Below are positions 1 through 41,893 of a stretch of DNA of 41,893 bases, in pieces (the first letter of the stretch is position 1; each line of letters starts with the position of its first letter). The notes beneath the pieces are model-generated. The model ran no database searches and was not told where the DNA came from. It worked only from the letters and a program-made list of their open reading frames with translations. A program made the translations under genes and the position numbers. Source of the stretch: Oscillospiraceae bacterium (GTDB taxonomy: Bacteria > Bacillota > Clostridia > Oscillospirales > Ruminococcaceae); assembly GCA_022766785.1 (NCBI GenBank), contig JALEOL010000070.1:1-41893 (forward strand). Reading direction: 5' to 3'.

Positions 1-27
1 ACGCATTATCCGCTGCGCGGAAAACGC

Positions 28-102
28 TCAAGTTTCTTTGACGACGATAGCGGTGCTGGATTTCTGCAAAGATTTCCTGAGTTCAAATGGATATTAGTAT
101 GA
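28..102 (+). repeat. Dispersed intergenic repeat A, half-element (copy 1)
   Basis: This stretch closely matches the reverse complement of 17322-17398 and, in part, 8115-8160. It ends in a conserved GG(T/A)TATTAGTATGA terminus. The copy near 17.4 kb has two such halves in inverted orientation, so this one is probably the right half of a palindromic element whose left part is diverged or outside the window. No coding capacity is seen. Confidence 0.7.
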
Positions 103-114
103 ATATAATAGCTG

Positions 115-139
115 CGGGTCACGCCTTGTGACCCGTTTT
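115..139 (+). terminator. Intrinsic terminator of a gene left of the window
   Basis: An 8-bp GC-rich stem (CGGGTCAC / GTGACCCG) with a 5-nt loop is followed by TTTT. It lies upstream of the promoter of the next gene, so it should end transcription entering from the left. Confidence 0.65.
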
Positions 140-160
140 GCGTTTGCAATAACTTACCTA

Positions 161-189
161 TTGCAAGACTATGAGAAATGTGATATAAT
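161..189 (+). promoter_or_regulatory. Sigma-A type promoter of the HAD/ArsC/CorC operon
   Basis: TTGCAA at 161-166 and a perfect TATAAT at 184-189 are separated by 17 bp. The nearest gene downstream starts at 259, preceded by a GCGAGGA-like ribosome site. Confidence 0.7.
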
Positions 190-258
190 AAAAGATATGC
201 TGGATATACAGCGATAGTTTACAGAGAGAAAAACACAGAACAAAAGCGAGGAATACAT

Positions 259-1065
259 ATGATAAAGCTGATAGCGAGCGACATGGACGGAACCCTGCTC
301 AACGACAGAAAGGAGCTTCCGGCGGACTTCTTCGACGTGCTCTGCCGGCTGGAGGAGCGCGGCATAAAATTCACGGTGGCGAGCGGCCGCTCCTACGACG
401 CGGTGGCGCACCTGTTCCCGGAGGAATACCGCAGCCGTCTGGATTTCATCTGCGATAACGGCGCGAACATCTACCACGAGGGAAAGCAGGCGAGGTACAC
501 GCCGCTGGAGCGCGCAACGTTCGAGCAGCTGATAAGGGCGTGCGATGAGATCGGCGGATTGAGAGTGCTGGTCTGCGCCGGAAAGGGTACATATCACCTT
601 GAAGCGGAGCCGGATTTTACGGCAGAGATCGCGAAATACTACAAAAATCACATTCCCTGCGACGACCTGCTTTCGGTGGACGATGTGATTTACAAGGTAG
701 CCGTCTGCGACCTGCAGGGAACCGAGAAGCACGCAAAGCCTGCGCTTGACGCGGTAATGGGCGATAAGCTCAACGTGCAGGTATCCGGTCCCATATGGAT
801 GGACGTAATGTCCGCCGGGGTGAACAAGGGCAGCGCACTGGCGCAGCTTGCGGAGCTTTTGGGGATAGACAGCAGCGAGGTCATGGCTTTCGGGGATTAT
901 CTCAATGACGCTGAAATGCTGAGTTACGCCGGCTGGAGCTTCGCAATGGAAAACGGACACCCGGACGTAAAGCAAATCGCAGCATACACCGCAGGAAGCA
1001 ACAACGATAACGGCGTACTGAAGGCAGTCCGCAGGTACGCGCTGGGCGAAAGCGTGGAGGAATAA
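259..1065 (+). CDS. Cof-type HAD-superfamily hydrolase
   Basis: Predicted cytosolic sugar-phosphate or FMN-type phosphatase of the Cof/YbiV (HAD IIB) family, 268 aa, the usual length. The N-terminus carries HAD motif I, DMDGTLL, with the nucleophile Asp8 and acid/base Asp10. The C-terminal FGDYLNDAEML stretch (about residues 210-220) is motif IV with its metal-binding acidic residues. A lysine before it (NKGSAL) fits motif III. The cap domain in between sets substrate choice and cannot be read from sequence. The ATG at 259 follows a GCGAGGA ribosome site. The stop overlaps the next start (TAATG), so it is translationally coupled to the ArsC-like gene. The family call is secure; the substrate is unknown. 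Confidence 0.93.
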   Translation: MIKLIASDMDGTLLNDRKELPADFFDVLCRLEERGIKFTVASGRSYDAVAHLFPEEYRSRLDFICDNGANIYHEGKQARYTPLERATFEQLIRACDEIGGLRVLVCAGKGTYHLEAEPDFTAEIAKYYKNHIPCDDLLSVDDVIYKVAVCDLQGTEKHAKPALDAVMGDKLNVQVSGPIWMDVMSAGVNKGSALAQLAELLGIDSSEVMAFGDYLNDAEMLSYAGWSFAMENGHPDVKQIAAYTAGSNNDNGVLKAVRRYALGESVEE

Positions 1066-1397
1066 TGAACATTCAGATATTCGGCAAATCAAAATGCTTT
1101 GATACAAAAAAGGCGGAGAGATATTTCAAGGAACGCGGCATAAAATACCAGTATGTGGATATCCTCTCCAAGGGTCTGAGCCGCGGCGAGCTTGACAGCG
1201 TGACAAGGGCGCTGGGGGGCATTGACGCGGTGATAGACGAGAACTCAAAGGACTACGCGCAGATAAAATACCTTCTGGACGAGGCGAAGCCGGATAAGCT
1301 GGCGGAGAACCCGAAGCTCTACAAGACGCCTATCGTCCGCAACGGGCGCAGCGCCACCACAGGCTACTGCCCCGAAATCTGGAAGAACTGGGAGTAA
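1065..1397 (+). CDS. ArsC/Spx-family thioredoxin-fold protein
   Basis: A 110-aa protein of the ArsC/Spx family, with a glutaredoxin-like fold. It begins with a beta strand and a single redox cysteine, Cys11, in GKSKCFDTKKA. The following KAERYFKERGIKYQYVDI is the typical ArsC helix and second strand. The C-terminal part has the TPIVRNG segment that carries the cis-proline and the conserved Arg seen in arsenate reductases. There is no CXXC as in Spx, so a reductase-like role fits better than an RNA-polymerase-binding regulator. Whether arsenate is the substrate is doubtful, because no ars genes are nearby. It overlaps the HAD gene by one base and is followed after 3 nt by the CorC-like gene. 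Confidence 0.85.
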   Translation: MNIQIFGKSKCFDTKKAERYFKERGIKYQYVDILSKGLSRGELDSVTRALGGIDAVIDENSKDYAQIKYLLDEAKPDKLAENPKLYKTPIVRNGRSATTGYCPEIWKNWE

Positions 1398-1400
1398 TGC

Positions 1401-2654
1401 ATGCAGATCGTTTTTATTGTAATTCTGATATTGTGTTCGGCGTTCTTTTCGGCGACCGAGACAGCACTGAACAGCGCCAACAAGATACGCCTGAAAAACA
1501 TGGCGGACAACGGCAGCCGGGCGGCGCAGCGAACGCTGAACATTCTCGCAAAATACGACAAGGCGCTGACGACGATCCTCATCGGCAACAATATTGTAAA
1601 TATCGCCTGCTCGTCCATTGCGACGATACTGGCGATACAGCTTGTGGGAGAGAAATACGGCTCGCTGGTGTCCACTATCGCGACGACTGTCATCGTGCTG
1701 ATATTCGGAGAGGTGCTGCCAAAGAGCATTGCAAAGGATTATTCCGAGAGCTTTGCCATGGTGACTTCCATGGTGATATCCTTCCTGATGATTATTTTCA
1801 CTCCGTTTTCGGCGCTGTTTATCCTGCTGAAAAAGGGAGTATCCAGGATCTTTAACCGCAAGGAATCCGTCAGCATGACCGAGGAGGAGCTAAAGGTGAT
1901 GATCGACGAGATCGAGGACGAGGGCGTGCTGGAGACCCAGGAGAGCGACCTTGTTCGCAGCGCTCTGGAGTTTGACGAGATCACCGTTGACGAGATCATC
2001 ACCCCCCGGGTGCGAATTACCGCCGTGGAGGTGGGAGAAAGCGTCAGCGAGGTGCGAAAGAAGTTCCTGCGCGAGGAGTATTCCAGAATGCCGGTGTACG
2101 AGCGCACGCTTGACAATATCATCGGAATAATCACCGAAAAGGAGTTCTTCAAGCAGTACGAAAAGGACAGCGATTTCACCGTGCGCAGCATAATGCAGGA
2201 GACGATATATCTCCCACAGATGCAGAAGCTTTCCGAGGTATTCCGAACCATGCAGAAGCAGAAATGCCACATGAGCGTTGTGCTCGACCAGCACGGCGGT
2301 ACTCTTGGGATAGTCACGATGGAGGACATTCTCGAGGAGCTGGTGGGCGAGATATGGGACGAGAGCGACGAGGTGAGATCCCCCGTGACCGTGGTGGGGA
2401 ACAACGTTTTCGAGGTGTACGGCGAGGTTTCGCTGAATTCACTGCGGCGCTTTCTTGAAAACAGGGATATCCCGGCGGATATCGAAAGCGAGGCTCACAC
2501 TGTCGCCGGCTGGGTGCTGGGATTGTTCGGCAGTATCCCGAAAAGCGGCGATGTTATCACAAGCGGCTGCTTTACCGTGACTGTGCTGGAGGCGGCGGAG
2601 CTCAGGGTGAACAGGGTCAGGATCGAGATAAAACAGACGGAAAGAGAGGAATGA
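1401..2654 (+). CDS. HlyC/CorC (CNNM) family membrane protein with CBS pair
   Basis: A 417-aa integral membrane protein of the UPF0053/CNNM family, related to B. subtilis MpfA and Salmonella CorC, which act in Mg2+ (or Co2+) efflux. The first roughly 145 residues form the DUF21 transmembrane domain, with several hydrophobic helices and the conserved SATETAL segment near the start. Two CBS motifs follow (about residues 200-325, including TPRVRI and DQHGGTLGIVTMEDILEELVG). A C-terminal CorC_HlyC domain begins near residue 335. The older 'hemolysin' name is historical. The ATG at 1401 lies 3 nt after the preceding stop, so it is in the same operon. It is full length with all domains present. Confidence 0.93.
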   Translation: MQIVFIVILILCSAFFSATETALNSANKIRLKNMADNGSRAAQRTLNILAKYDKALTTILIGNNIVNIACSSIATILAIQLVGEKYGSLVSTIATTVIVLIFGEVLPKSIAKDYSESFAMVTSMVISFLMIIFTPFSALFILLKKGVSRIFNRKESVSMTEEELKVMIDEIEDEGVLETQESDLVRSALEFDEITVDEIITPRVRITAVEVGESVSEVRKKFLREEYSRMPVYERTLDNIIGIITEKEFFKQYEKDSDFTVRSIMQETIYLPQMQKLSEVFRTMQKQKCHMSVVLDQHGGTLGIVTMEDILEELVGEIWDESDEVRSPVTVVGNNVFEVYGEVSLNSLRRFLENRDIPADIESEAHTVAGWVLGLFGSIPKSGDVITSGCFTVTVLEAAELRVNRVRIEIKQTEREE

Positions 2655-2658
2655 CATC

Positions 2659-2910
2659 ATGACGGAATTCAGGTATGACACCCAGCTTCTCATAGAGGGC
2701 GAGGGGCTGGACGAGGACGTTGTAAGCGAATATATCCGCACCAACTTCAGGGGCGACTGCCTGCTGGCGGTAGGCGACGATGATCTGATAAAGCTGCACT
2801 ATCACACCAACGAGCCGTGGAAGGTTCTGGAATACTGCGCGTCCCTGGGCGAGATCTACGATATCGTCATTGAGGACATGGACAGACAGTCGAGGGGATT
2901 GAAGGGCTGA
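2659..2910 (+). CDS. Stand-alone FakA/YloV middle-domain protein
   Basis: An 83-aa protein that matches one conserved block of the fatty-acid kinase FakA (YloV): a Phe-rich 'TEF' start, then CLLAVGDDDLIKLHYHTN and a region ending in EDM. In FakA this block is the middle domain between the DAK2 kinase domain and the DegV-binding C-terminus. Here it stands alone, with no kinase domain upstream. Short proteins of this kind are sometimes annotated 'kinase to dihydroxyacetone kinase'. The ATG at 2659 has an AGAGAGGA ribosome site, and the gene starts 4 nt after the CorC-like stop. The function of the free domain is not known; a regulatory or binding role is inference. Confidence 0.75.
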   Translation: MTEFRYDTQLLIEGEGLDEDVVSEYIRTNFRGDCLLAVGDDDLIKLHYHTNEPWKVLEYCASLGEIYDIVIEDMDRQSRGLKG

Positions 2911-2911
2911 T

Positions 2912-3883
2912 ATGAAAACTGTTATCATCGACAACAGCCTGTGCACTCTCCCCATTGACGAGAATGCAAAGGCTCAGCACATTTACCGCTATATACAGGC
3001 ACTGGCGGAGACCGGCGTAAAGTACATAGAGCTGGATTTCCGAACGGTCATGAAAATGCATGAGCTTCCGGACGGGATAGGGTATATTTTCAGGCTGGGG
3101 GATCCGATGTTCGGGGAACTGACCCAGGCGTTTGATTTCAGCTATGCGCTTGTTACGATACAGGATCTTAGATCAAGGGTGAACGTGGGCAGAACGCCTG
3201 TTATACTGGAACTCCCGGTGATACACGGGCTGTCAAGGCAGCTTATCGGTCTGGCGCAGGGTCAGGTCTCCGCGCCGATCTCCATGGTAAGGCTCCGTGG
3301 GAGCTATCCGCTTATGGACGACAACGAAGCAGGAGAGATGATCTGGCGCGCCAAGAATTCGGTTACAGTGCCGGTGGATCTCTGCCCGATGAACGGGAAA
3401 AAGACTGCACTGGATATGGCGATCAAGGCGTCAAGAGCCGGGGTGGACAGTCTGACCATGTGCATGGGGCGCTCAAAGAATTACGCTTCGCTGGAGGATT
3501 ATGTGTTCTCGCTGATGTCGGTGCACGATGTTCTGCCGAAGGAGATAAGTCTGTCGGCGATGTGCAGGGCGGAGATACTTCATCATATGGTATTCGGAAG
3601 CCGCAGCGAGGACTGCATTACGGACATGATGCACATAATCGACCACGACATCGCGAACCTCACGAACGTGGACACCGGCGAGCATGTGAAGCTCCACATC
3701 TCCCTGAAGGACAAGATGATGCTGCGGCACACCTACGTTACGGCGCTCCAGAAATTCGCAGAGGAAGAGGATATCCCGGAGGATCTTATGGCGGACATGA
3801 CGGACGCGATAAACCACTTTGATTTCCACCAGTTCGACCAGGAAACAGTCTACTATGGAAACACACCAAAGCTGCTGAACTGA
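2912..3883 (+). CDS. HMGL-like TIM-barrel protein (divergent isopropylmalate/homocitrate synthase relative)
   Basis: A 323-aa cytosolic protein that resembles the HMG-CoA lyase / isopropylmalate synthase barrel only distantly. It opens with a strand, IDNSLC, where true family members have the DTTLRDG motif, so the metal-binding Asp-Arg pair is not conserved. Later it has barrel-like strands (VKYIELDF, VDSLTMCMGRSKNYASLEDYV) and the His-rich segment NLTNVDTGEHVKLH. Such degenerate members can be non-catalytic or use another substrate. The start is 1 nt after the preceding stop, so it closes the operon. A hairpin terminator follows. Beyond it lies a convergent citrate synthase gene, which is suggestive because both families condense or cleave acetyl-CoA adducts. 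The family call is tentative. Confidence 0.5.
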   Translation: MKTVIIDNSLCTLPIDENAKAQHIYRYIQALAETGVKYIELDFRTVMKMHELPDGIGYIFRLGDPMFGELTQAFDFSYALVTIQDLRSRVNVGRTPVILELPVIHGLSRQLIGLAQGQVSAPISMVRLRGSYPLMDDNEAGEMIWRAKNSVTVPVDLCPMNGKKTALDMAIKASRAGVDSLTMCMGRSKNYASLEDYVFSLMSVHDVLPKEISLSAMCRAEILHHMVFGSRSEDCITDMMHIIDHDIANLTNVDTGEHVKLHISLKDKMMLRHTYVTALQKFAEEEDIPEDLMADMTDAINHFDFHQFDQETVYYGNTPKLLN

Positions 3884-3894
3884 ATAATAATACA

Positions 3895-3916
3895 GGGCGA
3901 AGATGATCTTCGCCCC
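3895..3916. terminator. Bidirectional terminator between convergent genes
   Basis: A near-perfect inverted repeat, GGGCGAAGAT / ATCTTCGCCC, lies between the forward operon and the reverse citrate synthase gene. On the plus strand it is followed by GATTTGTTTT; on the minus strand T-rich sequence follows. It probably serves both sides. Confidence 0.75.
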
Positions 3917-3924
3917 GATTTGTT

Positions 3925-5253
3925 TTATTGTATTTCTTCCATAACGCTCTTGTAAGCCGGGCGGATTATCTTGCCCATTCCCACAAGCTCCTCAATGCGG
4001 TGAGCCGACCAGCCCACGACTCTTGCGATAGCGAACAGGGGAGTGTACAGCTCCACGGGGATACCCAGCATGTCATACACGAAGCCGCTGTAGAAATCCA
4101 CGTTGGGACTTACGCCCTTGTATATGCGGCGCTTCTCTGCGATGAGCTGCGGCGCGATCTCCTCGATGTTGGAGTAAAGAGCCATGTCCGTGGTCTTTCC
4201 CTTGGCTTGGGCAAGTTTCTCTACATACGCCTTCAGCACGCGCTCTCTCGGGTCGGAAATGGAGTACACCGCGTGACCCATGCCGTAGATAAGCCCCTTG
4301 CGGTCGAATGCTTCGCCGTCAAGCAGCTTGCGCAGATATGCCTCCACCTCGGCTTTGTCGGTGGGATCGCTGATGTGGCTGCGGATATCCTGGATCATCT
4401 GCATTACCTTCAGATTTGCGCCGCCGTGACGCGGACCTTTCAGAGAGGACATCGCCGCGGCTATCGCAGAGTAGGTGTCGGAGCCGGAGGAAGTCACAAC
4501 ACGGGTCGTGAACGTGGAGTTATTGCCGCCGCCGTGTTCCATGTGGAGCATGAGAACGATGTCGAGAACGTGCGCTTCAAGCTCGGTGTATTTCGTGTCC
4601 GGGCGCAGCATTCGCAGGAAGTTCTCCGCGGTGGAAAGTCCCGGCGCCGGGCGGTGGATATACATGCTGCCGTCGTTGTCGTAGTGATTGTACGCGTGAT
4701 ATCCGTACACCGCCAGCATGGGGAATACCGCTGTCAGCATAAGGCACTGGCGAATGCAGTTGTCGATGTCGTTGGAGGACAGGTTCTCGTCATAGGAGGA
4801 CAGCGTGAGGATACTCTTTGTCATGGAGTTCATGATGTCGTGGGACGGCGCTTTCATGATAACGTCCCGGGTGAAATTCGAGGGGATCACGCGGCATTCG
4901 GACAGTATCTCGTTGAATTCCGCCAGCTGTTCGTCCGTGGGAAGCTCGCCGAATATCAGCAGGTAGGCGGTCTTTTCGAAGCCATAGCCGCCGTTCAGTC
5001 CCTTTATCAGCGTGTTGATGTTGTATCCGCGATACCACAGCTCGCCGTCGCAGGGCACGCGCTCGCCATTTTCCTCTTTGAAAGACACTATCTTGGAAAT
5101 GCGCGTAAGCCCGGTGAGCACGCCTTTTCCGTTAATGTCGCGAAGCCCTCTGTTCACGCCGTATTCCTTGAACAGGGTGTCGGAAATGGTATCGTGTTCC
5201 TTGCACAGCTTCTGCTTTTCCGCCGCGTATTCGTTGATCCTTTCAAATGCCAT
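3925..5253 (-). CDS. Citrate synthase
   Basis: Condenses acetyl-CoA and oxaloacetate to citrate in the cytosol; in anaerobes it usually feeds the oxidative branch towards 2-oxoglutarate and glutamate. The 442-aa length suits the Clostridia type. Catalytic residues can be placed by alignment to known motifs: His276 in GPRHGG, His327 in GMGHAVY and Asp386 in VDFYSG, with the substrate-binding HGGGNNS at 240. The start has a strong AGGAGG ribosome site. A MarR regulator gene lies 42 nt upstream on the same strand, probably in one transcript, so citrate synthase may be under its control. 2-Methylcitrate synthase is an alternative but no prp genes are nearby. Confidence 0.95.
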   Translation of the reverse strand: MAFERINEYAAEKQKLCKEHDTISDTLFKEYGVNRGLRDINGKGVLTGLTRISKIVSFKEENGERVPCDGELWYRGYNINTLIKGLNGGYGFEKTAYLLIFGELPTDEQLAEFNEILSECRVIPSNFTRDVIMKAPSHDIMNSMTKSILTLSSYDENLSSNDIDNCIRQCLMLTAVFPMLAVYGYHAYNHYDNDGSMYIHRPAPGLSTAENFLRMLRPDTKYTELEAHVLDIVLMLHMEHGGGNNSTFTTRVVTSSGSDTYSAIAAAMSSLKGPRHGGANLKVMQMIQDIRSHISDPTDKAEVEAYLRKLLDGEAFDRKGLIYGMGHAVYSISDPRERVLKAYVEKLAQAKGKTTDMALYSNIEEIAPQLIAEKRRIYKGVSPNVDFYSGFVYDMLGIPVELYTPLFAIARVVGWSAHRIEELVGMGKIIRPAYKSVMEEIQ

Positions 5254-5295
5254 AGTGTTCCTCCTTATCTTTCATCTTGCATGGAGTGCCGGTGT

Positions 5296-5730
5296 TCAGC
5301 CGCAGGATCTGGTGAGCTTTTTCAGCAGGGCGTACAGCGTCTGCTTTTCCTCCTCGCTGAGCGGCTCCAGAAATCGGTGCGCCTGGCTGTGCATCTTCTG
5401 CGCCAGCTCGTTTGAGTGCGCCTTTCCCTCTGGTGTGAGCGATACGATCGTTTCGCGCTTGTCCTGCTGGTTCTTTGCCCGGGCGATGTAACCGTCGTTC
5501 TCCAGCTTCGCAAGCGATTCTGACATGGACTGGGGACTTACCGCGAGCTGCTCCGCAAGGCGTTTCTGCGATATCGTGCTGCTCCTGCCTATCGTCAGCA
5601 GTATCCTGTCCCGTTCCAGCAGGCTCTTTCCGCCGCCCAGGAACTCACTTTTGCCGGCGGATATCTGTCCCCTCAGCTTTGCGAACCAGTCGTGGATAAG
5701 CCCGGTGAGTTGTTCGTCAATATCCTGCAT
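5296..5730 (-). CDS. MarR-family transcriptional regulator
   Basis: A 144-aa winged-helix DNA-binding protein of the MarR family, normal in length. The recognition region reads ISQKRLAEQLAVSPQSMSESLAKLENDGYIARAKN (given as helix 3, helix 4 and start of wing, about residues 52-87), followed by the family's D-K-R-wing motif (QQDKRE) and the LTPEGKA segment. The C-terminal helices form the dimer arm. It sits 42 nt upstream of citrate synthase and is probably co-transcribed and autoregulated, as is common for MarR genes. The ligand is unknown. The ATG at 5730 follows an AAGAGG ribosome site, and its leader carries a short direct repeat (5743-5764). Confidence 0.93.
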   Translation of the reverse strand: MQDIDEQLTGLIHDWFAKLRGQISAGKSEFLGGGKSLLERDRILLTIGRSSTISQKRLAEQLAVSPQSMSESLAKLENDGYIARAKNQQDKRETIVSLTPEGKAHSNELAQKMHSQAHRFLEPLSEEEKQTLYALLKKLTRSCG

Positions 5731-5742
5731 ATGTACCTCTTA

Positions 5743-5764
5743 TACTGTCTCTTGTACTGTCTCT
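5743..5764 (-). repeat. Short tandem direct repeat in the marR leader
   Basis: Two copies of TACTGTCTCT (plus-strand reading) are separated by 2 bp, just upstream of the MarR ribosome site. On the minus strand it reads AGAGACAGTA twice, and a third AGAGG is the ribosome site itself. It could be a regulatory element, or a chance duplication. Confidence 0.5.
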
Positions 5765-5818
5765 GACTGCATGGCGCGGTCAGGTTTTCGTATCTGCAAC
5801 AAAATCAAGTACCTTATT

Positions 5819-5847
5819 ATTTTAACACAGAAATCCGGATTTGTCAA
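5819..5847 (-). promoter_or_regulatory. Promoter of marR-citrate synthase
   Basis: On the minus strand TTGACA (5847-5842) and TAAAAT (5824-5819) are spaced 17 bp. The rest of the gap between 5731 and 6053 shows only AT-rich sequence and the terminator of the next gene; no small gene was found. Confidence 0.7.
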
Positions 5848-6003
5848 GCGTGGTTTGAGACATATTCTGGAAAGTTTGGTGATAAGAATAAGAAAATCAG
5901 AATATCGATGTTTTTTACCGAGACTATTGACGGATACAGCATAATATGTTACAATACAGATAATACAGTTACGAACAGGAAAAGAGCGGTTCCAAAGAAT
6001 AAA

Positions 6004-6035
6004 CCGCACCGGAAGTCAGCTGCTTTCCGGTGCGG
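6004..6035 (-). terminator. Terminator of the 6.1-kb lipoprotein gene
   Basis: An 11-bp perfect stem (CCGCACCGGAA / TTCCGGTGCGG) with a 10-nt loop follows the lipoprotein stop. On the minus strand it continues into TTTATTCTTT. Confidence 0.8.
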
Positions 6036-6053
6036 TGTGAAGTGAAAACGTGT

Positions 6054-6722
6054 TTATTCGGCGGTGACTGTTATGGAGTAGCACGGTGTGTCGAGATCCA
6101 CGTAGTCAGACCAGCTCACAATGAACTTGTATCCCTTGTACATGAACATGGTCACAACCGAGTAGTCCATTTCATTCGTTTCGGGAGGGTCGATATCTCC
6201 AACGATCGCATTCAATTCGTTATAGCTCATGTTGCCGGTTATGCCGTCGAGAATAGGGCAGGCGGTGTTGATGAAAAGCCCTGTGACAACGCTGTCCCTG
6301 TAGTCTTCAGCCAGGGTCACTGCGAGGGGGTTGAAGGCAAGCTCCGCACCTATGCAGTCGAAGGTGTGAGAGCCTGAATATCCGAACTCGCTGGGAGCAA
6401 GCTCGGTGTTGTACATGGTTTCGATATCGCCGATGGTCATGCCGATAAGCTCTGCGACCTGGGGAACCTCAGCCTGTGCGGTCTCTGCGGCGGGCTCGGT
6501 GCTCTCCGCTGTGGGGACTGTGACCTCGACCGTGGGTACTGTGGTCTCTGGAGCGGTCGTGGTCTCCGGAGCGTTAGTGGTATCTGTGGTGGTCGCCGTG
6601 GTGCCGGAGGTGCTTTCTGTGGTAACTGCGGAGCTGCTTTCGCTGCCGGAATTTCCGCCGCTGCAGCCGGTGAGCGCTATAGAGCATGCAATAAGCAGTG
6701 CAGGAAATGCTGTCCTTTTCAT
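6054..6722 (-). CDS. Thr/Ser-rich lipoprotein of unknown function
   Basis: A 222-aa predicted lipoprotein. The signal peptide has a short basic start, a hydrophobic core and the lipobox LTGC, so it should be anchored to the outer face of the membrane at about Cys19. A low-complexity linker rich in Thr, Ser, Glu and Pro follows (about residues 22-85), probably glycosylated or a spacer in the cell wall. The C-terminal domain (about 88-222) is a compact globular region starting ELIGMTIGDIE, a sequence style seen in many small extracellular Ruminococcus proteins. No enzyme motif was found. It has its own promoter and terminator and is monocistronic. Confidence 0.85.
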   Translation of the reverse strand: MKRTAFPALLIACSIALTGCSGGNSGSESSSAVTTESTSGTTATTTDTTNAPETTTAPETTVPTVEVTVPTAESTEPAAETAQAEVPQVAELIGMTIGDIETMYNTELAPSEFGYSGSHTFDCIGAELAFNPLAVTLAEDYRDSVVTGLFINTACPILDGITGNMSYNELNAIVGDIDPPETNEMDYSVVTMFMYKGYKFIVSWSDYVDLDTPCYSITVTAE

Positions 6723-6830
6723 TTTTGTGTTTCCTTTCTGTTGTCGGATAGAGAGCCGGGGAGCGTGTTGAATGTCCGCTGTGTGTACCTTTTACGGAGC
6801 GTGATATTTCCCGGTTCATTTGCAAATGGT

Positions 6831-6859
6831 ATTATATCACAATTATCCGGTGCTGTCAA
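6831..6859 (-). promoter_or_regulatory. Promoter of the lipoprotein gene
   Basis: A full-consensus sigma-A promoter on the minus strand: TTGACA (6859-6854), 17 bp, TATAAT (6836-6831). The transcript would carry a leader of about 100 nt. Confidence 0.8.
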
Positions 6860-6916
6860 GTGGCATATGTCGCGGAGCATATTTTACCGGGACATCGGCG
6901 TGTCCGTGTTTTTTGT

Positions 6917-6922
6917 TATAAT
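6917..6922 (+). promoter_or_regulatory. -10 element of the small zinc-ribbon gene
   Basis: TATAAT lies 24 bp upstream of the 38-aa zinc-ribbon start. No good -35 hexamer is seen 17 bp upstream, so an activator or an extended -10 element may be needed. Confidence 0.45.
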
Positions 6923-6946
6923 TTATACAGGAAAGGTGGTGGCAGT

Positions 6947-7063
6947 ATGACATTACTCCCGATGGGTAACAAATGTCCCAAGTGCGGTGCGAAGCTGAAA
7001 AGCGGAGCGAAAATCTGCCCGAAATGCTCAAGCCCGGTGATAAAGCCGGTATCGCTGCGCTGA
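6947..7063 (+). CDS. 38-aa zinc-ribbon miniprotein
   Basis: A short reading frame with a GAAAGGTGG ribosome site and an upstream TATAAT. It encodes two CPKC knuckles: KCPKCG at residues 9-14 and CPKCSS at 24-29, separated by a basic KLKSGAKI stretch. This is the treble-clef/zinc-ribbon pattern found at the start of many Clostridia membrane proteins, for example the protein at 14422 in this window. Here it stands alone, with no membrane segment. The gene ends 47 nt before the WYL regulator and may be co-transcribed with it. A truncated remnant of a longer zinc-ribbon gene is an alternative. Confidence 0.6.
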   Translation: MTLLPMGNKCPKCGAKLKSGAKICPKCSSPVIKPVSLR

Positions 7064-7110
7064 GATATGCGGCGGATTACTGAATATACACAGTGACGAG
7101 GTAGGGTTAT

Positions 7111-8082
7111 ATGATGAACACAGAAAAGAACGACCGTATCCTTGCGATATTCCTGCGCGGAATGCGGGGCGAAAAGCTGACGGTATCCTCGCTTGCGAAC
7201 GAATACGGGGTATCTCCAAAAAGCATATCCCGTGACATAAGCGGAATACGCTGCTTTCTGGCGGAGAACCGGGAGATATGCGGACATGCCGAGCTTGTTT
7301 ACAGCCGCAGCGACAAATGCTACATAATGCGCTTTGACGATTTCCTGAGGGACAGCGAGCTGCTTGCGGTGATAAAGGTGCTGATAGGCAGCCGGGCGTT
7401 CAGCAAGACGGAGCTGCTTGAAATAACGGGAAAGCTGCGCAGGTTCACAAGCACCCGTGACAAGGCGCTGCTGGACAGCCTTATCGCCAAGGAGAAGTAC
7501 CACTACACCGAAGTGCGGCACGATTGCAGCGAGGGCGTGGTGGAAATGCTGTGGAAGCTTGGCGGAGATATCCGCAGCCGCACGGAGATAACGATAACCT
7601 ACTACAAGATGAACCGCGACCGTGTGACTCACACACTGCATCCGGTGTCGCTGATGTTCAGCGAGTATTACTTTTATCTGATAGCCTACCGCGCGTCGGA
7701 TACGGGGCACATGCCGGTGTATTTCCGGGTGGACAGGATAGTGTCCGTGGTGGAGCACCGCACGCATTTTGAGCTTGACCGCAGCATTGACTTTGACGAG
7801 GGCGCTTTGCGCAGGAAGATACAGTTCATGTTCCCGGGGGGATGCCGCACGATACGGTTTGAGTTCAGCGGTCCGTCTTTACAGGCGGTGCTTGACCGTC
7901 TGCCCACCGCCGTGGTGCTTGAGAAGAACGGCAGAACTGCCCTGGTGGAGGCGGAGGTATACGGCACCGGTATTATGATGTACCTGCTGTCCCAGGGCAG
8001 CTGGGTGAAGGTGGTGTCTCCGCAGGATTTCGTGGAGGAATACAAGGCGGAGCTTCGGAGAATGGCGGAGAAATACGAATAG
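7111..8082 (+). CDS. HTH-WYL family transcriptional regulator
   Basis: A 323-aa regulator with an N-terminal winged HTH (about residues 5-65; LTVSSLANEYGVSPKSISRD contains the recognition helix) and a C-terminal WYL domain (about 140-235), an Sm-like fold that binds ligands, often nucleic acids or nucleotides. A WCX-like tail follows. WYL proteins control stress, DNA-damage or defence genes, or diverse metabolism. No obvious target lies beside it: the next gene downstream is on the opposite strand. The ATG ATG start at 7111 has a GAGGTAGG-like ribosome site. Confidence 0.9.
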   Translation: MMNTEKNDRILAIFLRGMRGEKLTVSSLANEYGVSPKSISRDISGIRCFLAENREICGHAELVYSRSDKCYIMRFDDFLRDSELLAVIKVLIGSRAFSKTELLEITGKLRRFTSTRDKALLDSLIAKEKYHYTEVRHDCSEGVVEMLWKLGGDIRSRTEITITYYKMNRDRVTHTLHPVSLMFSEYYFYLIAYRASDTGHMPVYFRVDRIVSVVEHRTHFELDRSIDFDEGALRRKIQFMFPGGCRTIRFEFSGPSLQAVLDRLPTAVVLEKNGRTALVEAEVYGTGIMMYLLSQGSWVKVVSPQDFVEEYKAELRRMAEKYE

Positions 8083-8114
8083 CGATGAAAACCTTGCCGG
8101 GAGTGATATTGCCG

Positions 8115-8160
8115 GGTGCTGGATTTCTGCAAAGATCTCCGGAGTTTAAATGGTTATTAG
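8115..8160 (+). repeat. Dispersed intergenic repeat A, partial (copy 2), interrupted
   Basis: This matches copy 1 (46-99) and the inverse of the 17.3-kb copy from GGTGCTGGATTTCTG to GGTTATTAG. The terminus is interrupted at the final TTAG by the 172-bp element at 8161-8332 and resumes as TTAGTATA at 8333. Only the right half is present. Confidence 0.75.
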
Positions 8161-8332
8161 GGCAACACCGCACAATTACCGGCTGACGCCTTTGCCGCAC
8201 GCTTGCTTGCATATTTTCCGTCATCTTACCCAAATTCTCCTTGACGGGCGACAGCCCGCCTGCGTAGAATTTGTACAACCTGACGAAAAATCTGACTGCG
8301 CAATCGCACGACAATAATTATGCGGTATTGCC
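8161..8332. mobile_element. 172-bp MITE-like element with terminal inverted repeats
   Basis: The ends are inverted repeats of 18 bp with two mismatches: GGCAACACCGCACAATTA on the left and the reverse of GGCAATACCGCATAATTA on the right. TTAG flanks it on both sides (8157-8160 and 8333-8336), a 4-bp target duplication. It has no coding capacity. It sits inside the end of repeat A, whose uninterrupted copies read GGTTATTAGTAT, which proves insertion. The internal GACGGGCGACAGCCCGCC can form a hairpin. It is presumably mobilised in trans. Together with 8115-8160 it accounts for the gap between the WYL and dehydrogenase genes. Confidence 0.85.
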
Positions 8333-8395
8333 TTAGTATAATCAGCGTTTCCTTAACATTGTTTCAGACGTTAATGCACAATTTAGACAAACGAA

Positions 8396-8419
8396 TGCTC
8401 CCCATAAAAATGAGGAGCA
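8396..8419 (-). terminator. Terminator of the glycerol-dehydrogenase-like gene
   Basis: A stem TGCTCCTCAT / ATGGGGAGCA (one G-T pair) with a T-rich loop lies just after the stop. The minus strand continues TTCGTTTGTC. It is a moderately strong hairpin. Confidence 0.6.
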
Positions 8420-8437
8420 AAATATATTGACGAGAAT

Positions 8438-9535
8438 TTACTTACCGAGAGCGATCTTCCCCATTGCGTCAGCCTGCATAATAGCGTCGTAAAGCTCGAC
8501 GGGCTGAACGTCGCCGGCGAGGTTGTGGATAGTCTCACCGGGTGCGCAGGCGTTCTTTGCTATAGTCTCCACCTGCTCCGGAGTGGTAACGCCGATCTCC
8601 TCCAGAGTTACTGGCAGACCCACCTCAAGGCAGAAGTCCTGGACTTCCTTGAATTCCTCCTTGGAAGCGCCCTCCAGCACCAGCTGAACCAGCGTTCCCA
8701 GTGCAACGCAGCAGCCGTGATCTGCGTGAGCTATTCCCAGAGAGGTCACGCCATTGTAGAAAGAGTGAGCCGCGGCGCAGTTCACGTTGTCCGCGCCAAC
8801 GCCGGAAAGATAAACGTTCGCCTCGATGATCGCCTCAAGAGCCGGGGTGACTGCGTGTACCTTGCAGGCCTCCACCGCCTGCTTGCCGTAGGTGCGGAGC
8901 GTGTCGTAGCAGAGCCGCGCCAGCGCCTGACCTGCTCTTGTGATGCCGGTGCCCTCAAGGCTTGGGGACTCGGTGCGGATAGACGCGCGCCCCTCGAAAT
9001 ATGTACCCAGCGCGTCGCCCATTCCGGAGATGAGGAACTTGACCGGAGCGTTTGCGATGATGGTGGAGTCCACCATTACAGCGTCCGGGTTCGTGGGGTA
9101 GAACAGATACTTGTCGAAGCTGTGGTCGTCGTTGTATATTACCGACAGACCGGTGCAGGGAGCGTCGGTCGCGGCAACTGTCGGCAGGATAACGATGTGC
9201 TTTCCGGTGTAGTATGCGGTAGCCTTTGCGGTATCCACAGCGCTTCCTCCGCCCACTGCAACAACGGTGTCGATGCCGTCCTGCTCAACGATAGCCTTCA
9301 TCTTGTTGATCTCGCCGTTGCTGGATACGCCGCCGAAGATCTCATAACGCCTGTAGTCGTCCAGTGTGCCGAAGCTCTGTTCGATCTTGTCGTGACATGC
9401 CTTGTATCCGCTGTTGGAACAGATGAACAGCCAGCGCTTGCCCATGTAGCCCATTTCCTCGTGGAATTTCAGCAGGGCGTCTCTGCCCTGAACGTATTTG
9501 AGCGGTTCACGCATCGCTCTGAGTCTACCCATCAT
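8438..9535 (-). CDS. gldA: Iron-containing alcohol dehydrogenase, glycerol dehydrogenase type
   Basis: A 365-aa NAD-dependent polyol dehydrogenase of the GldA group, the usual length. The Rossmann part contains VVAVGGGSAVDTAKA (GGGS at about 95-98). The metal-binding residues align as Asp174 (GMGDALGTYFEGR), His257 (AAHSFYNG) and His273 (DHGCCVALG), the zinc site of GldA. It would convert glycerol to dihydroxyacetone or reduce a related ketone; related substrates cannot be excluded. It has its own promoter, a strong AGGAGG ribosome site and a terminator. The start could be either of two adjacent ATG codons. Confidence 0.9.
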   Translation of the reverse strand: MMGRLRAMREPLKYVQGRDALLKFHEEMGYMGKRWLFICSNSGYKACHDKIEQSFGTLDDYRRYEIFGGVSSNGEINKMKAIVEQDGIDTVVAVGGGSAVDTAKATAYYTGKHIVILPTVAATDAPCTGLSVIYNDDHSFDKYLFYPTNPDAVMVDSTIIANAPVKFLISGMGDALGTYFEGRASIRTESPSLEGTGITRAGQALARLCYDTLRTYGKQAVEACKVHAVTPALEAIIEANVYLSGVGADNVNCAAAHSFYNGVTSLGIAHADHGCCVALGTLVQLVLEGASKEEFKEVQDFCLEVGLPVTLEEIGVTTPEQVETIAKNACAPGETIHNLAGDVQPVELYDAIMQADAMGKIALGK

Positions 9536-9615
9536 GATAAAAACCTCCTGTCCGTTCGGGAGACGATCGGATTTTCCCGGGATATTCGGCTTCCCGTATA
9601 TCTCCCATTGATTAA

Positions 9616-9644
9616 TTTATATCACACAAGGTGGCGCTTGTCAA
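9616..9644 (-). promoter_or_regulatory. Promoter of the gldA-like gene
   Basis: On the minus strand TTGACA (9644-9639), 17 bp and TATAAA (9621-9616). Upstream, 9668-9688 holds a weak AAAAATC/GATTTTT hairpin that may terminate the preceding lipoprotein transcript. Confidence 0.7.
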
Positions 9645-9738
9645 GGGTCGTTTTGTGAAAATCTGATAAAAAATCTACCGGATTTTTCATCATTCTGACA
9701 TATTTCACTGACGGGAATTGTGTTGTGGATAAATACGA

Positions 9739-11823
9739 TCAACCCACTGCGTTTTCCTGTAAATAAGCGTCGATGTCGTAATTTCCACGGAAATAGTCAA
9801 GCGTGAACTGCTTGTCAATGGAGCTTTCCCAGAACACAACGGTATCGTCTGTGATACAGTCGAAGATGTCGCGAATGCAGGCGCAGAGATATGCTGCCTT
9901 CAGCTGCATAGCAGTGCCCCGGAAATACGCCGGGAGAGTGTCCGGAGAGAGCGTGGCGATGTGCTCAAAAATCCTCGCCCTGTCCTCTTTCGGGAAGGTC
10001 ATGGAGTATCCGTCAACGAAGTAAATCGAGTTTATGTCAATATCGCAGCCGTCGTAGTACATCGCGCCGTTGTACTGCGTCACGTCGTTGCCCAGGGTAA
10101 TGCCGTATTCGTCGGTGTAGCTGAAATAGTATGAGAAATCCCCGGGATTGAGCATTTCCCACCTGCGGAAGCATTCCTTGTCCAGCCATTCGCCGTTTTC
10201 GTCGTAATCCAGACAGTACATCGCGTTTTCAATGATATGCATGAATTCGTGGGCGGTATTCATTTCCAGCTCGTAGCTCTCGGTTATGTCAAGCACCATG
10301 AGCTGTTTGTTGTCCTCGGTGGTGACAAATGCGACGGCGTTGTTTATCGACTGGCTTTCGTTGGAGTTCGGTATTATGCGCCCGGTGAGATATATGCACA
10401 GCTCGTCATAGCCTGCGGACTTGCTGATAAGCTCCTGGAAGAAGCCCTCCGGGAACTTTGCAAAAAATCCGTCGAGAAGCGTCAGGGCGTTGTTTATCAG
10501 CCTGTCGCTCGTTTCGGCGACCACGGCATAGTCGTTGAAATGCCGCACGCCGCTGCTGCCGTAGAGTACTTCTATGGAATATTTCTCCTTTATCTTCTGC
10601 GAAAGCTCGGCGTTTAGCCTGGAATAGTCCTCGCCGCACAATGCGTCGTAGCCGCTGCGCTCCGGGATATCCTGCGGCTGCCAGAGCACCAGGCTGTCTT
10701 CGCCCGTTTCGGAGGGCATGGTGAGGATAACATCGCTGCCGTATTCACATGCGCTGCTGATGTATGTATACGAGCCGGGCATCTCGGCGGTAAGCTCCGC
10801 GGTCAGCCTGCCGCTGTCGGAGTCGTAGCGGTAAAGGTTCAGCACGCAGCCATTGTTATCGTCCGAGGGTGTGCTTTTGAAAAAATACAGGCTTTTATTG
10901 CCGGCAGAGGGGGATATCAGGAAAGTGCCCGAAGGCGTATTCAGTACTTTTTTCACGTTCGGGGTGTCAGGGTCAAATACCACCGTGCCGGAGGAATTGG
11001 TGCTGTAGTCCTCGATAACCAGCTTTCCGCAGGAGGTGAACACGCTCTCGCTGTCTGAGATATTCAGCGGCGTTACGCTTCCGGTGCTTCCGTCGAGTAT
11101 ACCGTATTGGTATATGTAATTATCGGTGTCGTAATATGTGATGAGGTACTCTCCGTCCCGTACAGCGCCCACCACCTGCGACATCTCGGTGTTTTCGGGA
11201 AGAACGGCGCTGATATCGCTGACGTTCAGTGAGCCGTCGCTGTCCGGACGGACGAACACCACGCGCTTTTCCGCTGAATTATCGGCGATCGCCAGGGAGT
11301 CTCCCAGAAGATTACAGGTGTTGCCGGAGAAGCCCAGCGTCTCGGTGTGCAGCGGCTGAAGCTCCCGGTCGTACACAGTCACGGTGGAGTCTGAAATCAT
11401 TATAGACAGCGGTATGCCGTTTATGACATAATAATATCGGCTGTCCTCCCAGGTCTCACCGGCGGGCAGTACCGCAGAGCAGGCGCTTCCGGAATAAAGG
11501 TCGGTGAGCGTTGCCGAGAGATCGGTGCCGATGTAATTCACGCTGAGCACCAGACCGCTCTCGTACCCTGTGGAGGAGATCACGGAGCCGGCGTTGATAC
11601 CGAAGCTGAGCAGCCCTGAATCTCCTATCGGTGTGGCGCGTTCCGTGAAGCTGACCTCCGATGTGGTTTCGGGCTGCGGAGCGTCCGTGGTATTCCCGGT
11701 TTGTTCCTGGATCTGGGAGACTTCTGACGACTCCTGCGGTTCTGACCCCGTGGGCGTGGAGCAGCCGACGGCGAGCATTGCGGTAAGCAGAACCGGAATA
11801 ATACTGCGGCGTTTTGTTCTCAT
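9739..11823 (-). CDS. Large lipoprotein with HExxH metallopeptidase domain
   Basis: A 694-aa predicted cell-surface lipoprotein. The signal peptide ends in a lipobox-like AVGCS (Cys at about 21), then a Glu/Ser/Thr-rich linker. The middle (about 60-370) consists of repeated short beta-strand segments and may be a propeller-like domain. The C-terminal part holds the zinc-protease motif HEFMH in TAHEFMHIIENA (near residue 525), followed by a region rich in acidic and aromatic residues. A third zinc ligand was not assigned with certainty. A gluzincin-like secreted peptidase is likely; the substrate is unknown. It has its own promoter. No close relative could be named. Confidence 0.75.
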   Translation of the reverse strand: MRTKRRSIIPVLLTAMLAVGCSTPTGSEPQESSEVSQIQEQTGNTTDAPQPETTSEVSFTERATPIGDSGLLSFGINAGSVISSTGYESGLVLSVNYIGTDLSATLTDLYSGSACSAVLPAGETWEDSRYYYVINGIPLSIMISDSTVTVYDRELQPLHTETLGFSGNTCNLLGDSLAIADNSAEKRVVFVRPDSDGSLNVSDISAVLPENTEMSQVVGAVRDGEYLITYYDTDNYIYQYGILDGSTGSVTPLNISDSESVFTSCGKLVIEDYSTNSSGTVVFDPDTPNVKKVLNTPSGTFLISPSAGNKSLYFFKSTPSDDNNGCVLNLYRYDSDSGRLTAELTAEMPGSYTYISSACEYGSDVILTMPSETGEDSLVLWQPQDIPERSGYDALCGEDYSRLNAELSQKIKEKYSIEVLYGSSGVRHFNDYAVVAETSDRLINNALTLLDGFFAKFPEGFFQELISKSAGYDELCIYLTGRIIPNSNESQSINNAVAFVTTEDNKQLMVLDITESYELEMNTAHEFMHIIENAMYCLDYDENGEWLDKECFRRWEMLNPGDFSYYFSYTDEYGITLGNDVTQYNGAMYYDGCDIDINSIYFVDGYSMTFPKEDRARIFEHIATLSPDTLPAYFRGTAMQLKAAYLCACIRDIFDCITDDTVVFWESSIDKQFTLDYFRGNYDIDAYLQENAVG

Positions 11824-11882
11824 TAATTGCTCCTTTCGTACTGTACAAACGTATTCAACATGTTTTCGGAAGAACTGTATAC

Positions 11883-11911
11883 ATTATATGGCATAATGCA
11901 GAAATTGTCAA
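11883..11911 (-). promoter_or_regulatory. Promoter of the metallopeptidase lipoprotein
   Basis: A full-consensus promoter on the minus strand: TTGACA (11911-11906), 17 bp, TATAAT (11888-11883). It is divergent from the cellulase promoter about 100 bp away. Confidence 0.8.
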
Positions 11912-12005
11912 TAGGGCAATAATGCGCGAACCGGCAGTGCTTTGTAGATCCCTGTCCGGCGGTATTCCGGCATAATATCACGGAACAGTAACTGCCATAA
12001 ACTAC

Positions 12006-12034
12006 TTGCAAAATATAACAGGATATGCTATAAT
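12006..12034 (+). promoter_or_regulatory. Promoter of the GH5 cellulase
   Basis: TTGCAA at 12006-12011, 17 bp, TATAAT at 12029-12034. The same TTGCAA -35 variant occurs at 161 and 28540. The leader is short, with AAAGGAGC just upstream of the ATG. Confidence 0.75.
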
Positions 12035-12074
12035 TTTATCAGCATATAATAGACGGGAAAGGAGCATACCGAGC

Positions 12075-14231
12075 ATGGAAAATGAAACAAGATCTCCTGC
12101 CGAAAAGGAGCAGGAAACGCCGGAAATAAAGCCGTCACCCGAAAAGAAAAAGCTCAGCAAGGGAATTATCGCTGCATTCGGGGGAATGGGCGCCGTTATC
12201 GTGGGACTTACTGCCGCGCTTGTTATTACCAATGTGAACAGAACCGCTCCGCCGGTCAGCAGCGGAGAGATGTCCCAGTACACATCTGAAGCCGCTGATA
12301 GCCTGCCCGGAGATACCACAAGCATTGCGGTCTCCGCCGGGGGCAGCGCTGTAATTTCTGCGGACAGCTCTACGTCTGCCGCGCCCTCGGAGGACAGCAA
12401 AGCTGCGGCTGAGACTTCCGGAGAGAACACCACGTCAGCGATCGGCAGCGCTGCGTCCGAGCCTGTTTCCCAGGTGACTTCCGCCGCCCAGACTGCCATG
12501 GTTACGTCCGCGGCAGAGCCGGTCACTACCGTGAACACACCGGAGGAAACGCCGCAGCCCGCAAAGAGCGGCATTATTCTGGAATACTCCGTTGATAATT
12601 CCTGGGAAAGCTCCGGGGAAATGATGTACGGCATTCAGTTCGGTGTGACGAATAACAGCGGCAGCAGCATAAGCGGCTGGGAGCTTGTCATGGATATCAG
12701 CGGTTTAAGCTCCTGCCAGGGCTGGAACGGCACCTTTACGATCAGCGGAAATACACTCACCGTAAAAAATGCCGAGTACAACGGCGATATCGGCAACAGC
12801 GGCAGCGTTGTGGTGGGCTGTAATCTCGGCGTCACAGGGGCGCTTAGGATAAACAGCGCGAAGCTGAACGGCGTTTCCTGCACGGTGAAGGAGGGGCATG
12901 TAGACCAGAACGCCCAGAATAACAATAATAACAACGGTCAGCAGGGCGGAAACGGCGGTCAGGGCGAGCCTGCAGCGGACGTTAGCGAATTACTGAAGCG
13001 CCCGGAGAACGCTGTTCAGGGGGACGACTGGCTTTTCACGGACGGGAACAGGATAGTGGATAAAAACGGCAAGCGCGTATGGCTTACCGGCGTGAACTGG
13101 TTCGGCTATAACACCGGGACGAACACCTTTGACGGTCTGTGGAACAGCGAGCTGAAGCCCACGGTGGAAGCTATCGCAGACCACGGCTTCAACCTTATCC
13201 GCGTGCCAATTTCTGCGGAGCTTATCAACCAGTGGGCGGCAGGGGAGTACCCCAGGGCGAATTACAACAACGCGTACAACACCGAGCTTAACGGCATGAA
13301 CAGCTTGCAGATCTTCGACTATTTCCTGAAGCTTGCAGAGGAAAACGGCATAAAGGTCATGCCGGATATCCACAGCGCGGAGACCAATGCATCCGGGCAT
13401 AACGTAAATCTGTGGTATACCTCAAAGGTGTCCGTGGAGGATTTCTATTCCGCGCTGGAATGGATGGCGGACAGATACAAGGACAACGACACGATAATCG
13501 CCTACGATATCAAGAACGAGCCTCACGGAAAGCCCTACGAGGGGGACGGTGCGGCGATCTGGAACGACTCAACATCACAGAACAACTGGAAGTACACTGC
13601 TGAGACCGCGGCGGCGAGAATACTTGCAAGGAACCCGAACGTGCTCATCATGGTTGAGGGCACCGAGATATATCCCACCGACATCTCCGCCAATTCCGAT
13701 TATCACTCTACAAACGAGAAAGATTATTACTTCAACTGGTGGGGCGGAAACCTCCGGGGCGTAAAGGACTATCCGATAGACCTCGGCAAATTCCAGAACA
13801 AGCTGGTTTATTCGCCGCACGACTACGGACCTACGGTATATAAACAGCCGTGGTTTGAGGGGACACACACCTTTGACAGCCTGATGAAGGACTGCTGGAG
13901 GGACAACTGGTTCTATATCCACGAGCAGAACACTGCGCCTCTTCTGATAGGAGAATGGGGCGGCTTCATGAAAGAGCCTAACCTTACATGGATGACGTAT
14001 ATGCGCAGGCTCATCAAGGATAACAAGTTAAATCACACGTTCTGGTGCTTCAATGCGAATTCCGGCGACACCGGTGGTTTGGTTCTTGATGATTTCAAGA
14101 CGTGGGACGAGGAGAAATACGCCTTTGTCAAGGAGGTGCTGTGGCAGGAGAACGGCAGGTTTGTCGGACTTGACCATGCGATACCCCTGGGCGACAATGG
14201 CATTACTCTTTCACAGGCGAAAGGTATCTGA
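12075..14231 (+). CDS. Membrane-anchored GH5 endoglucanase with cellulose-binding domain
   Basis: A 718-aa glycoside hydrolase. The start is the ATG at 12075, 10 nt after AAAGGAGC, not upstream codons. Order of parts: a charged cytoplasmic N-terminus (1-34), one transmembrane helix (about 35-57), a Ser/Ala/Thr-rich linker, a CBM2-like beta-sandwich (about 165-275) with exposed Trp residues, an Asn/Gly-rich linker, and the GH5 barrel (about 315-705). The acid/base Glu is in DIKNEPHG (about 480) and the nucleophile Glu in IGEWGG (about 627). It should cut cellulose or related beta-glucans on the cell surface. There is no dockerin, so it is held by its membrane helix rather than a cellulosome. 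Two more surface proteins follow on the same strand. Confidence 0.92.
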
Positions 14232-14296
14232 ACAGCTGAGACCGGTATTGTCGTAAAATAATCGGTTTCAGCGAACCCCGGAGTCTGTTATCCCGA

Positions 14297-14325
14297 TTGA
14301 CAATTGCATTGATTAGTGGTATAAT
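14297..14325 (+). promoter_or_regulatory. Consensus promoter of the zinc-ribbon membrane protein
   Basis: A perfect TTGACA (14297-14302), 17 bp, TATAAT (14320-14325). The gene is therefore likely transcribed independently of, and strongly relative to, the cellulase. Confidence 0.8.
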
Positions 14326-14421
14326 AATCCCGGAACGTAAGTCAGGTCAGCGTCCCCGTTTTTTCGAAAAAACTGTTTCAGGATATGCCAAACATCCTGA
14401 ATACATAAAAGGAGATCGAAA

Positions 14422-15993
14422 ATGTTCTGTACAAATTGTCATGAGATACTTCCGGATAACGTAAAGTTCTGCACAAAATGCGGTGCGCCGGTCGCTCCGA
14501 CTGCTCCGCCCCCTGCGCCGCAGGCAGTACCGCCCATACCTCCTGTTCCACCTGTTCCGCCTTCTTATTCCGATCAGCAGACTGTTCCTCTGAACGATTC
14601 GCAGCAGCCTTTTTATTCCGACCGGGAGACAGTTCCGCTGAATAATCCGCAGCAGCCTTCTTATTCCGATCGTGAGACAGTTCCGCTGAATAATCCGCAG
14701 CAGCCTTCTTATTCCGATCGGGAAACTGTTCCGCTTTATACTCCGTTTCAGCCTGCCGCGCCCGATGTCCCCATGGCAGGAATGAACGCGCCTGCGGCAA
14801 AGGCAGGAAAGAAGTTCAATCCACTGTTCATCATTATCCCGGCTGTCGTTGTACTGGCTGCGGCGGCGGTGGTATTGTTCTTCCTGCTGAAAAAGCCTGC
14901 GTATACTCTTGACGATTTCGAGGAAGCGCTTGACAACAGGAATTTCAGCACCGCGTTTGAAATATGCGAACAGCTCCCCGAGGACGAATGCGAGGAGGTA
15001 CTGGAACAGTTTATCATCGACACGCTGAATTCTGGTGATGATCTCAGCAAGGACGACAAGACTATACAGAGAATGTTCTCCAAGGGCTTTGACGATAAAT
15101 TTGAGGAGCTGTACAATAACTACAAGAACGGCGAATACACACCCGACGAGATAACGCAGTCCTCCGGAACGGGAACCAGCTCCGCTATGCCGGAAGAATC
15201 TGCTGTAACATCAGCACCGTCAGAGACATCAAAGCCGGACGCAGAAGAAGCCTATACCGAGGAAAGCGTACTGCAAACAAGCGCCCCGGATACCCCCACG
15301 GTCGATACGGAGGAATACGAGCCGCCGATGTACGAAATGGTAGTGGGCAGCTGGCGCAGGCAGATACGTTCCGGGTGCTTTGAGTATGTGGTGTTCCTTG
15401 ATGACGGAACGGGGTATATCTATTCGGATATGGTATCAGAAAAGGTGTCCGCCACCAACTCCGCATACCTGTATCACGACGGAAAGATACACTTCACCTG
15501 GAGCGCGGACGATGACACGGTATCCGTTGACGCAGAGTTCGATCCCTACTGCTTTGTGGCATATCAGGGCTATGCCCGTGAAGGACACCAGTCCAGCGCT
15601 ACATGGAAGGGCAGCAAGAACGGCTCTCATGACTACTACTTCGCATATCAGACCCAGGACGATTATCTCTGTGATATGCTGGGGATAAGAAATGCAAGCG
15701 AGCTTTATTCCTATGATTCTCTCACAAGGGACTACTGGAAGAAGGCTCTGAAAGTGACCGACAACGCGTGGGACATCTACTTCAACCACAGCGACCAGAT
15801 GCGTGATATTTACCAGATAGACCACACCGCGCTTGCCGACACCTACTACAGCGACCCCGAGCTGCGTGCGCAGTATGAGGACGTGGATCTGTATCACTTT
15901 GTGGTATTCACCGAATGGCTACTGGTCAACACCGACAATTCCACAACGGTAAGCCTTGATTTCGACCTGGAGGATTACGTCCGTGCTGAATAA
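14422..15993 (+). CDS. Zinc-ribbon single-pass membrane protein with 16-residue repeats
   Basis: A 523-aa protein of unknown function. It begins with a zinc ribbon (CTNCHEILPDNVKFCTKCG; four Cys in two CxxC pairs, residues 3-20), then a Pro-rich stretch and about 3.5 copies of a 16-residue repeat (PSYSDRETVPLNNPQQ type, residues 47-110). One transmembrane helix follows (about 134-156), then a Glu/Asp/Ser-rich linker and a C-terminal extracellular globular domain of about 200 residues rich in Tyr and Asp. The zinc-ribbon/TM/extracellular plan is common in Ruminococcus surface or signalling proteins. The ribosome site is AAAGGAGA. The SGNH lipoprotein gene starts inside its end, so the two are translationally coupled. 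Confidence 0.8.
   Translation: MFCTNCHEILPDNVKFCTKCGAPVAPTAPPPAPQAVPPIPPVPPVPPSYSDQQTVPLNDSQQPFYSDRETVPLNNPQQPSYSDRETVPLNNPQQPSYSDRETVPLYTPFQPAAPDVPMAGMNAPAAKAGKKFNPLFIIIPAVVVLAAAAVVLFFLLKKPAYTLDDFEEALDNRNFSTAFEICEQLPEDECEEVLEQFIIDTLNSGDDLSKDDKTIQRMFSKGFDDKFEELYNNYKNGEYTPDEITQSSGTGTSSAMPEESAVTSAPSETSKPDAEEAYTEESVLQTSAPDTPTVDTEEYEPPMYEMVVGSWRRQIRSGCFEYVVFLDDGTGYIYSDMVSEKVSATNSAYLYHDGKIHFTWSADDDTVSVDAEFDPYCFVAYQGYAREGHQSSATWKGSKNGSHDYYFAYQTQDDYLCDMLGIRNASELYSYDSLTRDYWKKALKVTDNAWDIYFNHSDQMRDIYQIDHTALADTYYSDPELRAQYEDVDLYHFVVFTEWLLVNTDNSTTVSLDFDLEDYVRAE
14560..14751 (+). repeat. 48-bp coding tandem repeat
   Basis: Units begin at 14560, 14608, 14656 and 14704, each 48 bp in frame. Units 2 to 4 are almost identical at the DNA level, which points to recent expansion and likely length variation between strains. 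Confidence 0.85.
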
Positions 15994-17299
15994 TACCGGT
16001 AGATTTTTTAAAGCGCTGATCTGCGCGGCTGTTTCGGCTTCGGCGCTCTGCTCCTGTACCGCGGTTCAGAATTCCGGGGAGATACCGGAAACGTCTGAGA
16101 TACATACCGCAGAAAGCACCTCGGTAAGCGAGACAACAGCCATTACGACCGATCCGTCGGTCACTTCTGATACCACACCGGAGCAGAATATATCGACAGA
16201 ACAGACCGCCCCGGAGGAAACGTCAGCCTTTTCAGAGAGCATTGCCGTGTCCGCTGAGGAGCCTCCCACAGTCCAAAAGGAGCCTGTCACCCTTGACGCG
16301 GCGGCGATCTCCGGCTACAGCGTGGGCAGGACTTTGCTCTCGGACGATGTGCTGTACATGAACCACAGCTGTTCAGGGTTCCGGTTCGATTTCCGCGGAA
16401 CTTCCCTCAAAGCGGAGTTCGTGAGCAGCGCGGAGTACTGCTACGACGACATACACAGGGCGTGGATAGCGGTGTATCTCGGGGACAGCACCGAGCCTTA
16501 CCGGCGCTTTCCGCTGGACAGGGAGGAGGGTGAATACACCCTTTTTGAGAGCGACCAGCCGACAGAAACCCGTATCACGGTGGTGAAGCTGACCGAGGAG
16601 CAGTTCGGCACAGCCGGGATAAAAAGCCTGGAGCTTGGCGCGGCGGACGTGATAAGCAGAGTTCCGGACTCGGGCAGGTATATTGAGTTTTTCGGCGACT
16701 CGATCACCGCAGGCTACGGCAACGAGGGAGAGCTTTCCCACGGCTTTGACACCAGCGAGGAGAACGGCTACCTGACCTACGCTCCCATTACCGCAAGGGC
16801 GCTTGGCGCGGATTACAGCATGGTGTGCGTTTCCGGCATGGGGCTTACCGACTCAAGGACGTGCAGCTTTGTGGCAGGGGATATCTATTCGAAAACGGAC
16901 GCGTTCATCTCCGACCAGGAATACGGCTTTGAGCGCCAGCCGCAGCTTATCGTGGTGAACCTCGGCGCGAACGACTCCTACTACATCAACAAGGACAGCA
17001 GCTATTACGACCTGTATGAAAGCAGATACTACGACCTGCTCGTAGACATCAGGAGCAAAAACCCGGACGCGGTGATACTCTGCTGCATATGCGACTACTG
17101 GAAAGCGAGAATGCCCCAGATCGAGCGCGTGATCGAAAAATACACCGCCGATACCGGGGACAGTAAAATACACAGCCTGCTGCTTCCCTATGTCACCCGG
17201 GACGAGGACTACGGCTCGGACGCCCACCCGAAAATAAAGGTGCAGTACGAGATATCCGAGGTGCTCATCGACAAAATAGAACAGTTAGGTATATTCTGA
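15983..17299 (+). CDS. CE2-type SGNH acetylesterase lipoprotein
   Basis: A 438-aa secreted esterase. The GTG at 15983 is preferred: it has GGAGG at 15969-15973 with 9 nt spacing and overlaps the previous stop by 11 nt. A TTG at 15956 is less likely. A lipobox-like LCSC follows a hydrophobic core (Cys at about 27), then a Thr/Glu/Ser-rich linker. Residues about 110-230 form a beta-sandwich like that of CE2 enzymes. The SGNH catalytic domain has FFGDSITAGYG (Ser about 240), VSGMG, NLGANDSYY (Asn about 329) and SDAHPK (Asp/His about 412). CE2 proteins deacetylate xylan or other acetylated glycans, which suits the adjacent cellulase. Confidence 0.9.
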   Translation: MLNNTGRFFKALICAAVSASALCSCTAVQNSGEIPETSEIHTAESTSVSETTAITTDPSVTSDTTPEQNISTEQTAPEETSAFSESIAVSAEEPPTVQKEPVTLDAAAISGYSVGRTLLSDDVLYMNHSCSGFRFDFRGTSLKAEFVSSAEYCYDDIHRAWIAVYLGDSTEPYRRFPLDREEGEYTLFESDQPTETRITVVKLTEEQFGTAGIKSLELGAADVISRVPDSGRYIEFFGDSITAGYGNEGELSHGFDTSEENGYLTYAPITARALGADYSMVCVSGMGLTDSRTCSFVAGDIYSKTDAFISDQEYGFERQPQLIVVNLGANDSYYINKDSSYYDLYESRYYDLLVDIRSKNPDAVILCCICDYWKARMPQIERVIEKYTADTGDSKIHSLLLPYVTRDEDYGSDAHPKIKVQYEISEVLIDKIEQLGIF

Positions 17300-17321
17300 A
17301 ACAACACACCCCCGATGTGAC

Positions 17322-17487
17322 CTGATACTAATAACCATTTAAACTCAGGAAATCTTTACAGAAATCCAGCACCGCTATCTTCGTCAAAGAAACTTGACGT
17401 ACAGAAAGTACGCCTGCGTTTCTTTTCCTAGATATCGGAACTGTCTTTCTGTAAATCTTTTCCCTCGTTTAAACGGTTATTAGTATG
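17322..17487. repeat. Dispersed repeat A, full palindromic copy (copy 3)
   Basis: Two arms of about 76 bp face each other: 17322-17398 begins TGATACTAATAACC and 17411-17487 ends GGTTATTAGTATGA. They pair with several mismatches and a short central segment. The left arm is the reverse complement of copy 1 at about 85-90%. It lies between two convergent genes (esterase and kinase) and would fold into a long RNA hairpin from either strand, so it may also act as a terminator. No reading frame and no clear target duplication are seen. Confidence 0.8.
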
Positions 17488-17618
17488 AGCCGCACCGGGG
17501 GTGATTTTTTGCCGAACCGCAGTCATAATAACCGTTTGAAAACCTCCTGTTTGTTCCTTGCGCACGTTTGCATCAAACAGGCAATGAGCAAAATTACCCG
17601 AACAGCAGCTATGCAGGA

Positions 17619-18929
17619 TCATTCGTCAGGACAAATGCACACCGAAATACCAACACGGCAGATGTTATTGTCAAGGCTGATATTGAATTGCCCACTGTAT
17701 TTTTCGGAGATATCCTTGAGTATTTTAAGCCCGTAGCCCCTGCTCTGCGAGGGGTCAGTGGTTTTCTTTCCGCTTTCGGCGGTGGGATTTTCGGTGCTTA
17801 TCACGATATGTCCCTGCTTGTTCTGGGCGAAAAGCTTTATGTACCTCTCCACGTCAGGCAGCTTTTGATTTGCATGGATCGCATTGTCCAGCAGATTTGA
17901 AAAAATACTGCACAGATGAACAGGCTCGATCATTCCCGTTTCGGAGATGGTCACGTCTGCCTCAAAGGCGATCGTGTTTTGCTCGATCTGCTGCTTCTTC
18001 TGCTGAAGCACCGCGTTTATTATCGGTATCGAACAGTAGTTGTACTCCACCGTTTCGTCAAGAGTTTTTTCTATGCCGTTTATCACCATGTCGGCTTCTT
18101 CGTAATTGTGAGTTTTAACAAGCTGCTTTATGCTGACAAGCTGGTTCTTTATGTCGTGGCGTATCTTTGCAATTTCGTACCGCTTGCTTTCGATAAGGCG
18201 GTAGTGCTCCTGCTCAACGCCGTATGCGTATTCCATGCGCTCTATCTCCTGTTTGAGCTGCCTGTTTTTCTCTATATCGGTCAGGTAGAACAGGAATATG
18301 CAGTCTACGACCGCGAGAAGAACCATACCGAAAAGAGTGATCGATATAGCCGGCAGCCCGAACCATGACGCGGACATAGTGTTGCGGTACACCATGCCGA
18401 GCATGACGATACACTGTCCTATCGGGAACATAAGATAAATGCCGTTTATCTTTTCATATTTCTCCTTGTTGACTATCCTGTTCCACAGCTTGTAGTATAA
18501 GTATTTCAACGGGATAGCCATCAGAAGAAATATGAGCGTTGAGATAATGCGGTTTACGGAATACTCCTCAAGATCCATAACATTCATAAATCCGGGATCT
18601 ATCGCCAGTACCAAAAAGCAGAGCAGAATATCAACAATAAAGTCTATCAGCTGATTTATCACGAAAAAGATGATGATCATCAGCCTGCGCCCTTTCAGGA
18701 AAAACGGCGCGAGAATAAGCGGAATGAGAACGCTTGCAATCGGTCTGAACTCCGACCACGGCTCGCCAAGCCCCGAAAGAAGCATAAGAGGAAATGTCCA
18801 CATGCTATAGACGATCAGATAATACTGCTTTTTTGGTATCTTCACCTCAAAGCATTTCGTGCTTGCCCATAACGCCATAACGTTGCTGAGCGAGCTTACC
18901 AGGTACCACAGAATGAAAACGATATCCAT
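17619..18929 (-). CDS. GHKL-type sensor histidine kinase (AgrC-like)
   Basis: A 436-aa membrane kinase. The first about 215 residues hold six or seven hydrophobic helices, the usual peptide-sensing module of AgrC-type kinases. A coiled-coil stretch (about 215-245) leads to the phospho-acceptor helix with KIRHDIKNQL (His about 258). The ATPase part has the N box NLLDNAIHAN (about 342-351) and the G box GYGLKIL (about 395-401). It follows the split LytTR response regulator by 17 nt, so the pair forms one two-component system. No AgrD-like peptide or AgrB gene was found nearby, so the signal is unknown. Full length. Confidence 0.9.
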   Translation of the reverse strand: MDIVFILWYLVSSLSNVMALWASTKCFEVKIPKKQYYLIVYSMWTFPLMLLSGLGEPWSEFRPIASVLIPLILAPFFLKGRRLMIIIFFVINQLIDFIVDILLCFLVLAIDPGFMNVMDLEEYSVNRIISTLIFLLMAIPLKYLYYKLWNRIVNKEKYEKINGIYLMFPIGQCIVMLGMVYRNTMSASWFGLPAISITLFGMVLLAVVDCIFLFYLTDIEKNRQLKQEIERMEYAYGVEQEHYRLIESKRYEIAKIRHDIKNQLVSIKQLVKTHNYEEADMVINGIEKTLDETVEYNYCSIPIINAVLQQKKQQIEQNTIAFEADVTISETGMIEPVHLCSIFSNLLDNAIHANQKLPDVERYIKLFAQNKQGHIVISTENPTAESGKKTTDPSQSRGYGLKILKDISEKYSGQFNISLDNNICRVGISVCICPDE

Positions 18930-18946
18930 TTTTTTCTCCCTTAACG

Positions 18947-19647
18947 TTATTTCTTTTCGAGAAAATTGAGAAATCTGCTCTTGACCTGACCCGAAAACGA
19001 CCTGCTGACAGGTATCGGCTTATTGTTCAGCAGTTTTATTCCGTCAGCGTCTATCCTCTTTATATGGTTCATGTTTACCACAAAGCTTTTGTGGCACTTC
19101 ACAAACATATCCGACAGGGAGCCTTCAAAGTCCGAGAGCTTTCCCTGAACAGAATGGCTCTCTCCGTCGGTCGTGTAAATGTTGACATAATGCTTGTCCG
19201 ATTCAAGGTAGAGTATCTCGCTTTCGCAAAGGGAAATGACCCTGCCCCTGCGCTGAAAAGACAGCTTTTTCTCCATTTCGCTGTCGGTGGGTTTATTTAT
19301 TGCATTCAGCAAATAATCCTTCTGTATCGGCTTTGTCAGAAATGCGGATACGTTCGCGTTCCTGAAAAAACGTCCTGCACGAATTTGTCGGTGTATGCCG
19401 TCACGAATACCACCCTTGTACGGGGCGACTGTTTATACAGCATTTCCGCGTAGTCCATGCCGTTCTCCTCGATTCCGAGGTCTATATCCATAAGGACTAT
19501 ATCCGGTGCGTTTCCGCTTGCGATCTCGTCAAGAACAAATTGCGGCGATGTACACACGCTTAATTCATGCTCACAAAGCAATTCGCCGAATTCATTCCGA
19601 AAGCAGCCTGCCTGCACCGGGTCGTTGTCACAGAAAATAATGTACAT
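18947..19647 (-). pseudogene. LytTR response regulator split by a one-base frameshift
   Basis: Two consecutive frames make one AgrA-like regulator. The first (19647-19336) is a receiver domain: acidic CDND start, phospho-acceptor Asp in VLMDIDLG, and the VTAY motif. It runs into a stop soon after VQDVF. The second (about 19369-18947) continues with the receiver's conserved Lys-Pro (LTKPI) and a complete LytTR DNA-binding domain. Adding one T to the T6 run (A6 at 19365-19370 on the plus strand) restores the frame exactly: VFFRNANVSAFLTKPI. As given, the receiver lacks its Lys and the DNA-binding half has no good start. A homopolymer sequencing error or a real recent mutation are both possible. 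It is followed by the kinase gene. Confidence 0.85.
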
Positions 19648-19679
19648 GCGGTTCTCCTGTCTGGGTACTTGTTCGATTT

Positions 19680-19708
19680 ATTATATCATACGGGAGAAAA
19701 ATTTTCAA
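19680..19708 (-). promoter_or_regulatory. Promoter of the LytTR regulator-kinase pair
   Basis: On the minus strand TTGAAA (19708-19703), 17 bp, TATAAT (19685-19680), with an AGGAG ribosome site before the ATG at 19647. Confidence 0.7.
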
Positions 19709-19845
19709 TACAACATATCCGTTTTCGGCTGATATCAGCAAAAAATGCGTTTTTATGAGCAAATATTGCAAAACCGCCCCGAATGCTCCGCCAAAATATT
19801 CCCATTAATTCATGGATATCACAGGCTTAAATTGGTGATTGACCC

Positions 19846-19932
19846 GTACCATGGTATACGCTTTGCAAATTATGCATATTCAGGCGCAGATTTTGCATAG
19901 TGCCTTGATTTTTGCCCACGGTATGCTATAAT
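19846..19932 (+). promoter_or_regulatory. Promoter region of the Ig-like secreted protein
   Basis: TTGATT (19905-19910), 16 bp, TATAAT (19927-19932). Upstream lies a near-palindrome around TACCATGGTA (19849-19858) and two TTTGCA/TTTTGCAT motifs, possible regulator sites for the divergent LytTR protein. The rest of 19709-19845 shows nothing recognisable. Confidence 0.55.
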
Positions 19933-19979
19933 TTAGTTACCGCATAAGCTGCGGAATAAATACTGTGAGGTAAAAGAAC

Positions 19980-20648
19980 ATGAAAAGACTGCTCAAAAAA
20001 ATCGCAGCCATAGTTGCGACCGCTGCTGTTGCGGTATCTGCTTTTGTGCTGCCGACCACAACCGCTAGTGCTAAAGGTCCTTTTGACGGCGCTGTAAAGA
20101 TGGAGTTTATGGAGTATTACGACCATAACTTCCAGACCAAAGGCGAGGTAATAACATACAAGGTAGACATCAAGAAAAGGGGCACGCTCTATCTGAGATG
20201 CCTAGATTTATTCAAATATACCGAAACCAGAATTTATAACACTTCTGGCGATCTTATTCTTGATGCACAATCATCTGTTAATAGTCATGATTTGAGATGG
20301 GGAGTCGGAGAAGGTCAAAAAGTAGAAATTGAAAAACCAGGAACCTATTATATCCAGATGAAATCATCTACGGAAAATTTATCCGTTAAGGACTACTACA
20401 TAAAGTTCGACCCCACCGACAAGCCCACAATCGCTTTCAAGCTGACCATGAAGAAAGGCACTTCCGTAAGCCTGGGCGCTGTCACCGAGAACTATGACGG
20501 CAAGGTAACATGGACGTCCACAAAGAAGTCTGTTGCTACCGTTTCCTCCACCGGCAAGGTTACCGCAAAGAAGGCAGGCACGACCACTGTCCGTGCTTCC
20601 CTCGACAACGGCGAGTACATTCAGATAACCGTAAAGGTAACAAAGTAA
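19980..20648 (+). CDS. Secreted protein with C-terminal bacterial Ig-like (Big2) domain
   Basis: A 222-aa exported protein. The signal peptide is clear: MKRLLKK, a hydrophobic core and a cleavage site after TTTASA (about residue 31). The middle part (about 35-140) looks like a small beta-rich domain with YYIQMKSS near its end, similar to the pre-peptidase style sandwich. The C-terminus (about 145-222) is a Big2 domain with the WTSTKKSVATVSSTGKVT and AGTTTVRA strands. It has no anchor, so it is probably secreted or loosely attached. The middle third is distinctly AT-richer than both ends. It has its own promoter and a strong terminator. Confidence 0.85.
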   Translation: MKRLLKKIAAIVATAAVAVSAFVLPTTTASAKGPFDGAVKMEFMEYYDHNFQTKGEVITYKVDIKKRGTLYLRCLDLFKYTETRIYNTSGDLILDAQSSVNSHDLRWGVGEGQKVEIEKPGTYYIQMKSSTENLSVKDYYIKFDPTDKPTIAFKLTMKKGTSVSLGAVTENYDGKVTWTSTKKSVATVSSTGKVTAKKAGTTTVRASLDNGEYIQITVKVTK

Positions 20649-20669
20649 ACTCGCCGGAAATACAAAAGT

Positions 20670-20703
20670 AAAGGCTGCATTCCTGAAAAGGAGCGCAGCC
20701 TTT
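20670..20703 (+). terminator. Terminator of the Ig-like protein gene
   Basis: A 9-bp stem AAAGGCTGC / GCAGCCTTT with a 16-nt loop, followed by TTTTTGTTGTT. Confidence 0.85.
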
Positions 20704-20780
20704 TTGTTGTTCAAAATTCCTTGCACATACGCAAATTCTATATTAGTTTGCAAAACTCATTTTCTTGTTTACAACGAAAT

Positions 20781-20802
20781 GGGCGCACATTTCTGTACGC
20801 CC
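20781..20802 (-). terminator. Terminator of the DUF4157 gene
   Basis: A stem GGGCGTACA / TGTGCGCCC (one mismatch) with a GAAA loop on the minus strand, followed by ATTTCGTTGT, just after the stop of the DUF4157 gene. Confidence 0.7.
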
Positions 20803-20823
20803 TGAAAAACGAAACGATCAGGA

Positions 20824-22515
20824 TCACTTATTCTTCTTCATTCTTGCCTTAGCGCGGTCAACGTGCGCTCTGAGCGCCGCCGCCTTTAGCTGCCGGTAAT
20901 ACTGAGAACTGCGATCGTCCGAGCTCATCTCATGCTCTATCAGCATCTGATTTATTACAGGCTCGTATTCGATATTTGTATCATCGTGCGCCAAGAAATC
21001 CCTTTTCTTGTCTAACGCTCTTCTTTGCGAATGATACTTTTCGTATCCCTTTTTATCGTTTTTGCTCTTCGCATCGTTCATAGCGTCCGTCAAAGCTCTA
21101 TCTTTAGTTTTGTAATCATTTATCTTGTAATTCTCGTCAGCTAAGAAAGGATCGGACATTTTTTTGATCTGGGCTATCTCTGAGTCGAGCTTCTGCTTTA
21201 CAGAATCGGACGAACTTTCCTTCAGTTCGTTTAATTTTTTTGTAAAATTAGGAGCATATTGATGACCGGTTTTACTGCCTGTAGCATAGTCGTACCGACC
21301 ATCGAAATCGTATTGGCTCATTGAGGCAGATGGTTTGAAGCTTGCTTTAATCTCATTCATACGCTGCATGCGGTCATCTCTTCTTTTCAATAAGTCCTCA
21401 TCGGAGATGTTCTTATCTGATGTGAAAAATAATCTGGTGTTATCATAGGTCTCTCCCGCGCTGGCATGAGTGAATTCGTGGAAATTCGTACCGACATTAT
21501 TCTGATGTTGACCCTGGGCTGCGCGACCACTTACAAGATTATAATACTTGTCGGGGTCATTATCGCTGTCATATATGCGCTGCGTATTGGAGCCTGACCC
21601 GATAACGTACTTGCTGTTTCCCTGATCCGCCATAACATTTGATGCGATCATTGACATAGCGTTTGAAAACCCACCTTCGCCTTTCACGGCTTTGGTCAGT
21701 CTATTCAGAACATCGTGTCCCTCCGCCTGATTTTCACGTCCATATTGGTCGTCCTGCGCAGCCATTTGATTTTTCATGTTATAGATATTGGCAATGCCTT
21801 TCTCTTGCTGACCTTTGTCCATCGAAAGCTGGTACAGAAGCTTTTCGGCATTGGCAGTTCTTCCAACGTGCTTTGCCTCTTTGCCGCGGCTGTTTTTGTC
21901 GATGTACTGCATAGCCGCTTCCATCAGAGCCGCTCTGTCCTCATCGGAGCCGTTGGATTTGTTGAAGTTCTTCATCAGCTTCTTGAGATTTTTGTAATCC
22001 TTGTCCCTGCCATAAGACACCTTGCCGAAATTCATGCTGTCTAAATCTAGTATACCTTTCGGAGCGGGCTTTTTCTTACCCCAAAGCTGAACCTGCCCCT
22101 CAGGTGCGGACATAACTCCGCCGCCGGACACCGCTCCCTGCTGGACGGTATGTACAAGCTCGTGAGCTGCAATGGTGGGGTTCATGCCGTCTTTTCCGAG
22201 ATACACGTCGCCGCCTTTGGTGAACGCCCGGGCATTATAGCTTCTCGCGGCGCGGTCTGCCGCGTCATCGGTGTGAACCTTGACGTTGGAGAAGTCCACT
22301 CCCAGGCGGCTGCCCAGGGCGGATTTTATATCATCAAGCCTGTTGCAGGAGGCGCCCACCTCTGCGGATACTCTGTCGGCTTCATTCTCCATTGCCTGGT
22401 TATAATTCACCATACTGTTCATCATGGAATTTGGAATACTGCGCTGCGATGATGAGCCCTTATCCGCCTTGTTTCCCGACCTGATATGGTGTTTAGGAGT
22501 TTTTGGTGTGTACAT
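20824..22515 (-). CDS. DUF4157 (eCIS core) protein with a second C-terminal HExxH domain
   Basis: A 563-aa protein. Residues about 45-130 form the DUF4157 domain: AMENEADRVS start, LGVDFSNVKVHTD, and the metalloprotease-like AAHELVHTVQQ (His118, Glu119, His122). DUF4157 is found in cargo of extracellular contractile injection systems and in polymorphic toxins. The C-terminal half is unrelated and contains another zinc motif, HEFTH at 346-350 in NFHEFTHASAGE, so it may be a peptidase effector. A long, charged, helical tail (about 385-563) follows. The part encoding the N-terminal domain is GC-rich and the rest AT-richer, as expected for an exchanged effector tip. No injection-system or immunity gene is adjacent. 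Strong GGAGGAATG ribosome site. Confidence 0.8.
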   Translation of the reverse strand: MYTPKTPKHHIRSGNKADKGSSSQRSIPNSMMNSMVNYNQAMENEADRVSAEVGASCNRLDDIKSALGSRLGVDFSNVKVHTDDAADRAARSYNARAFTKGGDVYLGKDGMNPTIAAHELVHTVQQGAVSGGGVMSAPEGQVQLWGKKKPAPKGILDLDSMNFGKVSYGRDKDYKNLKKLMKNFNKSNGSDEDRAALMEAAMQYIDKNSRGKEAKHVGRTANAEKLLYQLSMDKGQQEKGIANIYNMKNQMAAQDDQYGRENQAEGHDVLNRLTKAVKGEGGFSNAMSMIASNVMADQGNSKYVIGSGSNTQRIYDSDNDPDKYYNLVSGRAAQGQHQNNVGTNFHEFTHASAGETYDNTRLFFTSDKNISDEDLLKRRDDRMQRMNEIKASFKPSASMSQYDFDGRYDYATGSKTGHQYAPNFTKKLNELKESSSDSVKQKLDSEIAQIKKMSDPFLADENYKINDYKTKDRALTDAMNDAKSKNDKKGYEKYHSQRRALDKKRDFLAHDDTNIEYEPVINQMLIEHEMSSDDRSSQYYRQLKAAALRAHVDRAKARMKKNK

Positions 22516-22806
22516 GATTCATTCCTCCATATTATCGTTTATGGCAGGGACAACACCCGCAGACCGGGAGATCCACAGCGCCCTTGGATGATAAATGATA
22601 CCTGTTCATTATTTATTATAAAGAGTTCATGATCCACTGTCAATAAACGTGTCGCAAAACAACGATAAAGCGCCTTGAATAAACAAAAGCAGCCACACCC
22701 CTCGCCCTCTGACAAATGTGAAGAACATACGGCACAAGGATCGGTGTGCGGCTGGAAAAGCCCTGACAGGTATTGCTTTTCAGCAAAACAAAAGCGAAAT
22801 CCCCGT

Positions 22807-23622
22807 TCAGTCTTTCCCACTGTTAAACGGTGGGTTCCCGAAATACAGCATCATAGCCTTTTCAGCGTCGCTGCTGTTTTTGGTGAATTTAATATCCGAG
22901 ATATTGAACAGAATGCATCCGCAGTGACCTTTGAAAGTAGGAAAACAGATCACCTTGAGATATGTATCTATCTCCGGGCTGTAATCAATCATCTCCAGTA
23001 TTTCACCATAAAGCGTCGCGCGCTCGTAGCTCCGCAGCCACTTGGAATCCATGTTGCTGAACAGGCTGCCGAAGGAGGTTCCGATAAGGCGCTCCAGCGG
23101 CATCTTTTCAAGCTTCGCCAGCGCAGCATTGCCATATCTGAAGATCCAGTCCACAGCGTGTCGTTCTTCATTGAATATCATTTCGATATCCGTGAACGCA
23201 AACGGGAAAGCGTCTAAGGCTTTGTAATGCTCCCGGTATTCCTCCTCGGTTGTGGGGGCACCGTCCCCGTCAAAGCTGCTGATAATGCTTTTCTGCTGTG
23301 AGCAGATCTGACTGATTATCTCTTTTTTCTTTCGTATAGCGTATTCCAGGGATTCGCCGTTGCTGAGATTTATCTTGTCGGTAATATCGTGTATTGCCTT
23401 TACCGATACGATACACCCACGGTGAGCCTTTATGAAGCCATCTCCCAGTTTTTCTTCAAGCTGTCCGAGAGTGCTTCGCGTTTCGTATATCTTTCCTCCG
23501 GAAACGTGTATCTCGGCTATTTTCCCTATCAGCTGGACATAAAGTATCGTGCTGATACCGATCGCTATTTTTATTCTGTTTGAAATTATCGTAATATATT
23601 TTGCTTCCTGCAAGTAACACAC
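22807..23622 (-). CDS. LytTR DNA-binding protein with C-terminal PAS-like domain
   Basis: A 271-aa regulator. The N-terminal half (about 20-110) is a LytTR domain: strands around ILYVQLIGKIAEIHVSGGKIYETRSTLGQLE (split by turns) and the typical KAHRGCIVSVKAI segment. The C-terminal half (about 130-250) resembles a PAS sensor with GNAALAKLEKMPLERLIGTSF and a closing strand GCILFNISDI. There is no receiver domain, so it is probably ligand-controlled rather than phosphorylated. The start is uncertain: GTG at 23622 or TTG at 23613, the latter better spaced from GGGGT. Upstream, 23623-23787 is AT-rich and empty. Confidence 0.8.
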   Translation of the reverse strand: MCYLQEAKYITIISNRIKIAIGISTILYVQLIGKIAEIHVSGGKIYETRSTLGQLEEKLGDGFIKAHRGCIVSVKAIHDITDKINLSNGESLEYAIRKKKEIISQICSQQKSIISSFDGDGAPTTEEEYREHYKALDAFPFAFTDIEMIFNEERHAVDWIFRYGNAALAKLEKMPLERLIGTSFGSLFSNMDSKWLRSYERATLYGEILEMIDYSPEIDTYLKVICFPTFKGHCGCILFNISDIKFTKNSSDAEKAMMLYFGNPPFNSGKD

Positions 23623-23788
23623 CCCAAAAACAATTATATAGCCAACGCTGCTATATAAATTGTACTATATTTTGACTTGTTTGTCAATAATACTATTCAC
23701 CTTTTTGTGGATGATTATTTTTTCCAGGAGGGCGATTCGGGCAATTTCCGGTTTATCGGGAAATGGTGATTAAACTGAATTCGTCCTG

Positions 23789-23822
23789 CTCAAATCCGCA
23801 TTCTCACGCGGATTGATTTGAG
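23789..23822. other. Inverted repeat in AT-rich intergenic DNA
   Basis: CTCAAATCCGC and GCGGATTGATTTGAG flank an 8-nt loop. It could be a hairpin or an operator between the LytTR/PAS gene and the decayed cas locus. Confidence 0.45.
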
Positions 23823-23910
23823 TATCATAAAAGGGATTGATTAATTGGAAAAATGTATTATAATAATATGAAAAAATAACAATTTGAGTAATTTATGCAA
23901 GGGAAAAGAA

Positions 23911-24194
23911 ATGGACGGACAAATTCAGTATACCGCACATATCAGCAGCGACAGTGAGCAGACTGTTGAGGAACACTTACACAATACCGCGGAGATCGCA
24001 CCGTACTTCTTACGGAAAATGGCAGGAAGTTGTTTTTTAAGTCATGGCAGGAGCGCAAACAGGAGGAGATCAAGCACCCGTTCCTCAGTGAAAAGCTGCA
24101 ATGGGGCACGGCTCCCTACGCGCAGGCTCTTTTGCTGTCCAGGTTTATCCGCGGCGATATTGACTGTTATCCTGTGTTTTTGTGGAGGGGCTGA
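23911..24194 (+). pseudogene. cas3 start fused to cas1 end (type I-C deletion remnant)
   Basis: From the ATG at 23911 about 33 codons read like the N-terminus of a type I-C Cas3 (HIS...TVEEHLHNTAEIA, the beginning of the HD nuclease). At about 24001-24012 the reading changes frame to the C-terminus of Cas1: TENGRKLFFKSWQERKQEE, then IKHPFL, APYAQALLLSRFIRGDID, and YPVFLWRG before the TGA at 24192. The genes normally lying between them (cas5, cas8c, cas7, cas4 and most of cas3 and cas1) are missing. The fusion is out of frame and has no catalytic residues, so interference and adaptation are both lost. Confidence 0.85.
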
Positions 24195-24484
24195 TGTTTG
24201 TACTTATAACCTATGATGTGAACACCGAAAGTGCGGACGGAAGAAAGCGTCTCAGAAAAGTTGCAAAGCAGTGCGTAAATTACGGTGTAAGAGTACAGAA
24301 TTCGGTTTTTGAGTGTGTGTTCGACGCTGCAAAGGCACGGGAAGTAAAGCACTTGCTTGTATCTCTGATCGACCCTGAGAAGGACAGCTTGAGGTTCTAC
24401 TATCTGGGAGATGACCATGCCGGAAAGGTTGTGCATTTCGGCTGTAAAACTGCGATAAATGTAGAGGGGTCACTGATTTTCTGA
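24194..24484 (+). CDS. cas2: Cas2, type I-C (orphan)
   Basis: A 96-aa, apparently intact Cas2 of the I-C type. The start overlaps the Cas1 remnant stop (TGATG). It begins MFVLITYDV with the conserved Asp8 at the end of strand 1, then NYGVRVQNSVFECVFD and DPEKDSLRFYYLG, and closes in EGSLIF. Cas2 is the structural partner of Cas1 in spacer integration. With Cas1 reduced to its C-terminus and no array visible, it cannot work in adaptation here. It may be expressed as a relic or may be on the way to decay. Confidence 0.93.
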   Translation: MFVLITYDVNTESADGRKRLRKVAKQCVNYGVRVQNSVFECVFDAAKAREVKHLLVSLIDPEKDSLRFYYLGDDHAGKVVHFGCKTAINVEGSLIF

Positions 24485-24529
24485 TCTGCGAATGTCAAGC
24501 TCACATAATTTCCCCGTTAGATTCGCAGA
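24485..24529 (+). other. Type I-C CRISPR leader remnant (no array)
   Basis: Immediately after cas2 lie TCTGCGAAT and ATTCGCAGA, 27 bp apart, with an inner AGCTCACATAATTTCCCC. I recall this pattern at the start of I-C leaders next to cas2. No repeat-spacer units follow: the sequence goes directly into kdpB coding DNA at about 24539. Confidence 0.55.
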
Positions 24530-24538
24530 CTTTTTTCG

Positions 24539-25262
24539 GACTATTTAGGCAACCGTCAGGCAAGCGACTTCATTCCCGTGGACGGTGCGTCAAAGGAGGA
24601 GCTTGCGGACGCTGCGCAGCTATCCTCACTTGCGGACGAAACCCCCGAGGGCAGAAGCGTTGTGGTTCTTGCAAAGGAGCTTTTCGGCATAAGGGAGCGC
24701 AACCTCACCGACAGCAACGCGGAATTCATACCGTTCACCGCAAAAACGAGAATGAGCGGCGTGAACTTTGGCGGCATAGAGATACGCAAGGGCGCTGCGG
24801 ATTCCGTTAAGGAGTACGTTCTTGCAAACGGCGGTACATACAGCAAGGAATGTGATCAGGTGGTGCTGGACGTTTCCAACAAGGACGGCACGCCGCTGGT
24901 TGTTGCAAAAGACCACAAAATTCTCGGCGTTATCTACCTAAAAGACATCATCAAGCACGGAGTTAAGGAGAAGTTCGCCGACCTGCGGAAAATGGGCATT
25001 AAGACGATCATGATTACCGGCGACAATTCCGTCACCGCCGCAGCCATCGCCGCAGAGCGCAGTTCTTTCCGCAATAATCTACAATGCTCTTATAATAATT
25101 GCACTTATTCCTCTGGCGCTGCGCGGTGTTAAGTATCGTGAAGTTCCTGCCGGAAAGCTGCTGTCACGAAATCTGCTGATATACGGTCTGGGCGGACTTG
25201 CTGCGCCGTTCGTATTCGTGAAGCTCATTGATATGATAATCACCGCTCTAGGTCTGGCTTAA
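24539..25262 (+). pseudogene. kdpB: kdpB remnant, 5'-truncated and internally deleted
   Basis: A fragment of the K+-transporting P-type ATPase subunit KdpB. It begins at [10 protein letters not shown], just after the place where the phosphorylated DKTGT motif should be, so that motif is lost. It reads well to [14 protein letters not shown] (about 25056). There the frame jumps to the KdpB C-terminus, [19 protein letters not shown] to [11 protein letters not shown], stop at 25260. The roughly 250 residues in between, including the GDGTNDAP hinge, are missing. The protein cannot pump potassium. The preceding kdpA and the start of kdpB are absent; the decayed CRISPR locus is joined instead. Confidence 0.9.
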
Positions 25263-25277
25263 AAAGGAGTGACTTAA

Positions 25278-25427
25278 ATGAAAGTTCTGAAAAACGCATT
25301 GATAATCTTTGTGATATTCACGCTGCTGTGCGGCGTTATTTATACGGCGGCGCGGACGGCTTCGAGAGCGGTCAGCTTACTGCGGAGTCAGGCACAAAGG
25401 AAACTTCGCTGCGCTGTGCAAAGCTGA
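25278..25427 (+). pseudogene. kdpC: kdpC stub
   Basis: It follows kdpB at normal operon distance, with an AAAAAGGAGT ribosome site. The first about 23 codons encode the KdpC membrane anchor (MKVLKNALIIF, LLCGVIYT). After that the reading has no KdpC character and stops at 25427. Downstream DNA belongs to another gene in a different frame, so a deletion joins the two near 25345. Confidence 0.7.
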
Positions 25428-25959
25428 ATGTTTCCGGCACTGACTTCGAAACGATACGGGATATCGCACTGAAAATCCCGGTGCAAGAGGAGTCTGACCT
25501 GCCGGAGTATCTGAGGCTCTTATCCGCAATATCCCCGAAATGCAGCTACATCGCCGCGGAACGCACAGAGCTTATTGAAGATGTGTTCCGGGATATTCCG
25601 CAGCATAGCGAGGACACCTATTTCAGGTACATAGTGCTTACCGGGTACGATTGTTCCTTAACGCCTTGTCGATACAGCAGCGGAAAAAGCTGTGGCTGAT
25701 GTATTTTGGAGACGGTTTAAGCCCTCTGGAATTTGAGAACGCGTATTCCGCGATCGAGCGCGGCGAAATATCCGAGTTCCCGTGGGAGCTTGCGTTAAGG
25801 CTGGCTCTGGAGGAATTAGGTATAACGGTAAGCTACGAGAACGGCTACTGCGTAAATGACCGCAGCGGAAAGCGCATTTCCCCGGATTTCAAATCGGAAC
25901 TTGCAGCGGAAAGATTATTCGCGAAGCTGATATTCCCAAAGAAACCGTTCAAGGCGTAA
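25346..25959 (+). pseudogene. Frameshifted gene of unknown family
   Basis: Two frames read as good coding sequence one after the other. The first (to about 25650) contains GTDFETIRDIALKIPVQEES and PEYLRLLSAISPKC. The second (about 25651-25959) contains SIQQRKKLWLMYFGDGL, LSPLEFENAYSAIERGE and ALEELGITVSYENGY. The switch near 25645-25655 suggests one small indel. The 5' end is lost at the kdpC junction. I do not recognise the family: mostly helical, acidic, no membrane segment or motif. It is part of the same deletion scar. Confidence 0.5.
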
Positions 25960-25970
25960 TCTTTATGCGA

Positions 25971-26025
25971 TCTTAATCTCAGCGCACATTTCTTAATATC
26001 ATCTTAGTGTGGATCGTGGTATAAT
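25971..26025 (+). promoter_or_regulatory. ktrBA promoter with OmpR-type direct repeats
   Basis: TATAAT at 26020-26025 has no good -35 hexamer. Where it should be, the repeat TCTTA(A/G)T occurs at 25991-25997 and 26002-26008, 11 bp apart, plus another copy at 25971-25977. Phasing by 11 bp over the -35 region is typical of sites for OmpR-family activators such as KdpE, which is encoded 5 kb downstream. The site assignment is inference. Confidence 0.5.
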
Positions 26026-26067
26026 GACTATATAGATACACGAAATAATATTAGGAAAACAACATAC

Positions 26068-26095
26068 AGGAAAGTCCGCAAAACCGGGCTTTTCT
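26068..26095 (+). other. Leader hairpin upstream of ktrB
   Basis: AGGAAAGTCCG and CGGGCTTTTCT flank a 6-nt loop in the short (about 80 nt) leader. It is a possible attenuator or translation control element. It is too small for a ydaO c-di-AMP riboswitch. Confidence 0.4.
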
Positions 26096-26114
26096 GTGCG
26101 TTTTGGTGTGCGCA

Positions 26115-27449
26115 ATGTTTTCAAAACTTAACAGAATTTCTCCCTTTCAGCTTATCATAATCGGGTTTGCGGCGATAATCCTGTTCGGCAGCGTTCTGCT
26201 GTCGCTGCCGGTCTCCTCTGCCGCAGGTCAGGCTACGGGCTTTTCTGACTCACTGTTCACCTCGGTTTCGGCGGTGTGCGTTACAGGGCTTGTGGTGCAT
26301 GATACTGCGACCTACTGGTCGGGGTTCGGGCAGGCGGTGATACTCTTTCTGATACAGATAGGCGGCTTGGGCGTAGTCACGGCTGCTGCGGCGGTGTCGC
26401 TCATTTCCGGCAAGAGGATCCACCTCAGCCAGCGCAGCACCATGCAGGAGGCGGTTTCCGCTCCGCAGATAGGCGGCGTTGTTAGGTTCACCGGGTTTAT
26501 CTTTAAGTTTACGTTTGCTGCGGAGCTTGTTGGCTTTGCGCTTATGGCTCCGGTGTTCTGCACTCGGTTTGGAGCAGGTAAAGGGCTGTGGTATGCGCTG
26601 TTTCATTCGGTGTCGGCGTTCTGCAACGCAGGGTTTGACCTTATGGGAATAAACCAGCCCTTTTCATCGCTGACCTCGTTTGCCGGAGATCCGCTCATAA
26701 ATATTGTCGTAATGCTGCTGATAATCTCCGGCGGTCTGGGCTTTTCCGTCTGGGAAGACATAAAAACCAATCACTTTCACCTGAAGAAATATCGTCTGCA
26801 AAGCAAGGCGGTGCTGCTGGTAACTTCGGTGCTTATAATCGCCCCGGCGCTGTATTTCTACATATTCGAGTTTTCCGGCTGGGACATGAGCGGCGGTGAA
26901 CGAGTGCTTTCGTCGCTGTTTCAGTCGGTAACGCCGAGAACTGCGGGCTTCAACACGGCAGACCTCACCGCCATGAAATCAAGCAGCCTTGCGCTGATAA
27001 CAGTTCTCATGCTGATAGGCGGTTCGACAGGTTCCACTGCCGGCGGTATGAAAATCACCACACTCGCGGTGCTGATATCCTCAGCGCTTGGGGTGTTCCG
27101 CTCCAAAAAGGACACGCGGATGTTCGGCAGACGAATCGAGAACGATACCGTCAGCAAGGCTTCTGCGCTGCTGCTGATGTATCTTACGCTGTTCCTCGCC
27201 GGGGGCTTCGCGATAAGCCTGTTTGAGGGGCTGCCTGTTTCGGACTGCCTGTTCGAAGCAGCCTCCGCGATAGGCACGGTGGGGCTTTCCACCGGGATAA
27301 CTCCGGCGCTTGGGACGGCTTCACGGGTGGTGCTGATGTGTCTGATGTTCTTTGGCAGGGTAGGGGGGCTTACCTTTGTGTTCGCCGCATTCACGCCGAA
27401 GCATGAGGATCTGTCAAGACTTCCGCCCGAAAAAATCAATATAGGATAA
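26115..27449 (+). CDS. ktrB: KtrB/TrkH-family potassium channel subunit
   Basis: The membrane pore subunit of a Ktr-type K+ uptake system, 444 aa from the ATG at 26115 (a GTG at 26106 is possible; no strong ribosome site is seen). The four pore-loop repeats are visible: SAVCVTGLVVHDT, SAFCNAGFDL, TPRTAGFNT and GTVGLSTGITP, each with the selectivity-filter Gly. About eight membrane helices in the usual 2TM-P arrangement surround them. It is followed after 11 nt by its RCK partner. With the Kdp pump lost in the adjacent scar, this is the only K+ importer seen in the window. Confidence 0.93.
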   Translation: MFSKLNRISPFQLIIIGFAAIILFGSVLLSLPVSSAAGQATGFSDSLFTSVSAVCVTGLVVHDTATYWSGFGQAVILFLIQIGGLGVVTAAAAVSLISGKRIHLSQRSTMQEAVSAPQIGGVVRFTGFIFKFTFAAELVGFALMAPVFCTRFGAGKGLWYALFHSVSAFCNAGFDLMGINQPFSSLTSFAGDPLINIVVMLLIISGGLGFSVWEDIKTNHFHLKKYRLQSKAVLLVTSVLIIAPALYFYIFEFSGWDMSGGERVLSSLFQSVTPRTAGFNTADLTAMKSSSLALITVLMLIGGSTGSTAGGMKITTLAVLISSALGVFRSKKDTRMFGRRIENDTVSKASALLLMYLTLFLAGGFAISLFEGLPVSDCLFEAASAIGTVGLSTGITPALGTASRVVLMCLMFFGRVGGLTFVFAAFTPKHEDLSRLPPEKINIG

Positions 27450-27460
27450 AGGAGCAGAAA

Positions 27461-28108
27461 ATGAAATCTGTACTGCTGATAGGTCTGGGGAGGTTCGGGC
27501 TGAATATCGCAAAAAAGCTCAACGAACTGAAACACGACGTACTCGCGATAGACCACAACGAGGAGCGCGTCACCGAAGCCATGCACCTGGTCACCAAAGC
27601 GATGATAGGCGACAGCACAAAAAAGGACTTTCTGCTGTCCCTCGGGGTGCGGAATTTTGATGTGTGCATAGTTACCATCGGCGAGAATTTCCAGAACTCG
27701 CTGGAAACCACAGCGCTTTTGCAGGAGCTTGGCGCGCAGAAGGTAATTTCACGCGCTTCAAGCGATTTCCACGCGAAATTCCTGCTGAAAAACGGCGCGG
27801 ACGAGGTAGTATACCCTGAGGAGCAGCTTGCCTCCTGGACGGCGATACGTTACACCTCAGACAACGTTTTCGACTATATCGCGCTGGACGGAGATTACGC
27901 GATATACGAGCTTTCCGTGCCGAAAATCTGGGTGGGAAAGACCGTAGGCGAAATAAATATCCGCCGAAAATACGCGATAAATATCCTCGCCGTTCGCAAG
28001 GACGGCAGGCTCTGCCCGGATATCTCCACAGAAACGATGCTGGAGGATAATGACATTCTGATGGTGCTTGGCAGTAATGCTTCGGTGAGGAAATGCTTTC
28101 ATATTTAA
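27461..28108 (+). CDS. ktrA: KtrA/TrkA RCK-domain regulatory subunit
   Basis: A 215-aa cytosolic gating ring subunit. The N-terminal RCK_N Rossmann domain has the nucleotide motif LIGLGRFGLNIAKKL and a conserved acidic end of strand 2 (AIDHNEERV), for ATP/ADP or NAD(H). The C-terminal RCK_C domain (about 135-215) ends in NDILMVLGS; this domain binds c-di-AMP in relatives. One RCK_N plus one RCK_C matches KtrA rather than the doubled TrkA of enterobacteria. The AAAGGAGC ribosome site and 11-nt spacing put it in one operon with ktrB. Confidence 0.93.
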   Translation: MKSVLLIGLGRFGLNIAKKLNELKHDVLAIDHNEERVTEAMHLVTKAMIGDSTKKDFLLSLGVRNFDVCIVTIGENFQNSLETTALLQELGAQKVISRASSDFHAKFLLKNGADEVVYPEEQLASWTAIRYTSDNVFDYIALDGDYAIYELSVPKIWVGKTVGEINIRRKYAINILAVRKDGRLCPDISTETMLEDNDILMVLGSNASVRKCFHI

Positions 28109-28125
28109 GATAGCTGGTGGTAATA

Positions 28126-28553
28126 ATGACGGTGCTTATGCTGATAGCGTTTCTGGCGGTGGCGGCGGTATGCTTCGTAATTATTGCAAGGGTCGGGAAA
28201 ACATTCATTCCGACAGCGAAACAGCAGCGGTCTGCATAGCCGTATGCGACCTGTATTCCGCTTCATGGCTTATGTCGCTGGAGATCCCGAATATCCGGCT
28301 GAGTTACGGAAGCCCCGGGGAAGTGCTGTCTGCGGTGAAAGAGAGCCGCACGGTTCTCGGCGTATTGGCTGAAGCCCCGGAGGATAACAGGCTTTGCGCC
28401 GTTAAAATCGGGATTTCCCCGGTGGAAATTCCGATTGGCTATGTGACCGCCAGCCCTCTGTCAGAAGCAGTCCGGGCGTACTATCTTGTGTACTCTGCGG
28501 ACATTCACGACAAGGAAATATCTGAATTGATAAAAAACCTTGCAAAGTCATGA
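28126..28553 (+). pseudogene. Probable membrane-anchored protein interrupted by a frameshift
   Basis: From the ATG at 28126 (GGTGG ribosome site) a hydrophobic N-terminus of about 22 residues is encoded, stopping at 28239. An overlapping frame (from about 28195) continues to 28553 with a well-formed sequence: SETAAVCIAVCDLYSASW, then SYGSPGEVLSAVKE and DKEISELIKNLAKS. One base change in the GGGAAAAC run near 28197 would join them into a single-pass protein of about 142 aa. Two separate small genes, the second starting at 28170, are the alternative. Position between ktrA and kdpD suggests a role near K+ sensing, but no family is recognised. Confidence 0.45.
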
Positions 28554-28568
28554 AAAATCGGTTATAAT
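28540..28568 (+). promoter_or_regulatory. Promoter of kdpDE
   Basis: TTGCAA (28540-28545), 17 bp, TATAAT (28563-28568). The expected start point falls within about 2-12 nt of the KdpD start codon, so the transcript would be leaderless or nearly so. Confidence 0.6.
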
Positions 28569-28577
28569 CATTACCGG

Positions 28578-31280
28578 GTGAACAGAATGGAAAAGACAAA
28601 ATCATCTCCCGACGAGATACTTGAAGCAATAAACCGCGAGGAACGCTCCGCACACCGGGGGAAGCTGAAAATCTTCTTCGGCTACGCGGCAGGGGTCGGC
28701 AAGACCTACGCCATGCTGGAAGCGGCACACACCGCGCTGGCAGACGGTGCGGACATTGTTGCCGGATATGTAGAGCCGCACCCTCGCCCCCAGACCGCCG
28801 CTCTTCTTGACGGGCTGGAAGTCCTGCCATACAAGACGGTAGACCATGGCGGCATAACGCTGAACGAGTTTGATCTTGACGCGGCAATAAAGCGCAGTCC
28901 GCAGATAATTCTGGTGGACGAGCTGGCGCACACAAATGCTGACGGCTGCCGCCATACAAAGCGCTATCAGGACGTTGAGGAGCTGCTCAACGCCGGGATA
29001 GACGTATGGACAACGGTGAACGTCCAGCATATCGAGAGCCTTAACGACATGGTGGCTTCCATAACCGGCGTGACGGTTCGTGAGCGTATCCCGGACAAGG
29101 TTTTCGACAATGCCGACAAGGTAGAGCTGGTGGACATCGAGCCGCAGGATCTCATCGCGCGTCTTGGCGAGGGCAGGATATACCGCGAAGCGCAGGCGCA
29201 GAAGGCTCTGGACGCGTTCTTCACCGTGGAGAACCTCACCGCACTGCGTGAAATAGCGCTCCGCCGCTGCGCCGACCGGGTGAACAAGTTCTCCGAGGAC
29301 GCGCGGATTAAGAACAACACCGATTACTACACCGACGAGCATATTCTGGTGTGTCTGTCCTCATCGCCGTCAAACCAGAAGATAATCCGCACCGCGGCGA
29401 GAATGGCAAAGGCGTTCAACGGCTCATTCACTGCGCTGTTCGTGGAAACGCCGGATTTCGCCGCAATGAGCGCCGAGGACAAAAAGCGCCTGCGTGACAA
29501 CACTCACCTTGCGGAGCAGCTTGGCGCAAAAATCGAAACGACCTACGGTTCGGATATCGCATATCAGATATCCGAGTACGCACGGCTTTCCGGAATTTCA
29601 AAGATAGTTCTTGGGCGAAGCAATTCACGGCGGAAGCTGCCGTTCGGGAAATCCGCGCTGACGGAGCAGATTATCGAGTATTCGCCGAACCTCGACATTT
29701 ACATAATTCCCGACACGGCACCGGCAGGAGCCTACCGCGCTCACAAAGCAAGAGCCGGTTCACAGAAGCATATCGCCGCGGACTTCATCAAGGCAGCTGC
29801 AGTCATCGCCGCCGCGACCGGTATAGGCTATCTGTTCGAGAGGTTTGGTATTGATGTCGCGAACATCATAACCGTGTATATCCTCGGCGTTCTGGTGATT
29901 TCGGTTCTGACCTCCAACCGGTGGTTCAGCCTTATTTCATCACTGGCAAGCGTTGTCGTGTTCAATTTCTTCTTCACCGACCCCCGATACACGCTGAACG
30001 CCTACGACCCCTCCTACCCGATAACATTCCTGGTAATGTTCATTGCGGCATTCATCACGAGTAATCTTGCGGCGAAGATAAAACAGAGCGCAAAGCAGTC
30101 GGCGCTGACGGCGTACCGCACGAGGGTTCTTTTCGACACGGATAAACTGCTGCAAAAGGCGGAAACCAAGTCAGAAGCGGCAGCAGCGGCGGCAAATCAG
30201 CTTGTGAAGCTGTTGAACCGCAGCGTGATATTTTACGGAGAAAACAACGGCGAGCTTGCCAAACCGCAGATATTCCCCGCACCGGAAAAGACCGTCCCCG
30301 AGGACTGCGTTTCCGCGAACGAGAAAGCCACTGCCGCGTGGACATTCCGCAACAACAAGCGCTCCGGAGCGACCACGAATACGCTCTCTGCTTCAAAGTG
30401 CCTCTACCTTGCGGTGCGTGTGAACGACAGCGTTTACGGTGTTTTCGGCATAGTTATCGACAAGACGCCGCTGGACTCCTTTGAAAACAGCGTTGTGCTG
30501 TCGATAATCGGCGAACTGGCGCTGGCGCTGGAAAACCTCCGCAACATCAAGGAAAAGGAGGACGCGGCGGTTCTTGCGAAAAATGAGCAGTTACGGGCGA
30601 ACCTGCTGCGCTCTATTTCCCACGACCTGCGCACGCCCCTCACATCTATTTCGGGGAATGCAGGTATCCTTGTGGCGGAGTCCGACAGCATTGACCCGGA
30701 GAAGCGCACGAAGATATACAAGAGCATTTATGACGATTCGCTGTGGCTGATAAATCTGGTGGAGAACCTGCTTTCCGTCACCCGTATCGAGGACGGCACG
30801 ATGAAGATACGCCGCCGCTCCGAGCTTATGGAGGAGGTCATTGGCGAAGCAGTATCGCGGATACGCCAGACAAGCGGCAGAAAGATATCCGTTCACCAGG
30901 AGGACGAGCTTCTCATGGTGAAGATAGACGCGCGGCTTATCGTTCAGGTGGTGATAAACATTCTTGACAACGCGGTGAAATATTCGCCCTCGGACACTGA
31001 AATAACCGTGAATGTGTTCCGGCGCGGCAAAAATGCGGTAACTGAAATTTCAGACCTCGGACACGGAATACCCGACTCGGACAAGCCACGGATATTCGAT
31101 ATGTTCTACACCGCTGAAACCAAGATAGCCGACAGCCGCCGCAGCATGGGACTGGGGCTGGCGCTGTGCAAGTCTATTCTTGCAGCCCACGGCGGAGAAA
31201 TCACGGTACGGGACAACCAGCCCAAGGGAACCGTGTTCAGCTTCACCCTGCCGGCAGAGGAGGTAACTATCCATGAATAA
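28578..31280 (+). CDS. kdpD: KdpD sensor histidine kinase
   Basis: A 900-aa membrane kinase sensing K+ limitation, full length. Order: KdpD domain with a Walker A GVGKTY (about 40), a universal-stress domain (about 250-370), four closely spaced membrane helices of the DUF4118 region (about 395-500), a GAF-like segment, the HisKA helix with SISHDLRTPL (His about 680), and the ATPase with NILDNAVKYS and GMGLALCKSI-type G boxes (here SMGLGLALCKS). The start may be GTG 28578 or ATG 28587; no clear ribosome site precedes either. It overlaps kdpE by 8 nt. Its usual target operon kdpFABC is reduced to fragments upstream, so the pair probably controls other genes, perhaps ktrBA. Confidence 0.95.
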   Translation: MNRMEKTKSSPDEILEAINREERSAHRGKLKIFFGYAAGVGKTYAMLEAAHTALADGADIVAGYVEPHPRPQTAALLDGLEVLPYKTVDHGGITLNEFDLDAAIKRSPQIILVDELAHTNADGCRHTKRYQDVEELLNAGIDVWTTVNVQHIESLNDMVASITGVTVRERIPDKVFDNADKVELVDIEPQDLIARLGEGRIYREAQAQKALDAFFTVENLTALREIALRRCADRVNKFSEDARIKNNTDYYTDEHILVCLSSSPSNQKIIRTAARMAKAFNGSFTALFVETPDFAAMSAEDKKRLRDNTHLAEQLGAKIETTYGSDIAYQISEYARLSGISKIVLGRSNSRRKLPFGKSALTEQIIEYSPNLDIYIIPDTAPAGAYRAHKARAGSQKHIAADFIKAAAVIAAATGIGYLFERFGIDVANIITVYILGVLVISVLTSNRWFSLISSLASVVVFNFFFTDPRYTLNAYDPSYPITFLVMFIAAFITSNLAAKIKQSAKQSALTAYRTRVLFDTDKLLQKAETKSEAAAAAANQLVKLLNRSVIFYGENNGELAKPQIFPAPEKTVPEDCVSANEKATAAWTFRNNKRSGATTNTLSASKCLYLAVRVNDSVYGVFGIVIDKTPLDSFENSVVLSIIGELALALENLRNIKEKEDAAVLAKNEQLRANLLRSISHDLRTPLTSISGNAGILVAESDSIDPEKRTKIYKSIYDDSLWLINLVENLLSVTRIEDGTMKIRRRSELMEEVIGEAVSRIRQTSGRKISVHQEDELLMVKIDARLIVQVVINILDNAVKYSPSDTEITVNVFRRGKNAVTEISDLGHGIPDSDKPRIFDMFYTAETKIADSRRSMGLGLALCKSILAAHGGEITVRDNQPKGTVFSFTLPAEEVTIHE

Positions 31281-31977
31281 TAAAGTGAATATCCTGGTGG
31301 TGGAGGACGACAGCGCGGTGCGCAATCTCATCACCACCACGCTTGAGACCCACGATTACAGGTATATAAAAGCCGCCAACGGTCAGACCGCGCTGATGGA
31401 AGCCTCCACCCACAATCCTGACATAATCCTGCTGGACTTAGGGCTTCCCGACATAGACGGTATCGAGGTCATAAAGCGCATACGCACATGGTCACAGGTG
31501 CCGATAATCGTCATCAGCGCACGCAGCGAGGACACCGACAAGATCGACGCACTGGACTCCGGCGCGGACGATTACCTCACAAAGCCGTTTTCGGTGGAGG
31601 AGCTTCTGGCGCGGCTTAGGGTAACGCAGCGGCGGCTTGCGGGAACGAAAAGCGCCGAACAGCAGGAGGACTCCGAGTTCACCAATGGTGAGCTGCGGAT
31701 AGATTACGCCGCAGGCAGCGTGTTCATGAATGGCGAGGAAATACACCTCACCCCGATAGAGTACAAGCTGCTCTGCCTGCTGGCAAAGAATAGCGGCAAG
31801 GTGCTGACACACACTTTCATCACCGGCAAGATATGGGGCAGCTCCTTTGACAGCGACATAGCTTCGCTCCGGGTGTTCATGGCGACCCTGCGCAAGAAGC
31901 TGGACAAAAGCTCAAAGACCGGGCAGCAGTATATACAGACCCATATCGGCATTGGTTACAGAATGAATAAGGTATAA
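31273..31977 (+). CDS. kdpE: KdpE response regulator
   Basis: A 234-aa OmpR-family regulator. The receiver has the acidic pocket EDDS near the start, phospho-acceptor Asp in LLDLGLPD (about 54), and KP in YLTKPF. The C-terminal winged helix contains LTPIEYKLLCLLAKNSG and the closing YIQTHIGIGYRM. It shares 8 nt with kdpD, so translation is coupled. Without a functional Kdp pump, the likely remaining target is the direct-repeat promoter at 25971-26025. The stop is followed after 3 nt by the fragment of a MITE end. Confidence 0.95.
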   Translation: MNNKVNILVVEDDSAVRNLITTTLETHDYRYIKAANGQTALMEASTHNPDIILLDLGLPDIDGIEVIKRIRTWSQVPIIVISARSEDTDKIDALDSGADDYLTKPFSVEELLARLRVTQRRLAGTKSAEQQEDSEFTNGELRIDYAAGSVFMNGEEIHLTPIEYKLLCLLAKNSGKVLTHTFITGKIWGSSFDSDIASLRVFMATLRKKLDKSSKTGQQYIQTHIGIGYRMNKV

Positions 31978-31980
31978 AAT

Positions 31981-32004
31981 CGCCGGTAATTGTGCGGTGT
32001 TGCC
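31981..32004. repeat. Solo end of the MITE-like element
   Basis: Reverse complement of 8161-8184 with one mismatch in 24 bp. The other end and the interior are absent. It lies 3 nt after the kdpE stop, where the composition of the sequence changes. Confidence 0.7.
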
Positions 32005-32041
32005 ATATAACAAAGTGCGTTACCTATAGAGAAACAAGTGC

Positions 32042-32070
32042 TTTACAAAACAATAGTTGTGTGATATAAT
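32042..32070 (+). promoter_or_regulatory. Promoter of the 32.1-kb lipoprotein
   Basis: TTTACA (32042-32047), 17 bp, TATAAT (32065-32070). The leader is short with a CGGAGG ribosome site. Confidence 0.75.
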
Positions 32071-32107
32071 AGGAGCAGATAATAATCCTTACCACGGAGG
32101 AATAATC

Positions 32108-33781
32108 ATGTTCTCATTAAAAGACGCAGTCCGCAAGACTATTCTCGCAGTCTCTTTAGCAGCCGTTACAACGAGCTTCTTCACAGGCTGCAACAACGAC
32201 CAACCCATAACCTCATCAGACCTCTATCCACCCACCATCACCGCAGAGGCCCCACCCTCACTCACAGACGACATTGACCCCACAGACCCCACCACACCAG
32301 ACGCTAACACCTTCTCAATAAAGTTCAAGTACTGGTACGACAACCCCGATGTCCAGGAAGTCCAGGAGAGGATCCCCAACCCAGGCGGCGACGATAACGG
32401 TGAGACCTTCCTTGATTTAGCAGGTCTCCCAATCTACACCGACTCCGACGGCAACGAATACATCATCTCCGGCCGCACCCCAGTCTACCTCCACAACGGC
32501 AAAATCTCCCAGGTGGAGTTCAGACGTTTGCGAGACGAAAACGGCAACAAGATCTATTACGTAGCAAATGTTGATGGTCAGGGTCCGGAAGATGTCAAGC
32601 AGGGTATCAAAGATTACGCTGAGAAAATGACAGAGCAGACCAAGACATACGAGGAACGCTTAAACAACAATCAGCAGACACCGGACTCTTTAGCAGGTCA
32701 GAAAATTTATCTGAACAACATCGACACACTGGGTGTGGTTGACGATAATAACATGATCCAACTAGCAGATCTGTTCAGCTCACCTCTGTCAACAGCTTCA
32801 TTCTTAACAGTTGAAGACGATCAGGTCGATGCAGCAATTTATCTGTCTGCTGCAGGCGGAGAAATCCAGATCTATCTAAAGCGTACAGAGTCTGGCGTTG
32901 ATATCACATACAGCAACATATCAACAAAAGCATCTCTCACAGATAAGGATGTCGTTGTATATGACGACACAAGTATTGTTATGTCTCCTGATTCAATCGA
33001 GGACATCCTTGGATTTGATGTTGAGTTCCATGATGAATACATCAACATCGTCACCGATGTCAAAGACCTCCCTTTAGCAGGTAATATTCTTGATAAATCA
33101 TGCAATCCCGGCAGCATAACTGATACGTCTATCGAGACCACAGTTGATGACGAGAAGTATCCCATACCGCACTCCAACCCTCCGTCAGAAACACCTGAGG
33201 ACGCTAAGCCTGAAGAGAAGCCAGTAGAAACCCAGGCAAAACCGGCAAACAACAAAACTCCCGACGGCAAGTATGATTTAGCAGCCTCTGACATCATCAA
33301 TAAGGATGGTACCTACACTCAGAATGAGTTCAACCCTGATTCAATCCCAGCCTGGTCAGCAAGTAGTCGTACAGCTGAAGATTGGGCCAGGTTAGAGTCA
33401 AAAGGCTATGAGTCGAATCCATCACAGATCCCTTATTCTGAAATAACACTTGAAAACGCCAAGGATGCTTTTCCGTTCTTGGGTTATACTGGTCAAGTAC
33501 CAGAATACGTTGAAGTGCTTCCTGAAGATAGTGATGCTATAATCGCAGATAAGGTATATGACAATCTAATAGGCAAGGACCCTCGAGAGTGGGGCACCCT
33601 CGCACCATATCACACATATACATCCAAAGCCGAGCACGATGCTGCTTTAGCAGAAGAACAGCGCAAGATCGACGAGGAAATCAAGCGCCAGCAAGAAGGC
33701 CGAGCTGACTTAGAAGCAGGCGAAACAATTGGCGGCCGCGGATCCGAGGACTTTTATGATGATTTGCTAAATTCTCGTTAA
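32108..33781 (+). CDS. Large lipoprotein with stalk-like domain, unusual codon use
   Basis: A 557-aa predicted lipoprotein. The ATG at 32108 follows CGGAGG. The signal peptide ends in a lipobox-like FTGC (Cys about 27), then a Pro/Thr/Asp-rich spacer. A region about residues 200-330 resembles the copper-amine-oxidase N-terminal type stalk found in Clostridia surface proteins (KIYLNNIDTLGV start and SIEDILGFDVEFHDEY). A Pro/Glu/Lys linker and a charged helical tail (EEQRKIDEEIKRQQ) close it. Codon use is unlike the core genes: many CCC, ACC, CTC, TTA and TCA codons. It is probably acquired DNA. Function unknown. Confidence 0.75.
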   Translation: MFSLKDAVRKTILAVSLAAVTTSFFTGCNNDQPITSSDLYPPTITAEAPPSLTDDIDPTDPTTPDANTFSIKFKYWYDNPDVQEVQERIPNPGGDDNGETFLDLAGLPIYTDSDGNEYIISGRTPVYLHNGKISQVEFRRLRDENGNKIYYVANVDGQGPEDVKQGIKDYAEKMTEQTKTYEERLNNNQQTPDSLAGQKIYLNNIDTLGVVDDNNMIQLADLFSSPLSTASFLTVEDDQVDAAIYLSAAGGEIQIYLKRTESGVDITYSNISTKASLTDKDVVVYDDTSIVMSPDSIEDILGFDVEFHDEYINIVTDVKDLPLAGNILDKSCNPGSITDTSIETTVDDEKYPIPHSNPPSETPEDAKPEEKPVETQAKPANNKTPDGKYDLAASDIINKDGTYTQNEFNPDSIPAWSASSRTAEDWARLESKGYESNPSQIPYSEITLENAKDAFPFLGYTGQVPEYVEVLPEDSDAIIADKVYDNLIGKDPREWGTLAPYHTYTSKAEHDAALAEEQRKIDEEIKRQQEGRADLEAGETIGGRGSEDFYDDLLNSR

Positions 33782-33816
33782 ATTAATTTATAGCATCTGA
33801 TTATTTGAAAAGTTTT

Positions 33817-33842
33817 GGACCTAAGCACTCAAGCTTAGGTCC
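33817..33842 (+). terminator. Terminator 1 after the lipoprotein
   Basis: GGACCTAAGC / GCTTAGGTCC with a 6-nt loop, followed by TTTATTTATG. Ten perfect pairs. Confidence 0.88.
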
Positions 33843-33876
33843 TTTATTTATGACAAATTCTTTATAGATTAGAACT

Positions 33877-33903
33877 GGACCTCAAGTCAACAACTTGAGG
33901 TCC
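33877..33903 (+). terminator. Terminator 2, just before a decayed gene
   Basis: GGACCTCAAGT / ACTTGAGGTCC with a 5-nt loop, followed by TTTCTTAT. Eleven perfect pairs. An AAAGGAG ribosome site comes 13 nt later, so the hairpin also sits directly upstream of a former gene. Confidence 0.85.
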
Positions 33904-33932
33904 TTTCTTATACCTTGAAAGGAGTTGATAAA

Positions 33933-34062
33933 CATAGGCATAGATGAACTTACACAAGAGCAACCAGCTCAAGCTCAAGAGACATCAGAGTTTAGCTCAT
34001 TATTTGATAATGAACCACAAAATAATGATGTTATTAATTCAAGAGTGTTAACCCGCATTTGA
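33933..34062 (+). pseudogene. Short gene remnant with ATA in place of a start codon
   Basis: AAAGGAG at 33917-33923 is followed after 9 nt by ATA and then an open stretch of about 42 codons rich in Gln, Glu, Asn and Ser (GIDELTQEQPAQAQETSEF, then SLFDNEPQNNDV), stopping in TGA at about 34060. The composition is coding-like and unlike random AT-rich DNA. An ATG to ATA change or a non-standard start and loss of the 3' part are likely. The product is not recognised. Confidence 0.4.
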
Positions 34063-34091
34063 TTTGCTGTGGAATAAATTATCAGATAATA

Positions 34092-34120
34092 TTGTATTTA
34101 TTGCGGAAATATGATATAAT
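34092..34120 (+). promoter_or_regulatory. Promoter of the ATPase-mcrBC defence operon
   Basis: TTGTAT (34092-34097), 17 bp, TATAAT (34115-34120). It implies a leader of about 225 nt before the first large gene. Confidence 0.65.
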
Positions 34121-34157
34121 GTAAAGGTACCTCTGAAAAACTTGTTTGTGTGAAAAT

Positions 34158-34316
34158 GTGCAGAGCACTCCGCCTGTTTCAGTCAACAAGCGAAAGATTT
34201 GCGGCGATGGTGTCCTTGCCGTCGCCTGGGGCTTTCGCTTCGCAGTGCCGGAAAAAGATATAAATAAAAGTTCCGAAGTCGATGAATGGGTTCGCAAAGG
34301 GAAAATTCAAGAGTAA
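34158..34316 (+). CDS. Possible 52-aa leader peptide of the defence operon
   Basis: A GTG-started frame with no convincing ribosome site. Its second half reads plausibly as protein (AVPEKDINKSSEVDEWVRKG) and ends 33 nt before the ATPase gene. It may be a small gene, a gene remnant, or a chance frame across the structured leader (hairpin 34189-34239). Confidence 0.3.
   Translation: MQSTPPVSVNKRKICGDGVLAVAWGFRFAVPEKDINKSSEVDEWVRKGKIQE
34189..34239 (+). other. Two-part stem in the defence operon leader
   Basis: An outer stem AGCGAAAG / CTTTCGCT encloses an inner stem GGCGATGG / CCGTCGCC (one mismatch). The 51-nt structure is not followed by a T run, so it is not a simple terminator. Confidence 0.5.
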
Positions 34317-34348
34317 AGTATTATGCTAAAGATAGGATGGTGAAATGA

Positions 34349-36640
34349 ATGCAGCACAAGGTTACTTCAGCAATCGAAAAAATTACACTCAACAGAGCAA
34401 CTTTTACGAATGTACCGATTGATGGACTTACGTTCGTCAACTTCTTTTACGGGAATAACGGAGCAGGTAAATCCTCGATTGCTCATGCCATTGAGGAGGA
34501 TGATGGCATTGTCTGGGCAGACGGCAAATCTGCTGCTGATTACGATGTTCTTGTTTATAACCAGGATTTCATCAATGAGAACTTTGCAAATTACGGTGAT
34601 CTGAAAGGCGTTTTCATTTTCGGAGAAGAAGATATTGAGGCAAAGAATAAAATATCAACGCTCACCGACGAAAAAAAGCGTAAGGCAGACGAGCGCCAGG
34701 CGGCTCTTGATGACTGGAGCAAGAAAAAGGCGTTGATCGATACTGCTCTCTCAGATTTCCAGTCAGCGTGTTTTTCTCAAACTGCTGATATCCGCAAACG
34801 CTTTGATAAGTGCATGGACGGCAAGAAGCAGAAGAAAAACTTTGCAGAAGCTGTCCTTGATGAAAAATCACCTGCCGAGCATGATCTTTCCGAGCTGGAA
34901 AGACTGTATTATGTTGCTTTTGATGAAACAGCCAGAGCCTATACCGAATTTAAAAAAGCCGGAGCCACAACCTACGGTAATCTCCCCGGCAAAGACCTTC
35001 TCGATAAGGTTATTGTCAGCAGTAGTGATACCCCGTTTGCCCGGTTTTTGAAAGCACTCGGCAACACTGCTTCTGACTGGGTTCGTGTCGGGCACACGCA
35101 TTTTACCGGCACCGCCGGGGGAAAATGTCCATACTGCCAACAGACGCTTCCGGCAGATTTTGAAACAGAGATAGCCGCCTGTTTTGATGAGCAGTATCAG
35201 CAGGATATTCGTGATCTTGGTCAGTTCCAGGGTGCATATGACCGTGAGACAGCCGGTATCACGCGGGTGTTGAAGGCAAACATCACTGATGCGATGCCTT
35301 TTGACCTTCAGGCATATCAGGAAAAGCTCGCTCTGCTGGAGAGCAATTTTGAGATAAACCGCCAGCGAATTGCAGAAAAGGTCAAGGAACCTTCAAAAAT
35401 AGTATCACTGGAAGACACCGATACGCTTCTGTTGGAGATTGGTGCTTTGATTGACGATATTAACAAGCACATAAAGGAAAATAACGATATTGTTGCTGCC
35501 AAGCGAACCAGCAAGGCAAAGTGTAAGACGGAAATCATGCAGCACCTTGCATTCATGCTTTCCGCCGAGGTGACAAGCTATCATGATAAAGTGACTCGTC
35601 TGCAAAATGAAATGGATGACATGATCGAGCGTGGCAAAAAGCTTAAAGCAAGGATTTCTGATCTGACAAAGGAGATCTCCGATCTCAACAAGCATAATGT
35701 TAATACTGAAGCTGCCATCGATAGCATAAACAAAATCCTGAGAGATTCCGGTTTCCAGGGCTTCAGTATTCAAGCCAGGGAAGGCGTTGAAAATGTATAT
35801 GAAGTTGTTCGTAAGAACGGCGATGTTGCGGAAAATCTCAGTGAGGGTGAGCGAAACTTTATCGCATTCCTGTATTTTTATCACAGAGTCCGGGGCAGTA
35901 TGAGCAGCGAAGAACTAAAGGAAAAGATAGTTGTAATTGACGACCCGGTTTCCGGTATGGACAGTACAGCTCTTTTCCTCGTCAGCGCAATTGTCAGAGA
36001 AATGATCAACGTCTGCCGCAATAATACCGAATATCCTGATCCGCAGGTGCCCGGTGATTACATTAAGCAACTGTTCATTCTGACGCATAATGTATACTTT
36101 CACCGTGAGATAACTTATCAGCAGGTTGGATACTTCGATTGCACATCGTTCTATATAATCAGAAAGAACGATAATATCTCCGCTGTTAAGCTCTGCACCC
36201 GGCAGAGTAAGGAAACACCGACAGAGAAAGAGAATTATAATCCTGTTCAAAATTCCTATGCGGCACTATGGGATGAGCTTCGGGATATCGAGTCCACGAT
36301 CCCGGCACTGAATGTAATGCGCCGCATTCTCGACTTTTACTTTTTGCAGCTTTGTGGTTACGAGGGCAGCGAACTACGCACGATCGTTCTGGAAAAGAAG
36401 GAAAACCGGGATAAGTTCATCAGACAGGTCGAGGGAGAACAGCCGGATATGACCGATTATCAGCTTGCTTCTTCGCTGCTTGCGTATATAAACAACCCCA
36501 ACGGGATCAGTGACGGCTTGAATTATGTGGAGGATCGCGATGATGCCGATGCATATAAGCGTGTATTCCAGATGATTTTTGATGCACTCGGTCAGAGTCA
36601 GCATTATAAAATGATGACCGGACAGCGAACAAGGTACTGA
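34349..36640 (+). CDS. ABC-type AAA_13 ATPase with zinc-hook motif (RloC/PrrC-like)
   Basis: A 763-aa SMC/Rad50-like ATPase. Walker A is GNNGAGKSS (about 35-43). Two coiled-coil arms (about 85-145 and 400-465) flank a CPYC hook motif (about 259-262), followed by the ABC signature LSEGER (about 496), Walker B VVIDDP with the SGMDS D-loop (about 527-537) and an H-loop LTHN (about 577). This is the AAA_13 plan of RloC and related defence ATPases. The C-terminal about 170 residues contain RRILDFYFLQLCG and HYKMMTG; the Arg-Glu-His set of the PrrC anticodon nuclease is not evident. It starts the operon and is followed after 28 nt by mcrB. A toxic effector or a DNA-sensing partner for McrBC are both possible. 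Confidence 0.85.
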   Translation: MQHKVTSAIEKITLNRATFTNVPIDGLTFVNFFYGNNGAGKSSIAHAIEEDDGIVWADGKSAADYDVLVYNQDFINENFANYGDLKGVFIFGEEDIEAKNKISTLTDEKKRKADERQAALDDWSKKKALIDTALSDFQSACFSQTADIRKRFDKCMDGKKQKKNFAEAVLDEKSPAEHDLSELERLYYVAFDETARAYTEFKKAGATTYGNLPGKDLLDKVIVSSSDTPFARFLKALGNTASDWVRVGHTHFTGTAGGKCPYCQQTLPADFETEIAACFDEQYQQDIRDLGQFQGAYDRETAGITRVLKANITDAMPFDLQAYQEKLALLESNFEINRQRIAEKVKEPSKIVSLEDTDTLLLEIGALIDDINKHIKENNDIVAAKRTSKAKCKTEIMQHLAFMLSAEVTSYHDKVTRLQNEMDDMIERGKKLKARISDLTKEISDLNKHNVNTEAAIDSINKILRDSGFQGFSIQAREGVENVYEVVRKNGDVAENLSEGERNFIAFLYFYHRVRGSMSSEELKEKIVVIDDPVSGMDSTALFLVSAIVREMINVCRNNTEYPDPQVPGDYIKQLFILTHNVYFHREITYQQVGYFDCTSFYIIRKNDNISAVKLCTRQSKETPTEKENYNPVQNSYAALWDELRDIESTIPALNVMRRILDFYFLQLCGYEGSELRTIVLEKKENRDKFIRQVEGEQPDMTDYQLASSLLAYINNPNGISDGLNYVEDRDDADAYKRVFQMIFDALGQSQHYKMMTGQRTRY

Positions 36641-36668
36641 TCATGGGACAGTTACTAAAGGTGATCAC

Positions 36669-39065
36669 ATGTTTAACCAATTTCGTTTAAAAGATGTGCT
36701 TGTTGAGTACAAGAAGAATTTCGTCTCAAAGCAATGGGGCGATGAAAAGTACAAATGGGAAGCCGTAAAGTGGTTTCAGGACAATTGGGATGTTAACGCT
36801 CCGGATTTCGCAGAAATGCTGAACCGCTCTCTGGATAAGACGTTTAACCTTCTGGCTTCCAATAACAACTTCCCGAAAGGTATGATCGTAGGCTTTGCAA
36901 AGGCAGCTCCGGAAGAGGTCCGGGCGATGTTCATTGCCCTGTTTGATGAGAGCAAGGATGTTTTTGAGCGTATGGACGCGTTCAAATTCCAGTCGTCTAT
37001 CCTGCTGGAGAAATACGGAAACGGCGCAGCACAGCACTATCAGTATGAGAACGCTATAAGCACATACCTCTGGCTGCGTTATCCGGATAAGTACTACATC
37101 TATAAATTTGGTGAGGTAAAAACCGTTGCAAATGAGCTTGAGGCAGACTACCGCTTCAAAAAGGGTGCTTACGCAGACAATATCCGTAATTTTCTGCGGC
37201 TCTATGATGAAATCAGTCTGACCTTAAAAGAGGACACTGAGCTTGTAAATCTGTTTCAGTCACAGTTGACGGATACCTGCTATCCCGACCCGGAACTGAA
37301 AACGCTGACCGTAGATGTTGGATTTTACATCAGCAGATTCTACTCGCAAAATGATACTAATACAGACGCAGCTTCAGATTGGTATGGAGTGGATTATAAT
37401 CCCGGACTTACTGCCGATGACTGGGAAAAACTTCTGAAAAACCAAACCGTCTTCACGACCGGTGCGCTGGAAATCATGAAGCGCATGAAAGACTACGGTG
37501 GAACAGCTTCCTGCACACAGTTGGCGGTTAAATACGGCGAAACAAATAACTTCTACAATTCCGGCTCTGTTGCCTTAGCACGGCGAATCTGTGAAGCTAC
37601 CGGGGTGAATCCTGAAACAAGAGAGGACGGTTCAACGCAATGGTGGACGATTCTCTACACCGGTAGAAATGCCGGAAAGAATGAAGACGGCAGTTTTATC
37701 TGGAAACTTCGGGATGAACTCTCCGCCGCCCTTGATAAGGTGGATTTGAGCAATATCGAACTGTATGTCGCTGCCGCCCCAGGCGAGGAAGAACGTGGTT
37801 ACTGGTGGCTGAATGCAAATCCGAAAATTTGGAGTTTTTCCGATATTGCCGTTGGTGAAGTGCAGTCCTGCACGCTCTACAGCGAGAACGGTAACAAACG
37901 TCGTATTTTCCAGAACTTCCTTGATGCGAAGGCGGGCGACATGATTATCGGATACGAATCCAATCCGGTAAAACAGATCGTTGCGATCGGTCGTGTCAGC
38001 GCAGAGCAAGACGGTGAGAAGTTGTTCTTTGAAAAGGTCGAAGGTCTGACTTCACCGATTGATTATGCGACCTTGAGAGGATGCCCGGAACTGGAGCGTA
38101 TGGAGTATTTCCAGAATCCACAGGGCAGCCTGTTCAAGCTCACCAAAGGCGAATACGAGTTTATTCTTGATATGATTCGGGAAGAAAATCCGGTTGCGCC
38201 GGAAGCCTCCATTGACGCCTACGCAAAGAGCGATTTCCTGGATGAAGTATATATGACCGAGAAACGCTATGAAAACCTTGTGGCAGTTCTCCGTAATAAG
38301 AAGAACATCATTCTGCAGGGTGCTCCCGGTGTTGGTAAAACCTTCGCCGCAAGGAGGCTGGCATGGTCTATGATGGGAGAAAAGGATGACAGCCGCATAG
38401 AGTTCGTCCAATTCCACCAGAATTACTCCTATGAGGATTTTATGATGGGCTATAAGCCTGTTGAGAACGGATTTGAACTGAAATACGGCATCTTCTATCG
38501 TTTTTGTCAGAAAGCCGCCAACCAGCCGGATAAGGAGTTTTTCTTTATTATCGATGAGATCAACCGTGGTAACATGAGCAAGATCTTCGGCGAATTGCTG
38601 ATGCTGATTGAAAAGGATTACCGAGGAACTAAGGCAACGCTGGCGTACAACGGACTCTCTTTCTCCGTACCCAAAAATCTGTACATAATCGGCATGATGA
38701 ACACGGCAGACCGGAGCCTTGCCATGATCGACTATGCGCTTCGCCGCCGTTTCAGTTTCTTTGAGGTGGAACCCGGCTTCGATTCTGAAGGTTTCATTCA
38801 TTATCAGAACGGTCTGAATAATGAAACGCTTGATGAATTGGTGTCCAGGGTAAAAGACCTGAATCGTGAAATTGCCGCAGACAAATCTCTGGGCAAAGGC
38901 TTCTGCATCGGTCACAGTTATTTCTGTGGAAGAGATGTTTGTACGGATAAATGGCTTCACTCCATCGTCGATTATGATATTCTGCCGATGCTCAGTGAGT
39001 ATTGGTTTGATGACGCCAACAAACTTCAGCGCTGGGAGAACATTTTACAGGGTGTGTTTCAATGA
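36669..39065 (+). CDS. mcrB: McrB-type GTPase with EVE modified-base-reading domain
   Basis: A 798-aa motor of a type IV (modification-dependent) restriction system. An N-terminal helical domain (about 1-215) and a winged or four-helix domain (about 235-335) of unknown type are followed by an EVE/PUA-like domain (about 367-515; GYWWLNANPKIWSF start), the fold that binds modified bases such as 5-methyl- or hydroxymethylcytosine. The AAA+ GTPase has Walker A GAPGVGKTF (about 551), Walker B IIDEINRGNMSKIFGEL (about 626) and the McrB signature MNTADRS (about 677), then RRRFSFFEVEP. E. coli McrB has a different reader (DUF3578). The start follows AAAGGTG. It overlaps mcrC by 4 nt (ATGA). Confidence 0.93.
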   Translation: MFNQFRLKDVLVEYKKNFVSKQWGDEKYKWEAVKWFQDNWDVNAPDFAEMLNRSLDKTFNLLASNNNFPKGMIVGFAKAAPEEVRAMFIALFDESKDVFERMDAFKFQSSILLEKYGNGAAQHYQYENAISTYLWLRYPDKYYIYKFGEVKTVANELEADYRFKKGAYADNIRNFLRLYDEISLTLKEDTELVNLFQSQLTDTCYPDPELKTLTVDVGFYISRFYSQNDTNTDAASDWYGVDYNPGLTADDWEKLLKNQTVFTTGALEIMKRMKDYGGTASCTQLAVKYGETNNFYNSGSVALARRICEATGVNPETREDGSTQWWTILYTGRNAGKNEDGSFIWKLRDELSAALDKVDLSNIELYVAAAPGEEERGYWWLNANPKIWSFSDIAVGEVQSCTLYSENGNKRRIFQNFLDAKAGDMIIGYESNPVKQIVAIGRVSAEQDGEKLFFEKVEGLTSPIDYATLRGCPELERMEYFQNPQGSLFKLTKGEYEFILDMIREENPVAPEASIDAYAKSDFLDEVYMTEKRYENLVAVLRNKKNIILQGAPGVGKTFAARRLAWSMMGEKDDSRIEFVQFHQNYSYEDFMMGYKPVENGFELKYGIFYRFCQKAANQPDKEFFFIIDEINRGNMSKIFGELLMLIEKDYRGTKATLAYNGLSFSVPKNLYIIGMMNTADRSLAMIDYALRRRFSFFEVEPGFDSEGFIHYQNGLNNETLDELVSRVKDLNREIAADKSLGKGFCIGHSYFCGRDVCTDKWLHSIVDYDILPMLSEYWFDDANKLQRWENILQGVFQ

Positions 39066-40114
39066 ATAAGGACAAGAGCATCTTCATAAAAAACATATAT
39101 TATATGCTTTCATATGCCTTTACAGCTCTGAACCAGGGCGGCTATGAGGATGTTGCTACCGAAGAGTTTGAGAATATACACAACCTGTTTGCTGCAATTC
39201 TCGCAAAGGGCATTGGAAGACAGCTAAAGCAGGGTCTTTATCGTGAGTATCTGAATAAAAAAGAAACGGTTCCTGTCGTTCGGGGCAAGATCGATATTCC
39301 CGGAACGATACAGAACCGTCTTGCGAGAAAGCAAGTATTGACCTGTGAATATGATGATCTTTCTGAGAATAATTTGCTGAACCAGATTCTCAAAACGACG
39401 GTTATGCTTTTGCTGCGTCACGCAAAGGTAGATCAGGAGCACAAAAGTGATCTGAAGAAGGAGATGCTTTTCTTTTCGGGCGTTGATACTATCGACCCGA
39501 GCACGATTCGCTGGTCAGCCATTCGATTTCAGCGTAACAACAACACCTACCGTATGCTCATCAGCTTGTGCCAACTTATCATTGAAGGAATGCTGCTGAC
39601 CACAGACTCCGGCGAATATCGGTTAGCATCTTTCATTGATGAGCAGCGGTTGAACCGCCTGTATGAGAAATTCATACTGGAGTATTACGCTAAGGAATGC
39701 CCACAGGTAACGGCGACGGCATCTCAGATTCCGTGGGCGCTGGACGATGGTATCGGCACAATGCTCCCGGTCATGCAAAGTGATATTACGCTGACCAAGG
39801 GTAGTGAGGTTCTGATCATTGACGCAAAGTATTATACGCACACCACACAGGCAAAGTACGATGTGCATTCCTTACACTCCGGTAATCTGTACCAAATCTT
39901 CACCTATGTTAAAAACAAAGATACGGAGTTCGGCTGTGAACCGCACCGGGTATCCGGAATGCTTCTGTACGCAGCAACTGACGAAGCGATCCAGCCGGAC
40001 AACAGCTATCAGATGAGCGGTAATAAAATCAGCGTGAAAACGCTGGATCTGAACCGGGATTTTGCGGAAATCGCTGCACAGTTAAATAAAATTGTGGACG
40101 AATATTTTGTGTGA
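39062..40114 (+). CDS. mcrC: McrC-family nuclease subunit
   Basis: A 350-aa partner of McrB that activates its GTPase and cuts DNA. The N-terminal half (KNIYYMLSYAF start, VRGKID segment) is the McrB-contacting part of the McrC family. The C-terminal PD-(D/E)xK nuclease core has MQSDITL (Asp about 242), IIDAKYY (Asp-x-Lys, about 255-257) and the Q of NLYQIFTYV, so the catalytic set is complete. It is translationally coupled to mcrB by an ATGA overlap. No terminator follows before the remnant at 40117. Confidence 0.93.
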   Translation: MNKDKSIFIKNIYYMLSYAFTALNQGGYEDVATEEFENIHNLFAAILAKGIGRQLKQGLYREYLNKKETVPVVRGKIDIPGTIQNRLARKQVLTCEYDDLSENNLLNQILKTTVMLLLRHAKVDQEHKSDLKKEMLFFSGVDTIDPSTIRWSAIRFQRNNNTYRMLISLCQLIIEGMLLTTDSGEYRLASFIDEQRLNRLYEKFILEYYAKECPQVTATASQIPWALDDGIGTMLPVMQSDITLTKGSEVLIIDAKYYTHTTQAKYDVHSLHSGNLYQIFTYVKNKDTEFGCEPHRVSGMLLYAATDEAIQPDNSYQMSGNKISVKTLDLNRDFAEIAAQLNKIVDEYFV

Positions 40115-40116
40115 TG

Positions 40117-40263
40117 GCACTTTATTGATTTTCCACCTGAAACGTCACCATCGCCATGATCTGTCCATGCTGAAGCTGTGGTTGATATTGCAATTGCTGT
40201 TGCAACAGTGGTTAGGGCTGTTGCTAGTTTTTGGAATAGTTTTGTAGGGGTTCCTCCTTTCAT
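40117..40263 (-). pseudogene. Signal-peptide-like gene remnant abutting mcrC
   Basis: On the minus strand a frame with a hydrophobic, Ala/Thr-rich segment (KLFQKLATALTTVATAIAIS, then TTASAW) and a Gly/Asp/His-rich continuation runs into the 3' end of mcrC. The ATG at 40263 is itself part of ATGAAAGGAGG, which looks like a ribosome site; the expected start 8 nt later is not a start codon. It is either a short secreted peptide or, more likely, a decayed gene cut off where the mcrBC segment joins. Confidence 0.35.
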
Positions 40264-40270
40264 GAAATGA

Positions 40271-40302
40271 ACATGCCCTCAACTTGAATGTTGAGGGCAT
40301 GT
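40271..40302. terminator. Strong hairpin upstream of the remnant ribosome site
   Basis: ACATGCCCTCAAC / GTTGAGGGCATGT, 13 perfect pairs with a 6-nt loop. On the plus strand TTGGTTAT follows. Core CCTCAA/TTGAGG is shared with the terminator at 33877. Confidence 0.75.
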
Positions 40303-40312
40303 TTGGTTATAA

Positions 40313-40334
40313 ATATATATATATATATATATAT
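40313..40334. repeat. AT dinucleotide repeat, 11 units
   Basis: Uninterrupted (AT)11 between a hairpin and a methylase remnant. It may vary in length by slippage. Confidence 0.9.
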
Positions 40335-40389
40335 TCAGCAGGTTTGCAAGTTCGGTCGATACCCGTGACTTGCCGCCCATGTATTGCAT
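40333..40389 (-). pseudogene. Truncated start of a Dam-type DNA adenine methylase
   Basis: The frame from the ATG at 40389 gives MQYMGGKSRVSTELANLLN, the FxGxK-like AdoMet-binding start of phage Dam methylases. GGAGGTG lies 8 nt upstream. After 19 codons it runs into the AT repeat; everything else is lost. Confidence 0.6.
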
Positions 40390-40399
40390 TGGTCAACAC

Positions 40400-40497
40400 C
40401 TCCGATATTTCTTTTGCAACGTTGGTTTTTCCACCATGGTAGCGCATACACATCTCCTTTCAGGGTAAAGAATTGCCCCCCCCATTGATGGGAGTGC
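40400..40497 (-). repeat. 98-bp direct repeat R, distal copy
   Basis: 94 of 98 bases match 40731-40828. Read on the minus strand it carries a GAAAGGAG-type ribosome site (here TGAAAGGAG), a short frame MRYHGGKTNVAKEISE (from 40447), and a terminal GGAG that acts as ribosome site for what follows, here the methylase start at 40389. Confidence 0.92.
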
Positions 40498-40498
40498 A

Positions 40499-40720
40499 TT
40501 AGCTATAGTCATAATCATCAATTACATCGTCCGGTTCATCTGGCGACATAACAAAACCATATTCAGTTTCATTGCAGTGAACATATTTCTGTTCGCCAAC
40601 CTCTGATAATACTTCATAAGGTATTCCTTTCGGGTATGCCTTACAACACTTATTGTCCGAAACGTTTGAACTAATACGATTCAAACACACATTGCACTTA
40701 ACTGCATTTGGTGACATCAT
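40499..40720 (-). CDS. 73-aa Cys-rich protein, probable orphan immunity protein
   Basis: A small cytosolic acidic protein. KCNVCLNR and DNKCCKAYPKGIPYEVL form a likely metal site (four or five Cys), with a further Cys in HCNE and an acidic tail (PDEPDDVIDDYDYS). The C-x-AYPxGIP pattern recalls small immunity-type proteins found after polymorphic toxins in Firmicutes phages; this is recollection, not a search result. Its ribosome site GGAG is the edge of repeat R (40731-40828), and another copy of R follows its stop by 1 nt. It is therefore an insert between two repeats. An alternative start is the second ATG. Confidence 0.65.
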   Translation of the reverse strand: MMSPNAVKCNVCLNRISSNVSDNKCCKAYPKGIPYEVLSEVGEQKYVHCNETEYGFVMSPDEPDDVIDDYDYS

Positions 40721-40730
40721 AGTACATCAA

Positions 40731-40828
40731 CTCCGATATTTCTTTTGCAACGTTGGTTTTTCCACCATGGTAGCGCATACACATCTCCTTTCGGGGTAAA
40801 GAATTGCACCACCCATTGCTGGGAGTGC
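40731..40828 (-). repeat. 98-bp direct repeat R, proximal copy
   Basis: Second copy, beginning 8 nt after the stop of the 61-aa zinc-ribbon gene. The internal frame starts at 40778 (MRYHGGKTNVAKEISELM), the first residues of a Dam-like methylase, and runs out of frame into the 73-aa gene. Only four substitutions separate the two copies. Confidence 0.92.
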
Positions 40829-40836
40829 GGAATTTA

Positions 40837-41022
40837 TTAATTGATATTCACTTTATCACCACATTTGGGGCATATAAAGCAAAAACATTTTTCTGTTGGA
40901 GTGGTTATCCCTTTATAAGTACCTTGTTCACAGCTTGCACATTTTACTTCTTCGCCATGAAGCAATGATAAAACGAAATTTAACGACTCTCTTGACGAGG
41001 GATTAGTATCGGTTTTATTCAT
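40837..41022 (-). CDS. 61-aa zinc-ribbon protein, probable cognate immunity gene
   Basis: The start chosen is the ATG at 41022, which overlaps the toxin stop as ATGA and has GGAGGCG 7 nt upstream (inside the toxin gene). An upstream ATG at 41037 is less likely. Cys pairs KCASC (about 28-31) and CPKC (about 51-54), with CFCF before, form a zinc ribbon. Tight coupling to the toxin domain and small size are the usual signs of an immunity gene; direct evidence is lacking. An antitoxin-like DNA-binding role is an alternative. Confidence 0.65.
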   Translation of the reverse strand: MNKTDTNPSSRESLNFVLSLLHGEEVKCASCEQGTYKGITTPTEKCFCFICPKCGDKVNIN

Positions 41023-41417
41023 TTGACTCGCCTCCAATTGAAATTGGGATAATTCTTCTTGACCATTTTTATTATAGCCTTTTTATCAGCAAATGTCAAG
41101 GGTTTTCCGAATTTAAATAGATGTTCTGCTGCAAAGCATTGAGCTTCAGACCACTGATTTCCACCAATGTTGTACTTTGCGTGTGTTACTTCATGTACTA
41201 AGGTTGAAGCAGTTTCAATGACAGATTTCGTAGAGTTTGCAAATATCACAATAGTATGACCTTGTTGATATCCTAGAACGTTTTCGGGAATATCAGTATC
41301 ATATGTTACTTCAACGTGCATATTGTTTTCCTTGATATACTGCAAAGTAGCTCTTCCTATCTCATTTTTGTTAAGCGCATTGAACAGTTTGTGTGGTGTG
41401 ATTGCATCTTCCTTCAT
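41019..41417 (-). CDS. HEVTH metallopeptidase toxin domain
   Basis: 132 residues from the ATG at 41417. The zinc motif is LVHEVTHAKY (His75, Glu76, His79), followed by a second helix with SEAQCFAAEHL, whose Glu (91 or 98) may be the third ligand. This arrangement is that of small gluzincin-like domains found at the C-terminus of polymorphic toxins. There is no signal peptide. Upstream the same frame stays open through 16 further codons (DINFKKWDGYFTIFPP) back to a TAA at 41466 that ends the phage capsid fragment, so domain and capsid protein were probably one polypeptide. AAGGAAG inside the coding start and no clear ribosome site upstream make independent translation uncertain. Confidence 0.7.
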   Translation of the reverse strand: MKEDAITPHKLFNALNKNEIGRATLQYIKENNMHVEVTYDTDIPENVLGYQQGHTIVIFANSTKSVIETASTLVHEVTHAKYNIGGNQWSEAQCFAAEHLFKFGKPLTFADKKAIIKMVKKNYPNFNWRRVK

Positions 41418-41465
41418 TGGTGGAAAAATAGTAAAATAACCGTCCCATTTTTTGAAATTGATATC

Positions 41466-41756
41466 TTAGGATTCAAGCGTCATCTGCGCCTTATCAAACT
41501 CTCGCTGCTTCCTCGTGACCGTACCGGTCTTACCGGCGAGCCTGCGATCATACCCGGCAACGAAAGTCCTCTCATACTGCGTGTAGCTGTCCGCGGCCTT
41601 ACAGAAATCCTCATAGATATCCTTCTGCCGCCGGAGCTTAATACTGGCAGCGGTGAAGTTCTCCTCGTCCCCGGCAGCGTCGGCAACAATGCAGCGGTCT
41701 TTCTGCTTACGCATAGCGCGTTCCATTTTCCGCATCTGCTGGGAAGACTCGTATTC
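41466..41756 (-). pseudogene. C-terminal fragment of a phage minor capsid protein
   Basis: About 96 codons on the minus strand. It reads YESSQQMRKMERAMRKQKD, a Lys/Arg/Glu helix, IKLRRQKDIYEDFCKAAD and YTQYERTFVAGYDRRLAGK, matching the end of the phage minor capsid protein 2 family (portal-proximal, MuF-like). The 5' part is missing: at about 41757 the sequence changes to a plus-strand recombinase gene. It ends at TAA 41466, in frame with the toxin domain downstream. Such capsid proteins are known carriers of C-terminal toxins in phages. Confidence 0.7.
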
Positions 41757-41893
41757 CTATGTCAACGATGAACTGAACGAGATAGCTCTCCAACTGGAAC
41801 GGCTCAAAATCAAGCGGAATAACATCATAAACGCTGTCGCTGACGGTATGATAGAAGATGACTTCCGGGATATTCTCGCCAGAATAAAGGCTG
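41757..41893 (+). pseudogene. Large serine recombinase fragment (runs off the window)
   Basis: In the frame starting at 41761 the plus strand reads VNDELNEIALQLERLKIKRN, then NIINAVADGMIEDDFRDILARIKA. This is the coiled-coil, C-terminal type of region of large serine recombinases, with the common DGxIxxxxF motif. The N-terminal catalytic domain is absent upstream, where the capsid fragment begins. The 3' end lies outside the window. Confidence 0.55.

Follow-up and report, generated by a model that had tools for sequence, protein, structure and literature searches.

The stretch of DNA analysed here, which we call the window, comprises 41,893 nucleotides of one contig of an Oscillospiraceae bacterium, whose draft genome (2.48 Mb in 112 contigs) is 86% complete. 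ORF calls place three genes on one strand between positions 34349 and 40114, an ABC ATPase, a McrB protein with an EVE domain (EVE-McrB) and McrC (Table 1). An earlier note on this DNA had described them as a three-gene defence operon. Family matches to each protein bear out the identities, and the tight spacing that it reported, a 28-nt gap followed by an ATGA overlap between EVE-McrB and McrC, is confirmed. The genes and their order are as it described, but they do not form a self-contained unit: three genes found in relatives, ORF A, ORF B and a small HTH gene, are gone from the window except for a 3' piece of the last. By eye, a stretch of ~85 nt recurs almost unchanged downstream of mcrC (window ~40395-40478 and 40722-40806), and prophage debris lies on the minus strand at 41019-41735, a phage minor head protein fragment with a metallopeptidase-like ORF downstream.

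Table 1. Genes, domains, motifs and junction features of the window, with positions counted from its first nucleotide.
Feature	Position	Strand	Basis
Small repeat element; right edge is the homology break against intact cassettes	34106..34244	.	partial copies in genome
3' remnant of HTH gene, frame broken	34243..34316	+	homology to L018 and others
ABC ATPase, AAA_13 / PDC-S06, RloC-like, 763 aa	34349..36640	+	ORF and family matches
Walker A GNNGAGKS, residues 35-42	34451..34474	+	73-row ATPase alignment
CPYC putative zinc hook, residues 260-263	35126..35137	+	73-row ATPase alignment
ABC signature LSEGE, residues 497-501	35837..35851	+	invariant, 3-row alignment
Walker B and D-loop region, residues 529-538	35933..35962	+	3-row alignment
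R658...D662, counterpart of RloC R-x3-E	36320..36334	+	73-row alignment
N718, where RloC triad has catalytic His	36500..36502	+	alignment
Empty slot, 28 nt; many relatives have R-M genes here	36641..36668	+	comparison with relatives
EVE-McrB, 798 aa	36669..39065	+	ORF, family and structure matches
EVE domain, residues 378-502	37800..38174	+	PF01878 3.3e-7
AAA+ GTPase domain, residues 546-695	38304..38753	+	PF07728 3e-21
McrC nuclease subunit, 350 aa	39062..40114	+	PF10117 1.5e-39; NF007277

The two downstream genes share the domain make-up and gene order of EVE-McrB/McrC type IV restriction systems. EVE-McrB joins a Pfam AAA_5 part, the AAA+ GTPase, which matches solved structures of E. coli McrB, to an EVE reader. 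The earlier note had seen this reader as standing in place of DUF3578, and DUF3578 is indeed not among the 13 Pfam families listed for the protein. The partner McrC carries the nuclease domain (PF10117) and scores 402.8 bits against the NCBIfam model NF007277, above its cut-off of 338. EVE-McrBC systems cut modified DNA, and by analogy the pair in the window would be predicted to do so too. Here, unlike in the known systems, the pair closes a cassette headed by an ABC ATPase. EVE-McrB has been reported from nearly 300 genera (PMC7641849). The CoCoNuT census nowhere names RloC, PrrC, AAA_13 or an ABC ATPase in its main text, and records a link to type I restriction-modification (R-M) as already known for the E. 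coli-type branch (PMC11090510).

The ATPase belongs to the AAA_13 family (PF13166, 1.2e-122) and matches the PADLOC candidate model PDC-S06 with 705 bits, in a library for which no cut-off is given; the PADLOC model for PrrC gave a weak match (1.5e-4). Walker A, the ABC signature and Walker B were all found in the alignments, and the CxxC motif of the putative zinc hook is CPYC or CPFC in all 73 aligned rows (72 of 92 ORF matches kept, plus the window). The complete ATPase motifs, the hook motif and the kinship with RloC and PrrC that had been claimed for this protein all hold. An ABC ATPase with a putative Rad50-like coiled coil and a CxxC hook motif is the common ground with RloC, and linkage to R-M genes is shared with PrrC.

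The cassette of relatives runs from ORF A and ORF B through a small HTH gene and the ATPase to a slot for R-M genes, followed by EVE-McrB and McrC. We pooled 79 ATPase loci from genome contigs (best 80 of 190) and 75 from viral contigs. Counts over these 154 loci describe the set and not nature, because they are best matches and overlap one another: ORF A (~300 aa) was found in 116, ORF B (~205 aa) in 117, the small HTH in 69 and the N-terminal region of EVE-McrB in 22. Where at least 2.3 kb lay upstream (136 best-match loci), B was present in 109 and A in 110, and all 115 best-match loci having both A and B carry A, B and ATPase in that order on one strand. The PDC-S06 gene is not solitary in most of these relatives, but part of an A-B-(HTH)-ATPase set. 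HTH_17 was matched in an intact relative (L211). Three A and three B members were scanned with Pfam, and three A and four B members with each of PADLOC, NCBIfam and PHROGs; no Pfam, PADLOC or NCBIfam family was found in these few members, the best match having a chance-level E of ~0.03. Three loci with type III R-M genes (L019-L021) were at first counted as lacking A and B. This was an artefact of the flank taken, because the three upstream genes sit on the same strand as the ATPase but ~11 kb away from it, on the far side of the R-M genes; we rejected the absence when a whole-genome search found B and the contigs showed A, B and HTH. The ATPase itself is rare, occurring in 3 of 391 genomes of an evenly drawn sample of the class, the window's included (E 1e-40). 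Its plasmid relatives are distant (<31% identity among the matches listed) and added little; one of the five plasmid loci examined was an EVE-McrB match without the ATPase. At L018, L022, L026 and L054 minus-strand genes upstream of A are, we presume, of phage type.

The window becomes homologous to the intact cassettes, L018 among them, at 34243-34245, a point that falls within the 3' end of the HTH gene; of that gene an out-of-frame remnant is left. L018 is the nearest relative among the matches listed and has A, B, HTH and type I R-M genes; its identity to the window at the junction is 86% over 117 nt. Profiles of A and B gave nothing significant within the window. B was not found in the window's genome, 86% complete, while two control genomes gave matches; the search of the genome for A used one protein as query, without a control. 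Judged from these sequence comparisons, the operon appears to be the remnant of a larger mobile cassette, and not a complete three-gene unit. On balance we lean towards reading the window operon as a reduced mobile defence cassette, the full form of which would couple a sensor ATPase, linked to R-M, with a pair of effector proteins of the amyloid-signalling kind. L209 shows another partial loss of the cassette: at 9894-13180 the ATPase match is limited to residues 1-263 and is followed by an 836 aa ORF and then EVE-McrB/McrC. In Eubacterium aggregans (L003 and L067) the ATPase relative ends early, at ~590 residues, and a transposase-like ORF adjoins it; by eye no R-M genes were seen within the stretch.

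With its upstream partners gone, the ATPase might be no more than a decaying passenger, leaving McrBC to work alone in the window. The failure to find B in a search that succeeded in the control genomes fits with this, as does the pattern elsewhere, where genomes with EVE-McrB-type genes are mostly without the ATPase. However, the ATPase ORF is intact, its dN/dS against L018 is 0.08 (dS ~1.1), and the ratio of nonsynonymous to synonymous changes among those unique to each lineage is 0.29 on the window branch and 0.30 on the L018 branch. By this measure the gene is without sign of relaxation, but recent loss of its partners would not show, and the loss may be too recent. We consider a passenger ATPase somewhat unlikely; in a reduced cassette the protein may still have a role.

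The slot between ATPase and EVE-McrB holds different genes in different relatives: HsdM-HsdS-HsdR, a type I R-M system, in L018; a BsoBI-like enzyme and a methyltransferase in L010; an Eco57I-type methyltransferase and a T5orf172-ResIII protein in L132, with similar contents in L032; and an AlwI-like enzyme, D12 methyltransferases, a PLD-helicase and an AAA_23 protein in L034. In L025, L033 and the window it is empty. At L022 the slot is occupied by further genes, which by eye look transporter-like. Four loci (L032, L033, L034 and L070) are 91-96% identical in DNA from A to the ATPase, yet have three different slot contents, and their EVE-McrB DNA is 86-99% identical where compared (331-2293 nt).

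The genes on either side of the slot have diverged together. Over 16 non-redundant sets, the window and 15 of the 22 loci, ATPase and EVE-McrB distances correlate with r 0.79 (Mantel P 2e-4), above the r of 0.52 for HsdM against ATPase (9 loci). Of the 154 best-match loci, 22 carry EVE-McrB after the ATPase; among the 89 that extend 7.3 kb or more downstream, 21 do. The association of the two genes exceeds chance. A tree of 71 ATPases, drawn from genome and plasmid loci only and leaving out L063 and L086, puts the 13 included EVE-McrB carriers, the window among them, in one 25-row clade (support 95). The EVE-McrB label changes six times over the tree, and some of these changes may reflect cut contigs. 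From the other side the picture is different. The EVE-McrB query matched in eight genomes of the class sample besides the window's, none of them among the three with the ATPase; at nine EVE-McrB loci from these eight genomes (the EVE part present in four, at least 7.7 kb upstream in four) no ATPase lay nearby. The earlier note had looked to co-occurrence for support and had said that its reading would fall if neighbours of EVE-McrB genes rarely included the ATPase. Co-occurrence stands from the ATPase side; from the EVE-McrB side, rarity is largely what was found. EVE-McrB needs no such ATPase, because the genomes and loci sampled with it have none, and for the same reason the two genes together characterise a single clade of the ATPase.

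On another reading, ATPase and EVE-McrBC defend independently and have a promoter in common within a defence island. Each does occur without the other, other R-M types share the neighbourhood, and the label changes on the tree, cut contigs allowed for, would agree with it. Such independence would not be expected to make ATPase and EVE-McrB co-diverge while the genes between them change, and we think it unlikely.

The break in homology at the window coincides with a small repeat, partial copies of which occur in the same genome (C8:40837-40960, 85%; C55:2053-2127, 83%). By eye the repeat, at 34106-34244, is intergenic and hairpin-like, possibly a mobile element at the edge of the deletion. As the draft genome is incomplete and in many contigs, a false assembly join at the repeat could mimic the absence of A, B and HTH, but the HTH remnant is itself altered, two bases shorter than in L018, and a join is less likely because the two clear copies are only 83-85% identical; we hold such an artefact to be very improbable.

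The relation of the ATPase to RloC breaks down at the nuclease. RloC and PrrC cleave the tRNA anticodon as a backup, and the RloC triad R-x3-E-x36-52-H is supported by mutation, any single change of R, E or H to alanine abolishing activity in vivo (PMC2610378). In the window R658 is present, D662 replaces the glutamate, which the closest relatives keep, and N718 replaces the histidine. The histidine is absent from 107 of 112 full-length ATPases having B and present in five; in the 29 full-length ATPases that have no B in the stretch it is present in 19, absent from 9 and a gap in one. Its absence from nearly the whole clade, the partner genes A, B and HTH, and the exchangeable R-M set alongside distinguish the cassette ATPase from RloC and PrrC: by sequence it is RloC-like, yet not an RloC. 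That the ATPase is itself an anticodon nuclease, cutting tRNA if McrBC fails or is blocked, draws on the shared family, the hook, the R-x3-E-like motif and the way RloC and PrrC act, but with the triad incomplete and the histidine so widely lost we reject it for the window as highly improbable. The earlier note had raised tRNA cleavage, and this part of it is not supported; it had also seen no obvious triad and suggested that the effector might be new, and here we count it right. The backup or licensing module that it made of the ATPase is a putative one.

The motifs of A and B point to where such an effector may lie. The C-terminal tail of A and the N-terminal head of B carry motifs that match each other at the same locus (P 1e-4 by permutation, on 105 neighbouring A-B pairs and then on single representatives of 42 clusters). 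In bacterial amyloid-signalling NLR-effector pairs (BASS) the genes are likewise adjacent, with the motif C-terminal in one protein and N-terminal in the next (PMC7889193). Set against the BELL-type helical effectors, A is itself helical, with a disordered tail, but has no family match in the few members scanned and no clear fold match. The core of B is tentatively EVE/YTH-like, and no NTPase family was matched in the three B members scanned with Pfam. Whereas the BASS partner is an NLR, the cassette usually has the small, possibly EVE/YTH-like B and a separate ABC ATPase. In only one locus is the NLR-type receptor present: at L239:9001-12713 A is followed by a NACHT-SNaCT14 protein, a DUF6650 protein and then a helicase, the NACHT and DUF6650 proteins replacing B, and the N-termini of both match the C-terminal motif of A. 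This locus possibly links the A effector to bacterial NLR-like proteins. Two B-type genes stand side by side upstream of the ATPase in L052, L073, L171, L173 and L203.

By sequence, A and B resemble a two-part switch that signals in prion fashion and is connected to restriction enzymes that can be swapped. The full cassette would combine A, B, HTH, a broken-triad RloC-like ATPase, exchangeable R-M genes and, in one clade, EVE-McrB/McrC. By analogy with RloC and PrrC, the ATPase of complete cassettes is most likely a sensor, either of DNA ends or of the condition of the restriction enzyme. It would signal to B, with its short prion-like head and possibly EVE/YTH-like core, which in turn may act on A by templated assembly; A, through its helical domain and matching prion-like tail, would arrest the cell or kill it once restriction has failed, and the cassette might protect against phage. 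The window, lacking A, B and HTH and with nothing in its slot, keeps type IV restriction and the sensor ATPase without the usual effector.

A bolder form of this picture is a restriction-coupled amyloid signalosome, in which a nuclease-dead RloC-like ATPase and an EVE/YTH-like, prion-headed reader would recognise modified nucleic acid or a failure of restriction and then act as template for a helical effector whose tail matches. Such a signalosome would serve as a chassis for exchanged type I, II, III and IV modules, with an effector that can be rewired to a NACHT receptor, and the window would be a natural deletion of its signalling half. We offer it tentatively, as possible and short of probable. 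Among the papers listed by searches of the open PMC library, which omits most subscription papers, none describes the cassette in its title or abstract opening. Clade-14 bacterial NACHT proteins have been described as without readily discernible effector domains (PMC12169576), and the L239 protein is placed in that clade by its name, SNaCT14.

If this picture is true, A might serve some clade-14 bacterial NACHT proteins as their effector. It would also join three fields so far separate, restriction, RloC-type sensors and prion-like immune signalling, and offer a testable explanation of the way in which a cell could couple the breakdown of nearly any restriction system to self-arrest, with restriction and signalling parted in the window by a natural deletion.
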